The notes beneath the pieces were generated by a model that saw only the letters and a list, made by a program, of their open reading frames with translations, was not told where the DNA came from and did no database searches. From contig NZ_JAGKQQ010000001.1 of NCBI RefSeq assembly GCF_017939745.1, positions 4,774,001 through 4,838,000 of the forward strand: a DNA stretch of 64,000 nucleotides, in the 5' to 3' direction. Source of the stretch: Gemmata palustris. GTDB taxonomy: Bacteria > Planctomycetota > Planctomycetia > Gemmatales > Gemmataceae. Below, piece by piece: positions 1-64,000 of this stretch. Positions within the stretch are counted from its first letter, which is position 1. The number at the start of each line of letters is the position of its first letter. The translations under genes and the position numbers were made by a program.

Positions 1-2708
1 GCGGCCTCGGGCCAGGAACGGCTGAGGTAGTATTCGTCCTTCGGGCCGAAGAAGTTCACGTGACCGAACGGCAGATAGAAGCGCCAGTAGCCCGCGCCCG
101 TGAGCCGCAACCACAGGTTGCCTTGCGTGTCGAACACCTCGAGCCCGTGCCGGTAGTGCCGCGCGGACTCTTGCTCGTTGTGCCCGCGCACGACCAGGTG
201 CGAACCGATTTCCGGCGTGGGGCCGAAGTATTCGACCTTCTGCACTTCAAATGGCAGGAGGATGCGCCCGGTCCAGTCCGGTTGCTCGAGGTGCCACGCG
301 CCGAGGATGTGCATCGCGGCGTCCATCAGCACCGGATCGATCGCGTAGTGCGGATCTTTGTTCGAGCGGAACCACGTCTCGCGTGACTGTACTTCGAGCG
401 TCCCTTCGATCCCCTCGCGCCCGGTCCGATCGAGCGTGCGAATCATCTGGAAGACGGGGCCGTGGAACATGTTCCGGCGCAAATCTTCGATGGTAGACTT
501 GCACGGAACTTCGTCGGTGAGGTCGAACGGCAGCGGGGGCGCGGGGTCCGGGTACCGGTCCGCGAGCACGATCACCGCTTCGGACGACGCCTTGTTCGCG
601 CCCTCGCGGAGGAACGAGTTGCCGAGGTCGCGCACGTTCGCTTTGACCTCGACGGTCCCGGTCGCCTCGTCCACGGACGACACCGTGGCGCGCACCTCGA
701 GCGTGGTCGTTTCGGCATCAAATGGCAGCCACCGGAACAGCCGGATGTTGCGGAGCCCGATCACGACCTTGCCCGGTACGAGCATGGCCGCCGCTTCGGA
801 CATCGCTTCGAGGCTAAATGTCATCGGGAGTACGGGGAGCCCGTTCTGCGCCGGGTTCTCCCGGCTGACGCCGCGCCCGCCGAGCGTGTGGTCGTCCGCG
901 TACAGGTCTTCGCGCTCGTCCATCACCCGGCGGAACACGATCTCGCGCCCCGGTTCGTACTGGATGATGGATTCGACGAGCGCGAACGGCTTGGGTTCGG
1001 GAGCAGCGGGTGCAACGGGCGCCGAATCGATCGGGAGCGAGAGGTCCGCGAGCGCGAGCAGTTCCGGCGGCAGCGGAGCTGATTGCCCGCGCCCACGGAA
1101 GAACGCCGTCATCACCTCGCGCTGCGTGTCGAGGAACTGCTCCATCACGTCGAGGTAACCGTTCATGATGGAGGAACCTACCTGTAACCCCTCCCCAACC
1201 CCTCCCCTAAACGGAGAGGGGCTTAAAACCGGCGCTTGCAGCGTGTATTCACTGATGCTTGGGATTTCTCCCCCTTCCTTCTTAGGGAAGGGGGTTGGGG
1301 GGTTAGGTTCTTCTCGCCCCGCGTACAGGTAGCCCAGGTTCAGGTCCACGCCGTGCGCGACCAGTTGCGCGACCATGTGGTTGATCTGCGTCGGGCCGCT
1401 CTTGCGCGTCACGTTCGCGGGGATCGCGGCGAACGACTTGCCGCGGAGGATGTCTTCCACGAACGCCGACAGGTTCCCACGCGGGCCGCATTCCACGAAG
1501 AGGCGCACGCCCTCCCGGTGCATGGTTTCGATCATGCGCGTGAACTCGACCGGGGTGACCCAGTGGTTCACCGCGAGGTCGCGCATGGCGTCGGGATCGG
1601 TCGGGAACAGTTCGCCGGTGGAGCAGCAGTAAACGGCCGTTTGCGTCGGGCTGAACGGCACGTTCACGAACAGCTCGCGGAGCGCCCCCATGTACGGCTC
1701 GAACAGCGGCGTGTGGTACGGCCGCTTGAACGGCAACCGCTCGCAAATGATCCCGCGCTCCGTGAGCGCGGCTTCCACCGCGGCGATCGGGTGCGCCGGC
1801 CCCACCGCGACGCACTGGTGCGGGCAGTTGTCCATCGCGACGATCACCGCGCCGCCCGCGACCACGTCCGCGACCTCCATGATGGTCGCCTTGCTCGCGC
1901 CGACCGCGAGCAGCACGACTTCCGGCCCACCGACCGCGCTCTCCTGGCGCTGCATGATCTCCATGATTTCCGGCAGCCGCGACTCGTGCTGGTCCTGGGC
2001 GCGCATCGCCCCGCTCGCGAGCAGCGCGCCGAGTTCGCCGGCGCTGTGCCCGGCCATCGCGGAAACCGGGATCTGAAGGTTCTGGAGCACGCGGAGGATC
2101 GCCTGGTCCGCGAGCAGCACGCCGAAGATGGACGGCCCCAGGCCGCGCAATTCGGCTTCAGCGGCCGCCTTGTCCTCGGCCGTCGCATCGACCGGGAGGT
2201 GCAGCACGCGCCGTAACGAAGTCTCCGGGCGCCCGGCTTCGGCCGCGAGCTGGTCGCACCACGCGAAGGTTTCTTCCACTTCCGGGAACACGCCGCACAG
2301 GTCCGCGAGCATGTTCAGGTATTGCGCGCCCTCGCCCGGGAACAGGAGCGCGACCGTGCCCTGCTCCGCGAGCGGCTGCTCGAAGAAGTAGATGCCGTTC
2401 GCGTCACGGACCTGCTTGGTCTTCGGATCGCCGATTCGCTCCGCCGCCCGCTTGAGGCGCGTGAGCAGGTCGGCCCGGGAACCCGCGACGACAGCGAGCC
2501 GCGCCCCGCCGGGCTGAAGTTCGCGAGAGAGAGGCGCTGCGAAATCGACGAGCGCGGCGTCGGGCTGTTGCTCGATCTGCTCCACCAGAGCCAGCACGCG
2601 CTCGCGCAGCGCGGCCCGGTCCGCACCGCGCAACACAAATACTTCCGTATCCCAGCCGACCACGGGCGGAATGACGTGTGGTTGCGGGTGCGCGAGGGTT
2701 TGAGTCAT
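1..2708 (-). CDS. Pfa/PKS-like acyltransferase-dehydratase protein (C-terminus outside window)
   Basis: This frame is open from the ATG at 2708 to the window edge (about 902 codons). An N-terminal acyltransferase domain spans about residues 115-460, with the FPGEGAQY entry motif and the nucleophile motif AGHSAGEL near residue 219. A linker (about 465-512) is made entirely of a translated palindromic repeat. After it come a helix with FLDTQREVM and a hot-dog dehydratase-like region containing ENPAQNGLPVLP and HVNFFGP. The order AT-linker-DH resembles parts of PfaB/PfaC of polyunsaturated-fatty-acid synthases and related secondary-lipid synthases. It lies 234 bp downstream of the large KS-containing gene on the same strand, so both probably act in one iterative lipid/polyketide assembly line. 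An ATG at 1166 could start a separate DH protein, but no stop codon separates the halves. The AT assignment is firm; the product is unknown. Confidence 0.82.
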   Translation of the reverse strand, partial: MTQTLAHPQPHVIPPVVGWDTEVFVLRGADRAALRERVLALVEQIEQQPDAALVDFAAPLSRELQPGGARLAVVAGSRADLLTRLKRAAERIGDPKTKQVRDANGIYFFEQPLAEQGTVALLFPGEGAQYLNMLADLCGVFPEVEETFAWCDQLAAEAGRPETSLRRVLHLPVDATAEDKAAAEAELRGLGPSIFGVLLADQAILRVLQNLQIPVSAMAGHSAGELGALLASGAMRAQDQHESRLPEIMEIMQRQESAVGGPEVVLLAVGASKATIMEVADVVAGGAVIVAMDNCPHQCVAVGPAHPIAAVEAALTERGIICERLPFKRPYHTPLFEPYMGALRELFVNVPFSPTQTAVYCCSTGELFPTDPDAMRDLAVNHWVTPVEFTRMIETMHREGVRLFVECGPRGNLSAFVEDILRGKSFAAIPANVTRKSGPTQINHMVAQLVAHGVDLNLGYLYAGREEPNPPTPFPKKEGGEIPSISEYTLQAPVLSPSPFRGGVGEGLQVGSSIMNGYLDVMEQFLDTQREVMTAFFRGRGQSAPLPPELLALADLSLPIDSAPVAPAAPEPKPFALVESIIQYEPGREIVFRRVMDEREDLYADDHTLGGRGVSRENPAQNGLPVLPMTFSLEAMSEAAAMLVPGKVVIGLRNIRLFRWLPFDAETTTLEVRATVSSVDEATGTVEVKANVRDLGNSFLREGANKASSEAVIVLADRYPDPAPPLPFDLTDEVPCKSTIEDLRRNMFHGPVFQMIRTLDRTGREGIEGTLEVQSRETWFRSNKDPHYAIDPVLMDAAMHILGAWHLEQPDWTGRILLPFEVQKVEYFGPTPEIGSHLVVRGHNEQESARHYRHGLEVFDTQGNLWLRLTGAGYWRFYLPFGHVNFFGPKDEYYLSRSWPEA
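1186..1312. repeat. Palindromic repeat pair inserted in frame in a coding sequence
   Basis: Two related G/C-tract elements lie in opposite orientation, at about 1186-1222 and 1268-1306. Each has a small hairpin of its own (CCCCTCC..GGAGAGGGG and CCCCCTTCC..GGAAGGGGG). Read on the minus strand without a stop they give NPPTPFPKKEGG and LSPSPFRGGVGEGL, the recognisable translation of a widespread bacterial intergenic palindrome. They sit exactly in the linker between the AT and DH parts of the synthase. Confidence 0.8.
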
Positions 2709-2736
2709 GGGAGAAATTGTTCGCGTTAAATAGAAG

Positions 2737-2935
2737 CACCAGGGGTTGAAACCCCTGGCTATTTCCGGCGGCCCCGTTGGGGCCGCGAAAACGACGAGAA
2801 TAGAACCAGGGGTTGAAACCCCTGGCTATTCCCGGTGGCCCCGTTGGGGCCGCAAATACAACGAGTGGCCTAGTCTTTTGCCTTTGGACCCCGAAGGGGT
2901 CACCGGGAATAGCCAGGGGTTTCAACCCCTGGCTC
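2737..2935. repeat. Three-copy palindromic intergenic repeat
   Basis: The gap between the two synthase genes holds three copies of a palindrome with core CCAGGGGTTGAAACCCCTGG. They begin near 2743, 2807 and, inverted, 2908. Copies 1 and 2 are each followed by a second hairpin, GGCCCCGTTGGGGCC; the inverted copy is preceded by GACCCCGAAGGGGTC. A shorter version of the same core (ACCCCTGGCTA) recurs around 53470-53600. The element could terminate or process the message between the two synthase genes. Confidence 0.85.
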
Positions 2936-2942
2936 TCTTTGG

Positions 2943-5900
2943 CTACTCCGCGCCGGCGCCCACGGGCTGTGCGGTGGCACGCTGTTTCGGAGCCGACTCG
3001 GTACCACCCGCCACAACGACTTCCGGCTCGCCCTTCGTGCCGAAGATCACTTCGTCCACCGCGAACCCGGCGCCGACGGACGGCTCGATGAGCTTCAGTC
3101 CGCGGGACACGAGGTGCTTCTCCAGGTCCGCGACCATGCCGACCTCGGCCCACGGCCCCCACGCGACCGACACCACGCGCCCCGGCCACTTGCGGTCCAG
3201 ATCGCACGCGAGTTTGCTGAGCACCTCGTTCGCGGCGGCGTAGTCCGACTGCCCGCGGTTCCCGTAGCGGCTCGTGATCGAGGCGAACAGCGCGAAGAAC
3301 TTCAGCTTCGCCGGGTCGAGCTTCCGGGACAGGGTCAGCGCGCTTTCGACCTTCGTGCCGAACACGCGATCGAAGGATTCCGGCGTCTTGTCACGCAGGA
3401 GCTTGTCCTCGATCACGCCGGCGCCGTGGATCACGCCCGCGATGCCGCCCTTCGCGCTCAACTCGTCGATGAGGCCGCCGAACGCCGCGGCGTCGCGCAC
3501 GTCGACCGAGCGGTACTCGGCCGTACCGCCCGCGGCCCGGATCGCGTCGAGGTTGGCGCGGATCTCGCGGTCCTTGAGCAACCGCTTGTACGCGGTCTCG
3601 ATCACGGCCGGCTTCGCGCCGGGTTGCTGCTTCAGGAGCGCGGCCTTGATCTCCGCCGGCGTCTGGAGCGAAGCGGTGTCCGCGCTCTCGGCGGCCGGCG
3701 CGGGCGAACTGCCGACCAGTACGAGCTTCGATTTGTAGCGCGACGCGATTTCCAGTGCGACCTTCGCGGTGATGCCCCGCGCGCCACCGGTGACGAGCAC
3801 CGTGCTGTTCGCGTCGAGCTCGATCGCCTGAACGTCCTTCTCCAGCGGTCCCGGGTCGACCTGCCACGTCTTGCGGAACTCGCCGTCGCGACCAACCTCG
3901 AACGGGCCGTCCGGGTCGCCGAGTTCGCCGAGCAGTTGTTCGACGAGGCGCGGGGCGGCGGTTTCCGCGTTCACGTCCACGACGCGAACGGTGACCTCGG
4001 GCCACTCGTACCCGAGGCACTTGGTGAACCCCGCGACGCCCCCGTGCCCGGCGAAGAAGTCGCCCGGCAGGTCGTCGCCGAACCCCATCGCGCCGCCCAT
4101 CGCGGTGACCGCGAGCAGAACGGCGGAGCCGTTCGTCCCGGCGGCGCGGATGTCGGTCTCCAGCCCGCGGGCGAGCAGGTACAGCGACTTCACTTCGCGG
4201 CGCATCCGCTGCTCGTCGGTCTCGCCCGCGGGCGGTTCCGCGAGCGGCAGCAGGTGAACCAGGCCGGACACCGGGCCGCACTTCTCGCGGATGCGGCCGA
4301 GGAGAGCGGTCACGGCCGCGGGATCGGTCAGGTCGGCCGTGAAGCCCTCGTTCTTGCCCACGCGAACGAGCGCGGTCTTGATGTCGAGTTCCGCGAGCCG
4401 GTCGGCCAGTTCGCGTGCGGTACCAAGTTCGTCGTCGGTGATGACGATGGTGCCAGTCGGCGGGCTGAATTTCGGCCGGATGGGGAGCGGCGCGTCGATC
4501 AGTCGCACCACGAGCCGCTGGACCTCGCCCTGTCGCGCACCGGGGTGGAAGTCGCCGTTCGTGCTCGCACGGGCCGCGGGAGCGTCGCCGCCGGCCGCGG
4601 GTAGCGCGGGCGTTTCGTGCTTGCCGTTCGTCGAAGGAGCCGGCAGCGCGGGCGCGGCCTCGTTCAACGCGCCCATCACGTAATCCGCGATCCCGCGGAG
4701 CGTCTTGATGACGGAGAGTTTCTCCATCTCCAAGTTCGGCTGCTTGCCGTCCGCGCCGGCCTCAATGCTCTCCGCGAGCGCGCCCAACACTTCGACGCGC
4801 TTGATCGAATCGACCCCGAGGTCGGCTTCGAGGTCGAGGTCGATGCTGAGCGCTTCCTTCGGGTACCCGGTGCGCTCGCTCACGAGGTCGAGCAACCGGG
4901 CGAGGAGCGCCTCGCGATCCAACGCGCCGCCCGCGGGCTTCTTCACCGGAGCCGCCACGGGCGCAGCTTCGACAACCGGCGCCGGGGCGTGCTTCCCGTT
5001 TGTTTCGGCCTTGTTGCTGACGGCTGGCGCCGGCGCTTGCGGCCGGGCGACTACGGGCGTCGCGATGCGGTTGGTCGCCAGCGCGGGGACCGGCATCGGG
5101 GTCGCGTGCCCGTTCGTGTGGGCGTGGCCGTTCCCATTTCCGTTCGTGTAAGCGTGTCCGTTCGTGTGCGGCACGACCGGGTAGGCGGCGTGGCCGTTCG
5201 TTTGCGGCGCGGGTGCGGCCCCATTGGACGCACCGAGGAACCCGAGCATCACGGACTTCTGCGTATCGAGGAAGCGCCCCATCACTTCCTGGAACCGCAT
5301 CATCACGGCCGCGGCGCCGTCGGGCGCGGCGTGATGGTGCGCGTGCCCGTTCGTGGAGGGGACCGGGAGAGCGGGTTGAGTTTCGGTGTTGTGCATCATC
5401 GCTCGTGAGGGCGTGGTGACAGCGGGCGGAAGAGCGGCAGCGCTGGGCGCGGGCAGTTTGGGAGCGGGGGTCGGCGCGGGCGGGGCCGCCGGCCTGGTCG
5501 AGCTTTCGGGGCTCGGCGGCTTCGACTTGGCCTTGCCGTTTGCGTCGGGTCGCACGGGTTCGCTCCGGGCCGCAGCGTTGGCCGGAAGCGCCTGGCCCAG
5601 CAACCGCGGCTCGGGTCCGTTCAGCGGCTTACTGCGAACGCCGTTCACGAGCCACGTTGTCGGGGCGAGCTTCGGCTTACCCGTTTCGGCGTTGAGCTTC
5701 GCGAGGTCGAACGCTTGCACGCCCCGACCCACGAACAGTCGGTCGAGGTTGGCAGCGACCCCGGCCGTGAGCAACTGGCCGAGCAAGTGGGCGAGTTGCA
5801 CGAGGCCCGGGCGCGACTTCGCATCGCTCGCGAGCGCGAGGTGCGGTCGGCCCGCAAGAATCTGGCCCGTCAGTCCGGTCAGAACCGCTTGCGGTCCGAC

Positions 5901-8900
5901 TTCCACGAACACCCGCGCACCGGCCTCGTGCATCGCGCGAATCTCGTCCGCGAAACGCACCGGCGAAACGAGGTGTTCCGCGAGTTGCTTCGCGATCACC
6001 CCGCCGTCGGCCGGGTGCGGCGCGGCACTCGTGTTCGAGAACACCGGCTTGCTCGGGGCCGCAAACTTAGCCCGCGCCAGTGCATCGGCCAGCGCCGGTT
6101 TCGCGCCCGCAATCAGCGGCGAGTGGAACCCGCACGCGACCGCGATCCGCTGCGAGCGAATCCCCGCCGCCTGGAGCTTCTCCGCAGCGACCTTCACACC
6201 GTCTTCGGTGCCCGCGATCACGGTTTGGGTCGGCGAGTTGTGGTTCGCGATCCACACATCCGCGATGCCCTTCAGCACCGGCGCGATCGCTTCGGCGGTG
6301 TTGTCCGCGGCGATCATCCCCCCAGGGGCCGTGACCGCGGCTTCGCGAATCGCCAAGCCGCGCTTGAACGACAGGTGCATCAGGTCGTCTTCGGAGAGCG
6401 CCCCGGCCGCGGTGAGCGCCGCGTACTCGCCGTAACTGTGCCCCGCGAAGAAATCGGCTTCGATGCCGAGCGCCGCGAGCAACCGGAACATGCCGATGCT
6501 CGTCGCACCGATACTCGACTGCGCGATTTCCGTCCGGCGCAGTTCGTTGCGGTTCGTGGCCTCGTGTTCCGGCGTGAACGACGAGGGCGGGTAGATGAAC
6601 CGGCTCAGCGGCTTGTCGAGATCGGCCTCGAGTGCGGCTTCCGCCCGGTCGAGAACGTCGCGCACTTCGGAGAACGCCATCGCGACCTGCGCGAGCATGT
6701 CCGGGTACTGCGACCCCTGCCCCGGGAACAGGAACGCGACCTTGCCCGCGGACGCGGACTTGGCGGCGAAGTAGATCCCGCGCGGGTCCGCGTGCGTCTC
6801 GGTCGCTTTGGGCAGCGCCTCGAGGGCCGCGTCGATCTTCTCCTTGAGGTCATCGAGCGAGGACGCGACCACCGCGAGCGTGGCGCTCCCGGTCGCAACG
6901 CCCTTACTGCTCTGCCACACGCTCGCGGCGAGATCGGCCAGCGTGGGCCGCGCGCCCGCGACGATCGCGTCGCGCACGTTCTTCAGGCTCGTGGTGATCG
7001 CCGCCTTGTCCGCCCGGCGCCACACGAAGAGTTCCGTCGGCCACTGACGAATCCCGGTGTTCGGGCGGTTCAGGTAGTCACCGGTGTACTCTTCGAGCAC
7101 CGTGTGGAAGTTCGTGCCCCCGAAGCCGAACGCGCTCACGCCGGCGGTCCGCGGGTACTCGGCCCCGTGGACCCACGGCTTCGCTTCGGTGTTCAGGTAC
7201 AGCGGTCCGCCGTCCAGATTGGCCTTCGGGTTGGGCTTCTCTACCAGCGTCGGCGGGAGCACCTTGTGGTGCAGCGCGAACGCGGTCTTGATGAGCCCCG
7301 CGAGCCCCGCGGCGCACTTGCTGTGCCCGATCATCGACTTCACCGAGCCGATGGCGCACGATTGCGGATCGCCGCCCGCTTCGCGCATCAACTGGCCGAT
7401 CGCGCGGGCTTCGGTCTGGTCACCGACCACGGTCCCGGTGCCGTGCGCCTCCACGAGCGCGACGTTCGACGGGTTCACTCGCGCCTGAGCATACGCCCGG
7501 TGCAGCGCCCGGAGTTGGCCTTCCGCACGCGGGGCGGTGAGCCCCTTATCGCGGCCGTCGCTCGAAGCCCCCACGCCCTTGATGACGGCGTAAATCCGGT
7601 CGCCGTCGCGCTCGGCATCGGCGAGGCGCTTCAGCACCGCGACGCCCACACCCTCCGCGAGTGCGATACCGTCGGCGTCCGCGTCGAACGGCCGGCACCG
7701 CCCCTTCGGGCTGAGCGCGTGCGTCTTCGAGAACGCGACGTAGGCGTAGGGCGTCTGCACCGCGTCGCCGCCCATCACGATGGCGACGTCGCTCGTTCCG
7801 TCGTTCAGTTCGCGAACGCCCGCGTAGAGCGCGGCGAGCGACGACCCGCACGCGGCGTCGATCGCCATGTTCGGGCCGCCGAGGTTGAACCGATTCGCGA
7901 CCCGCCCGGCCGCGACGTTCAGCAGGATGCCGGGGAACGAGTCTTCCGTCCATTCGGGCAACATGCCCTCGCCCAGCGCGACGATCTCGCCCGACTTCAC
8001 CGGCACACCGGGAATCGAATCGAGCAGCGGCATACAGGCGCGGAAGCCATACGAAACGGACAGCGGCATCCCGCCACCGCCCACGCCCAGGATGGCGCAG
8101 GTGCGTTCGCGGGCGAACGGCCGGTCCAGGTAGCCCGCGTCACCGAGCGCTTGATTCACCCCTTCGAGTAGGAGCAGTTGCAGCGGCTCGATGTTCGGGA
8201 TGCTCTTGGGCGTGATACCGTACTTGAGCGGGTCGAACGTGATGTCCGACATGAACCCGCCCCACTTCGACACCATTTTGTCTTTGGCGCGGGGATCAGG
8301 GTCGTAGTACGGGCGCCAGTCCCAGTGCGACGGCGGGATCTCGATGACCGCGTTCGTCTTCGCGAGGATGTTTTCCCAGTACTGCCACAGCGAGCCAGAT
8401 TGGGGGTAGAAGCACGACAGCCCGATGATCGCGACGTCGCACGGCGGCGGCGCGTCCGGCTCCAAGTCCTGGGTGCGGGCGGCCGATTCGGGCAGGATGA
8501 TGCTGTCGGTCACGTTCGCGTGCAACTCGGCGACGGTCGTGACCTTATCGCGGAGCGCGGCGATCTGCCCGATCATGTACATGCCGCGTGCGAACTGCTC
8601 GTCCGCGCTTACATCGGCGAGGCCGCTCCCGTTGCCGTTCACGGACGGCGCGCGGTCCACGCCCTTGCTCGCGACGCGGAGGCGCCCGAGGTTCATGCGC
8701 TCGAGCGCGATGCCGACTTCCAGCGGCGTCTTGCCTTCGGCCTTCAGCTTCCGCTTCTCGGCATCGAACACGTCCGCGTAGGGCGTGGGGATGCAGCGGA
8801 TCGCGTGACCGGGGCCGGTTTCGAGCAACACGGTATCAGCGCACGCGAGCGATTCCTTCTGGAAGCGCTCCGTGATCGCCCCACCGCGCACCGCTTCCTT

Positions 8901-10511
8901 CGTGAACAGGTACGCGGTCCCGAGCAGCACGCCGACCTTCACGCCCTTCTCGGCGAGTGAAGCACTCAGCGCGGCAACCATGCTCGCAGAGAGCGCGTCG
9001 TGAATGCCGCCAGCGAACACGACGTGCAGGTCGTCCGCGGGCTTGTTGCCGATGCTCTCGATCAGGACTTCGACCATCGCTTCCCACAGCGCGAAACTCG
9101 CGCGCGGGCCGATGTGACCGCCGCACTCCTGGCCCTCGAAGATGAACCTCCGGGAACCGTCCTTGAGGAACATCTTCAGCAGGCCCGGCGACGGAACGTG
9201 CAGGTACGTCGGGATGCCCTGCACTTCCAGCTCGCGCGCCTGGTCCGGCCGGCCCCCGGCGATGATCGCGAACGGGGGCTTGTGCTTGCGGATCGCTTCG
9301 AGTTGTTCGCTGCGGATCTCGTTGGGCACGAACCCGAGGATGCCGACGCCCCACGGCTTCGCGCCGAGCTTCGCCTTCGTTTCGGCGAGCAACTTTTCCG
9401 TCTCTGCTTTGCGCAGCAGCGCGAGCGCCAGGAACGGCAGCGCCCCGCCCGCGGCCACGCTGTCCGCGAACGCGGCGGTGTCGCTGACACGGGTCATCGG
9501 GCCTTGCAGAATCGGGTACTTTGTGCCGTGCGATTTCGCGAGCGGCGCGTCCGGCGCGAGGTGCTTCAGGCGCTTCGCCGTTTCCAGTTGGTGCGTCACG
9601 CGCGCACAAATCGCCTGCACCACGCCCGCGACGGTGAGCCCCTTCGCCGCGAGCGGCGCCGCGTTCACCACGTCCTGCCCGCAGAGCCACACGCCCGCGG
9701 CCGGGTCCGCCGCGACACGCGTGCGAACCGCCTCGCGCCACGCGGCCAGTTTCTCGTCCGCGGAGAGGGTCGCGTGCTGGAGGCGCTCGTCTTCCTTCGC
9801 GAGTTCCTGTGCGCCGGCGCAATCGGGCCGCGCGTAAATGCGGTACCCCTCGCCGAGCTTCGCACCGAGAACGAGCGTCTCGCTCCCGTCCAGCCCGGTG
9901 ATGCGCTTCCGCGCGGCTTCGCGGAGCGGCGTTTCGCGCGTGAGGAGCACTTGCGAATCGAGGACGCCGCCGCGCGCGCCGCCCGCGGCACACGCGGCCG
10001 CCGTATTCGCGCCGATCCCCCCGCGCACCCAGAACGGAACCGTCACGCGGTTCTTGTCCGCGAACTGGCGCCACCGCTGGAGAAGCACGAACGACGTGTC
10101 CGCGCCCACGCGCCCGCCGGCCTCGTGGCCCTTCAGGACGACACCCGCGACCCCGAGTTCGACCGCGTGCGCGGCCTCGGCGACGCTCGTGGCCTCGCGC
10201 AAGACTTCAACGCCCGCCGCTTTCAAATCCCGAATGCGGGTCGCGAGCGCGGGGTGATCCGCCCCGGCGAGGATAACGAGAGCGGGTTTGAATTGACCGA
10301 GGAGGTCGAATAGGTCCGCGGCATCGGCGCGGAGTTGAACACCGAACCCGGTGGCGAACCTGGCGAGTTTGGTGAGTGCTTGGGACGCAAAAGGGCGGGA
10401 GCCGAACTCCAAGTCCAACACGCCACGCGCGCCTGCACGGCAGGCTGCAATGGCGAGTGACGGGTCGGCGGCTCCCGAAGGGGTCAAAACGATGAGGTCG
10501 CGCGGTTCCAT
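2943..10511 (-). CDS. Multidomain secondary-lipid/polyketide synthase NPD-NPD-KS-AT-ACP-KR
   Basis: 2522 aa from the ATG at 10511 (MEPRDLIVLTPSG), preferred over an ATG 69 bp upstream because the extra residues are low-complexity and basic. Domains in order: a first nitronate-monooxygenase/PfaD-like barrel (about 1-290, with WVRGGIGAN); a second one (about 330-650, with GPMTRVSDTAAF, GGHIGPR and VFAGGIHD); a ketosynthase (about 700-1150, active Cys near 888 in DAACGSS, His in EAHGTGT and in GHSKCAAG); an acyltransferase (about 1260-1590, Ser near 1360 in AGHSYGEYA); a long Pro/Asn/His-rich linker; one acyl carrier protein (Ser near 1901 in LGVDSIKRV); and a ketoreductase (about 2235-2480, VLVTGGARGI and a Ser-Tyr-Asn catalytic set around QSDYAAANEV). 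All catalytic residues look intact. PUFA synthases keep the PfaD barrel as a separate protein and carry several ACPs; here two barrels are fused N-terminally and only one ACP is present. The product is presumably a long-chain lipid or polyketide. Confidence 0.9.
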   Translation of the reverse strand: MEPRDLIVLTPSGAADPSLAIAACRAGARGVLDLEFGSRPFASQALTKLARFATGFGVQLRADAADLFDLLGQFKPALVILAGADHPALATRIRDLKAAGVEVLREATSVAEAAHAVELGVAGVVLKGHEAGGRVGADTSFVLLQRWRQFADKNRVTVPFWVRGGIGANTAAACAAGGARGGVLDSQVLLTRETPLREAARKRITGLDGSETLVLGAKLGEGYRIYARPDCAGAQELAKEDERLQHATLSADEKLAAWREAVRTRVAADPAAGVWLCGQDVVNAAPLAAKGLTVAGVVQAICARVTHQLETAKRLKHLAPDAPLAKSHGTKYPILQGPMTRVSDTAAFADSVAAGGALPFLALALLRKAETEKLLAETKAKLGAKPWGVGILGFVPNEIRSEQLEAIRKHKPPFAIIAGGRPDQARELEVQGIPTYLHVPSPGLLKMFLKDGSRRFIFEGQECGGHIGPRASFALWEAMVEVLIESIGNKPADDLHVVFAGGIHDALSASMVAALSASLAEKGVKVGVLLGTAYLFTKEAVRGGAITERFQKESLACADTVLLETGPGHAIRCIPTPYADVFDAEKRKLKAEGKTPLEVGIALERMNLGRLRVASKGVDRAPSVNGNGSGLADVSADEQFARGMYMIGQIAALRDKVTTVAELHANVTDSIILPESAARTQDLEPDAPPPCDVAIIGLSCFYPQSGSLWQYWENILAKTNAVIEIPPSHWDWRPYYDPDPRAKDKMVSKWGGFMSDITFDPLKYGITPKSIPNIEPLQLLLLEGVNQALGDAGYLDRPFARERTCAILGVGGGGMPLSVSYGFRACMPLLDSIPGVPVKSGEIVALGEGMLPEWTEDSFPGILLNVAAGRVANRFNLGGPNMAIDAACGSSLAALYAGVRELNDGTSDVAIVMGGDAVQTPYAYVAFSKTHALSPKGRCRPFDADADGIALAEGVGVAVLKRLADAERDGDRIYAVIKGVGASSDGRDKGLTAPRAEGQLRALHRAYAQARVNPSNVALVEAHGTGTVVGDQTEARAIGQLMREAGGDPQSCAIGSVKSMIGHSKCAAGLAGLIKTAFALHHKVLPPTLVEKPNPKANLDGGPLYLNTEAKPWVHGAEYPRTAGVSAFGFGGTNFHTVLEEYTGDYLNRPNTGIRQWPTELFVWRRADKAAITTSLKNVRDAIVAGARPTLADLAASVWQSSKGVATGSATLAVVASSLDDLKEKIDAALEALPKATETHADPRGIYFAAKSASAGKVAFLFPGQGSQYPDMLAQVAMAFSEVRDVLDRAEAALEADLDKPLSRFIYPPSSFTPEHEATNRNELRRTEIAQSSIGATSIGMFRLLAALGIEADFFAGHSYGEYAALTAAGALSEDDLMHLSFKRGLAIREAAVTAPGGMIAADNTAEAIAPVLKGIADVWIANHNSPTQTVIAGTEDGVKVAAEKLQAAGIRSQRIAVACGFHSPLIAGAKPALADALARAKFAAPSKPVFSNTSAAPHPADGGVIAKQLAEHLVSPVRFADEIRAMHEAGARVFVEVGPQAVLTGLTGQILAGRPHLALASDAKSRPGLVQLAHLLGQLLTAGVAANLDRLFVGRGVQAFDLAKLNAETGKPKLAPTTWLVNGVRSKPLNGPEPRLLGQALPANAAARSEPVRPDANGKAKSKPPSPESSTRPAAPPAPTPAPKLPAPSAAALPPAVTTPSRAMMHNTETQPALPVPSTNGHAHHHAAPDGAAAVMMRFQEVMGRFLDTQKSVMLGFLGASNGAAPAPQTNGHAAYPVVPHTNGHAYTNGNGNGHAHTNGHATPMPVPALATNRIATPVVARPQAPAPAVSNKAETNGKHAPAPVVEAAPVAAPVKKPAGGALDREALLARLLDLVSERTGYPKEALSIDLDLEADLGVDSIKRVEVLGALAESIEAGADGKQPNLEMEKLSVIKTLRGIADYVMGALNEAAPALPAPSTNGKHETPALPAAGGDAPAARASTNGDFHPGARQGEVQRLVVRLIDAPLPIRPKFSPPTGTIVITDDELGTARELADRLAELDIKTALVRVGKNEGFTADLTDPAAVTALLGRIREKCGPVSGLVHLLPLAEPPAGETDEQRMRREVKSLYLLARGLETDIRAAGTNGSAVLLAVTAMGGAMGFGDDLPGDFFAGHGGVAGFTKCLGYEWPEVTVRVVDVNAETAAPRLVEQLLGELGDPDGPFEVGRDGEFRKTWQVDPGPLEKDVQAIELDANSTVLVTGGARGITAKVALEIASRYKSKLVLVGSSPAPAAESADTASLQTPAEIKAALLKQQPGAKPAVIETAYKRLLKDREIRANLDAIRAAGGTAEYRSVDVRDAAAFGGLIDELSAKGGIAGVIHGAGVIEDKLLRDKTPESFDRVFGTKVESALTLSRKLDPAKLKFFALFASITSRYGNRGQSDYAAANEVLSKLACDLDRKWPGRVVSVAWGPWAEVGMVADLEKHLVSRGLKLIEPSVGAGFAVDEVIFGTKGEPEVVVAGGTESAPKQRATAQPVGAGAE

Positions 10512-10847
10512 CACTCGCCTCGAAGGGCTGGACCTCCCTGTCCGGGGATGTCGATTCGCCGGGTCACGCTCCGGCACCAATGGCGCAAGGGCCGAAATTC
10601 GGCCGCGCCTTAACCGTCAGTATCGTAAGTCAACGTCGGTTTGGCAAACTGGGCAGTGTGGAGACCTATGGCACATTAGGACTTAGTTCAAAGCAGAAGC
10701 TCAAGGCGGTCTCCGCAAAACACTCGCTTGGGGCTGGTTGTAACAAGTGCATCTGTTGTGCCGGAATTAGGGTGATTCGGCAAGGGCGGTTGTACCGATA
10801 ACACGGGCGATCGGGGCGATTCACGGGCCGAAAGACGGGGACGGGAC
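10512..10847. other. Intergenic region between divergent synthase and S49 genes
   Basis: About 336 bp between the minus-strand synthase start and the plus-strand lipoprotein start. It must hold both promoters. I see no strong repeat, RNA gene or convincing -35/-10 pair. Confidence 0.5.
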
Positions 10848-11882
10848 ATGCGTAGCATCTTTCTTGCAATTTTGACAATTCCGCTCCTCGCGGGCTGTGG
10901 GAGCGACCGCTTTGTTGTCAAAACGCGAGTCGCCGGACAGGTCGAAACGCGACTGGACACCCCACCGGTCAGCCCCAGCGCCGGCCCGCTCAAGCCGGTC
11001 GTCGTCCAGGCCGGGGCGAGCCGGATCGCGATCATCGATGTCGACGGCCTCATCCTGAACACCCCGTTCGTCGGTCCCTTATCGTGTGGCGAAAACCCGG
11101 TCGCGCTGTTTCGCGAGAAGCTCGAAGCGACCGCGTGCGATTCGTGTGTGAAGGCGGTCGTGCTCCGCATCAACAGCCCCGGCGGGGGCGTAGCGGCCTG
11201 TATTTCGATGCGGCACGACCTCGAACGGTTCAAAGAACGCACGCGCCTCCCGGTGGTCGCGTGCTTGATGGATACCGCAACGGGCGGCGCGTATTACTTG
11301 GCGTCCGGTGCCGATCAGATCGTCGCCGGGCCTGCTACTGTCACTGGCGGGCTCGGGGTGATCCTCAATTTGTTCAACCTGCGCGACCTGATGGCGCAGT
11401 TCAACGTAATCCCGCAAGCGATCAAGTCGGGCGAGTTTTCCGACATCGGAACCTCCGCCCGCGCACTGACCGAGGGCGAAAAGGCGATCCTCCAGGCGAT
11501 GGCGACCGAGTTCCACAACCAGCTCATCGCCGATATGAAGCGGGCGCGCCCGGCGGCAACGGACGCGGTCGTGTTCGACGGGCGCATCTTCACCGGCTCG
11601 CAGGCCAAGGCCCGCGGGCTGGTCGATCACATCGGCGACCTGGACGAAGCGCTCCAGCTCGCGACCGGGATCGGGTGCCCCGGTACGAACGTCCGGCCCG
11701 GCGTGGTGATGTACCGCCGCACCAACGACCCGGCCCGCTCCATCTACGCGGTCACCGCGAACGTGCCGCTCCAGGGCTCGGGGCTGTTCCCGAGTCTGCC
11801 GGGCCTCGATCGCGCGAAAATGCCCACGTTCCTGAGCCTGTGGCAGCCGGAACTCTCGATCGAGAAACTCGGCGGTAAGTAA
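10848..11882 (+). CDS. S49 (SppA-like) peptidase-fold lipoprotein with altered nucleophile
   Basis: 344 aa with an N-terminal lipoprotein signal ending in the lipobox LLAGC, so it is probably anchored to a membrane on the periplasmic face. The ClpP/crotonase-like S49 core covers about 60-280: IAIIDVDGLILN, VVLRINSPGGGV, TATGGAYYLASGAD (about 143-156) and the conserved stretch QAIKSGEFSDIGTSARALTE with the general-base Lys near 193. In signal peptide peptidases the nucleophilic Ser sits in an ASGGYY-type motif; here the equivalent is ATGGAYY, so the usual Ser is replaced by Thr or Gly depending on alignment. The fold assignment is firm, but proteolytic activity is doubtful. Nothing in the neighbourhood fixes its substrate. 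Confidence 0.85.
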   Translation: MRSIFLAILTIPLLAGCGSDRFVVKTRVAGQVETRLDTPPVSPSAGPLKPVVVQAGASRIAIIDVDGLILNTPFVGPLSCGENPVALFREKLEATACDSCVKAVVLRINSPGGGVAACISMRHDLERFKERTRLPVVACLMDTATGGAYYLASGADQIVAGPATVTGGLGVILNLFNLRDLMAQFNVIPQAIKSGEFSDIGTSARALTEGEKAILQAMATEFHNQLIADMKRARPAATDAVVFDGRIFTGSQAKARGLVDHIGDLDEALQLATGIGCPGTNVRPGVVMYRRTNDPARSIYAVTANVPLQGSGLFPSLPGLDRAKMPTFLSLWQPELSIEKLGGK

Positions 11883-11896
11883 GCAGAAATGCCTGG

Positions 11897-12010
11897 CGCG
11901 GAGCGCAGAATTCGGAACAATAAATAGAAAGACACAAAGACTGCGGGTTTTAGGCAGTATCCCAGTCGTACCGATTACGGGTGTCTTTGTTCCGAATTCC
12001 GCGCTCCGCG
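11897..12010. repeat. Long imperfect inverted repeat before the Rieske gene
   Basis: A 24-nt arm at 11897-11920 pairs with 11987-12010 (23 of 24 positions). The inner arms AAAGACAC (11928-11935) and GTGTCTTT (11981-11988) extend the stem after a small bulge. It fills the gap between two same-strand genes and ends 8 nt before the ATG, so it would fold in the leader of the Rieske oxygenase message, as a terminator/attenuator or simply a mobile palindrome. Confidence 0.75.
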
Positions 12011-12018
12011 TCACAAAG

Positions 12019-13173
12019 ATGTTCACGAACCAGCACCACCTCCAGCACCTGCTACGGCCGCACCACTATACGTCCGAAGAACAGTACCGGGCCGAGCTGC
12101 GTCACCTCTTCCACCCCGCCTGGCACCCGCTCGCGGTAAAAAGCGACCTCGCGAAACCGGGCGACTTCCTCACGTTCGATCTGCTCGATACGCCGATCCT
12201 GGTCCACAACTTCGATGGCGAGTTGCGCGCGTTCCTGAACGTGTGCCCGCACCGCCACAGTCGCTTGACGGACAAGGCGCGCGGCAACGCGGAGAAGCTC
12301 CGCTGCCAGTACCACGGGTGGGAGTTCAACAAAGAGGGCGGCACGGGAAAGATCCCGGACGCGAAGGCGTTCCGCCCCTGGGACCGCGACAACTCGTGCC
12401 TGCGCCGGTTCCGCGTGGAAACGTGCGGCGACCTCGTGTTCGTCAACTTCAGCGAGAAGGGACCGGCGCTCCGCGAGTGGATCGGCCCGCTGTGGGACGT
12501 GTGGCAGGAGTACGGCGGCGCGTACCGGCACGCGGGGACGTGGGAGAAGGATTTTCCGTGCAACTGGAAGGTGGTGCTCGAGAACTCGCTGGAGTCGTAC
12601 CACATCCCGGAAGTTCACCCCTACACGTTCAAAGACTTCCCACCAGAAGAGAATGCGTGGCACGAGCTGACCGAGCGGTTCACGTCGTTCAAGACGGTCC
12701 CGCCGCGCGAGTTCGCGACCCGCGCCCAGGACTGGATCGTGCGCCGACTCGGTGCGCCCGTTTCCAACGAATACTGGCACCGCGTGCTGCACCCGCACGC
12801 GACCGGCAGCTCCCTCGACTCGTTCCGCATGATGCAGTGCGTGTTCCCGACCGGCCCGACGTCGTGCCGCTACCGGTGCATCTTCTTCACGCTCCGCGGG
12901 CACCGGCGGAACCCGATGGCATGGGTGCTGTACCACACGCTCCGATCGATCTCGACCGTGATCGCCAAGAAAGTGTTCGGGGAAGACGGGTCGATCTACG
13001 CCGGGGTCCAGCGCGGGATGGAAGTCAGCCCGCACGCCGGGGTGATCGGCACGCGCGAGGAGCGCGTGTACCACTTCCAGAAGTTCGTGCTCGACCACAC
13101 CCGCGGCCCGCGCGAGCTGCCCCAGCTCTCGGCACCCGTGGAAGCGCACGCGAACGGCGTCTGCGCCGGGTAG
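12019..13173 (+). CDS. Rieske [2Fe-2S] non-heme iron oxygenase, alpha-subunit type
   Basis: 384 aa, the usual length for a ring-hydroxylating oxygenase large subunit. The Rieske cluster ligands are CPHRH (about 75-79) and CQYHGW (about 96-101). The mononuclear-iron region follows NWKVVLENSLESYHIPEVH (about 181-201), with the two His ligands and the bridging acidic residue recognisable; a C-terminal Asp ligand is expected but not pinned down. Such enzymes use electrons from a ferredoxin/reductase pair to oxygenate or demethylate aromatic, betaine-like or other substrates. No reductase, ferredoxin or beta subunit is adjacent, so the substrate is open. It is cytoplasmic (no signal peptide). Confidence 0.9.
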   Translation: MFTNQHHLQHLLRPHHYTSEEQYRAELRHLFHPAWHPLAVKSDLAKPGDFLTFDLLDTPILVHNFDGELRAFLNVCPHRHSRLTDKARGNAEKLRCQYHGWEFNKEGGTGKIPDAKAFRPWDRDNSCLRRFRVETCGDLVFVNFSEKGPALREWIGPLWDVWQEYGGAYRHAGTWEKDFPCNWKVVLENSLESYHIPEVHPYTFKDFPPEENAWHELTERFTSFKTVPPREFATRAQDWIVRRLGAPVSNEYWHRVLHPHATGSSLDSFRMMQCVFPTGPTSCRYRCIFFTLRGHRRNPMAWVLYHTLRSISTVIAKKVFGEDGSIYAGVQRGMEVSPHAGVIGTREERVYHFQKFVLDHTRGPRELPQLSAPVEAHANGVCAG

Positions 13174-13428
13174 CGCGGCGCGTTCAGAAATTGTCCCCGC
13201 CGGACAGAAACTGACCATTCTCATTCCGTTTCGTTGCACAAAACTCCGCGATCAACGCAATTGCTGGTCGCGGATCATTTCTCATCATTTCTGCACGATA
13301 CTCCGTGCTAACAGAACAGTTAAATCGCTGCCGGCGCGGTCCACGTCTGGACCGCGCCTCCGTTTAGCTTCCGGGAAGCGATCCCGCCCCGGGTCGCCCG
13401 AAGCCGTTTCTCATCAGGACAAGTCAAC

Positions 13429-16131
13429 ATGAATTCGGGCGAGCGCGATGGGCAGTTGGGGACTCGACGGTTCGTACCCGGTGTGGAGTGGTTAGAAGAC
13501 CGCACGGTTCCAGCCGGCAATGTGCAAATCATGTTGTTCGACGGCACGCTCTACGTCGCGGGCGATGATCTGGGCAACCAGATCTGGATCGCGGGCACCG
13601 GGAGCAACAGCGTAACGATTCGCGCGCTCGACGCGACGACGACCATTAACGGGCAGGCCGGTCCGATCTCGGTGAGCGGGATCGAGCGCGACCTCTACAT
13701 CCGGATGTACGGGGGCGATGACCAACTGCTCGTCACGGGCACGCGCAACAAGGGCGCGCTCAACATCGACACGGGCGACGGGAACGACATCCTGGGCATT
13801 TCGGACGCCGGGCACCGCTCCGAAACCACCCTGGCGACCGGGGCCGGCGACGACAACGTGATCCTCAACGGGTCCGTGTTCCGCCGGTACGTGTACCTCG
13901 ACACCGGGGCCGGCGACGACAACGTGATCGCCTCGAGCATCGGCGTCCTGGATTTCGGGGTCTTCAACCCGGCGGGCAACGATTACTTCGAGAACCGCGG
14001 CTCCACCATCGCGCGCCCGGCGACGATCGGCGTCACCAGCGGCGCCCGACCGACCGCCGACACAACGGACACAACAGCCCCGACGCCCACCATCACCACC
14101 ACGGCGCCGGCCCAAACCAACACCAGCCCGATCGCGATGACGGTTACCTTCGACGAGGACGTGACCGGGTTCGACACGTCGGACGTGACCGTGGCCAACG
14201 GCACCGTCACGGCGTTCACCGCACAGGACGCGCGGGTGTATCTGCTCGAAGTCACGCCCACGGGCCAGGGCACCGTCACGGCGACCATCAACGCGAACGG
14301 CGCGACCGACGCGGCCGGCAACGGGAACCTCGCGTCGAACACGGTCGTCCTCACGTTCGACAGCGTGGCGCCGGCGCTCGCGATCAATTCCGTGACGACC
14401 AGCAGCGCGAGCCCGACCGTCACCGGCACCGTGGATGATTCGACGGCGACCGTGCAAGTGACCGTTAACGGCACCACCTACACCGCGGACGTGTCCGGGA
14501 CTACCTGGAGCGTAACCGTAACCGACACGCTCGCCGACGGCACTTACGCGGTCTCCGCGACCGCCACCGACGCGGCCGGCAACGTCGGCACCGCGTCGAA
14601 CGCGACCGGGCTGACGGTGGACGCGGGGGCGCCGACACTCGCCTTCAGCACCAGCCCGACCGTACCCACGAACCAGAACCTCGTGACGGTGACGATCACC
14701 TTCAGCGAGGACGTGACCGACTTCACCACGGACGACGTCACCGTCACGAACGGGACGAAGTCGAACTTCCAAACTGTGACCGCGGGCCGGGTCTTCACGA
14801 TCGACGTGACCCCGACCGCGGAGGGTACCGTGACGGTCGCGGTCGCGGCCGGCGCCGCACTCGACGCGGCGAGCAACCCGAGCGCGGCGAACCAGCTCAG
14901 CTTCGTGTACGACACGACTCCGCCCGCGGTGTCGGTGGACGCGACCGGCACCGGTTCGATCACCGGAACGAGCAGCGACACGACGGGCGCCTCGGGCGTG
15001 CAGAAAGTGGAGATCAGCATTCTGGACGTGAACGGTACCGGGATGTACTACTCCGGCACCGCGTTCGATAGTGCCACGGAAGTGTTCCTCCAAACCTCGA
15101 CAACGGACGGCTACGCGACCTGGAGCTACTCCCTCGCGCCCGCCGGCACCTACACTGTGAACGCGAAAGCGACCGACAACGCCGGCAACGTGGCCACGAT
15201 CGCCACGCCCCAACCGGTGACCGTGGCGGCGGACACGACCCCACCAGTGGCGACGATCACCGCGACCGAGACAGACCCGACGGGGGCCGCCACGATCCAC
15301 GTCACCGTCACGTTCGACGAAGACGTGACCGACTTCACCGCGAGCGACCTGACGGGTGCGACCACCAACGGGACCGCGTCCAACCTCCAGTCCACCAACG
15401 CGCGGACCTACACCTTCGAGATCGTCCCGACCGCGGACGGCCCCGTTACGTTCACCCTCGCCTCTGGTGCCGTCACCGACCTGAGCGGGAACGGGAACGT
15501 CTCCACACCATTCACCATTACTTCCGACCGTACCGCACCCGCGGCCACGTTCACCTCGAACCAGCCCGATCCGACGAACGCCTCCACGGTCGTAGTCACC
15601 ATCGACTTCGGCGAAGACGTGACCGGGTTCGACGCGGCGGACGTCACGGTGACCAACGGCACGTTCACGTTCGCAGCAGTCGACGCGCGGCACTACGCCG
15701 TCACCGTTACCCCGACAGCCGACGGACAGGTGACGGTCACCGCGGCCGTGAGCACCGCGGTCGATGCGGCGGGGAACGCCAACGCGGTCGGGTCGTTCAA
15801 CTTCGTGTACGACGCCACGACCCCGTTAGTCTCCGTCGACGCCTCCGCCGCCGTAACCGGGACCATCACGGGCACCACGAGCGACGTCACCACGGGCGTG
15901 ACGAGTGTTGAAGTGAGCGTATTCGATACGGGCTCGACGATGTACTGGGACGGCACCGCGTTCAACAGTATGACGGAGGTGTTCCTGCCCGCGACGAACA
16001 CAGGCACCGCGCTCGACACCTGGGAACTCGCCGGGTTGCCCCCGGGCACCTACACCGTAAACGCGAAAGCGACCGACGGCGCCGGGAACGTGGGAACCAT
16101 CGGCTCACTGCAATCGGTCGTAGTGAGCTGA
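13429..16131 (+). CDS. Secreted Ig-like repeat surface protein with LEDR motif
   Basis: 900 aa. The N-terminus carries VEWLEDRTVPAGN, the LEDR-type motif found near the start of many planctomycete exported proteins. Residues about 95-185 hold acidic Gly-Asp repeats (YGGDDQLLV, TGDGNDILG, TGAGDDNVI twice) of the calcium-binding, RTX-like type. From about 220 to the end come seven bacterial Ig-like modules. Four are of the 'TVTFDEDVTGFDTSDVTV ... DAAGN' type (about 221, 401, 604 and 702), one has the TVTGTVDDSTATVQVTVNGT pattern (about 314), and two are related modules with MYYSGTAF/MYWDGTAF (about 500 and 800). There is no catalytic domain. It is probably a cell-surface or extracellular-matrix adhesin. 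A strong hairpin follows the stop codon. Confidence 0.88.
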   Translation: MNSGERDGQLGTRRFVPGVEWLEDRTVPAGNVQIMLFDGTLYVAGDDLGNQIWIAGTGSNSVTIRALDATTTINGQAGPISVSGIERDLYIRMYGGDDQLLVTGTRNKGALNIDTGDGNDILGISDAGHRSETTLATGAGDDNVILNGSVFRRYVYLDTGAGDDNVIASSIGVLDFGVFNPAGNDYFENRGSTIARPATIGVTSGARPTADTTDTTAPTPTITTTAPAQTNTSPIAMTVTFDEDVTGFDTSDVTVANGTVTAFTAQDARVYLLEVTPTGQGTVTATINANGATDAAGNGNLASNTVVLTFDSVAPALAINSVTTSSASPTVTGTVDDSTATVQVTVNGTTYTADVSGTTWSVTVTDTLADGTYAVSATATDAAGNVGTASNATGLTVDAGAPTLAFSTSPTVPTNQNLVTVTITFSEDVTDFTTDDVTVTNGTKSNFQTVTAGRVFTIDVTPTAEGTVTVAVAAGAALDAASNPSAANQLSFVYDTTPPAVSVDATGTGSITGTSSDTTGASGVQKVEISILDVNGTGMYYSGTAFDSATEVFLQTSTTDGYATWSYSLAPAGTYTVNAKATDNAGNVATIATPQPVTVAADTTPPVATITATETDPTGAATIHVTVTFDEDVTDFTASDLTGATTNGTASNLQSTNARTYTFEIVPTADGPVTFTLASGAVTDLSGNGNVSTPFTITSDRTAPAATFTSNQPDPTNASTVVVTIDFGEDVTGFDAADVTVTNGTFTFAAVDARHYAVTVTPTADGQVTVTAAVSTAVDAAGNANAVGSFNFVYDATTPLVSVDASAAVTGTITGTTSDVTTGVTSVEVSVFDTGSTMYWDGTAFNSMTEVFLPATNTGTALDTWELAGLPPGTYTVNAKATDGAGNVGTIGSLQSVVVS

Positions 16132-16148
16132 GACTGAGGTGTAACGCC

Positions 16149-16187
16149 GCGAGGGGTGCCCGCACCAAGTCTGCGGGCACCCCTCGC
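16149..16187. terminator. Bidirectional hairpin terminator between convergent genes
   Basis: A perfect 16-bp stem, GCGAGGGGTGCCCGCA (16149-16164) with its complement at 16172-16187, encloses a 7-nt loop. It lies 18 bp after the surface-protein stop and 15 bp before the stop of the convergent cytochrome gene. There is no long T tract on either side, so termination is inferred from position and stem strength. Confidence 0.75.
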
Positions 16188-16201
16188 ACTTTCGCGCCGT
16201 C

Positions 16202-17977
16202 TTACGGGAGCTTGATTTCTCCCAGTGCCTTACGGAATGGTTCGCGGCGGAACGAATTGAAGGTTTCCATGCGCACCTTGAGCCGGTTATCGACCGACTC
16301 AACGGACGGCCCCGGGACGCCGCCGGTGATCCCCTGCTCGTAGTAGAAGGCCGCGTTCGGGCGGAGCCGAGTCACGATCGTCCCGTCGAGTTTGGTCCGC
16401 ATCTCGGTCAGTGCCTTCGGCTCTTCCTTCTTGTCCGTCTTCTCCTTCGGCTGCAATTCGATGAACAGAGTTTCGATGGCCCAAGTGTAGAGTTGTGCCA
16501 CTTCCGGGTCACCGACCGGCTTCTTCTCGTCGGTCGCCGCGGCGCGGACCAACTCGAACAACCGCTTGGTCTCCTCGGGCGTGTACCGAACGGCATCGAG
16601 CTTCGTCCGCACCCCCTCGCTCCACTTGGCGATGTTCGTGGTCGCCACCTTCACTTTGTCCGGGTCCCCGTAGGTCTTGGCCGTGAACGCATCGGCCAGC
16701 GCGAGTTCGGCCGCGTCGAGTTCGGCGACCGCGGTCTTGAGGTCCGCGCCCTTCATCCCGGCGGCGTGGTCGAGGACGAGTCGGGCGAGTGCGAACGCGG
16801 CCGGGCGGTACAGCGGGCGCCCGGGGCGCCCGACGTACCCGCGGTCTTGCCGATCGCTCGGGTACTTCAGGTTGTGGTGGCAACTGTAGCAGTCGAACGC
16901 GGCGTAATCGAGGCCGTCGTCTTTCGCTTTCGCGTCGGCGGCGAGTTGCGCGCCGAGGTTCGCTGTCGCGCCGAGGGTGGCGAGCGAGGACTCGGCGAAC
17001 CGCCGGGCGACGTGCGACTCGCCGGCGCGGACGTGGAACGTGGCGAACGCCTTCTCGGGGTTCTTTTCGGCCAGCGCGGTCAGGTAGGGCATTTCGGACG
17101 GCAGCCCCCAGTGGCGCGGCTGCTCGCGGGTGTAGGCGAGGAGGTCGAGCGGCGGGAGCGGCGGGTGCCCGGCCGCGTACATGTCGTGGGTGACGAAGCG
17201 CCCCTCGTCCGTGTTCCCGATGTGGCACGACGCGCAGCGGTTGGTCGCCTCCACGTGCGACCGGAGGTTCACCAAGCCCCACTCTTTCTTCGCTGCCGGG
17301 GACCACTCGCGCCAGGCGACGGTGCGGATCGCGCCGTCCGGGGCGTTCGCCTTGTCCAGCTTGTTCTCCTGGTGCTTGTCGCGGTAAAGCGAGCCGTGCC
17401 CGTGACACATCTCGCACCCCACACCGTCGCTCGTCAGGAAGGAGTCTGCCTTCCAGTTCTTGTGCGACTCCTTGGTCGGCGGCTCGTTAGTGCTCGCGTG
17501 ACAAGCGAGACATGACGGATCGGACGCGACCGTGTAGTTCGGGTCCGCGTACTTCGGGTTCGTTTTGTACTTGCGGAGCTTGTCCTCCATCCGCTGCGCG
17601 GTCGCGTTGGGCTTGTCGCCGGGCTCGGTCGCCGTCTTCTTGGTCAGCAAGTTGAGGTACGCGGTGCGGTGCAGGTCGTGGATGTCCCACACCTTATTTT
17701 CCCAAAGGCGGATGAACTTGAACCCCTGGGTTTCCTTGTACTCTTTGACGTTCTGCGGGGCGTTTTCCTGGTGGCACTTTTGACACACGGAGGCGCCGAC
17801 GAGTTCCGTCTTCTGCCCGGCCGGGGGCTTGACGTACTCCTTCTCCTTCGGCTGCGCGTGCGCGGCGGCCGCGGTGCCCGACGGCGCGGAAGAGACGACG
17901 AGCCCAAAAACGAGGCCGGCGAACGCCCCCGCTAGCCCGACCGCTCGAGCGGTCCGACCCGCGTATCCCGTCGTCAT
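16202..17977 (-). CDS. Pentaheme c-type cytochrome, cytochrome c554-like (third gene of operon)
   Basis: 591 aa from the ATG at 17977, which overlaps the stop of the upstream cytochrome gene as TGATG, implying translational coupling. An N-terminal hydrophobic segment (about 10-35) is a signal peptide or anchor. Five CXXCH heme sites are visible: CQKCH (about 65), CLACH (155), CEMCH (188), CASCH (250) and CYSCH (363), with AAGHPPL and many His available as distal ligands. The C-terminal third has no heme site. It is a periplasmic electron carrier, or a multiheme enzyme of the c554/hydroxylamine-oxidoreductase-like superfamily; nothing shows a substrate. It is the most divergent of the three tandem paralogues and the only one whose first site is an ordinary CXXCH. 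Confidence 0.88.
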   Translation of the reverse strand: MTTGYAGRTARAVGLAGAFAGLVFGLVVSSAPSGTAAAAHAQPKEKEYVKPPAGQKTELVGASVCQKCHQENAPQNVKEYKETQGFKFIRLWENKVWDIHDLHRTAYLNLLTKKTATEPGDKPNATAQRMEDKLRKYKTNPKYADPNYTVASDPSCLACHASTNEPPTKESHKNWKADSFLTSDGVGCEMCHGHGSLYRDKHQENKLDKANAPDGAIRTVAWREWSPAAKKEWGLVNLRSHVEATNRCASCHIGNTDEGRFVTHDMYAAGHPPLPPLDLLAYTREQPRHWGLPSEMPYLTALAEKNPEKAFATFHVRAGESHVARRFAESSLATLGATANLGAQLAADAKAKDDGLDYAAFDCYSCHHNLKYPSDRQDRGYVGRPGRPLYRPAAFALARLVLDHAAGMKGADLKTAVAELDAAELALADAFTAKTYGDPDKVKVATTNIAKWSEGVRTKLDAVRYTPEETKRLFELVRAAATDEKKPVGDPEVAQLYTWAIETLFIELQPKEKTDKKEEPKALTEMRTKLDGTIVTRLRPNAAFYYEQGITGGVPGPSVESVDNRLKVRMETFNSFRREPFRKALGEIKLP

Positions 17978-19524
17978 CACTTCCCCTCCGGTGTGCTCGT
18001 CTTGGTGCGCAGTGACTCGAAGCTGTCTCGGATCGGGTCCAGTTTGAACCGGTCGAACTTCACCGGGCCGTTCGCGATCGGCGGGAACCGCAGGTTCTTG
18101 TCGATCGCGAGCAGCGGGTCGTGCCACCGCGCCCCGGTCCCGGTCTTCCCGCCGGTCGCGTGGTACATGGCCGCCGTCCCCAGGTAGTTCGCGGCCAGCG
18201 CGTCCCAGTCGTGGTCCGCGAGCGTCTTCCCGTCCGAAGATAGAGCATTGGCCGCGAGCCGGTGCGCGATTTTCTCGGGCACGTCGCGTGCAACGGTGCC
18301 CGACCCGCGGTCCTCGGCGGCTTGCAGGTTCGCGAGCCACCCGTCGAGTTCGTCCACGGCGGCCTTGGCCCGCTTCGCGACCTCGGCCGGCGCGGGCGCC
18401 CGTTTCGCCCCCATTAATTTGCGAAGCTCATCGACCGCGGGCAGTTTGATGTCGCGCAGTTCGGGCGAGCTTATCCCGGGGAACGCGAGTTCGCAAGACT
18501 TCGCCGCCACATCGACCGTCGCGTTCGACCAAACCTCCCACCCCGGCAGTCCTGGAGTGCGCCGAGTCGCGCTCAGGCTCCCGCGCGTTTCGGTGTCGCC
18601 GACCGTTTGGTGGCAGGCGTAACAACTATAGCCACTGAACTCCGGCCACGGGGCCTTCTCGTTCGGAGCGTCGGCCTTCTTCGCGCGCTCGTGGAGCAAG
18701 TTCACCGACGCCCGGAGCGTCGCGGCCTGCCCGATCACCCACGTGCGGACTTCAAAGCTGAGCCCGTCGCCCTTTTCGGTCCAGTGCTTGCGATAATCCG
18801 GCTGAAAGTGGAACCGGGCCGGCTCGAACGCGAGCCGCGGGTGCCCGGCCGCGATGAAGTCGTGGTTCATGTCGCGCTCGCCGTCCCCGACGTGGCAGCT
18901 CGCGCAGTTGAGCGCGCGGGCTACGAGGTTCTTCGTCGGCACGAACCCGAACGCGGTCCACTTCTCCTGGTTGCTGCGTGCCTTCCACGACGGGAGCGTG
19001 TGCTCCGAGATCCACTTGTCCGCGGGTCCGTGGCAGGCGCCGCACCCGACCCCCTCGGACAAAATCTGGTCGCGCGTCGAAGAGTCCTTCGCGCTGTCGA
19101 CCGCGTGGCACGCGAGGCACCGCGCGTCTTTGTGCGGCGCGCTGATACCGAGCGCCTTGCCCATCTTCACGGAGACCGGGTTGAAGAGGACGCTGTAGGC
19201 CTTCGCGTGTGGATCGCTGGTCTCGGCGGAAACGGCCTCGCGTGCCCAAGTCGAGTGCTCGCTGCCGACCTTACCGACCGCGCCGCCCCCGTGACACGCG
19301 GCGGCCGAACACGACGTGCTCGCACGGTACGCGAACGTCTCCTTAAAATCGGCTTTATCGACACCGTAAGGTTTGGTGGCTGGTGTCACGATCGCGGTCG
19401 CCGCGGTCGGGGGCTGGTGCGACTGCGCCGTGTTGAACACGCCCGCGACGACAGCGGCGAGTGCCACCGCAATGATGGGAACGGCACGCACGATAAATCC
19501 GCGGTTCGTGTCCGTCGCATCCAT
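17977..19524 (-). CDS. Pentaheme c-type cytochrome, c554-like (second gene of operon)
   Basis: 515 aa from the ATG at 19524 (MDATDTNRGF), chosen because a hydrophobic signal/anchor begins directly after it (about 11-33). Heme sites: an unusual CX4CH (CSAAACH, about 71), then CLACH (134), CGACH (160), CASCH (207) and CYACH (300). The shared block DMNHDFIAAGHPRL ties it to the next paralogue. The stop overlaps the following gene's ATG and the gene lies 20 bp after the preceding one, so the three form one operon. The predicted place is the periplasm, as an electron-transfer protein. A C-terminal heme-free region of about 200 residues is of unknown role. Confidence 0.88.
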   Translation of the reverse strand: MDATDTNRGFIVRAVPIIAVALAAVVAGVFNTAQSHQPPTAATAIVTPATKPYGVDKADFKETFAYRASTSCSAAACHGGGAVGKVGSEHSTWAREAVSAETSDPHAKAYSVLFNPVSVKMGKALGISAPHKDARCLACHAVDSAKDSSTRDQILSEGVGCGACHGPADKWISEHTLPSWKARSNQEKWTAFGFVPTKNLVARALNCASCHVGDGERDMNHDFIAAGHPRLAFEPARFHFQPDYRKHWTEKGDGLSFEVRTWVIGQAATLRASVNLLHERAKKADAPNEKAPWPEFSGYSCYACHQTVGDTETRGSLSATRRTPGLPGWEVWSNATVDVAAKSCELAFPGISSPELRDIKLPAVDELRKLMGAKRAPAPAEVAKRAKAAVDELDGWLANLQAAEDRGSGTVARDVPEKIAHRLAANALSSDGKTLADHDWDALAANYLGTAAMYHATGGKTGTGARWHDPLLAIDKNLRFPPIANGPVKFDRFKLDPIRDSFESLRTKTSTPEGK

Positions 19525-19544
19525 GCGGGAAATCCGTTTAGGTG

Positions 19545-21014
19545 TCACTTCTCGCGAATCGCTTGGAACGCACTTTCGAGTCGGTCCCAATCCTGGTCGC
19601 GGAACGCGGTCACGCCGCTGCGGTACTTCTTCACCGCGGCATCGCTCGGCTTACCGCGTGCGTACTCCAGTGCGGCGAGGCCGAAGAACAACTGCGTCGC
19701 ACTGTCCCATTCCGGTACGGCCAGCGCGTTTCCAGGGAAGTACGCCCGAGCCCGCCCCTCGACCTGCTCGCCCGGCAGCGACACGAGTTCGCGCCGCAAG
19801 TCCCCGGACAACTTCGCCGCAGTCTTCGCGACCCCTTCAGCGGCGTCCGCCTTCGCGGGGCGCGGGGTTTCCATCGCGAGAACCACGGTCTTCAGCAGCG
19901 ACTGGTCCCGCTTCGGGCTCGCGATCCCGGCCGCGGAAGTTAGGGGCCAGATCGTCTGCCACGGCGGAACACCGGGCGGGCGATCCCCGAGGTACCCGGC
20001 GCTCTTCCGCCAGTCGCCGTACTTCTCGCTCTCCGGTACGCGGAGGGTGTGGTGGCACGACGCGCAGTTGAACTCGGCGAACTCCGGCCACGGCGTCCGA
20101 TGTTCATTCGGCTCGCGCGACCGCCTCGCACGGTCTTCGAGTAACTTGCACGCGGCTTCTGCGTGTGCCACGCGCCCGACGAACCACACCTTCGCTTCGT
20201 TCGGGACAATCGGCGCGTACCGACTTTGCGTGCGGTCTTTCTCCTGCCAGTGCTGCGGGAGCCGGCGCTGGTACTCGGCGAAGTCGAAGTTCAGGCGCGG
20301 GTGCCCGGCAGCGATCATGTCGTGGTTCATGTCGCGAACCGGCAGCCCGTTCTCGGCCGGGGCACCGACGTGGCACCCGGCACACGCGAGCGCCCGCTCG
20401 CCCAGGTCGTACAGCGGCTTCATACCGGTGTCCGCGTAGACCTTCGCCCGGTCCCCCTTCCACGCGGTGTGCGGTTGGAGCCACGCCCCGGCGTTCCCGT
20501 GACACGCCTCGCAACTCACGCCCTGTTCGCGGAGCACGCGGGCGTTCGCGTCGGGAATCAGTTCGTCCCTCGCTAGTGCCGGGTTGGTGTGGCACGCGAG
20601 GCACCGGGCGTCTTCGGTGGCTTTCTTCCCGGGGGCGTACTTCGCCATGATCTTCGCGGCGGTCACCTTCAACTGGCGCCGCGGATTGTCGGTCAGCAGG
20701 CTGTACGCAGCGGCATGCGGATCGGCCGCGGCCCAGCAACTGCCCGAACTCTGCCAGCAGTCGGCCCCGCGCTCGCCGTTGAGCGCCTTGCCCGCGGGCG
20801 CGCCGTGACACGCCGCCGCGAGGCACCCGGACATCCCAATGGCCTGCCGATTGAGGTTCCCGGCCCCTCCGTTGTCGCTACTCGCCGCCCGCGGTTCGGG
20901 CGCAGCAATGCTGACTGTGGCGGTCGGGGCGACCCGTGCGGCGGCCAGCGCGAGCGCGAGGCCGGGGACCACGCCGGCGAGTGTGAGAAAAACTGTACGC
21001 GCGCTGAGATTCAT
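19545..21014 (-). CDS. Pentaheme c-type cytochrome, c554-like (first gene of operon)
   Basis: 489 aa from the ATG at 21014 (MNLSARTVFLTLAG), whose first 25 residues form a typical signal peptide. Heme sites: CX4CH (CLAAACH, about 63), CLACH (137), CEACH (167), CAGCH (211) and CASCH (316). The block DMNHDMIAAGHPRL matches the neighbouring paralogue. It is the promoter-proximal gene of the leftward three-cytochrome operon and faces the rightward cytochrome b/decaheme genes across a 662-bp gap. It probably shuttles electrons in the periplasm with its paralogues; catalytic activity cannot be excluded. Confidence 0.88.
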   Translation of the reverse strand: MNLSARTVFLTLAGVVPGLALALAAARVAPTATVSIAAPEPRAASSDNGGAGNLNRQAIGMSGCLAAACHGAPAGKALNGERGADCWQSSGSCWAAADPHAAAYSLLTDNPRRQLKVTAAKIMAKYAPGKKATEDARCLACHTNPALARDELIPDANARVLREQGVSCEACHGNAGAWLQPHTAWKGDRAKVYADTGMKPLYDLGERALACAGCHVGAPAENGLPVRDMNHDMIAAGHPRLNFDFAEYQRRLPQHWQEKDRTQSRYAPIVPNEAKVWFVGRVAHAEAACKLLEDRARRSREPNEHRTPWPEFAEFNCASCHHTLRVPESEKYGDWRKSAGYLGDRPPGVPPWQTIWPLTSAAGIASPKRDQSLLKTVVLAMETPRPAKADAAEGVAKTAAKLSGDLRRELVSLPGEQVEGRARAYFPGNALAVPEWDSATQLFFGLAALEYARGKPSDAAVKKYRSGVTAFRDQDWDRLESAFQAIREK

Positions 21015-21676
21015 TGTCAGCCGAGAATGTGGATCAGTGTTTGAGAAACCAACGAGATCGGGTGCGCCCGCCGGCGCGTTCACCATGTTCGGCGTTTTCG
21101 GGTATAACAGCAAGCGCCATTCAACGCGAACGCGCCGCACCCGTGCCGCATGCGGCACTAACATTTGCTAACATTTCGGGCCTGCGGCCACTGCGACGCA
21201 GCACGGGCTCCCGCCGTGTGTTACAAACGCTGGCCCCTCCGGGGCGAAGATCAATGCCTCCCGCCGCAAACCGTTCGGCCGCCGTACCGCAACTCTACAC
21301 TACGCCGCGCGCCGATTTCAAAACGCAAAGCCGCCGTGCGGCTAATATCCTCGCCCTGGGTGCCATTCGGCCAATTGATCTTTCAGATTACGCACCATGA
21401 AACAGTTCGATTCGATCGAGTCACCACCTCACGAGGTCCGACCTTACGGCCTGAGCACCGGGCGCGGGCGCGAATAACTTCAATCGGAGCGAGAAAATCG
21501 CCAAAGTGGGTTCTAAGGTACTGGCCGTAGCGGGACCAACGGCGCAATCGAAATCACAGTGACGCCCCGGTGTCACTGATCCGACTTCCCGGATTCTGAA
21601 TTGTTGACCGCCCCGTGTCGGTGGGTTACTATCCTGAACCTAACCCCAAGGCGCGACGAACTAACCGGAGCAGCGA
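21015..21676. other. 662-bp divergent intergenic region of the redox island
   Basis: This gap separates the leftward cytochrome operon from the rightward one and should contain both promoters. A short hairpin, CAGTGAC..GTCACTG (21557-21563 with 21572-21578), lies about 100 bp before the rightward start and could be a regulator site. I see no RNA gene and no credible coding frame. Confidence 0.4.
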
Positions 21677-22558
21677 GTGCTTCTCGGCAAGACGAAGACG
21701 GTGCAGCGGCGCATCACCACCATCGTGATCGCCACCATCGGGGTCACACTCGTCGCGGTGGCCCTCGCGCGGCTCGGCGCGCTGGTCACGCTGTGGGACT
21801 GGCCGCCCCTGCCGAGCAGCGGGTTCGGCGTGCTGTGCGGGGTGGTGGGCGGGGCCATCGTGTTCTTCGAGATGGCGATCGTCCTCCGCAAGCGCTGGCG
21901 CCGGTGGCGCCTGGGCCGCACGCGGCTGTGGATGCGGCTCCACATCTGGATGGGGCTGGTCTGCCTGCCGATTATTCTGATCCACGCCGGGTTCGGGTTC
22001 GGCGGGCCGCTCGCCACGGTTACGCTGGTGCTGTTCCTGCTAGTCACGTTCAGTGGCGTGTGGGGCCTCATCATGCAGCAGTGGCTCCCGCAGAAGATCC
22101 TCGCGGACATCCCGGGTGAAACGATCGCCTCGCAGATCGACCGGCTCGGCGAGTACCACGCGGACGAGGCCCGGCGCATCGTGACCGGGCTGACCACCGT
22201 TCCCCCGGAAGCGGAAGCGGTCGATCCCATCATCGGCGGCCCGCTCGCGGTCGAACTCGAAGCGTTCCGGGACGACGTGCTCCTGCCGTACCTGCAACGG
22301 GGCAGCCACTCGCGGTCGCCGCTCACGGCCCCGGCCGAGGCCGAGCGCCGGTTCGCCCGGCTCCGCGAAGCGGTGCCACCCGAGGCCCGAAACGACCTCG
22401 ACCGGCTCCAGGAGCTGGCCAACTTGCGCCGCCGGTGGGACGCCCAGGCCCGGTTGTACTTCTGGTTGCACAACTGGCTCCTCGTCCACCTCCCGCTCTC
22501 CGTGGCGATGACCGCGCTGATGGTGCTCCACGCGGTCCGCGCGCTGAAATATTGGTGA
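21677..22558 (+). CDS. Four-TM membrane protein resembling a b-type cytochrome
   Basis: 293 aa from the GTG at 21677, which has GGAG six bases upstream. Two TM helices are seen at about 14-34 and 48-67, then two more bearing histidines (RLHIWMGLVCLPIILIHAGF and the following segment to about 130). A soluble stretch of about 110 residues comes next, and last a helix pair near the C-terminus with WLHNWLLVHLPLSV and VLHAVRAL. Paired His residues on neighbouring helices are what a diheme, cytochrome b561-like or quinol-linked subunit would show. It lies 112 bp upstream of the decaheme cytochrome, so a role passing electrons between the quinone pool and periplasmic hemes is inferred. Heme binding is not proven by a diagnostic motif. 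Confidence 0.65.
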   Translation: MLLGKTKTVQRRITTIVIATIGVTLVAVALARLGALVTLWDWPPLPSSGFGVLCGVVGGAIVFFEMAIVLRKRWRRWRLGRTRLWMRLHIWMGLVCLPIILIHAGFGFGGPLATVTLVLFLLVTFSGVWGLIMQQWLPQKILADIPGETIASQIDRLGEYHADEARRIVTGLTTVPPEAEAVDPIIGGPLAVELEAFRDDVLLPYLQRGSHSRSPLTAPAEAERRFARLREAVPPEARNDLDRLQELANLRRRWDAQARLYFWLHNWLLVHLPLSVAMTALMVLHAVRALKYW

Positions 22559-22669
22559 TTCGTGTTCCGTAATCAGTTTTCGGTGCGCAACCCGGCCTAA
22601 ATTGGTTCACGAAGCGTTCTCGCAGGCGCTGGCAATACCGAACACTGTTTACCGTCTTCTGGGTGCAAG

Positions 22670-24298
22670 ATGCCTCGCTCACCAAGTCGCGACCTGTCGG
22701 ACCGGTTCACCGGGAAGCGCGGCTACTTCCGCCGGCCTGACGCGCTGCGCCGCGGGAAGATCGCCCTCGGTTGGGTGGCGCTGTTCGCGGCCGGCACGTG
22801 GGCGGCAGTGGACGTCGCCAAACCTGCTGCGCGAGTCCAGTATTCCCACTCGCACGGGCCGCTCGCGAACCCGCACGCCTCGTTCGACGACAACTGCGCC
22901 GCGTGCCACGTCGCGCACGGGCTGAGCGACCTGGGGCCGGTGTCCATTTTCAAGGCGCGCGACCGCTGGCACGACCTGACGTGCGAAAAGTGCCACTCCG
23001 GTCCCAAGCACCACGACTCCGCGACGGCGGACGCCCGCGCGTTCCACGACCGCTGCTCCAACTGCCACCACGACCACAACGGGCGGCTGAATTCGCTCGT
23101 CCGGCTCGCCGACAAAGACTGCAACCAGTGCCACGCGAACCTCGGCAAGTGGCACGATTCGGCCAAGTCCAAGGCGGGCAAGCCGTACCAGAACGAGATC
23201 ACGAACTTCGTGAAGGACCACCCCGAGTTCCGGTCGCTCGATACCAGCGCGAACCCGCGCACGCTGAAGTTCAGCCACGCCGTTCACATGAGTCCCGGCC
23301 AGGCGTACACCGCCGATGGCAAGGAAGCGATAACGGCGAAGCGCCTCCGCGAACTGGGCGGTGACGCCGCCGTTGCGCGGTACGCCCCCGGCGCAGCGCC
23401 CGACGCGAAGGTGCAACTCCAGTGCGCATCATGCCACGCGCTCGACTCGGGCACCGGTTCCCCGGGCTTCAATTCGCTCAAGGACACGCTCGCGAAGGAT
23501 GACCCGACGCGCGCCCTGCTCCCGCCGCGGGCCGAGGGCGCGTACTTCCTGCCGGTCAACTTCGAGGCGCATTGCCGTTCGTGCCATCCGCAGAAGGCGA
23601 ATGAGGGCGTGAGCGAGGCCGGCGGGAAGAAATATGAAGTCCCGCGGTTCGATGTGCCGCACCGCAAGCAACCGGCGGACCTCATTGCCGATCTAAAAGC
23701 CGGCTATCTCAAGGGGCTGAGCGACAGCGGGCACCCCGCACTGAATCAGCCGCCGGAACTCGGTGGTAAACTCGACGCGCCACCGAAGAACCTCGCGCCG
23801 CGCACCCTGGGGGAAGAGGCCGAGCGGCTCGCCGGACTCGCGGAGGGCCTACTCTTCGAGCCCGCGGGGAGTTGCGCGAAGTGCCACACGGTCACACCGG
23901 GCGCCGACCCGAAGGCCAAGCCCCGCGTCGCGGCGGTACCGGACCGCACGGTTTGGTTCAAGCACGCGAAGTTCAACCACGCCTCGCACCGCGGCGCGAC
24001 GTGTGCCACGTGCCATCCGAATACGGGCGCCGAGTACATCTCCAAGGTGGAGGCGGATAAGCCCGAACCGGTGCAGATCGTGGGCATTAACACGTGTCGG
24101 GCGTGCCACTCACCGCTCGGCACGAAGATCAAGACGCCCGACAACGTAGAGATTCTGGGCGGCGGCGCGCGGCACAATTGCACCGACTGCCACCGCTATC
24201 ACAACGGCGACCACCCGCTCCAGGGGCGCGGCGCCCCGGCCCGGGACGCGAGCAAGCCGCTCGACCTGTTCGACTGGCTCAAGGGCAGCAGTAAGTAG
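22670..24298 (+). CDS. Membrane-anchored decaheme c-type cytochrome
   Basis: 542 aa with one N-terminal TM segment (about 31-50), followed by a periplasmic domain with ten CXXCH sites: about 75, 104, 128, 150, 250, 301, 402, 444, 474 and 503 (CAACH, CEKCH, CSNCH, CNQCH, CASCH, CRSCH, CAKCH, CATCH, CRACH, CTDCH). The first four are closely spaced, like the NapC/NrfH or c7-type packing; the others are more spread out. Extra His (KHHDS, HHDHNG, RYHNGDH) could be distal ligands. It follows the cytochrome-b-like gene and precedes the NuoEF-like gene. The likely role is an electron wire between a membrane quinol or NADH-linked complex and a periplasmic acceptor. Confidence 0.9.
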   Translation: MPRSPSRDLSDRFTGKRGYFRRPDALRRGKIALGWVALFAAGTWAAVDVAKPAARVQYSHSHGPLANPHASFDDNCAACHVAHGLSDLGPVSIFKARDRWHDLTCEKCHSGPKHHDSATADARAFHDRCSNCHHDHNGRLNSLVRLADKDCNQCHANLGKWHDSAKSKAGKPYQNEITNFVKDHPEFRSLDTSANPRTLKFSHAVHMSPGQAYTADGKEAITAKRLRELGGDAAVARYAPGAAPDAKVQLQCASCHALDSGTGSPGFNSLKDTLAKDDPTRALLPPRAEGAYFLPVNFEAHCRSCHPQKANEGVSEAGGKKYEVPRFDVPHRKQPADLIADLKAGYLKGLSDSGHPALNQPPELGGKLDAPPKNLAPRTLGEEAERLAGLAEGLLFEPAGSCAKCHTVTPGADPKAKPRVAAVPDRTVWFKHAKFNHASHRGATCATCHPNTGAEYISKVEADKPEPVQIVGINTCRACHSPLGTKIKTPDNVEILGGGARHNCTDCHRYHNGDHPLQGRGAPARDASKPLDLFDWLKGSSK

Positions 24299-24301
24299 CA
24301 G

Positions 24302-24456
24302 AGAACAGAGAACAGAGATCAGAGGCCAGAAGGCAGAGATCGATCAGAAGGCAGAGAACAGAGAACAGGAAAACATGAGACCCAGATAGAGGTAGGCTCG
24401 ACTCCACGAAAGCACGATTCTGTCCTCTGTCCTCTGTCCTCTGTCCTCTGTCCTCT
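24302..24456. repeat. Heptanucleotide tandem repeats after the decaheme gene
   Basis: 24302-24370 is a degenerate purine-rich tract built on AGAGAACAG units. At 24421-24455 there are five perfect copies of TGTCCTC. The same heptamer in reverse complement (GAGGACA, five copies) occurs at 53403-53437, so it is a dispersed class of short tandem repeat in this genome. Confidence 0.85.
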
Positions 24457-24488
24457 GGAACTCCAGGCGCCAACCATCAGGTTCTTCG

Positions 24489-26537
24489 ATGATCGTCCAG
24501 CGGCTCCGCGACATCCAAAACCGGTTCGGCTTCCTTCCCGACAAGGAGCTGAAGGAGCTCTCGCGCGAAATCGACGTGCCGATGTACCGGTTGGAAGAGG
24601 TCAGCAGCTTCTTCCCGGCGTTCAAGCTCGAGCGGACCAACCCGCCCGACGTCGAGATGCGCGTCTGCCGCGACATGACGTGCCACCTGCGCGGCTCGGC
24701 GGCGCTCCTGAACGAGAAGACCGGGCTGCCCGTGCTCGCGGCCGAACTGTCGGAGCGCACCGGGAAGAAGGTGTGCGTCGAGGGCGTGTCGTGCCTGGGC
24801 CGGTGCGACCGGGCGCCGGCCGTGTGGGTCGAGAAGCGCCCCATGCCCGAGGGCGTTCACGCCTGGGTGTACGCGAACCGCCCGGGGCAGGATCTGGAAG
24901 AGGTGCTCCGCGCGCTGTCCGAGGACCGCGACCCGCCCGCACCCGACCCGGACGCCGAATACCCCCCGCACACGAACTCGAACCGCGGGTACTCGACGCC
25001 CCCGGCCGACGGCGACAGCGCCCACCCTCCCCTGCCCGCGGCCGGTTGGTCGCTCGACGTGTACGGGCGCCAGCGCTGGCCCCGCGACTACCGCGCCATC
25101 AAGCGGTTCACGGACTACCTGTCGAAGCTGATCCGGCCGCTCGTGCCCCCGCCCCGCGACATGGGCGGTAAGGATCTGGAGAACTACGTCCAGCGGTTCC
25201 ACCCGCTGCTGTGGGAACTGAAGACCGCGAACCTGCTCGGGATGGGCGGCGCCGGGGCGCCCGCGTACCAGAAGTGGCTCGACGTGTGGCGCGAGTCGGG
25301 GACGGAAAAGTACGTCGTTTGTAACGGCGACGAGAGCGAACCGGGCACGTTCAAGGACCGCGAGATTTTGTTGCGGATGCCGCACCTCGTCGTGGAGGGC
25401 GTGATCCTCGCGGGGCTGATGACCGGCGGATCGTCGGGTTACATCTTCATCCGCCACGAGTACCACGAGCAGATCCACGCGGTCCGCGAGGAGATCGAGC
25501 GGGCGCGTGAAATGGGCGCGTGCGGCGAGAACATCTTCGGCTCCGGGCGCAACTTCTCGGTCGAAGTGTTCGAGAGCCCCGGCGGGTACATCTGCGGCGA
25601 ACAGTCCGCACTCATCGAAGCGATGGAAGACCGCCGCGGGCAACCGCGGAACCGGCCGCCCGAACTGACCACCAACGGCCTACGCGACCGCCCCACGGTG
25701 GTGAACAACGTGGAGACGCTCGCGTGGGCGCCGGGCATCGTGCTGTTCGGCGGCGACAAGTACGAGATGGGCGGCTGGCGCCTCTCCGCGGACCCGAAGA
25801 TCAAGTTCGGCGGGCGCCGACTGTTCTCCGTGAGCGGCGACGTGGTGCGCCCCGGTGTTTACGAAGTGGCCGTCGGCCTGACGCTGGGCGAACTGTTCAC
25901 CGGCGACAAGTATTGCGGCGGCATCACCGGGCCGCTCCGCGCGGTTGCGGCGTCCGGGCCGTCCGGTGGATTGTTACCCGCGAAGATCCCCGTTGACCCC
26001 AAGTTCGACGAGAAAAAGCGCGCGGACGCGGTCGCCAAGATCCGCGAGCGCTCCGCGCAGGACGCGGACTACATGGCATGGTTCCTCCGAACCCACTTAC
26101 CACTCGGCGCAACGGAACTGGACCTGCTGAAAGTGCCGCTGGACCTGAACTTCTTCCGCCACATGAACGGCACACTGCGGTTCCCGGTGGAGCCGATGCT
26201 CGGGGCCGCGATCGCCGTGTACGCGGGCAACGTGGACCTGCTCGATCAGGCGGTGAACTACACCGAGTTCTACCGCAACGAGTCGTGCGGAAAGTGCATC
26301 CCGTGCCGGCTCGGGTCACAGAAGCTGGTGCAGATCGGCCAGGAGCTGCTCGCGCGCCGCGACGCGGGCCGCCCGATGGTCGGGGAAGAGGCCGAGCGCA
26401 TCAAGTCCGACGTGAAGGAAATCACCAAGACGCTGCAGCTAACGTCCATCTGCGGGCTGGGGTACGTCGCTCCCATCCCGCTCGCCACCGCGCTCTCGTA
26501 CTTCATGGACGACACCCAAAAGAAGCCGCGGGGCTGA
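24489..26537 (+). CDS. NuoE-NuoF fusion: NAD(H)-binding flavin/iron-sulfur subunit
   Basis: 682 aa. Residues 1-120 form a NuoE-like thioredoxin-fold [2Fe-2S] domain with Cys in CRDMTC (60, 65) and CLGRC (102, 106). After a Pro-rich linker comes a NuoF/HoxF-type module: GMGGAGAPAYQKW (about 250, FMN), NGDESEPGTFKDR (about 280, NADH/FMN), GGYICGEQSALIE (about 365), and a [4Fe-4S] site ESCGKCIPCRLG (about 597) with a final Cys in SICGLG (about 654). This is the NAD-reducing or NADH-oxidising diaphorase seen in complex I, soluble hydrogenases and NAD-linked formate dehydrogenases. No other Nuo, hydrogenase or formate dehydrogenase gene is nearby. Placed between the decaheme cytochrome and a NuoG-like fusion, it probably connects NAD(H) to that chain. 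Confidence 0.9.
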   Translation: MIVQRLRDIQNRFGFLPDKELKELSREIDVPMYRLEEVSSFFPAFKLERTNPPDVEMRVCRDMTCHLRGSAALLNEKTGLPVLAAELSERTGKKVCVEGVSCLGRCDRAPAVWVEKRPMPEGVHAWVYANRPGQDLEEVLRALSEDRDPPAPDPDAEYPPHTNSNRGYSTPPADGDSAHPPLPAAGWSLDVYGRQRWPRDYRAIKRFTDYLSKLIRPLVPPPRDMGGKDLENYVQRFHPLLWELKTANLLGMGGAGAPAYQKWLDVWRESGTEKYVVCNGDESEPGTFKDREILLRMPHLVVEGVILAGLMTGGSSGYIFIRHEYHEQIHAVREEIERAREMGACGENIFGSGRNFSVEVFESPGGYICGEQSALIEAMEDRRGQPRNRPPELTTNGLRDRPTVVNNVETLAWAPGIVLFGGDKYEMGGWRLSADPKIKFGGRRLFSVSGDVVRPGVYEVAVGLTLGELFTGDKYCGGITGPLRAVAASGPSGGLLPAKIPVDPKFDEKKRADAVAKIRERSAQDADYMAWFLRTHLPLGATELDLLKVPLDLNFFRHMNGTLRFPVEPMLGAAIAVYAGNVDLLDQAVNYTEFYRNESCGKCIPCRLGSQKLVQIGQELLARRDAGRPMVGEEAERIKSDVKEITKTLQLTSICGLGYVAPIPLATALSYFMDDTQKKPRG

Positions 26538-26560
26538 GAGTGGCGCGGCTCGTTAGCGAA

Positions 26561-26648
26561 CCGCGACCGCAAGGGAGCGGTTGCGGCTCAGACTTTGAAC
26601 AGTGATCGCAAACAATCTGTTGTGCCTCCCGCTCCCTTGCGGTCGCGG
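26561..26648. repeat. Perfect 20-bp inverted repeat between NuoEF and NuoG-like genes
   Basis: CCGCGACCGCAAGGGAGCGG (26561-26580) is matched by its exact complement at 26629-26648 across a 48-nt loop. The short direct sequence GCGGCTCGTTA flanks both sides. It is a dispersed-type palindrome, or a processing/attenuation structure within a same-strand gene pair. Confidence 0.8.
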
Positions 26649-26724
26649 CTCGTTAAGCTCGCCCACACGACAATTGTTCGCCCCGAAATCGTCGAACTCG
26701 TTCTCGCTCGCGTGAGTTTCCACC

Positions 26725-29487
26725 ATGCCCGACTTCGCCGATCCCGACATCTCTCTCGGCCGTGAAGAGGAATCCCTCTTCGCCCGCGACGACAACGACG
26801 TCCTCGTGCGCCGCGAAAAGGAGACGCGCGACCGGTTCAACGACCTAGTGACCATCGTCATCGACGGGTACGCGGTCGAGGTGCCGCGCGCGGTCCCGAA
26901 GACCGACTCGCAGGGCAACGTGCTCCGCGACCCGGACGGTAAGGAGATCCCGCGCACCACGACCATCTACGATGCCGCGGCCGCGCTCGTCGAACAGGGC
27001 GCGTGGTCCGACGAGGAACTGAAGACCCGCATCCCGGTGCTGTGCCACCAGCGCCACGTCGCGCCGGTGGCCGTGTGCCGCATGTGCTCGGTCCACATCA
27101 GCAGCATGAAGCGCGGCAAGTTGACGGCCGGGCGCAAACTGGTGCCCGCGTGCCAGCACCGCGTCGAAACGAACATGGTGGTGACCACGCGCGCCGGGCT
27201 CGAGGGGTACAACCCGGAGAAGCGGACGACGGCCGAGGAAAAAGTGGTCGAGCGCGCCGCGGGCGACGTGAACTCGTCCATTCGGATGCTCGCCGAATTC
27301 CTGGTGGCGGACCACTGCCACGAACCGCTCACTCCCACCCGCCGGTACGAAGACGAACTGAGTACGGTCGCACGGTCCCTCGGCGTGATCGAGGTCCACG
27401 ACGACGAGGTGGAACTCAAGGTGCGCGAGAGCCTCCGGCGCGCCCCGGAACTGCCCAGCCGCAACACCGCCCAGGAAGCGATTCCCAAGTCCCGGCGCAT
27501 CGAACTCCCGCTGCTCCCGACGCTCGAAGCCAAAGAACTGAACGAAGAGCGCTCCGACCTGCGCCCCGCGTGGGAAGAGTGGAACGCGCTGATCGACGAC
27601 AACTACCCGTACTCGTCGCGCACCGTGGTGGTGGACCACGACCGGTGCATCCTGTGCGACCGGTGCGTGCGCGCGTGCTCGGAGGTGAAGCCGTTCAAGG
27701 TGATCGGGCACACCGGTAAGGGGTACGGCACGCGCATCAGCTTCGACCTCGACTCGATCATGCGCGACTCCACCTGCGTGCAGTGCGGCGAGTGCATGAA
27801 CAGTTGCCCGACCGGGGCGCTCTCGCTCCGGCGCCGCGTGCGCCCGCGGGCGTGGGAGGACTCGCCGGAACAGATCCCGGTGAACCCGAACACGTCGTTC
27901 CCCAAATCGTCCGGGTTCCTCACCGCCGACGAGATGCTGCAGGTGTGGCTGCTCTACGAGAGCCCGACGCGCGGCCCGCGGGTCGTGTTCCCGTTCCGCT
28001 CGATCCCGTACTCGTACCTGAAGTGGAACGAGGGCGCGGTCCGCAAGTGGGAGATCGCCCCGGGCGAAAAGAAAGTGCTGTGCGAGGAGGGCGAGTACGG
28101 GAGCACCGCGTTCCTGCTGCAAGGGTCCGGCACGTTCGAGATCTACGTCCGCGGCGCGGTGGCGACACAGAAGCCCGGGTTCTTCGCGAGCTTGTTCGGC
28201 AAGAAGCCCAGTAACACGAAGGCGGCCGGGTACGGCGACCTAGTGAAGGTCGCGATGGGCAACGAACTGGTTCTGGGGGAAATGACGTGCGTCACCCAGC
28301 GCCCGCGCGTCGCGAGCGTGATCGGCGTCGCGGAGGATGACAACCGCGAACTCGTGCTCGGGGCCGACGAAAACGGCTGGCCGACCGCCACCCCGCACCC
28401 CACGAAATCCGCGCCAGTTGTCGTGTACGAAATCACGCGCAACATGCTCGACATGATGCAGCGGGCCGCGTCCGCGCGGGAAGACATTCAGGAAATGTAC
28501 ACCCTGCGCGCGATCCAGACGGGCGTGCAGAGCGGGCGCCTCTTCCAGTTGCTCGACACGATGGAGCGCCAACAGGCGGTCACGTTCCTGCTCACCGAAG
28601 GGGTGCAGTTCGGGCGCGTCGCGGCCGGCGAAACGATCATCGCCGAGGGCGACACGGCCGCGGCGTTCTACATCATCCGGCTCGGCACCGTGCGCGTTTT
28701 CACCACGGCCGGCGGCGGCGAACAGGTGCTCCGAATCCTGTCCGTCGGAGACGGTTTCGGCGAGGCGGGCCTCCTGTCCGAGCGCCCCGGCATCCGCACC
28801 GCGACCATCGCCGCGCTCGACCCGGTGGAGGTCGTGCGCGTGCCCGGTCCCGTGTTCCGCAAACTGTGCGACCGGTTCCCGGCACTGAAAGAGGGCATGA
28901 AGACCGCGCCGCGCCCCGCGGTGCCGGGGGTCGAGAAGGCCCCGCCGCCCGCAGTGCTACGCGACTACGTCCGCCAGGGGTTGTACCAGGGGCAAAAGTT
29001 GCTGGTGCTCGACCTGAAGAGCTGCACCCGGTGCGACGAATGTACTCGCGCCTGCGCCGACTCCCACGACGGCAACGCGCGCCTGCTGCGCGAGGGGCTG
29101 CGGTTCGGCGACTTCCTGGTGGCGACCTCGTGCCGGTCGTGCCACAAGCCGTACTGCATGGAGGGGTGCCCGGTGGACGCGATCCACCGGCGCGGTAACC
29201 ACCTGGAAGTGGTCATCGAGAACCACTGCATCGGGTGCGGGCTGTGCGAGCGGAACTGCCCCTACGGGGCGATTCACATGGTGCCCCGCGGTACCCCGAA
29301 CCCGGCCGCGGCCGAAATCCCCGGCGGCAACCCGCACATGACCGCGGCCCGGCGCGCGGTGAACTGCGACCTGTGCAACGGCGACGAGCCGTACTGCGTG
29401 CAGGCGTGCCCGCACGAGGCCGCCTACCGCAAGACCGGCCCCGCGCTGCTCGACGAGATCCTTCACCGGCTCGACACGCACGATTGA
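26725..29487 (+). CDS. NuoG-like / cNMP-binding / DmsB-like iron-sulfur fusion protein
   Basis: 920 aa, cytoplasmic, no signal. N-terminal NuoG-like [2Fe-2S] domain: Cys 107, 118, 121 and 143. Next come two [4Fe-4S] sets: C308, C311, C314, C318 and C361, C364, C367, C371. Two cyclic-nucleotide-binding-like beta-rolls follow, at about 445-590 (interrupted, degenerate) and 610-735 (AAGETIIAEGDTAAAFYI, VGDGFGEAGLLSERPGIRTA). The C-terminus is a four-cluster ferredoxin of the DmsB/HybA/NrfC type (CTRCDECTRAC at 767-777, CRSCHKPYCMEGCP at 803-816, CIGCGLCERNCP at 835-846, CDLCN..CVQACP at 881-896). The usual NuoG His-Cys3 site and the molybdopterin part are missing. It is likely a partner of the NuoEF fusion, carrying electrons through up to seven Fe-S clusters, with possible nucleotide control. 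Confidence 0.9.
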   Translation: MPDFADPDISLGREEESLFARDDNDVLVRREKETRDRFNDLVTIVIDGYAVEVPRAVPKTDSQGNVLRDPDGKEIPRTTTIYDAAAALVEQGAWSDEELKTRIPVLCHQRHVAPVAVCRMCSVHISSMKRGKLTAGRKLVPACQHRVETNMVVTTRAGLEGYNPEKRTTAEEKVVERAAGDVNSSIRMLAEFLVADHCHEPLTPTRRYEDELSTVARSLGVIEVHDDEVELKVRESLRRAPELPSRNTAQEAIPKSRRIELPLLPTLEAKELNEERSDLRPAWEEWNALIDDNYPYSSRTVVVDHDRCILCDRCVRACSEVKPFKVIGHTGKGYGTRISFDLDSIMRDSTCVQCGECMNSCPTGALSLRRRVRPRAWEDSPEQIPVNPNTSFPKSSGFLTADEMLQVWLLYESPTRGPRVVFPFRSIPYSYLKWNEGAVRKWEIAPGEKKVLCEEGEYGSTAFLLQGSGTFEIYVRGAVATQKPGFFASLFGKKPSNTKAAGYGDLVKVAMGNELVLGEMTCVTQRPRVASVIGVAEDDNRELVLGADENGWPTATPHPTKSAPVVVYEITRNMLDMMQRAASAREDIQEMYTLRAIQTGVQSGRLFQLLDTMERQQAVTFLLTEGVQFGRVAAGETIIAEGDTAAAFYIIRLGTVRVFTTAGGGEQVLRILSVGDGFGEAGLLSERPGIRTATIAALDPVEVVRVPGPVFRKLCDRFPALKEGMKTAPRPAVPGVEKAPPPAVLRDYVRQGLYQGQKLLVLDLKSCTRCDECTRACADSHDGNARLLREGLRFGDFLVATSCRSCHKPYCMEGCPVDAIHRRGNHLEVVIENHCIGCGLCERNCPYGAIHMVPRGTPNPAAAEIPGGNPHMTAARRAVNCDLCNGDEPYCVQACPHEAAYRKTGPALLDEILHRLDTHD

Positions 29488-29579
29488 ACCGCGCTCTTTG
29501 CGAACGTCGTAAATGAGATCGGGGCGCACGGAATGGCGCGCCCGGCCCGCCATCTCGCGTTCTCCAACTCTGCCCGTTG

Positions 29580-31181
29580 CTACCGGACCTGCAAATCGAT
29601 GTTGGCCCACCCCACCCAACTCGGGGATTCCGTCGTGTGAATTTGTACGTATCGCGCGGTGAGACCCGGGGTAAACGTGTACTTCAGTTCTTGCAGGTTA
29701 TCCGTCTCTCCTACGAACGTGTGGACCAGTTTGGCTTTCGCACGATCTTTACCAATCGGCACATCGGACACCCAGACCTCGTGGACCGTTTCTCCCTTGG
29801 GAGTCTGGCTGGCCACCAACGTGATGCGGTCCAATTTCCGCGAGGTGCCTAGGTCCGCCTCGATCCAGCCCGGCGCGTAGCCGCCCGAATTCCAGCGGCT
29901 CACTTTGTCGAGCGACGCGAAGGGGTTGCTCGGGCCGTCGGCCTCGTCGCCGGTGCTACTGGCCCGTGCCGAAGCGGTCGCCCGGCTGGACGGGGCTTCC
30001 ATCTTGTACTGCGTCACGAGTTTCAGCGGCACCGTGGTCTCGCCCAGCGCGGTTACCACCTTCAGATCGCCGAGCGCCTTCAGATCGAGGGTTCCGGTCA
30101 ACTGATCGCCGTTGTGGAACCGGACCGCAGCCGTGCCCCGATCGTCTTTGAACTGCACGGACGCGACCTGTTCGACCGGGATGCGCACCTCGCCGAAACT
30201 CGCGAGCAGCCGCAGTTCTTTGAGACTGTCCGACTTCCCCACTACCCGCGAGCCGTCGTTCAGGTCCACGGCCACCGCGACCGGCGCCGGCTTCTTGTCA
30301 GCACCTTCCTTGTCCTGACCGTCCCGCGGCGCGAAGGCGCCGAGCGCGGTGATACTCAGGAACAGGGCCAGGGCCAGGGCCAATTTCCATTTGAACATGG
30401 TCATTCCTTTCAAAGCGTGTTGGGCCAGGCGCAAAACTTCGCCGGACGCAACGGCTTGGTGCGGGGACTCCGATTCCCGGAAGGCCAGGGCGACTTTGAC
30501 TGTGCGTGCCGTCAGAGCGGCCGAAAGTTCGTTCCGCGTGGTGTGCAGAACGGTCGCGACCACCACCGGGGCCAACCCGCGGCGCGTCAATAATTCGCGC
30601 AATCGGGTCCGGCCGCGCTCGAGCCGCCCCTTCACTGAACCGACGCTCCAGCCGAGCCGGTGCGCCGCTTCTTCCTGGCTGAGGCCCTCGAAACAGCACA
30701 GCACCACCGCGAGTCGGTAGACTTGCGGTAGGCGCCGGACCTCTTCCTCCAGCGCCTGAAGTAGTTCGCGAACACTCAGTCGGGAAAGCGGATCGGTGTG
30801 GGAGCCGGGTACCTCGTCGGCGGTGAGAGCTTCTTTACGAACGGGATGGCGTTGGGCGGTCCGCCGAGCATTGCGGGCGACGCGCACAGCAACGCCGTGG
30901 AGCCAAGCCACCAGAGAGTTGCAGCGCAGCGAACCGGCTTTGCGGGCCAGCACCAAAAACGTGGCCTGAAACGCATCCTCGGCCGCGTGGACGTTCCCGA
31001 GTTGACGGTAGCAGACGTTGTAAACCATCGACCCGTGTCGCGCGACCAGCGTTGTAAACGCGCTGTGGTCGCGCTGCCGGGCGAAGCGAGTCAACAAGGC
31101 GCTGTCGCTCAGCGCCTCCAAATCCATCGAAGTCGATAAACGGTTGAGGTGATCCAGTAAGCGTGCGGTCCGAACGGTCAT
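29580..31181 (-). CDS. ECF sigma factor with TM anchor and discoidin-like C-terminal domain
   Basis: 533 aa from the ATG at 31181 (MTVRTARLLDHLNRLS); an in-frame upstream Met adds only improbable sequence. Sigma region 2 (about 20-95, YRQLGNVHAAEDAFQATFLV) and region 4 (about 130-190, GLSQEEAAHRLGWSVGSVKG) are complete. A TM helix near 257-280 (KWKLALALALFLSITALGAF) follows. The remaining 250 residues would be outside: a beta-rich segment (DLNDGSRVVGKSDSLKELRL) and an F5/8 type C (discoidin)-like domain with GYAPGWIEADLG and ARYVQIHTTE. No anti-sigma gene is adjacent. The sigma domain would be tethered to the membrane and perhaps freed by proteolysis when the outer domain senses a ligand. It is transcribed divergently from a receptor-type kinase. 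Confidence 0.87.
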   Translation of the reverse strand: MTVRTARLLDHLNRLSTSMDLEALSDSALLTRFARQRDHSAFTTLVARHGSMVYNVCYRQLGNVHAAEDAFQATFLVLARKAGSLRCNSLVAWLHGVAVRVARNARRTAQRHPVRKEALTADEVPGSHTDPLSRLSVRELLQALEEEVRRLPQVYRLAVVLCCFEGLSQEEAAHRLGWSVGSVKGRLERGRTRLRELLTRRGLAPVVVATVLHTTRNELSAALTARTVKVALAFRESESPHQAVASGEVLRLAQHALKGMTMFKWKLALALALFLSITALGAFAPRDGQDKEGADKKPAPVAVAVDLNDGSRVVGKSDSLKELRLLASFGEVRIPVEQVASVQFKDDRGTAAVRFHNGDQLTGTLDLKALGDLKVVTALGETTVPLKLVTQYKMEAPSSRATASARASSTGDEADGPSNPFASLDKVSRWNSGGYAPGWIEADLGTSRKLDRITLVASQTPKGETVHEVWVSDVPIGKDRAKAKLVHTFVGETDNLQELKYTFTPGLTARYVQIHTTESPSWVGWANIDLQVR

Positions 31182-31411
31182 GGCTGAAGCCCCAGACGAG
31201 TACCCACTTTCACCGATGTAGTGTCCGGTGGAAGTCGCACCGCACACAGCTTTTTTGTGGCGCGTTGTCAGATTCAAGATTCCCCCGGCCGCGACTTCGC
31301 TTAAACAGTTCTCGTGAAATAAGTTCCGCCATCTCGGGTGAGTTCGCACCCTGCCCCGCACGAATAAGGTAGACTGGCATTTAGTGCCTCTGTCCCCCGC
31401 GTATCGACTTT

Positions 31412-33352
31412 ATGAGTGACGAGACTCAACACGCCCCGCGCGCCTTCGCGCCTCCCGGTGACCCGACCCTCACGGCCGCGGGCACGGCGACCGGCAGTGC
31501 CGAGTCTGTGCCGCACGCCGAGACGCTCGCGCAGACGCCCGACCAGATCCAGCGCACGGCCGCGGCAATCGCGCCGCCGAGTTTAGGTAGCGCCGTTGCG
31601 GGGTACGAGATCATCGGCGAACTCGGGCGCGGGGGCATGGGCGTCGTCTACAAGGCCCGGCACCTCAAGCTGAACCGCATTGTCGCGCTCAAGATGGTTC
31701 TGAACAGCGGACACGCCGACGCGCGCGACATCGCCCGGTTCGTCACCGAGGCCCAGGCGGTCGCCGACATCCACCACGCGAACGTGATTCAGATCTTCGA
31801 TAGCGGCGAGGCGCACGGGTGCCCGTACATGGCGATGGAGTGTCTGGACGGCGGGAGCCTCGCCCAGCGCCTTCGCGCATCCGGGAAAATGGCCCCGCGA
31901 GCCGCCGCCGAACTCGTTGCCAAGATCGCACGCGGCGTGCAGGCCGCACACGATAGGGGTATCGTTCACCGCGACCTCAAGCCACACAACGTGCTCCTCG
32001 ATTCGCGGGGCGCCACGACAGAAGCGTGGGGCGAGCCGAAGGTGATGGACTTCGGGCTGGCGAAGCGCGACGGTGCCGAACTCACGCAGACGGGCGCCGT
32101 AATGGGCACCCCGGCGTACATGTCGCCGGAACAGGCGAAGGGCGAGACGAAGAACATCGGCCCCGCGTCCGACGTGTACGCGCTGGGCGTCATCCTGTAC
32201 GAGTGCCTGTGCGGGTCCGTGCCGTTCAAGGGCAGCGATGCGTGGTCCGTGATCCGGCAGGTGATTAGCGAGGAACCGGAACTGGCCGCGCGCCGCGCGC
32301 CCGGCGTGCCCCGCGATCTCGACCTGATCTGCCAGAAGTGTCTGGCAAAGGAGCCGCACGAACGGTACGCGAGCGCCGCGGCGCTGGCCGACGACCTCCA
32401 GCGGTACCTCAACGGCGAAGCGCTCCTCGGTCCGCGCACCGGAGTGTGGTACGCGGGCCGAAAACTGGCCCACCGGTGGTGGCGCCCGGTCGCGGTCGTC
32501 GGCGTACTCCTCGGATTGGTCCTCGCGGCCTGGCTCCTGCCGTCGCCACTGGACCGGCGGCCCGCGCCGAGCGACGATTCGGAAAAGGAGAAGGAAGCGG
32601 ACGCCGCGCTCGTGCTCTTGCGCCAAGAGGTGACCAATCAGGTCAACGCGCTCCGCATGTCGGCCCCCAAACCGGACCGCACGTCCCCGCACAAGATGGG
32701 GGCGCTGGCCGAACTGCCGCCGACGGACTACTCGCGGTTCAACGTGTTCAAGGACGAGCGGGTCATCGACATGCGCGGGTGGCGGCACGTGGACCCGAAC
32801 GACCCGAAGGACGAGTGCGCGGTGCTGTACTCCACCCGGCGCGAGATGATGAAGATCGCTCCGGCCGACGAACTGCGCATCGAAACGCGAACGACGGGCC
32901 GCGACGTGGTGAACCGGGCGATACTGCCGACACCCAAAAAGGTCCGCGCGTTCAGCACGGAGCGGCCCGGGTTCGTGGGCCAACAGGCGATGAAGGTGCG
33001 GCACCTCGTGTTCGACGTGCGCGACGTCCCAGTGAAACAGGAATTTACACTGCGGTACACCAGCACTTACTGGAACTCGCTCCAGTCGCCCGACGAGCAG
33101 TGGTTCGGCGTGATCGGCTACGAGGGCTCGGTGAAAGCCTCCATGCTGATGCTGTTCCCCGAGGACCACCCGTTCCGCGAGCACAAGTTCCTCTACGCGC
33201 CGACGAAAAGCGACGACCCGACGAAGCGCGAAGCCCCGCAGCCGTACACCGGCCCGCTCATCACCGTCGCGGCCGAGGACAAGAGCTGGCTGTACTGGGA
33301 GATCCCCAGCCCGAAAGCGAACCACGTCTACCGCGTCGATTGGACGTGGTGA
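31412..33352 (+). CDS. Transmembrane Hanks-type Ser/Thr protein kinase
   Basis: 646 aa. A disordered N-terminus of about 60 residues precedes a full kinase domain (about 66-335): ELGRGGMGVVY, VALKMV, HRDLKPHNVLL (about 186), DFGLAK (about 212), GTPAYMSPEQA and the DVYALGVILYE helix. A single TM helix lies near 360-380. The 260-residue C-terminal region, predicted outside, is not one of the common sensor domains (no PASTA, WD40 or TPR); it contains RGWRHVDPNDPKDECAVLY and ends in HVYRVDWTW. All catalytic residues are present. It shares a 230-bp divergent promoter region with the membrane-anchored ECF sigma factor, suggesting a joint signalling function. Confidence 0.92.
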   Translation: MSDETQHAPRAFAPPGDPTLTAAGTATGSAESVPHAETLAQTPDQIQRTAAAIAPPSLGSAVAGYEIIGELGRGGMGVVYKARHLKLNRIVALKMVLNSGHADARDIARFVTEAQAVADIHHANVIQIFDSGEAHGCPYMAMECLDGGSLAQRLRASGKMAPRAAAELVAKIARGVQAAHDRGIVHRDLKPHNVLLDSRGATTEAWGEPKVMDFGLAKRDGAELTQTGAVMGTPAYMSPEQAKGETKNIGPASDVYALGVILYECLCGSVPFKGSDAWSVIRQVISEEPELAARRAPGVPRDLDLICQKCLAKEPHERYASAAALADDLQRYLNGEALLGPRTGVWYAGRKLAHRWWRPVAVVGVLLGLVLAAWLLPSPLDRRPAPSDDSEKEKEADAALVLLRQEVTNQVNALRMSAPKPDRTSPHKMGALAELPPTDYSRFNVFKDERVIDMRGWRHVDPNDPKDECAVLYSTRREMMKIAPADELRIETRTTGRDVVNRAILPTPKKVRAFSTERPGFVGQQAMKVRHLVFDVRDVPVKQEFTLRYTSTYWNSLQSPDEQWFGVIGYEGSVKASMLMLFPEDHPFREHKFLYAPTKSDDPTKREAPQPYTGPLITVAAEDKSWLYWEIPSPKANHVYRVDWTW

Positions 33353-33491
33353 ACGGCAGCACCTCTAAATATCTCGCCAAATGGAGAAGTGTTCCACCAC
33401 TCCCGCGTTAGATTGCAAAGACCGCAGTGTTCGGGGATGATAGCTTGGTCGAGCTAATCAGGAGTTCGGAGAAGGGAGGCAAAGCGTTGTC

Positions 33492-34001
33492 ATGAAGACC
33501 AACACGTATATCGGATGGCGGTTGGTTCTGCCGATCGCAGCCGCGGGTTCGGTCATGCTCTCTTGGGCGCACCCATCAGCACCAGCCAAGCCTCGCATGG
33601 ATGTAACGCCGGTCTCGGTCGCTTCGCTCGAAGATCAGCTACCGGTTGGGCATCTCGGTGTGCCGCTGGGAACAGTTGTTCGCGTCACTGGAGAGGCACT
33701 CGACGGGAGCACTACGGGAGCGAAGGCTGATGCCGGCAAGACCCTGCTGCGAATCGTGGCGGTGAACGGCAAGGAGTTGGCGAAGCCGGTTGTCTTCGAG
33801 TTCCTGCGCGCACCGAAGGACGTGAAAGAACCGAAGGCAGGTGAAAAAATCGATTACTACGTGCATGAGTACGGAGAGTTTGATGGAGTGGTCACTCCAC
33901 CGAAGGAGTTGGGCATTGAGGGCCCTCTGATGATTGCGAACGATGGTTTTCACTACCGCCGTCATCTCACCGTGCACGCCTCGAATCCCGTGCGGAAGTA
34001 G
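33492..34001 (+). CDS. Secreted or lipid-face protein of unknown function
   Basis: 169 aa with an N-terminal signal-like segment (about 10-28) and an Ala-Pro stretch after it. The rest is a soluble beta-rich domain with VPLGTVVRVTGEALDG and EYGEFDGVVTPPKELG. It has no Cys and no motif that I recognise. It lies 140 bp after the kinase gene on the same strand, so co-transcription is possible. The start is the ATG closest to the signal peptide; a purine-rich GGAGAAGGGAGG stretch lies upstream. Confidence 0.65.
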   Translation: MKTNTYIGWRLVLPIAAAGSVMLSWAHPSAPAKPRMDVTPVSVASLEDQLPVGHLGVPLGTVVRVTGEALDGSTTGAKADAGKTLLRIVAVNGKELAKPVVFEFLRAPKDVKEPKAGEKIDYYVHEYGEFDGVVTPPKELGIEGPLMIANDGFHYRRHLTVHASNPVRK

Positions 34002-34198
34002 ATGCGGGTGAGTTGAGCCATTCATTCTGTTACCACCGCTCCATTTGGCGGGAGGTATTTAGCCCCAGAACCGACACCACGATTTCGCCGGCACTACCGA
34101 TTTTCGTAACGCGGTGAGGGCTCGCTAATCATCTTTTGCGCATTTTGCATCCCGGACTCGGATTGCGATTTGACAAACGGCGATCTGAAACGCCCGGC

Positions 34199-34510
34199 TC
34201 AGCCCAGGGTCATTGCCAGCACCGCGAGCAGGGCGAGCACCATTAGCACGATCCACACCGGCGACTTCGGGCCGCTCGGTGCATCTTCCCGGGAGATGAA
34301 CATCCCGCACTTCGGGCACTGTTCCGATTCGTCGTCGATCTCGGCGCGACAGTGCGGGCACGGTACGAACGCGCGCGAGTCATCGACGTACAACCCGGCC
34401 GGATAGGTCTCCGGGTCTTCCGGGTCGTAGTCGGTATCGGCGTCGTAGTCGTCGCCGTCGAACTCGTCGTCTTCGTCCTCATCCGGCGCACCGGGTCGCG
34501 TGCGGGCCAC
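34199..34510 (-). CDS. Small zinc-ribbon membrane protein
   Basis: 103 aa: an acidic N-terminus (DEDEDDEFDGDDYDAD), a zinc ribbon CPHCRAEIDDESEQCPKC (about 51-68), and one C-terminal TM helix (WIVLMVLALLAVLAMTLG). This arrangement (acidic tract, zinc ribbon, TM) is common in planctomycetes and of unknown function. The ATG is 4 bp after the DUF1015 stop codon, so it is the last gene of that operon. Confidence 0.8.
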   Translation of the reverse strand: MARTRPGAPDEDEDDEFDGDDYDADTDYDPEDPETYPAGLYVDDSRAFVPCPHCRAEIDDESEQCPKCGMFISREDAPSGPKSPVWIVLMVLALLAVLAMTLG

Positions 34511-34514
34511 GGCA

Positions 34515-35819
34515 TCAATCCTTCTTGAGCGAGTTGAACACCAGCCCGGTGAGCAACTTCGGGTAGAAGTACGTGGACTTCGGCGGCATCTTCTCGCCGT
34601 GCTCCGAGATCTGCTCGACGTGGCTCATCGCCACCGGCGGTACGAGACACGCGAGCTGGCACTCCTTCTTCGCGGTCGCGTCGGTCGCCTCGCTCAGAAG
34701 GTGGACGTACTTGCAAACCGGCGTCCCGCCGATCTTGTCCCGGAGCAAGCGGTCGAGCACGAGTTTGTGCAGGATGCTCACGCCCAGCCCGCGCCAGTCA
34801 TCGCTCTGGTCCGGCGCCAGCGACGCCATCACGTCCTTGTCACGGAGCTTCGCGACCGTCCACAGGCCGTCGGCCACGGTTCCGAACGCGAACGTCGACT
34901 GCGACCCGTCCATCAGCACGTGTTCCCACGCGGCCTGCGCGTTCGTGCCGGTGCGCTCCAGGACGTCGAAGTGCTCCGCGAGCACGCCTTCCAGTTGCGG
35001 CGCGGTGAGGTCCGCGGCCAGCCCGCTCACGAGCCGGTGCGTCGGCAGAATGAGCAGGCCGGGGTCGCTCATCCCGACGAGCATCATCAAGCAGAAGTTC
35101 GGCGCGGCCTCGTCGTCGGCCACTTCACCGACCGCGCGCCGTTCTTCGAGGTACTTCAGGCCGGTTTCGTAGCGGTGGTGACCGTCCGCGATGTACACCG
35201 GCTTCGGCCCCATCGCGCCAATGACTTTGCTGATGGTCGCGGAATCGGTGACCGTCCAGAGGCGGTTAATCACCCCGAGGTGGTCGCGTGCGACGATAGG
35301 CGGCGCGGACCGGATGAGTTGCTCCAGCGGGGCGAACACGGTGCCGTCGTCCGGGTACAGGCCGAAGATCGGCGACAGGTTGAAGCCGGTCGCGCGATAG
35401 AGTTTCAGCCGGTCCTCTTTCGGGCCGGACATCGTTTGTTCGTGCGGGTAAATCTTCCCGCTCCCGAACGGTTCGAGGCGCACGCGGGCCAGGAACCCGC
35501 GGCGCACGAACGTCTGCCCCTCGACCGTATACTCCTGCTCGTAGACGTACAGCCCGCGCGCCGTGTCCTGGCGCACGGCGTTCTCGACGACCCATTCGCG
35601 GAGAGTGTTGCCGGCCCGGGTGTACTTGTTCGTGTGTTCGTCGTCGCCCGGTTCGTCGCGGGTGAGTTCGAGGCGGATCGCGTTGTACGGGCTACTGTCG
35701 TAGAGTTTTTGCTGGAGCGCGGGATCGACCACATCGTAGGGCGGCGCGACCACATCGGAGAGCGTCCCGACGGAGCCCAAATCGTACCGGAACCCACGAA
35801 ACCCTCGGATATCAGCCAT
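34515..35819 (-). CDS. DUF1015 family protein
   Basis: 434 aa from the ATG at 35819 (MADIRGFRGFRYD), preferred over an in-frame Met 183 bp upstream, because family members begin with this segment. Recognisable blocks: VVAPPYDVVDP, NAIRLELTRDE, YVYEQEYTVEGQ, KIYPHEQTMSGPKEDRL, IADGHHRYETGLKY and LLMLVGMSDPGL. DUF1015 proteins are cytoplasmic, of uncertain function; some relatives (SbnI/SerK type) are ADP-dependent serine kinases with a ParB-like fold, but that activity cannot be inferred here. The gene is flanked by the frameshifted phosphatase upstream and the zinc-ribbon gene downstream. Confidence 0.9.
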   Translation of the reverse strand: MADIRGFRGFRYDLGSVGTLSDVVAPPYDVVDPALQQKLYDSSPYNAIRLELTRDEPGDDEHTNKYTRAGNTLREWVVENAVRQDTARGLYVYEQEYTVEGQTFVRRGFLARVRLEPFGSGKIYPHEQTMSGPKEDRLKLYRATGFNLSPIFGLYPDDGTVFAPLEQLIRSAPPIVARDHLGVINRLWTVTDSATISKVIGAMGPKPVYIADGHHRYETGLKYLEERRAVGEVADDEAAPNFCLMMLVGMSDPGLLILPTHRLVSGLAADLTAPQLEGVLAEHFDVLERTGTNAQAAWEHVLMDGSQSTFAFGTVADGLWTVAKLRDKDVMASLAPDQSDDWRGLGVSILHKLVLDRLLRDKIGGTPVCKYVHLLSEATDATAKKECQLACLVPPVAMSHVEQISEHGEKMPPKSTYFYPKLLTGLVFNSLKKD

Positions 35820-35895
35820 TGCAAAAACGCTCCTACCCCGCGAAAGAGAATGGAAATCATTGTACTGATCTTGCGCGGAAGGGTAGGAAACGCGA

Positions 35896-36314
35896 TCAGT
35901 CCCGTCGAAGTGCCGTAATAACATCGTTCCATAAACCGGCCGAAACGTCATGCGGCCCCGTACCCGTAACGAGTTGCAGGCACTCGCCCGGCATTCGATC
36001 ACCCGCGACCGAAAGTGCGGCGGCAGCGATCGTTGGCGACCGGCTCATCCCGGCACCGCAGAACACGAGCGTGGGAACCCGGCACGCACGAACCCGGCGA
36101 CCGCTTCCACCGCGGCGCGCAGCACCCAGGGCGAGTTCCCCGCGCCATCGACCAGCGGAAACCGGCAGTACACCAACTCCCGCGTGACAGTCGCCACCGG
36201 CTCGTTCAGCGCGAGATCAACGACTGCTTCGATACCCGCGGACAGCACGCCGCGGAGGTCGCGTATGTCCGCAACGCTCCCGACCCACAGCGGGTATCCC
36301 GAGATTTGGCGCAT
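35896..36314 (-). pseudogene. Frameshifted dual-specificity (tyrosine-type) protein phosphatase
   Basis: The minus-strand frame from the ATG at 36314 (MRQISGYPLWVGSVADIRDL) reads as a DSP N-terminus to about 36075, then ends early. In another frame the sequence continues as TLVFCGAGMSRSPTIAAAAL..., with the phosphatase signature C-X5-R (CGAGMSR), and runs to a TGA at 35896-35898, about 140 residues in total. Adding one base at about 36073-36077 (within GGGTTCCCACG on the minus strand) restores the whole protein. This is either a genuine one-base deletion or a sequence error. It lies 76 bp upstream of the DUF1015 gene in the same direction. Confidence 0.8.
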
Positions 36315-36398
36315 GTTTCGACTTACTATCTACTACCAAGCTCGTCACACTAATCCTTGATCCCTGAGAATTTGCAGATGCTCTCCGATCAGATTTTC

Positions 36399-37179
36399 GG
36401 TAGTGGCCCACCGGTTGGGATTGCTCTAAAGTGTTGGGATGCTGGACGCAACACCCCTCGTCCCCGATTCCGCCGTGCCCCCGGTGCGGTGCGACCCATG
36501 GTGCGCAACGGTCTCACCCACTCGGGCACTCCGGGGTTCCGGTGCCGGGGTGCGACCGGCGGTTCGTTGCGGACCCGAAGACCGGACCGGTCCCGGAGGC
36601 CACGAAGGATCTGGTGCGGCGCCTGTTGGCCGAGCGCATGGGAATCCGGGCCATCGCGCGGGCCGTCGGGGTGTCCCGGTCGTGGCTCCAAGGGTTCGTC
36701 AACGAGCTGTATCGACAGGAGACCCCACACGAGCCGGGACCGCCCCAAAAGTGCGGCCCGGTCGTGATCGAGGCCGACGAATTGTGGAGCTTCGTGGGTT
36801 CCAAGGGTGATGTCCATTGGGTCTGGGTAGCCCTGGACTTGGGCACCCGGCGGGTGCTCGCAATGGTTCTCGGGGACCGGTCCGCAGCCACGGCCCAACG
36901 GCTCTGGGACGCGCTCCCGCGCGGGTACCGGACCGGGGTCACCGTGTACACCGACTTCCTCGCCTCGTACCGTGGCGTGATCCCCGCGCCCGGCATCGAC
37001 CCGTGGGGCAAGGACACGGGCCTCACCGCCCACATCGAACGGTTCTGGCTTACCCTGAGACAACGATGCGCCCGACTCGTGCGCAAGACTCTCACGTTCT
37101 CCGCGCCCCAGGAACCACCTCGGCGCCTTGTGGTATTTCATACGCCTGTACAACGAATCCCGACATTAGGGCCACTACC
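36399..37179 (+). mobile_element. IS1-family insertion sequence, copy 1 (781 bp)
   Basis: The ends are perfect 11-bp inverted repeats, GGTAGTGGCCC (36399-36409) and its complement (37169-37179). They are bordered by an 8-bp direct repeat, AGATTTTC (36391-36398 and 37180-37187), the target-duplication length expected of the IS1 family. The single transposase region inside resembles IS1 InsB. A second copy is at 53605-55269. Confidence 0.93.
36431..37177 (+). pseudogene. IS1-type transposase, frame-damaged
   Basis: The N-terminal zinc ribbon (CPRCGATH ... CRGC) and HTH ([20 protein letters not shown]) precede the catalytic core: [53 protein letters not shown] and HIERFWLTLRQRCARL, which match IS1 InsB. 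Compared with copy 2, two bases (one TG unit) are missing in the zinc ribbon just after GATH. Both copies also need a -1 shift at CGGGGTGCGACC to rebuild the second CxxC. The C-terminus differs too: the expected LWYFIRLYNESRH is out of frame. The transposase is therefore probably inactive. Confidence 0.85.
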
Positions 37180-37411
37180 AGATTTTCCGTTACGTCGGCC
37201 CCTCGCCGGATGCGTTCCAAGAGTTCACCAGTGAATTGGGGCCATGCTGTTGCCGCACCGGATCTGATGAGCCCCCGTCAAGTACCCCTCAGTGTGAACT
37301 TCGGGTAGTAATAATCAACAAAAGACTTGTGCGTTACCCAACCGTGCTCGCCGACATCAAAGGCACAAGAGAGATCGTCGTAGATAGTGCCCCCCTAACG
37401 GTTGTTATGCT

Positions 37412-38382
37412 TTACGCATTCAGGAGTGACACATTGCCCCAGGTCTGGAAGTTGTGCGTCAACAGAGTGGCCAGCTTCTGGCGGTGTTTGGTCGTCAGAT
37501 CAGCCAGGCACCCGTCGATGGCGTCCTGAAACTTTTGATCCTGATGGTGGCGGCTGTTCAGAACTTCCATCTTGACGAACTTCCACAGTCGCTCGATCAG
37601 GTTCAGGTTGGGCGAGTAACTCGGCAGGAACAGCAACTCGATACCCAACTCCTTGGCCGCGCCCTGCACCAACGCGCACCGCTGGTACCGGGCGTTGTCC
37701 ATCACCAACGTGACCGGTATCGGCATCCCTCGGTTCGCGATCGTGCGGAGCAACGCACACCGAGGTCGCCGTGATGTAGGTCGTGTTGATCTCCGTCACC
37801 AGTTCGTGCGTGACCGCGTTGAGCGCGCCCAGCACGTTGTACCGCTGCCGGCCACTCGCCGCCCGCACATACAGCCGCACGAAGCACCACACCCACCCCA
37901 GGAACGACGCCAACACGAAGTGCGACGCGTCTACGAAATACACGGTCCGGTTACCGCCCCGAGCCTGCGCCAGCTTCGGTTCCAGTTCCGCCTTTTAAAA
38001 AGTCCGCCTGCGTTCGGGCGTGTTCCACGACGGTCTTCTTCGGTGGGACCGGGATTGGGGCCACCTTCAGGCACTTCATCCCCAGGTCGTCCTTCAGGAA
38101 CTTACGGACCCGTGATGGCTTCCGTCGGACGCCGGTCCGCTCCTCGATCCGCCGCGCGCGCGTCGAGCCGTGTGCGGCGGACGCGCGGAACTCCTCTTCG
38201 ATCGTGGCCCGGTGCGGCGTCAGGGCGCTGGGCTGGCCTTTCCAACCGAACGACCGGACGCCGTCCAGACCTTTGACCGCGAAGATCCGCAGCACCCGCT
38301 GGACCGTGGACCGCGACACATTGGCCAGCTCGGCGATGCACCCGTGGGTCTGGTTCTTGCTCTTGAGCCAAAGGATCTCCAT
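37412..38382 (-). pseudogene. IS630-family transposase remnant in three frames
   Basis: Read on the minus strand, an N-terminal HTH part starts at the ATG at 38382 (MEILWLKSKNQTHGCIAELA), with CAGGAG five bases upstream. It runs to the T5A4 tract near 37990. Dropping one A there continues the protein as KAELEPKLAQARGGNRTVYFVDASHF. A second break near 37755 is needed to reach VTLVMDNARYQRC and SYSPNLNLIERLWKFVK, the DDE_3 core of IS630 transposases. With two frame breaks it should be inactive, though the T5A4 break could be a slippage site. I could not identify convincing terminal repeats. Confidence 0.85.
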
Positions 38383-38424
38383 GGCTCCTGAACGCGCGGG
38401 TCCGGGTGCCCATACCGATCACGC

Positions 38425-38680
38425 GATCGCTTCGACCACGGCCTCGGGAAACGAATATGTGGGGCGCATCATCGGCCTCCCGAATACGGATTACGGCGAC
38501 AGGCCTATCCTCTGCTGACGAGCGCTGACCCGCAAGGACGACTTGTGTCACTTCAGGGGACGCCGAGAATAAGTTGACGATGAGGAGTTGCTTGGTGTCT
38601 TGGAAGGGGTCGGAGATCACCACCCAGAGATGGTGACCGTCCTTCCCCGCGTTGCGCACGAAACTGTCACCGGCGTCCAA
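38425..38680 (-). pseudogene. Putative toxin partner of Panacea antitoxin, probably truncated by frameshift
   Basis: Starting at a TTG (38680) that overlaps the antitoxin stop by 14 bases, the frame reads LDAGDSFVRNAGKDGHHLWV and on through VISDPFQDTKQLLIVNLFS. This is the conserved core of a small protein family that I recall next to TA-type partners. After that the frame stops resembling the family, while fragments such as PEAVVEAIA appear in another frame ending near 38425. The C-terminal half thus seems to have been broken by indels. Overlap with the antitoxin is typical of a TA operon. Mode of action is unknown. Confidence 0.5.
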
Positions 38681-39239
38681 CGGACGGCTCCGAGAATGTC
38701 GCCGCAATCAATTCCGCTTCGTGCTGAATGTGGCGCACCTCTCCCACCAAGGCGCCCGCGCCCTGATCGGCTAGCGCCACTTCCCAGTTGATCGGGTTGG
38801 CCTCTTCTGCAGCGTAGGCTTCCTTCCACTCACCGTAGGTGTGGGTCTGCTCCCACAGGGCTTCGGTGCTGGTTTCCCTGAAGCGCTCGCAAACCTCATG
38901 GAGCTTCCGTTCCTCGGCCTTCGTCAATTTCCCGGTCGGAACGAGCCGGTCCAGGAGAACATCGTCGCCGGCCCGGTGCATCGCACCGTTCCATTCGGTT
39001 TGCTCGTCGTTCGGCCCCCGCCCGTTGATGAGATTGTGAACTGTTTTCAGAGCCGGTCCCTTTGGCAGTGCAATCGCCTCATCACCCGTCAACGTGCGCC
39101 CGGTCTGGGCGAGCAACTCTCGGTCGGTGATGTAGAGGAGCTTGAGCAGACGAATGAAGTTTGCCCGCCCGCCGTGCTCACGCAGAACGACCGCCGCCGC
39201 CTGAAACGCCTTCGGAAATTTGAACTTAAACGTCAGCAT
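38667..39239 (-). CDS. Panacea-domain (DUF4065/SocA-like) antitoxin
   Basis: 190 aa from the ATG at 39239 (MLTFKFKFPKAFQAAAVVL). The first 100 residues match the Panacea domain: LLKLLYITDRELLAQTGRTL, then DEAIALPKGPALKTVHNLIN. Panacea proteins neutralise many unrelated toxins, and SocA of Caulobacter belongs to this family. The C-terminal half (LVPTGKLTKAEERKLHEVCE...) is helical and typical. The stop codon overlaps the small downstream reading frame with a toxin-like core, so this is the antitoxin of a two-gene module lying next to mobile-element debris. Confidence 0.82.
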   Translation of the reverse strand: MLTFKFKFPKAFQAAAVVLREHGGRANFIRLLKLLYITDRELLAQTGRTLTGDEAIALPKGPALKTVHNLINGRGPNDEQTEWNGAMHRAGDDVLLDRLVPTGKLTKAEERKLHEVCERFRETSTEALWEQTHTYGEWKEAYAAEEANPINWEVALADQGAGALVGEVRHIQHEAELIAATFSEPSVGRR

Positions 39240-39617
39240 GGCTATACACCGCTCAACGCAACAGAGCGACCAAAATCGAGAGCGTGCCAACTCCAACACG
39301 CCGCCCCAGTTTAGAGTAAGAGTCGGCAAATAAGGTTCGACAGTTCTTACCAAATGTAGAGGAACCTTCTCCGGGATCGGTTAACTTCCGTCACCATCAT
39401 AGTATGCCCGGCCGTACCGCTTTCGGTACTGTCCGGCGGCGAGAACTTACAGCAACCATCACGCCACATGAACAGATTACCACAACGTCGAGTTTAACAA
39501 GCTAACGCGATTGCCGCAATCCGCGATCTCGCCCCCCACAAAGCCGTTGAGTTTTTTGGAAGTGATTGTCCCCCCGCGCGTTGACACGCGCGGGACTTTG
39601 CAGATGTGTAGCCGCCC
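39240..39617. other. Intergenic region without recognisable genes
   Basis: About 380 bp between the Panacea gene start and the stop of the kinase-tubulin gene. It is somewhat lower in GC than its surroundings around 39300-39490, consistent with an accessory patch boundary. A short inverted pair, GCGCG(T)TGACACGCGCG near 39578-39592, is the only structure noted. The antitoxin promoter should be here. Confidence 0.4.
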
Positions 39618-42600
39618 TTACATTACCGGCTGTTGCCAGGGAACATCGACGCGCGCGTGGGTCGGCGAGCCGGCCGCCAGCATGAGCTGGTAGGCGTCGC
39701 GCGCGTAATCGCCCAACTGCGGCAGGTCCGTTAGCGTGATCTGCGGGTACTCGCGGTAGAAGCAAATGTCGTCCGGGAGCGGCGCGCCGACGAACTCCGT
39801 GTTGGGGAGCACGATCTTGGCGAGTTCCTTCAGCCGGTCGCCGTCGGTCCCGGGCGGAGCCGCCAGCACCACCATCTCGTAGGGCCGCGGATAAATGTTC
39901 GGCACGAGTTCCGGCGCGGCCTCTTCAAACGCTTCGCCCAGGAGCGGCTGCGCGGTCCCGTTCTCCGTGCGCGAGCGGAAGAACACCGCGGCCGCGTCGG
40001 AGTGGTCGAGCTTCGCGTCGAGGAACTCGCGGGCCTTGTTCAGCAGCATGTCGCGGAACACCGGCCCCTTTTCGAGCGGCTTGAGGCACACGTTCCCGAG
40101 CCCGCGGAACTTGCGCGTGATGTCCTTCTGGAGCGACTGGTCGAAGGCGAGCAGGTCTTCCGGGGCGAGTGCGGCGAGGAACTGGTCGGCGGCCTCGTCC
40201 AGGTTCTTGCACCCGTCCGGGAGGATCAACTTGCCCGGCGAGGCGTCCGTGTTGCTCGCCGCGCCGAGCTTCGTGAGGGCCGCGTGCATCTCGCCCAGCG
40301 TGGACCGGCAGAAGTTGATCTCGCGCAGGTACTCGGGAGCGTTCCCCGCGAGCTTGCGGAACACGGACAGTGCGAGGTCCAGAACGTGCAGTTGCAGGCG
40401 CTTCTTGGCGTACACTCGGAGCAGATCAATAACATCCGCGGCGTTCGCTTTGCGCGACGCCATCGCGCCCAGGCCCGTACCACCCAGCCCGCCGATCGCG
40501 TGGAACAGGCGCGCGTAGATCGAGCGCACCTCCTTGTCGAGATCGACTCGCACCGGCTCCAGCGCTTCCACCTGGAGCTTCAGCTTCTCGCTTATCTGCC
40601 GGACGGCTTCTTCCGCGCCGGGCAGCCGGTACTGCGGCACTTCCAGGAACGTCGCGGCCATCACCGAGACGTGCCCCTCGGTCTCCTTCACCAGCTCCTC
40701 GAACTTGATGCCCATCGCGGCCTGGAGCGAACTCGGCTGCGGGTCGTTCTCACAGTCCGGTTTGCCGACCAGTTTGATGAGCTGATCGAGGACCGCGCAC
40801 GCGGACGTGGCGTCCAGCCGCCCGCCGGACGGGGTGCGCGTCCGCAGCGGGTCGATGAACGCATCGAAGACGCGCTCGGGGTCCTCGCGCAAGCTGGCCC
40901 GGGCGGACTCCTGGAGCGATTCGACGATGGACTCGAACGACAGTTTCCGCTCGGCCCACTGTTGCGCCAGCCAGCCGGCGATGTGCTCCCGCAGGTGCCC
41001 CGCGTCCTTGCCGGTCCAGCGCTGGAGTTGGCGCTGCGCGAACCGCCGGGTCGCGGCCCCGAGCACCTCGGGGCGCGGCCAGCTCAGGCGGAACAGGCCG
41101 AACGTCTGGCACGCGGGCGCATCGGTCGGGTAGGCGTGGCGGTACACGTCCCGGCCCTCGTCCGCGACGCGGCCGGCCGGCGTGAGCAGTTCGTGGTACA
41201 GGACGCGCGCCGCGGACGCGAGGACCGGGCGCGACGCATTGGCGTCCGCCCCCTTCGGGAGCTGTGACACCATCGTTCGCGCGAACGGCGGTTCGCTGTC
41301 GGTGATCGGGGCCTCGGACTTGTCGAACACCGTCTGATACCGCGTCTTCCGCGCCTGGAAGTGGTACAGTTCGGAGAGCGCCGCGTAGGTGTTCGCGAGG
41401 GCCGTCGAGCGCGGCGAGGTCACATCGGCCGGCGGAACGAAGAACATGCCGACCACTTCCGGCCGCAAGTACCCGACCTGGCGCATCTCGTGGCGCACCA
41501 GGTACGCCATGTCGAGGAACATCCCGCTGCCGGTACCGCCCGCCAGCCCCGCGACGACGTAGGCGCGGGGGCGGTTGGTCCGCAGCCCGAGCTTGGTGAT
41601 CTTATCGGCCTGCATCAGCGCGTCGTCGGTCAGGAACGTCTCGATCTCCTGGCGCACCCGCTGGGCGACGGTGCGGTAGTGATCGAAGAGCGCGAGCCGC
41701 CCGAACGCGCGCACGCCGGCGGCCGGGCCGGGGTTGCGCGGGAGCTTGTAGAGCGAGCCGGTCGGCATCCACTGTTCGACGGGCGGGAGCGTGTCCCGCT
41801 GCATGTAGTGGGTCGAGCGGTTCAGGCGGGCCGGAATGATTTCCCGCGCGGTCAGCCCCGCGGGGACGTCCGGGGACTGTTGGGCGCCTACTTCCGGGTC
41901 CGTATCGATGTACAGGATGCGCACGTTGGGTACCCGGTCCGCCGACCCGTACCGGTCGGCGATCACGCGCCTGAGTTGCTCCGCGACGCGGTACCCGGTC
42001 TGGCCCAGGGCGATCACGAGCGCGGGGAACAGGGCGCCGTCGCCGGACTTCTCGGGCGGCGCGATACCCATGCTCCCCATGCGCCCGGTCTGGAAGATCA
42101 CGGGGCGGTTGAGCGTCTGGGCCGGGTGCTGGGTGGACACCGAGCTGGGGGTCACGAGCCGGGCGCCGGACCCGGGCGGGATGAGCCCCGGGAGCGGCGT
42201 GTAGTTCTGACCGGGCTTGACGAGCGGCGGTAAGTTCGTGGGCGGCGGGGTCTGTTCGCGGAACGGGGGGGCGTGTTCGGCGCTGGGGCGCCCCTGCCCG
42301 GCCATCCGGGTGGCCTGGATCGAGTCGGCGAGCGCGTGCCCGGACGGGTTGGGCATCGTGGGGGCGCCGGACCCGGGCACAGCGCGCCCGGACCGCGAGG
42401 GGCTCACCGGCGTCGGGGGCGCGGGCGGCAAGCCGCTCGTCCGCAGGGCGCGGACCATGTCCGTACAAGTGGGCCACCGGTCGTCCGGCTTCTTGGAAAG
42501 CCCCCGCCCGATCACCGCCCGGTCCCCGACGGGTAGAGCGCTCAGATCCGGCGTGCCGTTGATGTGCTGCATCAGCAGCGCGCGAGTGTTCGCGCCGTTG

Positions 42601-43259
42601 AACGGCCGGTGCCCGGTGAGCAGTTCCTGGAACACGATCGCGAGGCTGTACTGGTCGGAGAACCGCGACACCCACCCCTCGAACGTTTCGGGGGCCGCGT
42701 ACACGGGGGTGACACCGCCGGTCACGGTCGCGCGGACGCCTTCGAGCACCTTCGCCAGACCGAAGTCGGCCACCTTCACGTGGTTGAAGATGAGGAACAG
42801 GTTCTGCGGTTTCACGTCGAGGTGCTGGATCTGATAGTAGTTGTTCATCAGATCGAGCCCCTCGGCGGCTTCGTCCATGTACCGGAGAAGCTCGTCGCGC
42901 GGGACGCCCGGCAGACCCTGTCCGCGGCACTCGCGGAACCGGTCCCAGAGGTTGCGGTCGGCCAGCTCCATTACGATAATGAGCTGGCCGTCGATGATGC
43001 GGAACTGTTCGAGGGTGAGGATGTACGGGTGGCGGATGAGCTTCACCCGCTCGAGCGCTTTGAGCTCCTGCTCGGCCGGGCGGCTGTCCTCGTCCATCGC
43101 GTCGAGGTCGCCGAAAACGAACTTGGCCGCCTTGAGCATCCCGCCCGGCGCTTCGATCTTCCAAACTTCGCCGAACCCGCCCCGACCGAGGCGCTCGATC
43201 AGCCGGTACCCGTTAAGCGGGTGTGGGAGTTCTTCCTGGCTGACCAAGCGAACCGGCAT
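39618..43259 (-). CDS. Hanks-type Ser/Thr kinase fused to a tubulin-like (Tubulin_2) domain
   Basis: 1213 aa from the ATG at 43259 (MPVRLVSQEE), where the kinase homology begins. The kinase (about 18-280) has GRGGFGEV, the VAIK-type Lys at 46, HLDVKPQN (146-153; the usual Arg of HRD is Leu), DFGLAK (165) and AAPETF. A Pro-rich linker (about 285-410) follows. From about 412 the sequence is a tubulin/FtsZ-like GTPase: ALVIALGQTGYRVAEQLRR, ILYIDTDPEV, and the nucleotide-binding GLAGGTGSGMF (571-581) that corresponds to the tubulin G-box. The last 450 residues (helical, EFVGAPLPDDICF near the end) complete the large Tubulin_2-type protein. There is no TM segment. A kinase could phosphorylate or regulate its own filament, or a GTP-driven scaffold could gather the kinase. 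No partner gene is adjacent. Confidence 0.9.
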   Translation of the reverse strand: MPVRLVSQEELPHPLNGYRLIERLGRGGFGEVWKIEAPGGMLKAAKFVFGDLDAMDEDSRPAEQELKALERVKLIRHPYILTLEQFRIIDGQLIIVMELADRNLWDRFRECRGQGLPGVPRDELLRYMDEAAEGLDLMNNYYQIQHLDVKPQNLFLIFNHVKVADFGLAKVLEGVRATVTGGVTPVYAAPETFEGWVSRFSDQYSLAIVFQELLTGHRPFNGANTRALLMQHINGTPDLSALPVGDRAVIGRGLSKKPDDRWPTCTDMVRALRTSGLPPAPPTPVSPSRSGRAVPGSGAPTMPNPSGHALADSIQATRMAGQGRPSAEHAPPFREQTPPPTNLPPLVKPGQNYTPLPGLIPPGSGARLVTPSSVSTQHPAQTLNRPVIFQTGRMGSMGIAPPEKSGDGALFPALVIALGQTGYRVAEQLRRVIADRYGSADRVPNVRILYIDTDPEVGAQQSPDVPAGLTAREIIPARLNRSTHYMQRDTLPPVEQWMPTGSLYKLPRNPGPAAGVRAFGRLALFDHYRTVAQRVRQEIETFLTDDALMQADKITKLGLRTNRPRAYVVAGLAGGTGSGMFLDMAYLVRHEMRQVGYLRPEVVGMFFVPPADVTSPRSTALANTYAALSELYHFQARKTRYQTVFDKSEAPITDSEPPFARTMVSQLPKGADANASRPVLASAARVLYHELLTPAGRVADEGRDVYRHAYPTDAPACQTFGLFRLSWPRPEVLGAATRRFAQRQLQRWTGKDAGHLREHIAGWLAQQWAERKLSFESIVESLQESARASLREDPERVFDAFIDPLRTRTPSGGRLDATSACAVLDQLIKLVGKPDCENDPQPSSLQAAMGIKFEELVKETEGHVSVMAATFLEVPQYRLPGAEEAVRQISEKLKLQVEALEPVRVDLDKEVRSIYARLFHAIGGLGGTGLGAMASRKANAADVIDLLRVYAKKRLQLHVLDLALSVFRKLAGNAPEYLREINFCRSTLGEMHAALTKLGAASNTDASPGKLILPDGCKNLDEAADQFLAALAPEDLLAFDQSLQKDITRKFRGLGNVCLKPLEKGPVFRDMLLNKAREFLDAKLDHSDAAAVFFRSRTENGTAQPLLGEAFEEAAPELVPNIYPRPYEMVVLAAPPGTDGDRLKELAKIVLPNTEFVGAPLPDDICFYREYPQITLTDLPQLGDYARDAYQLMLAAGSPTHARVDVPWQQPVM

Positions 43260-43872
43260 GACTGGGGGCCGCCTTGAATGACCAAACCGTAACCGCCGAC
43301 CGGCGCTCGGCGCGGACGGATTGCGGGGTGGGGGGCTACTAGTTTGTAGTTCAGGGTGTGAGGTTTGGCAAAAATGTGCCCGGCGAGTCGGAACTCGTTC
43401 GCGCCACATCTAAATGCCGCTCCGCTTTTGTGTAGTATCTCGCGTTTTTTGTGAAGTAACCCCGGGGTGTGGTCCTCGTGTCTGGCATGAAAACAACTCA
43501 ATTCCGAACTCGGCCGATTCACAAACACGGACCGATTTTGTCCCCCGCGACGAAATTCTTCAACCATCAACCCGAAGATCGGGCGCGAATGATCGCTCCG
43601 GACCTGAAGGGATCTATGCCCCCGCGCGATACGGCCCTCGGGTTCCGCCCCGAGGGGCTTTTCGGGTTCGGGTTCCAAGTTGCACGCCCGATCGCGTATC
43701 ATGTCCGCCCCGGACGGATTTTGTGCCCCACGGTGGAAGGAATCACCCGGCACCGGCTGACGCCGGAGACGCGGAATTTGAAGCACCAGACCCGAAACGA
43801 GGCGGAGGGTGTGGCTCTCAAATTTCGCGCTTCAAAGTCCGAATTTGGTTTCACGGAAGGAATCACCCTGTC
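43260..43872. other. 613-bp divergent intergenic region
   Basis: This separates the kinase-tubulin gene from the MfnB-like gene. It contains a CTCGGGTTCCGCCCCGAG hairpin near 43632 and the short sequence GGAAGGAATCACCC twice (about 43736 and 43856), the second directly before the MfnB start. I see no credible coding frame and no known RNA. Confidence 0.4.
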
Positions 43873-44586
43873 ATGAGTACCACGCCCGGATTGCTGGTCA
43901 GCGTGCGGTCGGCGGACGAAGTTGCAGCGGCACTGGCCGGCGGAGCCGACCTGATCGATGTGAAAGAACCCGCGAAGGGACCGCTCGCCCCGGCCGAGGC
44001 CGAAGTCGTGGCCGCCGTCATTGATGCAGTCGACGGGCAGGTCTCCGTGAGTGCCGCGCTGGGCGAGTGGTCGCCCAACGCCATCACCGAGGCCCACTGG
44101 CACCTGGAACTGCCGCTTCAGTACGTGAAGTGGGGACTCGCGGGGTACGCCCCGACGCCGGGATGGGGCGAAGACCTGCTCGACACGCGGCGCGAACTGC
44201 CGATCGGCACGGAAATGGTCGCGGTGGCCTACGCAGACTGGGAGCGGGCGAAGTCGGTCCCGCCTGCAGAAGTCGCGAAATTCGCCAAGCGGTTCCGGTT
44301 CAAAGCGTTCCTGCTCGATACGTGGGGCAAGGACGGTAAGACGCTCCTCGACTTCATGACCGCGAAAGAGATCGCCGGCTTGGTGGACGGGTTGAAGCGC
44401 GTTTACACGACCGTGGTGATCGGCGGCTCGCTGCGTCCGGAACAAGTGAAGCAACTCAAGGGCGTGGCGCCGGACTATTTCGCGGTGCGGACCTCGGCCT
44501 GCGCCGCGGGCAAGCGCGACGGCGTCATCGACGCGACCCGCGTCAAGAAGTGGAAAGAAGTCCTCGCGGGGGTGAAGGTGTCGTGA
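43873..44586 (+). CDS. MfnB-like (5-formylfuran-3-yl)methyl phosphate synthase
   Basis: 237 aa from the ATG at 43873 (MSTTPGLLVSVRSADE). It is a class I aldolase-like TIM barrel matching the DUF556/MfnB family: LVSVRSADEVAAALAGGADL, IDVKEPAKGPLAPAE with the catalytic-type Lys, YVKWGLAGY, FKAFLLDTWGKDGKTL and PDYFAVRTSAC. In methanogens MfnB condenses two molecules of glyceraldehyde-3-phosphate into the furan precursor of methanofuran. Planctomycetes carry homologues together with tetrahydromethanopterin-linked C1 enzymes, so a methanofuran-like cofactor role is likely. The next gene overlaps its stop (GTGA), so the two are co-translated. Confidence 0.85.
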   Translation: MSTTPGLLVSVRSADEVAAALAGGADLIDVKEPAKGPLAPAEAEVVAAVIDAVDGQVSVSAALGEWSPNAITEAHWHLELPLQYVKWGLAGYAPTPGWGEDLLDTRRELPIGTEMVAVAYADWERAKSVPPAEVAKFAKRFRFKAFLLDTWGKDGKTLLDFMTAKEIAGLVDGLKRVYTTVVIGGSLRPEQVKQLKGVAPDYFAVRTSACAAGKRDGVIDATRVKKWKEVLAGVKVS

Positions 44587-45107
44587 CCGACCCGTTCCTC
44601 GCGCTCGTCGCCGAAGCACTGAACTTGATGCACCCGCGGTTCGCCGCGGCACAGGGGCTGACGTATTCGCCGAGCGAAGCGGAGGAACCGCCCGCGGCAC
44701 GGAAAGTCCGCGAGCGGTCGTTCGTGATGGAGTTCTACCACGAGTTCCGCCGGCTCTGGGACCAAGCCGCTCCCGTGCAACGCGGACTCGGCCACGTTCT
44801 CATTCAGGGCGACCCGGATGCGGGCTCGCGAACGCCCGATCTCTTGTTTTGGAAACTCGGCGAGCGCGGCGCGGCGGACGAACGACTCGCGGCCGTGTCG
44901 TTCGCGTTCCTCTCGAATCCGAACGCAGTAAGCGCGGACCAAGCACTTCTGACGAAATTTCGCGACACCCCGAAAGGCGGCTACTCACGCGCCATCAGTG
45001 TCGTGATCGGGCGCCACGCGGATCTTCCCACGGACGGTCTGGTTGCAACGGACGGCGTTGTGACGATCTTCTTCGACACAGAGAAGTGGCAAGTGGCGGT
45101 AAGATGA
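44583..45107 (+). CDS. Conserved-looking protein of unknown function, coupled to MfnB
   Basis: 174 aa from the GTG at 44583, which overlaps the MfnB stop by four bases. No motif is diagnostic. RTPDLLFWKLGERG followed by LAAVSFAFLSNPNAVSADQA faintly recalls the PD..(D/E)xK nuclease core, but the ExK element is absent, so I do not assign it. It is soluble, with no signal. The tight coupling suggests that it works with the MfnB-like enzyme. Confidence 0.6.
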   Translation: MTDPFLALVAEALNLMHPRFAAAQGLTYSPSEAEEPPAARKVRERSFVMEFYHEFRRLWDQAAPVQRGLGHVLIQGDPDAGSRTPDLLFWKLGERGAADERLAAVSFAFLSNPNAVSADQALLTKFRDTPKGGYSRAISVVIGRHADLPTDGLVATDGVVTIFFDTEKWQVAVR

Positions 45108-45116
45108 ACGGCCTTC

Positions 45117-45191
45117 CCTGGGACCGCGGGCATCTTGCCCACTCTTCCGGCACTGGCAGCAAAAAACGGGCAAGATGCCCGCGGTCCCAGG
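45117..45191. terminator. Perfect 24-bp inverted repeat between convergent genes
   Basis: CCTGGGACCGCGGGCATCTTGCCC (45117-45140) pairs exactly with 45168-45191 across a 27-nt loop that contains a run of six A. It lies 10 bp after the stop of the upstream gene and 13 bp before the stop of the convergent acetyltransferase gene, so it can serve both as terminator. It also resembles a dispersed planctomycete palindrome. Confidence 0.75.
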
Positions 45192-45203
45192 CACCAAAAC
45201 CAT

Positions 45204-46085
45204 TCAGCCCAATTCGAGCGACGTGTTCCCGAACACTTTGTGGTCCGCCATTGCGGGGCGCCCGCGTGTGTACATTCGCGCACAGCGAAATACTTCCGTC
45301 ATCCCGAGTCCTTGGACCAGCGGTTCTGCGTAAGCCTGCACTGAGGTGTCGGGGGCATCGATCACCACCGGCCCACCGACTTCCTTCGCCAGTCCCAACA
45401 GAAGAACCTCGGCCACCTGCACGTCATCCGCAAACAACGGCCCGATCTTGTGCCCCGTGATGGCGGCGCGAGCAATCCCGAAACCGGCCAGTTCCCCACC
45501 GCGCAGAACCCCGAGAGCCACGGCCTCCGGCTGCGCGACCCAACTTCGGAGGAACGCGGCCCGATCCACGGGGAAGCACTCGCGATCGTATGCGAGCACG
45601 TCCGCGAACGACACCGTATCGAGCCGAACCAGTTTGAGAGCGGGAGGGATTACCAGCGGCAATCCGCTGATACTTCCCCCGTAGCGGACGTGGTGGTGTG
45701 AGGCACGAAAGCCCGATCGTTCGTAGTTCGCGACCTGATCGAGCACCCCATCAAGGCCGACGTTGCACCCGGCGAGCCGGGCCAGGCCCGCAGTCCACAA
45801 GCGCAACCCCAGCCCGCGCCCGCGGAACTCCGGCCGCACGATGTAATGACCGACGAACCCGAAATCACCCGGATAGCGCACGCACGAGATCGACGCGACC
45901 GGTTCGCCGTGTAACTCGGCGACGAGCATTCCGGCGGGGTCGGCGTCGTGGAAGCACGGGCCGTCGAACCGCCCGGGGTTCCATCCCTCGCCGTTGGCCC
46001 ACTCGAAAAAGAGCCGCATCTCGTCGCGCGCGATGGACCGCACGCGGAACGGTTCGTCGACTTGACAGGGCGAGGAATCGTTCAC
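45204..46085 (-). CDS. GNAT N-acetyltransferase with C-terminal second domain
   Basis: 293 aa. The N-terminal GNAT fold has the acetyl-CoA loop YIVRPEFRGRGLGLRLW (about 82-98) and earlier strands FRVRSIARDEMRLFFEWA. The second half (from about 150) resembles the YitH/Acetyltransf_18 type partner domain, with DRECFPVDRAAFLRSWVAQP and VLRGGELAGFGIAR. The substrate is unknown. It is downstream of the sigma factor gene but separated from it by a terminator hairpin, so it probably has its own promoter. Confidence 0.88.
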   Translation of the reverse strand: MNDSSPCQVDEPFRVRSIARDEMRLFFEWANGEGWNPGRFDGPCFHDADPAGMLVAELHGEPVASISCVRYPGDFGFVGHYIVRPEFRGRGLGLRLWTAGLARLAGCNVGLDGVLDQVANYERSGFRASHHHVRYGGSISGLPLVIPPALKLVRLDTVSFADVLAYDRECFPVDRAAFLRSWVAQPEAVALGVLRGGELAGFGIARAAITGHKIGPLFADDVQVAEVLLLGLAKEVGGPVVIDAPDTSVQAYAEPLVQGLGMTEVFRCARMYTRGRPAMADHKVFGNTSLELG

Positions 46086-46106
46086 GGGGCGCTCCGGAAA
46101 CGAAGG

Positions 46107-46139
46107 AGGCCCGCCCCTTCACTCGGATGGGGCGGGCCT
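46107..46139 (-). terminator. Rho-independent-like hairpin after the sigma factor gene
   Basis: AGGCCCGCCCC (46107-46117) pairs with GGGGCGGGCCT (46129-46139) around an 11-nt loop. On the minus strand it starts about 23 bp after the sigma factor stop and is followed by CTTCGTTTCC. It separates the sigma factor from the downstream acetyltransferase. Confidence 0.7.
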
Positions 46140-46162
46140 TCAGAGTATCACAGCACGAACAC

Positions 46163-47170
46163 TTACTCCAGCAGCAGAGTCGGCTCCCAGCCCACGCGCT
46201 CGGCGTTGGCCTTCAGCTTTTCCAGCGCGCGGTTCTGAATCTGGCGGACCCGCTCCTTCGAAATACGGAGCAGATGACCGATCTGGCGCAGGCTGTGGGT
46301 GCCGTTACCAGTGAGCCCGAAGCGGAGGTCCAGCACCTTGCGCTCGCGGGGGCGCAGGTTTTCCATCAGGAACCCGAGCGCTTCTTGCCGCTCGTTGTTC
46401 TCCTGCATCACCAGGGTGCCCGTGTCCGGCATGGCCTCGGTCAGCTTGAAATCGCTGTCGTCGTCGAGGACGGCGTTGAGGCTGACGGGGGTGCGGGTGG
46501 CGGTCTGGAGGTGCGTGAGGTGCTCGAGCGAGCTCCCGGTGCGGCTGGCGAGTTCTTGCGGGCTGGGCAGGTGCTTGCCGCCGTGAGCAAGAGCTTCGCT
46601 CTCCTGTTGAAGGAGGCCGAGTTCCTGAAGGTGGTGCGGGCTGAGGCTCACGAGGTGCGACTGCCGGGCGACCGCGATCTGGAGCGTCTGCCGAATCCAC
46701 CACGTCGCGTAAGTCGCGAGCCGGGTACCGTGGCTCACGTCGAAACGATCGATGGCCTGCATCAGGCCGCAAACCGCTTCTTGGAGGAGGTCCGAGTAGG
46801 CCAGACTGTGGTGGCGGAACCGCTTGGCAACGTGGGCGGCGAGGCGGATGTTGGCGCTCGCGAGCCGGTGCTTGTAGTGGACGTAGCGGTCGCGGAGGCG
46901 GCGGACGGCGATCACGTCGCAGCGGGCGTCCGTGCAGTGCTCGCGGATGAACTGGGCCATCGGCCACGGTTCGAGCGGCGGGCGCACGGCGCGGAGTTCG
47001 TTCGGGTAATGGCGGAGCAGCACACGCACCAGTTCGCTCTTGCAATCCCAGAAGCTCGTGAGCAATTCACGTTCTTCTTCGGGCGTCAGCAGGTCCGAGG
47101 AAAAGGTCGTCAGTGAGGTGTCATCGACCTTCGCAGATTGACCGGATCGCTTACGCCTGGCAGTCTTCAT
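46163..47170 (-). CDS. RNA polymerase sigma-70 family factor (group 2/3 type)
   Basis: 335 aa. Region 2: NIRLAAHVAKRF, YSDLLQEAVCGLMQAIDRFD, then ATYATWWIRQTLQIAVARQS (about 165-190). Region 3: LPSPQELASRTGSSLEHL. Region 4: ENLRPRERKVLDLRFGLTG, then HSLRQIGHLLRISKERVRQI (about 300-320). A primary sigma would have a longer region 1.1/non-conserved region; here a 100-residue N-terminus is specific. It would recognise primary-type promoters as an alternative factor. The hairpin after its stop ends the transcript; a 550-bp gap lies upstream. Confidence 0.92.
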   Translation of the reverse strand: MKTARRKRSGQSAKVDDTSLTTFSSDLLTPEEERELLTSFWDCKSELVRVLLRHYPNELRAVRPPLEPWPMAQFIREHCTDARCDVIAVRRLRDRYVHYKHRLASANIRLAAHVAKRFRHHSLAYSDLLQEAVCGLMQAIDRFDVSHGTRLATYATWWIRQTLQIAVARQSHLVSLSPHHLQELGLLQQESEALAHGGKHLPSPQELASRTGSSLEHLTHLQTATRTPVSLNAVLDDDSDFKLTEAMPDTGTLVMQENNERQEALGFLMENLRPRERKVLDLRFGLTGNGTHSLRQIGHLLRISKERVRQIQNRALEKLKANAERVGWEPTLLLE

Positions 47171-47768
47171 GGTGGCCGTTTCCTGTTACGTCAGATGAGG
47201 TTCGTGGATGGTTACCGGGTTTCGCGCCGGAGCTTACAAACGGGACACAGCGGCAGCATTGCCTCGCACATTAATTTTTGGCGAGGGGAAAAAAAATCCC
47301 CGACTCGAGTTGAGAGTCTCGGCGAATCAACGGTCTCGTTCCGATCCGGCGAGTCATAAGTCAGCCGGGCGAAGGCGATTCCGTCGAGCGAGTAGCTTCG
47401 CGCGAGTGCTCACTCGAGCCGGCGGCAGTACGGCTCGTGTCGCGTGGTATTCCGGGGGTCCGCCCCCATTTGTCAGCCGATTGTAGGCGGTATTTCTCCG
47501 CCGATCAAGCGGCAAGACACACAAAATCGACTTTTTCTCCAAGCCACCTTCACTCGATTTTCAACCTCAGATAACATTACTTCCTGTGGCGCGACTTCCC
47601 AGAAACCCCACCAGTTCGCAAACTTCACTAGACCGCCTGACCGGATTTTTCTACCTCTTCGCTTAAAGTTGTGATCGCGGCGCGACCTCGCGGCCAGTTG
47701 TGTACTAGATTCCAAACATGCATCGCGTGCTGCCGCGAGCTTCCGCTTCGCTGGGGGCGGGGCCGTTC
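47171..47768. other. Divergent intergenic region upstream of sigma factor and response regulator
   Basis: About 550-600 bp with lower GC than the genes around it. A GGGG-A8-TCCCC structure lies at 47285-47301. Promoters for both divergent genes should be here, but I cannot mark a reliable -35/-10. No RNA gene was recognised. Confidence 0.4.
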
Positions 47769-48806
47769 ATGAACGTGACCCGGTACAAGTGCTCGGCTCT
47801 CGCCGTCGACGACGATCCCGCGATCCTGGCCATTCTGACGGGCCAACTCGGGGGCGACTTCGACGTTATCACTGCTTGTAGCGCCGAGCAGGCGCGCGCG
47901 ATCCTCTCGAAGCGGTCCGTGGACATCGTCCTGTCGGACCTCCAGTTGCCCGACGAAACGGGCCTCTCCCTTCTCGATTGGGTGCGCCGGACCGCGCCGC
48001 GAACCGCCCGCGTGCTGATTACCGGCACCGCCCGAATGCAGGACGCGGTGGACGCGATCAACCACAGCCAGGTCCACCGGCTCGTACTCAAGCCCTGGCG
48101 CTCGGAAGACTTAATTCAAACGCTCCGGGCCATCTCCCGGGGCCTGCTCCTTGAGCGCAGCCACGAGCACTTGCTGGACGAGTTGCGCAAACTGAACCTC
48201 GAACTGGAGCAGCGCGTCCAGACGCGGACCCAGGAACTCGAACACGCCCTGGGACAGCTCCAACAGGCGAACGCGATTCTGGAGCGAATGGCCGCGACCG
48301 ACCCCCTGACCGGGTTGGCCAACCGGCGCGCGATTGACGCGATCGCGCGTAAAGAGCTGCAGCGCCGCACGCGACTCCCCGGCCCGATTGCGGTCCTCTG
48401 GATCGACGCGGACCACTTCGGGCGCGTGAACAAGGACTATTCGCAGATCGCCGGCGACCAGGTGCTCGTGTGGCTCGCGGGTATTCTGCAGTCGTCGATC
48501 CGCACCACCGACTCGCTCGGGCGCGTGGGCGGCGAAGAGTTCATGGTGCTCGCCCCGGGAACGGACGTCGATGGGGCCGAGGTTCTCGCGGAGCGCCTGC
48601 GGACGAGCGTCGAGGCCGCACAGACCGTGTACCTGGGCAACACGATCCGCATGACGGTGAGCATTGGCGTGGCGGTCGCAGAGGCCAGTACGTCCGCGGG
48701 CTACGAGCAACTCCGCGAGGTCGCCGCGCAGTCGCTGAAAGAAGCAAAGGAGTCCGGCCGGAACCGCGCCGTGATCCGCCTCATTCTGCCCCCGATGGCG
48801 CCGTAA
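47769..48806 (+). CDS. Response regulator with GGDEF diguanylate cyclase domain
   Basis: 345 aa from the ATG at 47769 (MNVTRYKCSALAVDDD); an upstream in-frame ATG at 47718 would add 17 residues. The receiver domain (about 10-130) has the acidic pair in AVDDD, the phosphorylated Asp near 57 in VLSDLQLPD, and LITGTAR..VLKPW. A coiled-coil segment (about 135-175, LNLELEQRVQTRTQELEHAL) joins it to the GGDEF domain (about 180-335): DPLTGLANRRAID and the active-site motif GGEEF (about 253). The enzyme should make cyclic di-GMP when phosphorylated; no inhibitory RxxD site is evident. No histidine kinase is adjacent. Confidence 0.92.
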   Translation: MNVTRYKCSALAVDDDPAILAILTGQLGGDFDVITACSAEQARAILSKRSVDIVLSDLQLPDETGLSLLDWVRRTAPRTARVLITGTARMQDAVDAINHSQVHRLVLKPWRSEDLIQTLRAISRGLLLERSHEHLLDELRKLNLELEQRVQTRTQELEHALGQLQQANAILERMAATDPLTGLANRRAIDAIARKELQRRTRLPGPIAVLWIDADHFGRVNKDYSQIAGDQVLVWLAGILQSSIRTTDSLGRVGGEEFMVLAPGTDVDGAEVLAERLRTSVEAAQTVYLGNTIRMTVSIGVAVAEASTSAGYEQLREVAAQSLKEAKESGRNRAVIRLILPPMAP

Positions 48807-48816
48807 CGAGTGCCCC

Positions 48817-50130
48817 TCATTCCTCGTCTTCCGCCCCTGCCGGCGGTTCGCGGAACAGAACGGCGAACACCACCAGCGCAACGACGTATCCCACGAGCGG
48901 CACGACCCACACCACCGACCAGTTGGTCGCGTTCTCAACTCGGTTCGCCTGCACCACGTTTCCCGCGAGGATGTTACCCACCAGCACGGCCGGGCCGCTG
49001 CCCAGGAACGTGACCAACGACTGCGCACCGGCGCGGAGGTGCGGCGGCGCCTCGCGGTCCACGAAGTACGAGCCGAGCAGCCCATAGAAGGCGTACCCCC
49101 ACCCGTGCATCGGGAGCGCTACCGCCACCACCGCTGGTACGTTCGCGATGTACAAAAGGGCGTTGCGCAAAACTAAACCGGCCAGCCCGAGTAACATGAG
49201 GTGCTTCAGTGCGAACCGGCGCAGGAGCCACGGAGTCGCCGCCATGCACCCGACCTCGCACACCTGCGCCAGCGTCATAATCACTTCCGGCGCGAGCCGC
49301 CCGTATGCGCCGAGGTCGACTTCTACACCGAGATCCTTCAAGTACGGCGAAACGAACAGACCGTAGAACTGGTTCATCATGTTGCACAGCAGCAGGATGC
49401 CCGCGAACACCACGAACGATCGGTCGCGGAGCATCTTGAGCGCGGGCAGCCCGATCACCTCGCGGATCGGGCGCCCGTGGCCCTTGGGCGGCGTGTGCGG
49501 CAGCGCCAGCGCGAACGCCGCCAGCACGCCCGAGGTGACCGCCGACAGGTACAGCGGCTGCGGCGAGATCGGGTTCATGACCCAGCCCGTCGCGATTCCC
49601 GCGAAGACCCAACCGACCGTGCCGACGAGCCGCACGTACCAGAACGATCCGTCCCCGTCGGGCAGGTTGCGAAAGCTGATAACGACGGCGAGGGTGAGTG
49701 TGATTTGCGTGCCGATCGCGTAGCCGAGCACGAGTACGAACAGCGGCCAGACCGCGTCGTCGGGATTCGCCGTGGCGCCGTCGTAGGTGTCGCACCACAC
49801 CGCGGCGCCGCCCATCAGGATTGCCATCAGCGTGTGCGCGGCCGCGATCACCCGGTCCACGGCGAACCAGCGGTCCGCGAGCAGCCCCACGACCATCGGC
49901 GCCACGATCGCGCCGATGCAGAACGTCATGTAGATGTAGCCGACGTGCGTGGGCTTGAACCCCAGTCCGCCCGCGCCCGCCGCAGTTTGGAGGTACCGGG
50001 TGAGCGGAACGATCAGCGCCGCCAGCCCGAAGTATTGCAGGAACATCATCGCGGCGAGCCGTCCTGGCACCGAACCGAGCATCACATCTCCCGCTAGCAC
50101 CCGCGTCCCCACGGGTGTTGTATCAACCAC
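48817..50130 (-). CDS. MFS transporter, nucleoside:proton symporter type
   Basis: 437 aa with about twelve hydrophobic segments. It begins with AAMMFLQYFGLAALIVPLTR and has the cytoplasmic motif VGLLADRWFAVDRV between helices 2 and 3, and PLYLSAVTSGVLAAFALALP and GWGYAFYGLLGSYFVDREAP later, as in NupG/XapB-like nucleoside symporters. The start is either the ATG at 50130 or one 48 bp inside. It is convergent with the GGDEF gene, leaving a 10-bp gap. Nucleoside uptake is inferred from family resemblance only. Confidence 0.85.
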   Translation of the reverse strand: MVDTTPVGTRVLAGDVMLGSVPGRLAAMMFLQYFGLAALIVPLTRYLQTAAGAGGLGFKPTHVGYIYMTFCIGAIVAPMVVGLLADRWFAVDRVIAAAHTLMAILMGGAAVWCDTYDGATANPDDAVWPLFVLVLGYAIGTQITLTLAVVISFRNLPDGDGSFWYVRLVGTVGWVFAGIATGWVMNPISPQPLYLSAVTSGVLAAFALALPHTPPKGHGRPIREVIGLPALKMLRDRSFVVFAGILLLCNMMNQFYGLFVSPYLKDLGVEVDLGAYGRLAPEVIMTLAQVCEVGCMAATPWLLRRFALKHLMLLGLAGLVLRNALLYIANVPAVVAVALPMHGWGYAFYGLLGSYFVDREAPPHLRAGAQSLVTFLGSGPAVLVGNILAGNVVQANRVENATNWSVVWVVPLVGYVVALVVFAVLFREPPAGAEDEE

Positions 50131-50246
50131 ACCCGGAACAACGCGCGCCGGGATGCGCCCCGGCGCCCGACCGCGCTTGCATTTTCGCGCACCACGGGTT
50201 CAACTGTTGAGCACTCCCGCGTTACTGCGTTCCATCGGAAGCCGTC

Positions 50247-50771
50247 ATGCCCATAACCTTCGATTGCGCGTGTGGAAAAGTTCTCCGCGTCGCGGACGAG
50301 CACGCCGGGCGCCGGGTGAAGTGCCCCGTGTGCGACGCCGTCTGTACCGCGCCCGAAGCGGAACCACAGTTCGAGATTGTCGAAGACCCGGCCGAACCAC
50401 CCGCGCCCGCACCGAAGGCCCGACCGGTCGCAAGACCGGTGGCGTCCCGAATCGAGGACGACGAGGACGACCGGCGCGGCTACAGTGTGGCGAAGTCGCG
50501 CCGCGACGAAGACGACGAGGAAGAAGAACGGCCCCAAAAGAAGAGAAAGAAGTTCAAGCGGGGGTCATCAAATCGCCCGCCACAACACGACAATTTCAGG
50601 ATCGAGCGCCGAGTTGCCACCGGAGGGGTGGCCGGTGGACTTCTGGCGATGCTGATCGCCGTCGTCTGGTTCATCGCCGGCCTCATGAACGACTGGATCT
50701 TCTTTTACCCGCCGATCTTGTTCATTCTCGGCCTCGTCGCGTTCATCAAGGGTCTGGCCGGCGAAGAATAG
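50247..50771 (+). CDS. Zinc-ribbon membrane protein with charged linker
   Basis: 174 aa. An N-terminal zinc ribbon, CACGKVLRVADEHAGRRVKCPVC (about residues 7-29), reads like the planctomycete MPITFDCACGK family. It is followed by a Pro- and then Asp/Glu/Lys-rich disordered linker (about 35-115) and two C-terminal TM helices. First of a three-gene, same-strand group of small membrane proteins. Function unknown. Confidence 0.8.
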   Translation: MPITFDCACGKVLRVADEHAGRRVKCPVCDAVCTAPEAEPQFEIVEDPAEPPAPAPKARPVARPVASRIEDDEDDRRGYSVAKSRRDEDDEEEERPQKKRKKFKRGSSNRPPQHDNFRIERRVATGGVAGGLLAMLIAVVWFIAGLMNDWIFFYPPILFILGLVAFIKGLAGEE

Positions 50772-50850
50772 GAGCGCTCGAATCCGATAGCCCGCGCGCA
50801 GCGCACCGGGTACGATGCGCCATTCGTTCTGTCGCGCAGCGAGGCCGCAA

Positions 50851-51378
50851 ATGGGCGTGGAGTTACTCGGGTGCGGGGGCGTGCTGATCGGGGTGCTCGT
50901 GGGCTTGTTGATCGGCGCGGTCATCCTGCGATTGGCGGTGTCGTTTGCCAATCGCATCATCGGCCCGGTGAAGCCGCCCGACACGTTCGGTCAGTGGGAC
51001 GATTGGGACTCGGACGAACCGGCCCCGAAAGCGCGAACGCACCCGGACCGCGTGATCCCCGAGCCGGGGTTCGCGACCGGGATGCTCACCACTTTTCTCA
51101 CGGGAATCGTCGACGTCTGCTGCTACGGGTTTGTGGTATTCATCAAGTATTCCGTGTTCGACGACCTCGGCGGGCCGGACGAATGGGTTCCCTTCGCGCT
51201 GATATTCTTCTGCCTGCCCGCGTCGTATTTGGCTCTCACGGCGCTCCTCACGAGCCTCCTGCCGACCACGCTCAGGCGCGCGGCACTGGTCGCGTTCCTG
51301 AACTACGCGGCCACACTCGTCATCGCGCTCATCGCCGGCGTCGCGGTGCTCCTCGCCTGGAGCGCAGTTGGGCCGTGA
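50851..51378 (+). CDS. Small integral membrane protein, paralogue of the next gene
   Basis: 175 aa from the ATG at 50851 (MGVELLGCGGVLIGVL); an upstream in-frame ATG at 50815 is possible. Four hydrophobic segments are seen, with an acidic cytoplasmic-type loop (QWDDWDSDEPAPKARTHP) after the first. The last two helices contain LTSLLPTTLRRAALVAFLNY. The same length and layout, and a matching LPTTxxRAxLV motif, are found in the following gene. Unknown function. Confidence 0.75.
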   Translation: MGVELLGCGGVLIGVLVGLLIGAVILRLAVSFANRIIGPVKPPDTFGQWDDWDSDEPAPKARTHPDRVIPEPGFATGMLTTFLTGIVDVCCYGFVVFIKYSVFDDLGGPDEWVPFALIFFCLPASYLALTALLTSLLPTTLRRAALVAFLNYAATLVIALIAGVAVLLAWSAVGP

Positions 51379-51513
51379 CGCACGAATGCCAACGCGGAAC
51401 CCGGACCGACTCTTGCTCAGAACCAGTGGAACCTTACAGTCTCGTGCATATCAAATGATTAATCAGCGCCCCTCCGTACCAACTTTGGCCTGACATTCCG
51501 TTTGGAGACCACC

Positions 51514-52041
51514 GTGGCTGAAGCCGCCCTCGGTTTAATTTGCGTTGTTTTGGTTTTTGCGATCCCCATCGGCTTACTGATCGGGGCCGCCCTTCTTATG
51601 GCGGCGGTCGCGATCACGAACAAGTGCTTGCCGGTGCCGCCCAGCCGGTACGATGACTACGAAGACGACTGGGAGGACGAGGACCCCCAGCGGCCACGGA
51701 AGCGAAACACGAAAACAGCGATCCCGGCACCGACCTTCAACCGAGCCGTGGTGATCGTGCTCGTGAACGCGCTCGCGGGGTTTGTCGGCGGCCTCGTGCT
51801 CAGCGGAGTCGCGGGAGCCGGGGGACTGGCCAACAACCAAGGGGCCATGCTGCTAATACAAGGGGTTCAAATCGTACTTGGTTTCCTGATTGCTGCCAGT
51901 GTCCTGACCCAGATGCTGCCGACCACGTTCCCGCGTGCCTGCTTGGTGGTACTGTTCCAATACCTAATCATGTTCGCGATCGCCATTGTTATAGCCATTC
52001 CGCTCCTGTTGATCGGTTTCGCGGGAGCCGGTTTGCGTTGA
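51514..52041 (+). CDS. Small integral membrane protein, paralogue of the preceding gene
   Basis: 175 aa from the GTG at 51514, chosen because GGAG lies six bases upstream; a TTG at 51502 would add four residues. Four hydrophobic segments, with an acidic loop (DDYEDDWEDEDPQRP) after the first and LTQMLPTTFPRACLVVLFQY in the third. It is a diverged duplicate of the upstream 175-aa protein. The stop lies 2 bp from the stop of the convergent phosphatase gene. Confidence 0.78.
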   Translation: MAEAALGLICVVLVFAIPIGLLIGAALLMAAVAITNKCLPVPPSRYDDYEDDWEDEDPQRPRKRNTKTAIPAPTFNRAVVIVLVNALAGFVGGLVLSGVAGAGGLANNQGAMLLIQGVQIVLGFLIAASVLTQMLPTTFPRACLVVLFQYLIMFAIAIVIAIPLLLIGFAGAGLR

Positions 52042-52043
52042 GG

Positions 52044-52877
52044 TCACCCGTTGCTGAACACGAACACCGGCTCCGCGCCCGGGCCGGTGAGGACACACGC
52101 GGTGAGCGGCTCGCGCACGCCGCCGCTCGTGTCGATGCGGATGCGGACGCCGTTCGCGTCGGGCGCGTCGAGCTTGATGTGCCCGCTCACTTGCACCTTT
52201 CCGGGTAACGGCAGCGGCTTCTCCGAGAGTCGCTTGTCCGCGCCGAGCCACACCGGGTAGTCCGGGTTGAACATCCGATCCGTATCGGTGCCGAACCGCG
52301 GGTTCACAACAGCACGGTCCCAGATTTTGTTGTGCGCACATGCGAGTTGCACTGTTGCGGGGCAGTCCAGTTCCGGCGACAACCCGTTGTGCAGAAAGAT
52401 GTGCCCCTCGGCTTCTGCGACCCAGGGCAAATTCGCGAGGAACGCCCGGTGCTCCTCCGGCATCGCGGCCCTGAGTTCGGCGAGTTCCTGCTCCCACTTC
52501 CCTTGCGGCATGTAGTCCGCCGTGCGCCCCAGGTAACTGCGGAACGTCCAGTTGTGGTCGTAGTTGGTCGCGTACCGGCGCACCCACGAGGCGGCGGGCG
52601 GACCGCCCAACCCGGCGGCCCTCACGAGCGCGAGGTCGTGGTTCCCCATCACGCACGTGCTCCCGGGCTTCTCGGCGATCAACTCGATCACGCGCGACAC
52701 GAGATCCTTCACCGTGGGGTGCCGGTCCACGAGGTCGCCGAGGAAGACGAGCTTCGCGTCCGGCCACTCGGGTCGGGCGCGCAACTTCGCGACGAGTTTG
52801 TCGAGCCACTCGACGCGCCCGTGCAAATCGCCGATCGCAATAACGGGGTAACCGACCCGGGCGGGCAATTGCATCAC
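52044..52877 (-). CDS. Calcineurin-like metallophosphoesterase (PPP family type)
   Basis: 277 aa with the full metal-binding series in order: IGDLHG (about 15-20), FLGDLVDRHP (about 45-54), VMGNHDLAL (about 76-84), IFLHNGLSP (about 160) and VSGHIKLD (about 230). This resembles serine/threonine or diadenosine-tetraphosphate phosphatases of the PPP group. It is cytoplasmic. With the many kinases of the organism, protein dephosphorylation is possible, but nucleotide hydrolysis is as likely. Confidence 0.9.
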   Translation of the reverse strand: MMQLPARVGYPVIAIGDLHGRVEWLDKLVAKLRARPEWPDAKLVFLGDLVDRHPTVKDLVSRVIELIAEKPGSTCVMGNHDLALVRAAGLGGPPAASWVRRYATNYDHNWTFRSYLGRTADYMPQGKWEQELAELRAAMPEEHRAFLANLPWVAEAEGHIFLHNGLSPELDCPATVQLACAHNKIWDRAVVNPRFGTDTDRMFNPDYPVWLGADKRLSEKPLPLPGKVQVSGHIKLDAPDANGVRIRIDTSGGVREPLTACVLTGPGAEPVFVFSNG

Positions 52878-52955
52878 CTCTCACCTTCTCCGCGTGTTCG
52901 TTACGAGCTAGATTGCACACAGGCATGTTATTCGATTGAAACGCGGAGAGCCGCC

Positions 52956-53402
52956 ATGCGGGTGGACCTGTTCGGGTTAGTAATGGAAGCGCCGAGCGTG
53001 ACTTTTTATTTGTGGTCGCCGTGGCGCTGCTCCGCGATCGAGCACAAAATGTTCGATGCCCTCAAAGCGGTGTCCAACATCACTCTTGAGGCCGCGCCGG
53101 ACGAATTGCGGCTCCACATTACCGAGAACAAGAGCTGGCGATCCGCGCTCCAGAATTTGTCGCGCGTACTGAAGGGCTGGCAGGAGGAAGCCACCGACGG
53201 CGGAAAGGACGAGCGCAGAAGTTGGCGCTGGCTGTTAGAAGCCGACACGGACGCGAGCGGGTACGACATGCAGGGCGAGAAAACGAGCTTCTGGGCGTAC
53301 CTGCGGTTGTCGGTCGATCGCGGCGGACCCGGAGAGGCCGAAAAGGGCGAAGACATCGACCTAAACGGTTTCGGTGTCCAGGTTTGGGGCGATAAGGAGT
53401 AG
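52956..53402 (+). CDS. Hypothetical soluble protein
   Basis: 148 aa from the ATG at 52956 (MRVDLFGLVMEAPSVTFYLW), with GGAGAG upstream. It is an alpha/beta-looking protein with many Trp (CSAIEHKMFDALKAVSNITL, KSWRSALQNLSRVLKGWQEE) and an acidic C-terminus. I do not recognise it. It is divergent from the metallophosphatase gene. Directly after its stop begins a GAGGACA heptamer array. Confidence 0.65.
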   Translation: MRVDLFGLVMEAPSVTFYLWSPWRCSAIEHKMFDALKAVSNITLEAAPDELRLHITENKSWRSALQNLSRVLKGWQEEATDGGKDERRSWRWLLEADTDASGYDMQGEKTSFWAYLRLSVDRGGPGEAEKGEDIDLNGFGVQVWGDKE

Positions 53403-53437
53403 AGGACAGAGGACAGAGGACAGAGGACAGAGGACAG
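53403..53437. repeat. GAGGACA heptamer tandem repeat (five copies)
   Basis: Five consecutive copies of a 7-bp unit directly follow the stop codon of the upstream gene. The reverse complement of the same unit forms the array at 24421-24455. Confidence 0.9.
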
Positions 53438-53440
53438 AAT

Positions 53441-53604
53441 TGTAGCCCCGGATGGGGCGACCGATGGTAGCCAGGGGTGACGCGGAGACGAAGGCGTAGC
53501 GCAACCCCTGGCGGGCTCCTGCGAAACCCATGTTTTGGGGTATTTTCTCGCTGCGACAGTTCGCCAGGGGTTGCGCTGCGCTCCACCCCTGGCTACTCGC
53601 TTAC
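53441..53604. repeat. Palindromic repeat whose right arm was split by the IS1 insertion
   Basis: The left arm, AGCCCCGGATGGGGCGACCG then TAGCCAGGGGT (53442-53476), has its complement in ACCCCTGGCTA (53586-53596) and CCCCATCCGGGGCT (55279-55292). The two parts of the right arm are now 1.7 kb apart because an IS1 copy entered between them. Further internal hairpins use the same CCAGGGGTTG core as 2737-2935. Confidence 0.7.
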
Positions 53605-53735
53605 GGTAGTGGCCCTAATGTCGGGATTCGTTGTACAGGCGTATGAAATACCACAAGCGCGCCGAGGTGGTTCCTGGGGCACTTGGAGAACGTGAGAGTC
53701 TTGCACGAGTCGGGCGCATCGTTGTCTCAGGGTAA

Positions 53736-54617
53736 GTGACTGTCCCATAAGGGGTTGTCACGCGGCTTTGTGATATTGGAATTCGGGGTCGGCATATTTG
53801 GGTTCGAGTCGGTTGAGCATGAGGTGGATCATGGCCAGTTTGATGAACGCCTCCGCTGACATCACGCTTTCCTCCCGGTCCTTGGTGAGCCGCCGGCACG
53901 TGCCCAGCCACGCGAACGTGCGCTCCACGGTCCACCGGATCGGCAGCTTCACCCACCCCTTCGACCCCCTCGGGCGGCACGATGACCAGATCCCACCGGG
54001 CGTTGTCCTCGACCCACGCGTAGAGGGCGAAGTTGTGGTACTTGCTGTCCGCGTACATCCGCACCACCTTGCCGACCGGCTGTCCCTCCAAGCGGGGAAC
54101 AGTTCCTGCGCGGCTTGGGCATCGTCCACGCTCGCGGCGGTCACCAGCACGGCCAGCAGCAACCCCAAGGAATCCACGACGATGTGGCGCTCCGCCCGTC
54201 GACGTTCTTGGCGTTGTCCCGCCCCGCTGCTCGCCGCCGGAGGTCGTGTCCACCGACTGGCTATCGACGCTCGCCGTGGTGCGCGGCATGCGGCTTCTCC
54301 TGGGTGCGGACCTTCTTGCGGAGCAGGTCGTGTATGGTGTCGAGGGTACCGTTGTGACGCCACTCGTCGAAGTACCGCCAGACCGTGGACTTGGGCGGGA
54401 AGTCCTTGGGCAAGCAAGCGCCACTGGCACCCGGTGCAAGATGTAGAACACGGCATCGACGACATCCCGCAGGTCGGTCGTGCGGGGCCGACCGCCCGGA
54501 TAGACCGGGATGTGAGGCTCGATTAACCTCCACTGCTCGTCGCTTACATCGCTCGGGTAGGATTGGGTTCTCATGAACCATTTTACCCACCCCAACTGCC
54601 CCTTATGGGACAGTCAC
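53736..54617 (-). mobile_element. IS5-family insertion sequence nested in IS1 (882 bp)
   Basis: The ends are inverted repeats identical over GTGACTGTCCCATAAGGGG. They are bordered by TAA on each side (53733-53735 and 54618-54620), where intact IS1 copy 1 has a single TAA in the same context (CAGGGTAAGCC). A three-base TNA target duplication is characteristic of part of the IS5 family. This gives the exact insertion point and order of events. Confidence 0.93.
53759..54574 (-). pseudogene. IS5-type transposase, multiply frameshifted
   Basis: On the minus strand from the ATG at 54574: MRTQSYPSDVSDEQWRLIEP and GGRPRTTDLRDVVDAVFYIL are the usual N-terminus. The frame then breaks near HRVPVAL. GCQWRLL, STVWRYFDEWRHNGTLD, VDSQSV (first Asp), HIVVDSLGLLLAVLVTAASV (second Asp) and VERTFAWLGTCRRL (Glu) are found in three different frames, so the DDE enzyme cannot be made from this copy. 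The end is SRTRTQ..-type sequence, best read as LMLNRLEPKYADPEFQYHKA. Confidence 0.85.
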
Positions 54618-54623
54618 TAAGCC

Positions 54624-55237
54624 AGAACCGTTCGATGTGGGCGGTGAGGCCCGTGTCCTGCCCACGGGTCGATGCCGGGCGCGTGGGATCACGCCACGGT
54701 ACGAGGCGAGGAAGTCGGTGTACACGGTGACCCCGGTCCGGTACCCCGCGGGAGCGCGTCCCAGAGCCGTTGGGCCGTGGCTGCGGACCGGTCCCCGAGA
54801 ACCATTGCGAGCACCCGCCGGGTGCCCAAGTCCAGGGCTACCCAGACCCAATGGACATCACCCTTGGAACCCACGAAGCTCCACAATTCGTCGGCCTCGA
54901 TCACGACCGGGCCGCACTTTTTGGGGCGGTCCCGGCTCGTGGGGTCTCCTGTCGATACAGCTCGTTGACGAACCCTTGGAGCCACGACCGGGACACCCCG
55001 ACGGCCCGCGCGATGGCCCGGATTCCCATGCTCGGCCAACAGGCGCCGCACCAGATCCTTCGTGGCCTCCGGGACCGGTCCGGTCTTCGGGTCCGCAACG
55101 AACCGCCGGTCGCACCCCGGCACCGGAACCCCGGAGTGCCCGAGTGGGTGAGACCGTTGCGCACCACATGGGTCGCACCGCACCGGGGGCACGGCGGAAT
55201 CGGGGGACGAGGGGTGTTGCGTCCAGCATCCCAACAC
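54624..55237 (-). pseudogene. IS1-type transposase, split and frameshifted
   Basis: The N-terminal and central part of the copy-2 transposase is on this side of the nested IS5 element; the last 40 codons lie at 53616-53732. The zinc ribbon is better preserved than in copy 1 ([20 protein letters not shown]), but the frame breaks again at the shared CGGGGTGCGACC position. A GC unit is lost in AERMGIR and a base in LPRGYR. The catalytic [20 protein letters not shown] is intact. Confidence 0.85.
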
Positions 55238-55473
55238 TTTAGAGCAATCCCAACCGGTGGGCCACTACCCGCTTACACCCCATCCGGGGCTGAAACCCAA
55301 ATCTCCCTCTGATCCCTGCTGATCTCCGCCCTTCCCTCCATACTTGATCTGCTCTGTCCCTCCCGCCTTCAACTCCCTCGCTCTTGGCCTTTTCCTCGAC
55401 CACCGGTCTTGTTACAAGCACCCCAGACCGTGTTCACACCACACTCGCGCGCACACTGGTCGGAAGGACTGCC

Positions 55474-57084
55474 GTGTACAAGCTGCTCCTCTGCGTCCGT
55501 TACCTGCAAACCCGCTACTTGGCGTTCATCTGCATCGTGAGCGTGATGCTCGGCGTGGCGACGCTGATCGTGGTGAACGCGGTGATGAGCGGGTTCAGCA
55601 CCAAGCTCAAAGACCGGCTCCACGGCGTGCTGTCCGATTTGGTCGTCGATACGGACCGCCCCGACGGGTTCGACATCGTCCGCGAAACGACGCGCGACCT
55701 CACACCAGATGAGGCCAAGAAGTTCGGAACGGACCCGCGCTTCGTTCATGGCGGGTCGATCGAAGTGAACCGGGAGCGGACCCCGCACGCACTAGTTGTC
55801 GAAACGACGAACGGCAAAACTCTGACCACCCGACGGTATCTGACCCCGGCCGGGATCGCGCACGAGATCCAGACCGGTCCCGCGGGCGATAAGATCGCGG
55901 CCGTCACGCCCACCATCGAAACGTTCGCTGTTCTCCAGTTCCGCGACGACTACGGCCGGGTGGTCGCCAAGCCAGTGCGCCTGATCGGTATCGATGCCGA
56001 AAGCCGCACCGCGGTCGGCGGGTTCTCCGAGTACCTCGATCGCCAGAAGAACGCGCCGCATCCGAACTTCGATCTCACGCCGGATGCGCTCCAGCGCATC
56101 GAATGGAACCGGAAGCGGCACGACCGGGAGAGCGGTCAGGTCGTTCAGCCGAAGACCGAAAAGACGTTCGTACCGCCGCTGCCGGGTGCGATCCCCGAAC
56201 CGAAAATGGACGTTGCCGTCGGCATCCCGCAGCCGAAGATGCACGGCGTCATCGTGGGCCACAGCCTCGCGCACTTCCGCTACCACAACAAAGAAGGCCA
56301 GATGGTCGAGGAGGTCGCGCTGGCGCCCGGCGACAACGTGATCCTCACCACCGCGGGCGGTGAAGACCTCAAGCCGGTGTGGGGCAGCTTCTACGTCGCC
56401 GACTACCTGAAGACGGAGATGAGCGAGTACGACCAGAGCTACGTCTACGTCCCGCTCGACCAGTTGCAGAGCATCCGCGGCATGGCGGACCGGGCCACCG
56501 CGTTCCAGATCAAGCTGAAGAACTACGACCGGGACAAGGCCGCCGTGTGCGAGGAGTTGCGGAAATACTTCCCGCACCGCGAAGCCAAGGTCGCCACCTG
56601 GGAGGAACTCCAGGGGCCGCTGCTCTCCGCGATCGAAGTGGAGCGCAGCATCCTGAACATACTCCTGTTCATGATTATCGGCGTCGCCGGGTTCAGCATC
56701 CTCGCGATCTTCACCATGATCGTGAGCGAGAAGTACCGCGACATCGGCATCATGAAATCGCTGGGCGCGAGCAGTTGGGGCGTGATGAGCATCTTCCTCG
56801 GTTACGGGCTCCTGCTCGGTACCGTCGGGTGCGGCCTGGGCACCGCGCTCGGGCTGACCATCACCCGGTACATCAACGAAATCGAAGCGTTCCTGACACG
56901 GCAAACGGGCGCGGCGCTGTTCCCGAAGGACGTGTACTACTTCAAGGAAATCCCGACCAACGTCGAGTTGCTGAACCTGGTGTTCGTGAACGTCGGGGCC
57001 GTGCTCATCGCGTCCACGTTCAGCCTGCTCCCGGCCTGGCGCGCGGCAACGCTGCACCCGGTCCGGGCCTTGAGATTTGAATAG
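55474..57084 (+). CDS. ABC transporter permease, LolC/LolE (FtsX-like) type
   Basis: 536 aa from the GTG at 55474, which has GGAAGG upstream; upstream sequence in frame is intergenic. One N-terminal TM (about 15-40, YLAFICIVSVMLGVATLIVV), a large soluble domain (about 45-385), then three TM helices of the FtsX/MacB type (IIGVAGFSILAIFTMIVSEK, GYGLLLGTVGCGLGTALGL and VFVNVGAVLIASTFSLLPAW) ending in RAATLHPVRALRFE, the typical C-terminal signature. This is the membrane half of a lipoprotein-releasing or related mechanotransmission ABC complex, with its ATPase next door. Confidence 0.9.
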   Translation: MYKLLLCVRYLQTRYLAFICIVSVMLGVATLIVVNAVMSGFSTKLKDRLHGVLSDLVVDTDRPDGFDIVRETTRDLTPDEAKKFGTDPRFVHGGSIEVNRERTPHALVVETTNGKTLTTRRYLTPAGIAHEIQTGPAGDKIAAVTPTIETFAVLQFRDDYGRVVAKPVRLIGIDAESRTAVGGFSEYLDRQKNAPHPNFDLTPDALQRIEWNRKRHDRESGQVVQPKTEKTFVPPLPGAIPEPKMDVAVGIPQPKMHGVIVGHSLAHFRYHNKEGQMVEEVALAPGDNVILTTAGGEDLKPVWGSFYVADYLKTEMSEYDQSYVYVPLDQLQSIRGMADRATAFQIKLKNYDRDKAAVCEELRKYFPHREAKVATWEELQGPLLSAIEVERSILNILLFMIIGVAGFSILAIFTMIVSEKYRDIGIMKSLGASSWGVMSIFLGYGLLLGTVGCGLGTALGLTITRYINEIEAFLTRQTGAALFPKDVYYFKEIPTNVELLNLVFVNVGAVLIASTFSLLPAWRAATLHPVRALRFE

Positions 57085-57086
57085 TC

Positions 57087-57174
57087 AGTTCCAAGTTCCA
57101 GGTTCCAAGTTCCAAGTTGCTGGAGCCTGTATCGCGCGTATTAACTTGGAACCCGGAACTTGGAACCTGGAACT
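57087..57174. repeat. Seven-base-phased inverted repeat between the ABC genes
   Basis: The left arm, AGTTCCAAGTTCCAGGTTCC and following (57087-57118), consists of GTTCCA(A/G) units. Its complement, made of GGAACTT/GGAACCT units, fills 57143-57174 and runs up to the ATG of the ATPase gene. The ribosome site of the ATPase is thus inside the right arm, so a stem here could limit its translation. Confidence 0.8.
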
Positions 57175-57906
57175 ATGTTGACCGCCGAAAAGCTCGAAAA
57201 GACGTACCGCCGGCACGCCGTCCAGGTGCGGGTGCTGAACGGGCTGAACCTCGAAGTGCAGACGGGCGAGTTCCTGAGCATCGTGGGCGCGTCCGGCTCC
57301 GGCAAGAGCACGCTGTTGCACCTGCTCGGTACGCTCGACGCGCCGGACGCGGGGCGCGTCATGCTCAAAGGGAAGCGCATCGACAACCTCCCGGCCCGCG
57401 AGCGCGACCGCCTGCGGAACCGCACGTTCGGCTACATCTTCCAGTTCTACCACCTGCTCCCCGAACTCAACGCGGTCGACAACGTGCTGATGCCGGCGTA
57501 CATCGGGAACTCGGTCCTCAATTGGTGGCAGACGCGCCGCCAGTGGCGCCGGCGGGCCGAAGACTTGCTCAACAAGATGGGTTTGGGGCACCGGCTCAAG
57601 CACCGGCCGCGCGAGCTGTCCGGCGGCGAGATGCAGCGCACCGCGATCGCCCGCGCGCTCCTGATGAACCCGCGCGTGCTGCTCGCCGACGAACCGACCG
57701 GGAACCTCGACGCCCAAGCCGGCGGCGAGATCGTGCGCCTCCTGCGCGACATCAACCGCGACGAGGGCGTGACCATTGTGATGGTCACGCACAACACGGA
57801 CATCGTTTCTGCAACGGATCGCGTGGTGCGGATGGTGGGCGGGGTCGTGACAGACGACACGCCGGCCCCGCACCAGCCGTTTCAACCGCGGTTAGCGGCG
57901 GTGTGA
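57175..57906 (+). CDS. ABC transporter ATPase, LolD type
   Basis: 243 aa from the ATG at 57175 (MLTAEKLEKTYRRH). Walker A GASGSGKST (about 38-46), Q-loop YIFQFYHLLPELNA, signature LSGGEMQRTAIARAL, Walker B VLLADEPTGNLD and the H-loop VTHNTD are all intact. An insertion (GNSVLNWWQTRRQW) between Q-loop and signature is longer than in E. coli LolD. It follows its FtsX-like permease gene, so the pair probably extracts lipoproteins or exports a small lipid-linked substrate at the inner membrane. Confidence 0.93.
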   Translation: MLTAEKLEKTYRRHAVQVRVLNGLNLEVQTGEFLSIVGASGSGKSTLLHLLGTLDAPDAGRVMLKGKRIDNLPARERDRLRNRTFGYIFQFYHLLPELNAVDNVLMPAYIGNSVLNWWQTRRQWRRRAEDLLNKMGLGHRLKHRPRELSGGEMQRTAIARALLMNPRVLLADEPTGNLDAQAGGEIVRLLRDINRDEGVTIVMVTHNTDIVSATDRVVRMVGGVVTDDTPAPHQPFQPRLAAV

Positions 57907-57916
57907 TGGCCGTGAC

Positions 57917-58115
57917 GTAGGGTGGGTCGAGCCGGCTCTGCGGCGAAGGCCCACCACAACCACTGGTACGGAAGGCACATCAGCCTCTGTGGTGGTACCG
58001 GGTTGGTAGCCCACCACAACCACTGGTACGGAAGGCACATCAGCGGGCCAATCCCACGCCCATTACCACGGGCTGCGGTGGGCCTTCGCCGCAGAGCCGG
58101 CTCGACCCACCCTAC
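57917..58115. repeat. 39-bp perfect inverted repeat enclosing two 36-bp direct repeats
   Basis: Arms 57917-57955 and 58077-58115 are exact complements over 39 bases (GTAGGGTGGGTCGAGCCGGC at the outer edge). Between them the 36-base sequence that begins GCCCACCACAACCACTGGTA occurs twice (57949-57984 and 58009-58044) with a 60-base period. The block lies between the ABC ATPase stop and the aminotransferase-like start and looks like a composite mobile palindrome. Confidence 0.93.
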
Positions 58116-58125
58116 AATACAACCC

Positions 58126-58974
58126 ATGTCGCTCCTCTGGATCAACGGCACGCTCACCGACAAGCTCGACGCCCGCGTCAGCCCGTTCGACCACGGGTTG
58201 CTGTACGGCGATGGCGTTTGGGAGCATCTGCGGATCTTCAACGGCCAACTTTTTCGCGCGCCGCACCACATCCGCATTCTTTTCGCCGCAGCACAGACCG
58301 TGGGCATCGACGTTCCGCTTTCAGAAGCCGAATTACTCGCGGCGATCGAAGCCACAGCGAAGGCGAATGCCCGAACCGAGGGCTACGTTCGCGTCATCGT
58401 CACGCGCGGACCGGGGACGATCGGCCCGGACCCTCGAAAGATCGAACCGCAAGTCATCGTGATCGCCGAAGAGTACCAGCCGTTCCCGCACGAACTCGCT
58501 GGTCACGGGCTCCACGCGGTCGTTTCGCCGCTGGTACTCGACACCGAGAACCCGGCGCACCGGTTCCGCACACTCAATCAACTTCACGTCGTCCGTGCGA
58601 AGCAACACGCGCTACAAAACGGCTGCCTGGAAGCACTGTTTCTGGACCGCGCCGGGCACCTTGTTGGTGCGACGGAAGGGTTCCTGTTCGCGGTGAAAGA
58701 CGGCGCGCTCGTCGTCGCGGGCGGGCAACCCGAGGACGCGACGGGCTTCGCGGTCGCGGCAATGGCCGGCGACGCGGGGTTGGTCGTTGCGGAGTACACG
58801 ATCACGCTCGAAGACCTGCTCGCGGCGGAAGAGGCATTCATTGCGGGCACTGCGTGTGGTGTCATCGGCATCATTCGCGTGAACGGTACACCCGTCCGCA
58901 CGGGAGGCGAAGGGCCGGTCACGCGCGCGATTCGCGAAGGGTATCAACAACTTACGCGCGGCAAATCGCGATAG
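58126..58974 (+). CDS. Class IV aminotransferase-fold protein lacking the PLP lysine
   Basis: 282 aa from the ATG at 58126 (MSLLWINGTLTDKLDARVSP). The family pattern is clear: FDHGLLYGDGVWEHLRIFNG, GYVRVIVTRGPGTIG, RAKQHALQNGCLEALFLD and FIAGTACGVIGIIRVNG, as in branched-chain aminotransferases, D-amino-acid aminotransferases and aminodeoxychorismate lyase. However, the position of the Schiff-base Lys (normally KTLN or KxxNY) reads RTLNQL here. The conserved Glu-Asn pair after it (EGTxxNxF) reads GATEGFLF. PLP chemistry is therefore doubtful. It may be a pseudo-enzyme or use another chemistry. Confidence 0.85.
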   Translation: MSLLWINGTLTDKLDARVSPFDHGLLYGDGVWEHLRIFNGQLFRAPHHIRILFAAAQTVGIDVPLSEAELLAAIEATAKANARTEGYVRVIVTRGPGTIGPDPRKIEPQVIVIAEEYQPFPHELAGHGLHAVVSPLVLDTENPAHRFRTLNQLHVVRAKQHALQNGCLEALFLDRAGHLVGATEGFLFAVKDGALVVAGGQPEDATGFAVAAMAGDAGLVVAEYTITLEDLLAAEEAFIAGTACGVIGIIRVNGTPVRTGGEGPVTRAIREGYQQLTRGKSR

Positions 58975-59006
58975 AATAACGGTGTAGCCCGAAAGGAGCC
59001 GCACCG

Positions 59007-59459
59007 ATGATTACCATTCGACGCATCCTGGTTCCGACCGATTTCAGCGACTGCGCGGCCCTGGCCGTGCGGTACGCGGCCGAGCTCGCCGACAAGTTCG
59101 GGGCCGAACTCGTTCTGCTCCACGTCGTCCCCGATACCGTCCTCGCTCTCCCGGACGCGGTGATGCCCACGCCTGCACCGATGACCGACTTTCAGGCGCT
59201 CGCCGATGCCGGCAAAATCGGCCTCGCGAACCTCATTACCGCAATGAAGCTGGAAAAGTACAAGCCGCGCGCGGAAGTGCGGCTCGGTTCGCCGGAGCAC
59301 GAGATCGTCGCTGCGGTGAAAGACTTGCACGTCGATCTCGTGTGCATCGCGACACACGGGCGCGGGGGAATCGCCCGCGTGCTGCTCGGCAGCGTGGCAG
59401 AAATGGTCGTGCGCCACGCCTCGTGCCCCGTACTCACCGTGCGGCCCGGGGCGTGCTGA
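59007..59459 (+). CDS. Universal stress protein (UspA family)
   Basis: 150 aa, single Usp domain. It begins MITIRRILVPTDFSDCAALA. The ATP-binding loop THGRGGIARVLLGSVAEMVV (about 116-135) fits the G-2x-G-9x-G(S/T) pattern, so it is of the nucleotide-binding type. AAAGGAGCCG upstream is a good ribosome site. It is 32 bp after the aminotransferase-like gene, perhaps co-transcribed. Confidence 0.92.
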   Translation: MITIRRILVPTDFSDCAALAVRYAAELADKFGAELVLLHVVPDTVLALPDAVMPTPAPMTDFQALADAGKIGLANLITAMKLEKYKPRAEVRLGSPEHEIVAAVKDLHVDLVCIATHGRGGIARVLLGSVAEMVVRHASCPVLTVRPGAC

Positions 59460-59471
59460 CATTCGCTGTCG

Positions 59472-60491
59472 TCACTTCACCGGCGGAAGCCCCAACACTT
59501 CCACCGGTTGCCGGCCCGTCGGGGTTTCGGCTTCCATGCGCGTACCCGGCTCCTGGTGCTTCCACTTGAGGTACGCGAGCGCGACCGGCGCGCCGAGCCG
59601 CGGGGACGGGCAACTCGATGTGACCAGTCCGACCTCTTGGCCGTCACGGAACACCTTTGACCCGGCGGGCAGTGGTCCACCTTCCAACACCTTCAGGCCC
59701 AGAAACGCGCGGTTCACGTGCCCGGCGCGGTCGCGTGCCATCACGATCGGTTCCTGTCCCAAGTAGCAGCCCTTCGCGTAACTGACCGCGCGCGGCGCGT
59801 GCCCCACTTCCATCACGAACCGGTTCTCGTCAATGTCTTTCCCGAATACGGGTGTGCCGGCCTCGATGCGGAGCGTCTCGAACGTGTCCGCGCTCGCGGG
59901 CGTCGCACCGGCCGCGATAAGCATGCGCTTCACGCCGTCCGCGACATCCGTTCGGCACACGATGTCGAAGCCCGGCACGCCGAGTTGATCGCGCCGCCGC
60001 AGCGAGCACGTGGCCCCCTGCCCGAACGTGCGTTCCATGTGCGCGAACGCGGGCAACTCCGGCACCGACTCGCCGAGAGCGGCCCCAAGAACAGATGCGG
60101 CCTTCGGCCCGGCGAGGTGAAATTGGGCGAAGTCCGCGGTGCGGTCGGCGATTTCCACCTGCTCCGAGATGAGGTAACGGTCGAGGTACTGCACTAGTTC
60201 GGTGTTGCGGCCGGGAGTGGTTTCGATCCACATCGCGTGGCGATCATCACTCAGCCGGATGTGGTAGATCCAGGCCTGAAACTTCACCTTCGCGCGGGCG
60301 TCGCAGAAGTACGCTTCGCACCCGCCGCCTAGCGGGAGAGCCTTGATGTCGTTGGTGCTGAGGTTGCCGAGGAACATCGGCGCGTCGGGACCGGTCAGCA
60401 CGAGCTTCGCGGACGCGGAGGTGTCGAAGAGCGCGGCGCCAGCGATCGCGGCCTGATACTCTGCTGCAGGAACCGAAGTTGCGAGTGTCAT
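59472..60491 (-). CDS. ygfZ: Folate-binding YgfZ/GcvT-like protein
   Basis: 339 aa. It is related to the aminomethyltransferase GcvT, but with the YgfZ/IBA57 signature KGCYLGQEPIVMARDRAGHV (about 240-259) containing the essential Cys. N-terminal blocks AALFDTSASAKLVLTGPDAP and FLGNLSTNDIK also fit. YgfZ proteins use tetrahydrofolate to help assembly or repair of certain Fe-S enzymes (for example MiaB and other radical-SAM proteins). In a genome with many Fe-S proteins such as those at 24-29 kb this role is sensible. Convergent with the Usp gene. Confidence 0.88.
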   Translation of the reverse strand: MTLATSVPAAEYQAAIAGAALFDTSASAKLVLTGPDAPMFLGNLSTNDIKALPLGGGCEAYFCDARAKVKFQAWIYHIRLSDDRHAMWIETTPGRNTELVQYLDRYLISEQVEIADRTADFAQFHLAGPKAASVLGAALGESVPELPAFAHMERTFGQGATCSLRRRDQLGVPGFDIVCRTDVADGVKRMLIAAGATPASADTFETLRIEAGTPVFGKDIDENRFVMEVGHAPRAVSYAKGCYLGQEPIVMARDRAGHVNRAFLGLKVLEGGPLPAGSKVFRDGQEVGLVTSSCPSPRLGAPVALAYLKWKHQEPGTRMEAETPTGRQPVEVLGLPPVK

Positions 60492-60728
60492 CGAACGGTC
60501 CGTGAGTCTGTGTTCCGTGAACGCGAGGAGCCCGACGCGAGTATTTTACGCACACGGAGGAAGGAGTTGCCCCACCACACGAGCGAAGGCGTGCGACTTT
60601 TCCGAAATGCCCGTTTCTCGCGACCACCAAGTGACAGAATCGCACCTAAATCTGTCGCGCGGCTTCGCTACGTGATAACTCGGCTCCCCGGACCTGAACG
60701 GTTCCTCTCAACGCTTCGATAGCTACAC

Positions 60729-61631
60729 TTGAGCTTTATCTCGCGGCGCGAGTTCGAGTCCTCGCCCGCTAGTACACAGGATCGGCCCGTGCCACGAACC
60801 CGCAGGCACGTCTTGAAGCTCAACGACAACAGCCCACCCGTTCCAGCCGCCAAGCCGGGAATCGTGCCCTGGCTCATCGGGTTATTCGCGCTATGGCAGA
60901 TCGCGTTCCCGCCGCTCGCCAACCTCTTTGAGTTCATCCCGCGCCGGTCCACGCTGGCCGACGAGTACCCGGAACTCAGCGCCACGCAGCGATGGGGCCG
61001 GTTCACAAATAACGACGCCGTACAGAGCGCGAGTGAGCGCGCGGGCGACGTGTTCGCGCTGTGGGGCGAAGTGAGCGGACAGGAGCAGGGGTGGAACATG
61101 TTCACCCCGGACTTCCCGCCGCACACGGTGGTTCCGATCGCGGAATTGCGGTTCGCGGACCGACCGAATGTGCGTGTCGAATCGCGGTTCAGCCCACCGG
61201 ACCCAGATCATCCTCGCCCGCGCTGGCCACTGATCCACGACCGCGAGTTCAATTACGAAGCCAACATCACGATGCTGGGCTGGCACGCGGACCCTGAAAC
61301 AGTGGCCGCGCGCCCCGAAGTCTGGAAGCGCCTCCCCGACCGCGTGCGCGACAACCAGAGTCTGATCTGCCACTGGCTCGCGTGGAAGATGCGTTCGTAC
61401 CAAACTGCGAATCCCGGCACGCCAACACCGACCGAAGTGGTGATGATCTTCCGCTACATCCCAACTCCACTACCTCACGCCCCGCCCGGCGCACCCCGAC
61501 GGCCGATCTTCGAGCGCCCGTTCGCGCGGTGGTTCCCGGACGGGGCGAAAGAACCGGGCGATTTGCCCCTCGAAGGGTATGACCCGGTGGGGGAACGATT
61601 CGTTCGCTTGAAAGCGGTGACGCCGCCGTGA
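60729..61631 (+). CDS. Membrane-associated protein, partner of the HTTM protein
   Basis: 300 aa from the TTG at 60729, or 280 from a GTG at 60789; the choice is uncertain. One hydrophobic segment lies at about 45-65 (PGIVPWLIGLFALWQIAFPP). The rest is a soluble domain with GWNMFTPDFPPHTVVPIAEL (about 120) and LPDRVRDNQSLICHWLAWKM. The WxMF(T/S)P element is what I associate with small proteins encoded beside HTTM proteins. Its stop overlaps the HTTM start (GTGA), so the two are co-translated. Confidence 0.75.
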   Translation: MSFISRREFESSPASTQDRPVPRTRRHVLKLNDNSPPVPAAKPGIVPWLIGLFALWQIAFPPLANLFEFIPRRSTLADEYPELSATQRWGRFTNNDAVQSASERAGDVFALWGEVSGQEQGWNMFTPDFPPHTVVPIAELRFADRPNVRVESRFSPPDPDHPRPRWPLIHDREFNYEANITMLGWHADPETVAARPEVWKRLPDRVRDNQSLICHWLAWKMRSYQTANPGTPTPTEVVMIFRYIPTPLPHAPPGAPRRPIFERPFARWFPDGAKEPGDLPLEGYDPVGERFVRLKAVTPP

Positions 61632-62569
61632 CCAAGCCCACCGAAACCGAACCGCGCTTCGTCGGCACCCAACCTCGGTTGCTGGGAATGTTAAACCGCT
61701 GGCACTGGCTCCTACGCCCGGTACCGGCGGAGCGCATGGCCGCGCTGCGGATCGCGGTCGCCGTGGTCGCGCTGCTCGATATCGGAATCGCGTGTTTGCC
61801 GCAATTCGCAGCGCATTTCTCGGAGAATGGCCTCGGCGGTCCGGGTGCGTATTCGTGGCGATTTCGCGACGGGCACTATTACTGGTCGCTGTTGCGCGTA
61901 CTGCCGGCCGCGTGGGGACCGGCAGCCCTCCTGAGCGTGTGGGCGCTGGCCGCGCTCGCGCTGTTAGTTGGCTACCGACCGCTCGCAAGCGGGTTGGTGT
62001 GCTGGGCATGCGCGATATCGTTCTGGAACATCAATCCCGGGCTGTGTAACGGCGGCGATCAGATCCGCAACTCGCTGTTCTTGGCCGTTGCCATCGGTCG
62101 ATCGGGGGCCGTGTGGGGCGTGGAATCGGTACGCAGAAACGGGCGCGTGGGGCGGGTGCTGGTTCCCGGGTGGCCCGCGAAGGTCTTGTTGGTGCAGTTC
62201 GCGTGCATGTACGTTTTCAGCGGTGTTTACAAGCTACTGTCACCGGGCTGGCAAACCGGGTACGTGATGTACTTCGTGAACCACGATCTGGAATGGTGCC
62301 TGACACCGAACCTGAGTCCGTATCTGCCCGTGTTCGCCCACCGACTCAGTTCGTGGGTCGCGGTCGCGTGGGAGCTTGCGTTCCCGCTGTTGATCGCCTT
62401 TCGCCGAACGCACGCACTCACACTATGGATGGGTGTCGTGTTCCACGTGCTGACGTTCTTCACGCTGGAAGTGGGGCACTTCGCGCTGTACTCGCTCTCG
62501 TTCTATGCGCTGTTCGTCCCGTGGGAACGATGGCACCGTCCAGCAGTTACTTCTGAACCGCTAGCGTGA
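61628..62569 (+). CDS. HTTM-domain membrane protein (vitamin K carboxylase-like)
   Basis: 313 aa from the GTG at 61628, overlapping the preceding stop. About six TM helices. The HTTM pattern is visible in ERMAALRIAVAVVALLDIGI, GYRPLASGLVCWACAISFWN, NGGDQIRNSLFLAVAIG, QFACMYVFSGVYKLLSPGWQ and FPLLIAFRRTHALTLWMGVV. HTTM proteins share the membrane core of gamma-glutamyl carboxylase, but most bacterial members have unknown roles. The stop overlaps the convergent selA gene by 23 bp. Confidence 0.85.
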   Translation: MTKPTETEPRFVGTQPRLLGMLNRWHWLLRPVPAERMAALRIAVAVVALLDIGIACLPQFAAHFSENGLGGPGAYSWRFRDGHYYWSLLRVLPAAWGPAALLSVWALAALALLVGYRPLASGLVCWACAISFWNINPGLCNGGDQIRNSLFLAVAIGRSGAVWGVESVRRNGRVGRVLVPGWPAKVLLVQFACMYVFSGVYKLLSPGWQTGYVMYFVNHDLEWCLTPNLSPYLPVFAHRLSSWVAVAWELAFPLLIAFRRTHALTLWMGVVFHVLTFFTLEVGHFALYSLSFYALFVPWERWHRPAVTSEPLA

Positions 62570-63932
62570 TTGCGTCCAGCAGTTCGGCTTCCTGGCGTTC
62601 AAACACGCAGCGCAGATCGAGCAGCACGCGGCCGTCCTGCACGCGGGTCACCACCGCGGGCGTTCCCGTGCGCAACCGCGACGCGAATTCGGTTTCACTC
62701 AACCCCTCCGCGCTCAGCCCGAGTACTGTCGTCGGCACGCTCACATCCGGGAGCGAACCACCACCGACGAACGATTCGTCCTCCCACACCCCGACCGTCA
62801 CCCCGGGAATCGCCCGCACCCACGCCGCGAACGCATCGCTCCGGCGCTTCAGGTCCGTCGGCGGCGTGGTCAGCATGCGCAGAACAGGCACGTCACGAAT
62901 CGCCTTCGTCGGATCGCGGTAAAGCAGCAAGGTCGCTTCGAGCGCGGCGAGCGTCATCTTGTCGAGTCGGAACGCGCGCATGAGCGGGTCGCGTTCGATT
63001 TGCTGGATGAGTGCGGTCTTCCCCACGATGATGCCGCACTGCGGGCCGCCGAGGAGCTTGTCGCCACTAAAAAGTACGAGGTCCGCGCCGCTCGAGATGC
63101 TGGCCGAAACGAGCGGCTCGCCCGGCAACCCGAAGGGCGCGAGGTCGATTGCTTGGCCGCTCCCCGCGTCGTCGATCACCAGAAGGTTGTGCTTGCGGCC
63201 GAGTTCGACCAGTTCCACAAGCTCCACGGACTTGGTGTACCCGCGGACGCGGTAATTGCTGCAATGCACCCGCATCAAAGCGGCGGTGTTCGGAGTGATC
63301 GCACGCTCGTAGTCGCTCAACCGCGTAATGTTCGTGGTACCCACTTCGCGCAGAGTGGCGCCGCTCACGGCCATCACGTCCGGGATGCGGAAGCTGCCGC
63401 CGATTTCGACCAGTTGCCCGCGCGAAACGATCACCTCTTTCCCCTGCGCGACCGCGCGAAGTGCGATCACCGTGGCGGCCGCACAGTTGTTCACCGCGGT
63501 CGCGCTTTCTGCGCCCGTAATGGCCTTCAAGCCCGCGCGAACATTCCCCTGTCGAGACGCGCGCTTCCCGGTGACGAGGTCGAGTTCGAGATTGAGGTAC
63601 CCGCGCGCGGCTTCGTAGGCGGCGCGGGCGGCATCCTCGTGAAGTGGGGCGCGGCCGAGGTTGGTGTGGAGTACGACGCCGGTCGCGTTGATGACGGGGC
63701 GGATCACGGGTGCCCCCTGCGTATCAAGCGCGGCGAGCACTTCGATCGCGATTGCATCGACATTTAGCGCGAGTGATTCGCCGGCCACGAGTCTGACGCG
63801 GATCGCATCGAGTGCGGCACGAACTTGAGCGGTGATTGCGTCGGGTGAATGGCGCTCGCGTGCCCCTACGAGTGCGGGCGCGCTGAGCACTTTCGTTACG
63901 GAGGGCAGGTCGCGGAACGGATTATCACTCAT
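62547..63932 (-). CDS. selA: L-seryl-tRNA(Sec) selenium transferase
   Basis: 461 aa from the ATG at 63932 (MSDNPFRDLPSVTKVL). PLP-dependent fold: VINATGVVLHTNLGRAPL (about 75-92), NNCAAATVIALRA, RVHCSNYRVRGY, VIDDAGSGQAID and the PLP-lysine motif LFSGDKLLGGPQCG (about 290). The enzyme converts Ser-tRNA(Sec) to Sec-tRNA(Sec) using selenophosphate, implying that the organism makes selenoproteins. selB, selD and tRNA-Sec are not in the window. The convergent 23-bp overlap with the HTTM gene leaves no room for a terminator between them. Confidence 0.94.
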   Translation of the reverse strand: MSDNPFRDLPSVTKVLSAPALVGARERHSPDAITAQVRAALDAIRVRLVAGESLALNVDAIAIEVLAALDTQGAPVIRPVINATGVVLHTNLGRAPLHEDAARAAYEAARGYLNLELDLVTGKRASRQGNVRAGLKAITGAESATAVNNCAAATVIALRAVAQGKEVIVSRGQLVEIGGSFRIPDVMAVSGATLREVGTTNITRLSDYERAITPNTAALMRVHCSNYRVRGYTKSVELVELVELGRKHNLLVIDDAGSGQAIDLAPFGLPGEPLVSASISSGADLVLFSGDKLLGGPQCGIIVGKTALIQQIERDPLMRAFRLDKMTLAALEATLLLYRDPTKAIRDVPVLRMLTTPPTDLKRRSDAFAAWVRAIPGVTVGVWEDESFVGGGSLPDVSVPTTVLGLSAEGLSETEFASRLRTGTPAVVTRVQDGRVLLDLRCVFERQEAELLDAITLAVQK

Positions 63933-64000
63933 GCGAACAGTGTACACGGGGCGCGGGTCACTGCCCGTCGCTACTGGCCGCGTTCAGCACGCGGACGATC

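Follow-up and report, generated by a model that had tools for sequence, protein, structure and literature searches.

How are cells organised in planctomycetes without FtsZ? That question lends interest to a single open reading frame (39618..43259, minus strand) in the window, the stretch of 64,000 nucleotides of Gemmata palustris DNA analysed here. Its product of 1213 residues joins a Ser/Thr kinase, a Pro-rich linker and a Tubulin_2 domain (Table 1), and the genome encodes three such large proteins, each with a kinase joined to a tubulin-type domain. The sole recognisable tubulin-superfamily proteins of this genome are kinases too. Our preferred, still tentative, reading is that they are soluble, GTP-controlled kinase scaffolds, in which GTP-dependent assembly would gather and switch on the attached kinases. 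The fusion itself is not new: four planctomycete proteins of the FtsZ-like 1 family with an N-terminal kinase were listed in what Makarova and Koonin reported of it in 2010 (PMC2875224), and the fusion seems to have gone unstudied since. That report was absent from the preliminary description of this locus.

Table 1. Features of the kinase-tubulin gene and its marker neighbour (window positions).
Feature	Coordinates	Strand	Basis
Kinase-linker-split tubulin protein, whole gene, A-type paralogue, 1213 aa	39618..43259	-	ORF, Pfam, paralogue alignment
Ser/Thr kinase domain, residues 14-275 (Pfam 18-235)	42435..43220	-	Lys46, Asp148, Asn153, Asp165 all present
Pro/Ser/Thr-rich linker, about residues 276-403	42051..42434	-	poorly conserved, mean identity 0.20
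Predicted tubulin fold, first part, residues 404-748	41016..42050	-	Pfam and model
T4-type phosphate loop GLAGGTGSG, residues 571-579	41523..41549	-	alignment
Putative T7-like loop PAGRVADEGR, residues 694-703, acidic Asp700	41151..41180	-	position in model and alignment
Predicted helical insertion within tubulin fold, residues about 749-1115, three long helices	39915..41015	-	model
Predicted tubulin fold, second part, residues about 1116-1213, three strands and two helices	39621..39914	-	model
Neighbour, divergent 4-HFC-P synthase family	43873..44586	+	synteny; marks ancestral locus

An in-frame ATG lies upstream at 43409 and would give an alternative product of 1263 residues, yet the alignment with the two paralogues starts at about the Met of the 1213-residue frame. 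The N-terminal part matches Pfam Pkinase (E 7.7e-29) and contains a Gly-rich loop, Lys46, HLDVKPQN, DFG and APE; the Hanks-type catalytic set is complete, with HLD in place of HRD, and the kinase is active-looking in its sequence. The linker, counted here as residues 273-405, holds 28 Pro and 25 Ser/Thr among 133 residues. Beyond it, Tubulin_2 (PF13809) matches residues 414-743 over positions 1-353 of a 356-position profile (E 2.1e-43; 149.4 bits against a cut-off of 27), and a conserved HxRxDV lies at the C-terminus, within the second part of the fold. The preliminary description had proposed a complete Hanks-type kinase, a long Pro-rich linker and a tubulin-like domain with GLAGGTGSG on these coordinates, and each is borne out.

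A phmmer search of the PDB with the tubulin half found no solved relative, only two weak Tet-repressor matches, and structure prediction was therefore needed. The AlphaFold2 model of residues 404-1213 (mean pLDDT 89) found its best match by VIA-align in CetZ (3zid_B, chain of 342 residues; Z 27.0, 300 residues aligned), with 12% sequence identity over the aligned part; a cut-down model gave Z 19.9 and 226 aligned residues. Structure comparison also showed resemblance to BtubB (2btq_B, Z 22.8), alpha-, beta- and gamma-tubulin and TubZ; Foldseek TM-scores to tubulins were below 0.5. The model gives the second half a complete two-domain tubulin fold, intermediate domain included, which a helical insertion of some 370 residues interrupts. 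Helices 441-470, 475-523 and 527-597 (model numbering) correspond to the long helical stretch that follows the FtsZ-like part, and the model also shows the remainder of the fold, which PMC2875224, as far as its account of the family goes, could not identify. The preliminary description was to fall if the second half proved not to be a tubulin fold; checked on the predicted model, it has that fold, and the description is not refuted.

Among 61 genomes of the host family, 50 have Tubulin_2 matches and 11 do not, so not every member needs such a protein. A simple gene caller missed scpA at locus L073 and left the Tubulin_2 frames at L077 and L081 uncalled; tblastn and frame reading took its place. 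Seventy loci were found and 62 read for the kinase motif; the alignment used for folding comprised 59 loci plus the window protein, the second alignment 48 plus the window protein, the loop and residue counts 63 AB and 41 C rows, and the tree 105 rows. Two of the 50 genomes (G019, G046), with weak and divergent matches, are untyped; the strongest Tubulin_2 match of all (L006 in G031) is neither A, B nor C by tblastn and lies outside the tree, and L080 (G181), a kinase-fused protein from outside the host family, sits on a long branch and is assigned no position among the types.

Both types occur in 41 of the 48 typed genomes. Across 59 genomes, AB and C are found together in 41, AB only in four, C only in three and neither in 11 (Fisher p 1.4e-6, kinship not corrected); four of the seven one-type genomes (G013, G021, G026, G054) are 91-94% complete. 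To judge from their sequences, AB and C are two anciently split and co-retained types: the phosphate loop is tubulin-like in AB and shortened in C. Up to three paralogues are co-retained per genome, and A and B stand in tandem in ten. Three paralogues as the ancestral state was rejected: most genomes that have two types but no A/B pair carry one AB-type and one C-type gene, which points to A/B as a later split, and the ab rows do not sort cleanly into A or B. Beyond the host family, Tubulin_2 occurs in 8 of 198 other genomes of the phylum sample, seven of them above the cut-off. Among relatives with strain names, Limnoglobus roseus PX52 and Zavarzinella formosa DSM 19928 carry the kinase-tubulins. 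We found in the literature neither this organisation (paired AB and C types with a loop difference) nor any assay of polymerisation, GTPase or kinase activity with a family member.

The nucleotide loops set the two types apart. T4 of the A-type protein contains AGGTGSG (tubulin signature GGGTG(S/T)G). The T1 glycines and the DTD aspartates persist in 60 or more of the 63 AB rows and in all 41 C rows. All 63 AB rows have Thr or Ser in T4, with departures at position 575 (not Gly in 11) and one row shortened as in C. The phosphate loop of the C type is one residue shorter in 41/41 rows; since position 576 is still Ser or Thr in 26 of these, the loop is altered, not gone. We infer that PAGRVADEGR is a T7-like loop from its place between two model helices; Asp or Glu occupies the Asp700 position in 56 of 63 AB and 40 of 41 C rows, and the place of this residue in the model is fitting, as judged without residue-by-residue superposition. 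In known tubulins, the intermediate domain and the T7-type acidic residue are needed for end-to-end contacts, and alpha-tubulin supplies the hydrolysing loop to beta-tubulin.

Conservation along the chain is highest in the kinase, whose mean pairwise identity among aligned relatives is 0.61, against 0.30 for the tubulin half and 0.20 for the linker, and is still 0.565 between AB and C, which both retain it. Lys46, His146, Asp148, Lys150, Asn153 and DFG are invariant wherever covered (60-62 of 63 AB rows and 39-40 of 41 C rows; the remainder are gaps), and the APE Glu is replaced by Gln in one C row. The kinase motif was present in 60 of the 62 loci read, the other two starting at a contig end, and the kinase part is missing from three tree rows, all at contig ends. 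A 19-residue stretch with hydropathy above 1.6 occurs in 33 of 105 rows; as in 25 of these it lies at the first tubulin strand, no membrane segment is claimed.

In the scaffold that we prefer, the AB type would bind GTP and stack end to end via its T4 and T7 faces, alone or in alternation with the C type. The latter may be a partner or a cap, because its phosphate loop is altered yet the acidic T7-like residue is kept. Stacking would bring many kinase domains together for mutual activation, an assembly-driven step that we infer; the clustered kinases would phosphorylate a shared target, and GTP hydrolysis or linker phosphorylation would end the signal. The cytoskeletal signalling device of the preliminary description fits this evidence as a putative function. 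The cell process might be chromosome handling or the cell cycle, a weak guess from scpA, which lies within 1.5 kb 3' of the AB gene in nine genomes of nine genera. We rejected this neighbour as proof of function: of the 46 AB genes followed by 1.5 kb or more of sequence, 37 lack scpA. In 12 of these 46, the next gene is another tubulin gene.

The direction of control might instead be reversed, which we consider somewhat unlikely: the tubulin would be the working polymer, for shape, membrane or chromosome handling, and the kinase would regulate its assembly by phosphorylating the linker, the insertion or a neighbouring subunit. In other bacteria, Ser/Thr kinases are reported to phosphorylate FtsZ and to alter its interactions or tail binding (PMC6052341, PMC12747378), and the Ser/Thr-rich linker and the lack of an FtsZ match in this genome are in keeping with such a role. 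However, conservation is far weaker in the tubulin half than in the kinase, which points to the kinase as bearer of the more constrained task, and the C type keeps its kinase despite the shortened phosphate loop. The link between tubulin and kinase, usually one between separate proteins, is here in one chain, and cause and effect are therefore testable by point mutants.

A further form of assembly, unlikely on our analysis, would make AB and C the two halves of one obligate heteropolymer, with AB carrying GTP and C supplying the hydrolysing T7-like loop; this would be the only tubulin cytoskeleton of these bacteria and would switch on the kinases it displays. Less probable still is a monomeric GTP switch without filaments, in which the tubulin fold would serve the kinase purely as a sensor. 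Subunit contacts could be obstructed by the bulky N-terminal and inserted parts, and a non-filamentous FtsZl1 was allowed, though thought less likely, in Makarova and Koonin's treatment of the family (PMC2875224); the retained intermediate domain and T7-type acidic residue speak against it.

Could these proteins replace FtsZ in division? The preliminary description held that the group lacks the usual FtsZ-based division, and as regards FtsZ this stands: a PF00091 profile search gave no FtsZ match in the G. palustris genome, against 13 positives among 14 control genomes, and the A-type protein scored 16.4 bits, below the cut-off of 33. Nor did the search find a conventional FtsZ in the 61 host-family genomes. 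PF00091 matched at E up to 0.1 in 16 of them, once above the cut-off, in a Tubulin_2 frame; two matches outside such frames (G041 C111, G018 C548; E 0.06-0.1) were taken as chance. The lack of a conventional FtsZ match and the nearby scpA would suit a division protein, but the idea is very improbable, as the 11 genomes without Tubulin_2 match neither profile, two of them (G014, G029) being rated 100% complete, and Tubulin_2 is rare in the rest of the phylum sample.

Gene neighbourhoods bear on the last alternative, a defence or conflict system akin to the vWA/GTPase/tubulin (GAP1-N2) systems. In half of the cases open to testing, AB-type genes occupy the same chromosomal location next to housekeeping genes, and by conserved synteny the 4-HFC-P synthase-family neighbour is a marker of the ancestral locus; no functional link is claimed. 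Operons with vWA, GTPase or OmpA genes characterise the majority, not all, of the Tubulin_2/FtsZl1 family, vWA being the usual partner, and GTPases are also named in print as partners. The eight window neighbours scanned include no vWA, GTPase or OmpA gene, and a sample of 16 more proteins encoded beside paralogues and orthologues includes no vWA and only one weak P-loop GTPase match, 82 bp 3' of the B gene at L061. This match, a SocA/Panacea antitoxin-like gene 379 bp downstream of the A-type gene in the window, a planctomycete copy outside the host family (L078) that adjoins a vWA protein, and the reports of tubulin proteins in such systems of other phyla and of tubulin-free GAP1-N2 systems in planctomycetes, in the part of PMC7159879 that treats them, could all favour defence. 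However, none of the other clustered loci has a relative of the SocA-like gene, PADLOC matches (the best 25 of 26) cover the kinase part only, a pattern scan of viral contigs gave no relative, and viral origin was rejected on that ground. The copies follow the tree of types and look vertically inherited. The conserved AB place and the lack of vWA among the sampled neighbours do not favour defence, which the preliminary description had offered as an alternative and which we rank as the most improbable reading.

The kinase-tubulins form a conserved set whose nucleotide loops differ. The best structural match, CetZ (archaeal tubulin-like, e.g. 3zid, 4b45), is not known to have a kinase or such an insertion. 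The BtubA/BtubB pair, close to eukaryotic tubulin and not known to bear a kinase, has a similar fold and two paralogues, as do the tandem A and B here, where a heteromer is putative. In GAP1-N2 tubulin systems, too, a helical or coiled-coil region comes after the tubulin domain; in the relevant part of Kaur et al. (2020), tubulin-centred conflict systems are restricted to Firmicutes and Actinobacteria and have GTPase, GAP1 and vWA neighbourhoods (PMC7159879), whereas the eight window neighbours scanned gave no vWA or GTPase match. FtsZ-like 1 (FtsZl1, Pfam Tubulin_2), as described in PMC2875224, shares the domain family, the T4 loop, the long helical region and the kinase fusion; the proteins described here differ in the absence of vWA and OmpA genes from the neighbours scanned, and in their up to three co-retained paralogues, one type of which has a shortened T4 loop.

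The proposal that one chain joins a kinase to a Tubulin_2 domain (PF13809, the FtsZ-like 1 or FtsZl1 family) is borne out by Pfam matches to Pkinase (residues 18-235, E 7.7e-29) and to nearly the entire Tubulin_2 profile (residues 414-743, E 2.1e-43), together with the kinase landmark residues, which are all present, the catalytic motif being HLD, not HRD. The 9.23 Mb genome of G. palustris (3 contigs) encodes two further fusions, both carrying kinase and Tubulin_2, which align with the window protein end to end at 39% and 33% identity. Named relatives with matches belong to Gemmata, Limnoglobus, Zavarzinella and Fimbriiglobus, the closest being Gemmata sp. IIL30 (88% identity over the tubulin half).

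Coordinates of the fusion genes, their neighbours and related kinases (window positions unless a contig, C, or sampled locus, L, is named)
Feature	Position	Strand	Remark
Kinase-tubulin fusion gene	39618..43259	minus	ORF, 1213 residues
4-HFC-P synthase gene	43873-44586		flank kept in window
SocA/Panacea antitoxin-like gene	38667-39239	minus	379 bp downstream of fusion
Broken frames	about 37400-38500	minus	downstream of fusion; transposase-like by eye
IS1-type transposase gene	36431-37234	plus	downstream of fusion; Pfam
Fusion paralogue, G. palustris	C1:5127048		
Fusion paralogue, G. palustris	C2:38681		
Weak GTPase match with DUF697	L061:12276-13442		directly downstream of B gene
PilZ-ending kinase, same genome and subfamily	L209:4413-6386	minus	PilZ E 7.5e-5
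PilZ-ending kinase, same genome and subfamily	L210:4257-6311	plus	PilZ E 4.9e-4

We modelled residues 404-1213 from 60 aligned sequences (mean pLDDT 89.2, pTM 0.75; model residue 1 is protein residue 404). Foldseek ranked CetZ, tubulins and FtsZ highest among PDB structures (E 7.9e-5 at best, probability 1.00), with TM-scores below 0.5 even by target length, and VIA-align placed 300 residues on CetZ 3zid_B at 3.5 A (Z 27.0), spanning model residues 7-794 and CetZ 1-343. The preliminary description was to fall if a structure showed the second half to lack a tubulin fold; the predicted model has a CetZ-like one. The stretch separating its two CetZ-like ends is nearly all helix, and three of its helices are long (model 441-597). 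We folded residues 404-751 alone to see if the C-terminal end is part of the tubulin fold: the best match fell to Z 19.9 over 226 residues, stopping at CetZ 248 (3zid_A), and other CetZ rows stopped at 242 and 309. Strand 313-323, confident in the long model, dropped to a mean pLDDT of 54-57, with values below 50 at 318-325 and just two of its residues still in strand form. Because both match and strand degrade in the cut-down model, the final ~100 residues most likely complete the intermediate domain of the predicted tubulin fold, inside which ~370 residues, chiefly helix, are most likely inserted. Passages of Makarova and Koonin (2010; PMC2875224) state that the T6-H7 elements were not confidently identified and that the C-terminal domain could not be related to FtsZ; as a prediction, the model answers this question.

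A tree of 105 proteins (FastTree; 102 with kinase motifs, 3 at contig ends, long branches flagged) contains one branch, with support of 100, that parts 41 C-type from 63 AB-type proteins, the latter comprising A (the window protein's type), B and ab rows that belong cleanly to neither. The A/B split is later than AB/C, and A and B genes stand head-to-tail in tandem in ten genomes. The T4 loop (GLAGGTGSG in the window protein) is one residue shorter in all 41 C rows and at full length in 62/63 AB rows; at position 576 within it, 58 of the 63 AB rows have Thr and the other 5 Ser, and the 41 C rows include 23 with Ser and 3 with Thr. T1 glycines and DTD aspartates are mostly retained (at least 60/63 AB, 41/41 C), and an acidic residue occupies the T7-like place in 56/63 and 40/41 rows, respectively. 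Wherever a row of either type covers them, the kinase Lys, HxD Asp, Asn and DFG do not vary; one C row has Gln in place of the APE Glu.

Tubulin_2 was matched in 50 of 61 Gemmataceae genomes. Restricting the count to the 44 good-quality genomes leaves 22 with at least three matches, 11 with two, 6 with one and 5 with none, some multiple matches being pieces of one gene. Both types occur in 41 of the 59 genomes that were typed or lacked any, AB only in 4, C only in 3 and neither in 11 (Fisher 1.4e-6, which overstates independence because kinship is uncorrected). The strongest match in the family (192.7 bits; 1201-aa frame; L006, G031:C1:5260-6468) was not assignable to A, B or C by tblastn and may be unfused or of a different kind. 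Two genomes of one genus (G019, L206; G046, L205) hold weak, divergent Tubulin_2 frames recognised as neither AB nor C. Gemmataceae-like kinase-tubulin genes are also present in records titled Bacteroidales bacterium UW1SPNA076 (L102, L139), a title that is probably wrong.

Of the 38 AB cases with sufficient upstream sequence, 19 have a 4-HFC-P synthase gene, an ASCH-domain gene or both no more than 3.8 kb upstream of the tubulin part, divergent from the fusion in those inspected for orientation. The gene scpA, encoding the kleisin of the SMC complex, lies within 1.5 kb downstream on the same strand in 9 of the 46 AB cases with sufficient downstream sequence, across nine genera. C-type genes showed neither flank (0/32 and 0/38). 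Since the single AB gene of genome G026 has both, this arrangement suggests the ancestral place of the AB gene; scpA of G. palustris lies ~2.7 Mb from the window fusion. No vWA gene was found among sampled family neighbours (8 at the window gene, 6 cluster representatives, 10 others); one of the last ten, at L061, gave the weak GTPase match. On balance, the window fusion is a vertically inherited chromosomal gene. The nearby SocA/Panacea-like gene, close to transposase genes, had no relative in other clustered loci.

Over 800 random pairs, mean identity is 0.61 in the kinase, the best kept part, 0.30 in the tubulin half and 0.20 in the linker. The nearest other kinases in G. palustris are two that are 56% identical in the kinase and end in a weak PilZ match; the remainder match far more weakly (next, 42%). 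These PilZ ends, if real, would tie the fusion's kinase type to cyclic-di-GMP. Tubulin-type domains undergo GTP-driven assembly in well-studied relatives. A constrained kinase, flexibly tethered to such a domain, suggests that assembly of the tubulin domains would gather the attached kinases and thereby switch them on. The main rival runs in the opposite direction, with a kinase that would tune the tubulin polymer; we found no experiment on any member of the fusion family in the literature. The earlier remark that this group lacks FtsZ-based division of the usual type agrees with the result for FtsZ, as PF00091 has no match in the G. palustris genome; at E up to 0.1, 16 of the 61 family genomes gave PF00091 matches, one over the cut-off and inside a Tubulin_2 frame. 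Eleven family genomes, many of them drafts, match neither family, which argues against the fusion as a simple FtsZ replacement.

In the parts of earlier papers drawn on here, the kinase-FtsZl1 fusion received one sentence in 2010, on four planctomycete proteins (PMC2875224), and was restated in 2023 (PMC9871819); a planctomycete kinase study of 2024 mentions tubulin once (PMC11032199). In the open-access papers searched, we found no account of the complete split fold, of the AB and C types and their retention together, or of the ancestral locus. Elsewhere in the phylum sample, Tubulin_2 was matched in 8 of 198 genomes (7 over the cut-off). A motif check of seven of these, with the G097 frame truncated at its 5' end, found a kinase in frame only in G181, of the same class. 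At one non-family locus (L077), two adjoining plus-strand Tubulin_2 frames (matches near 9221 and 12108) have no kinase motif; in the second, the profile match begins only at position 155 and no T4 motif is seen, and the two are perhaps an independent intact and degenerate pair. Unfused Tubulin_2 proteins outside the family adjoin a PKD-repeat protein at L079 and a vWA protein at L078, the latter being the arrangement published for FtsZl1.
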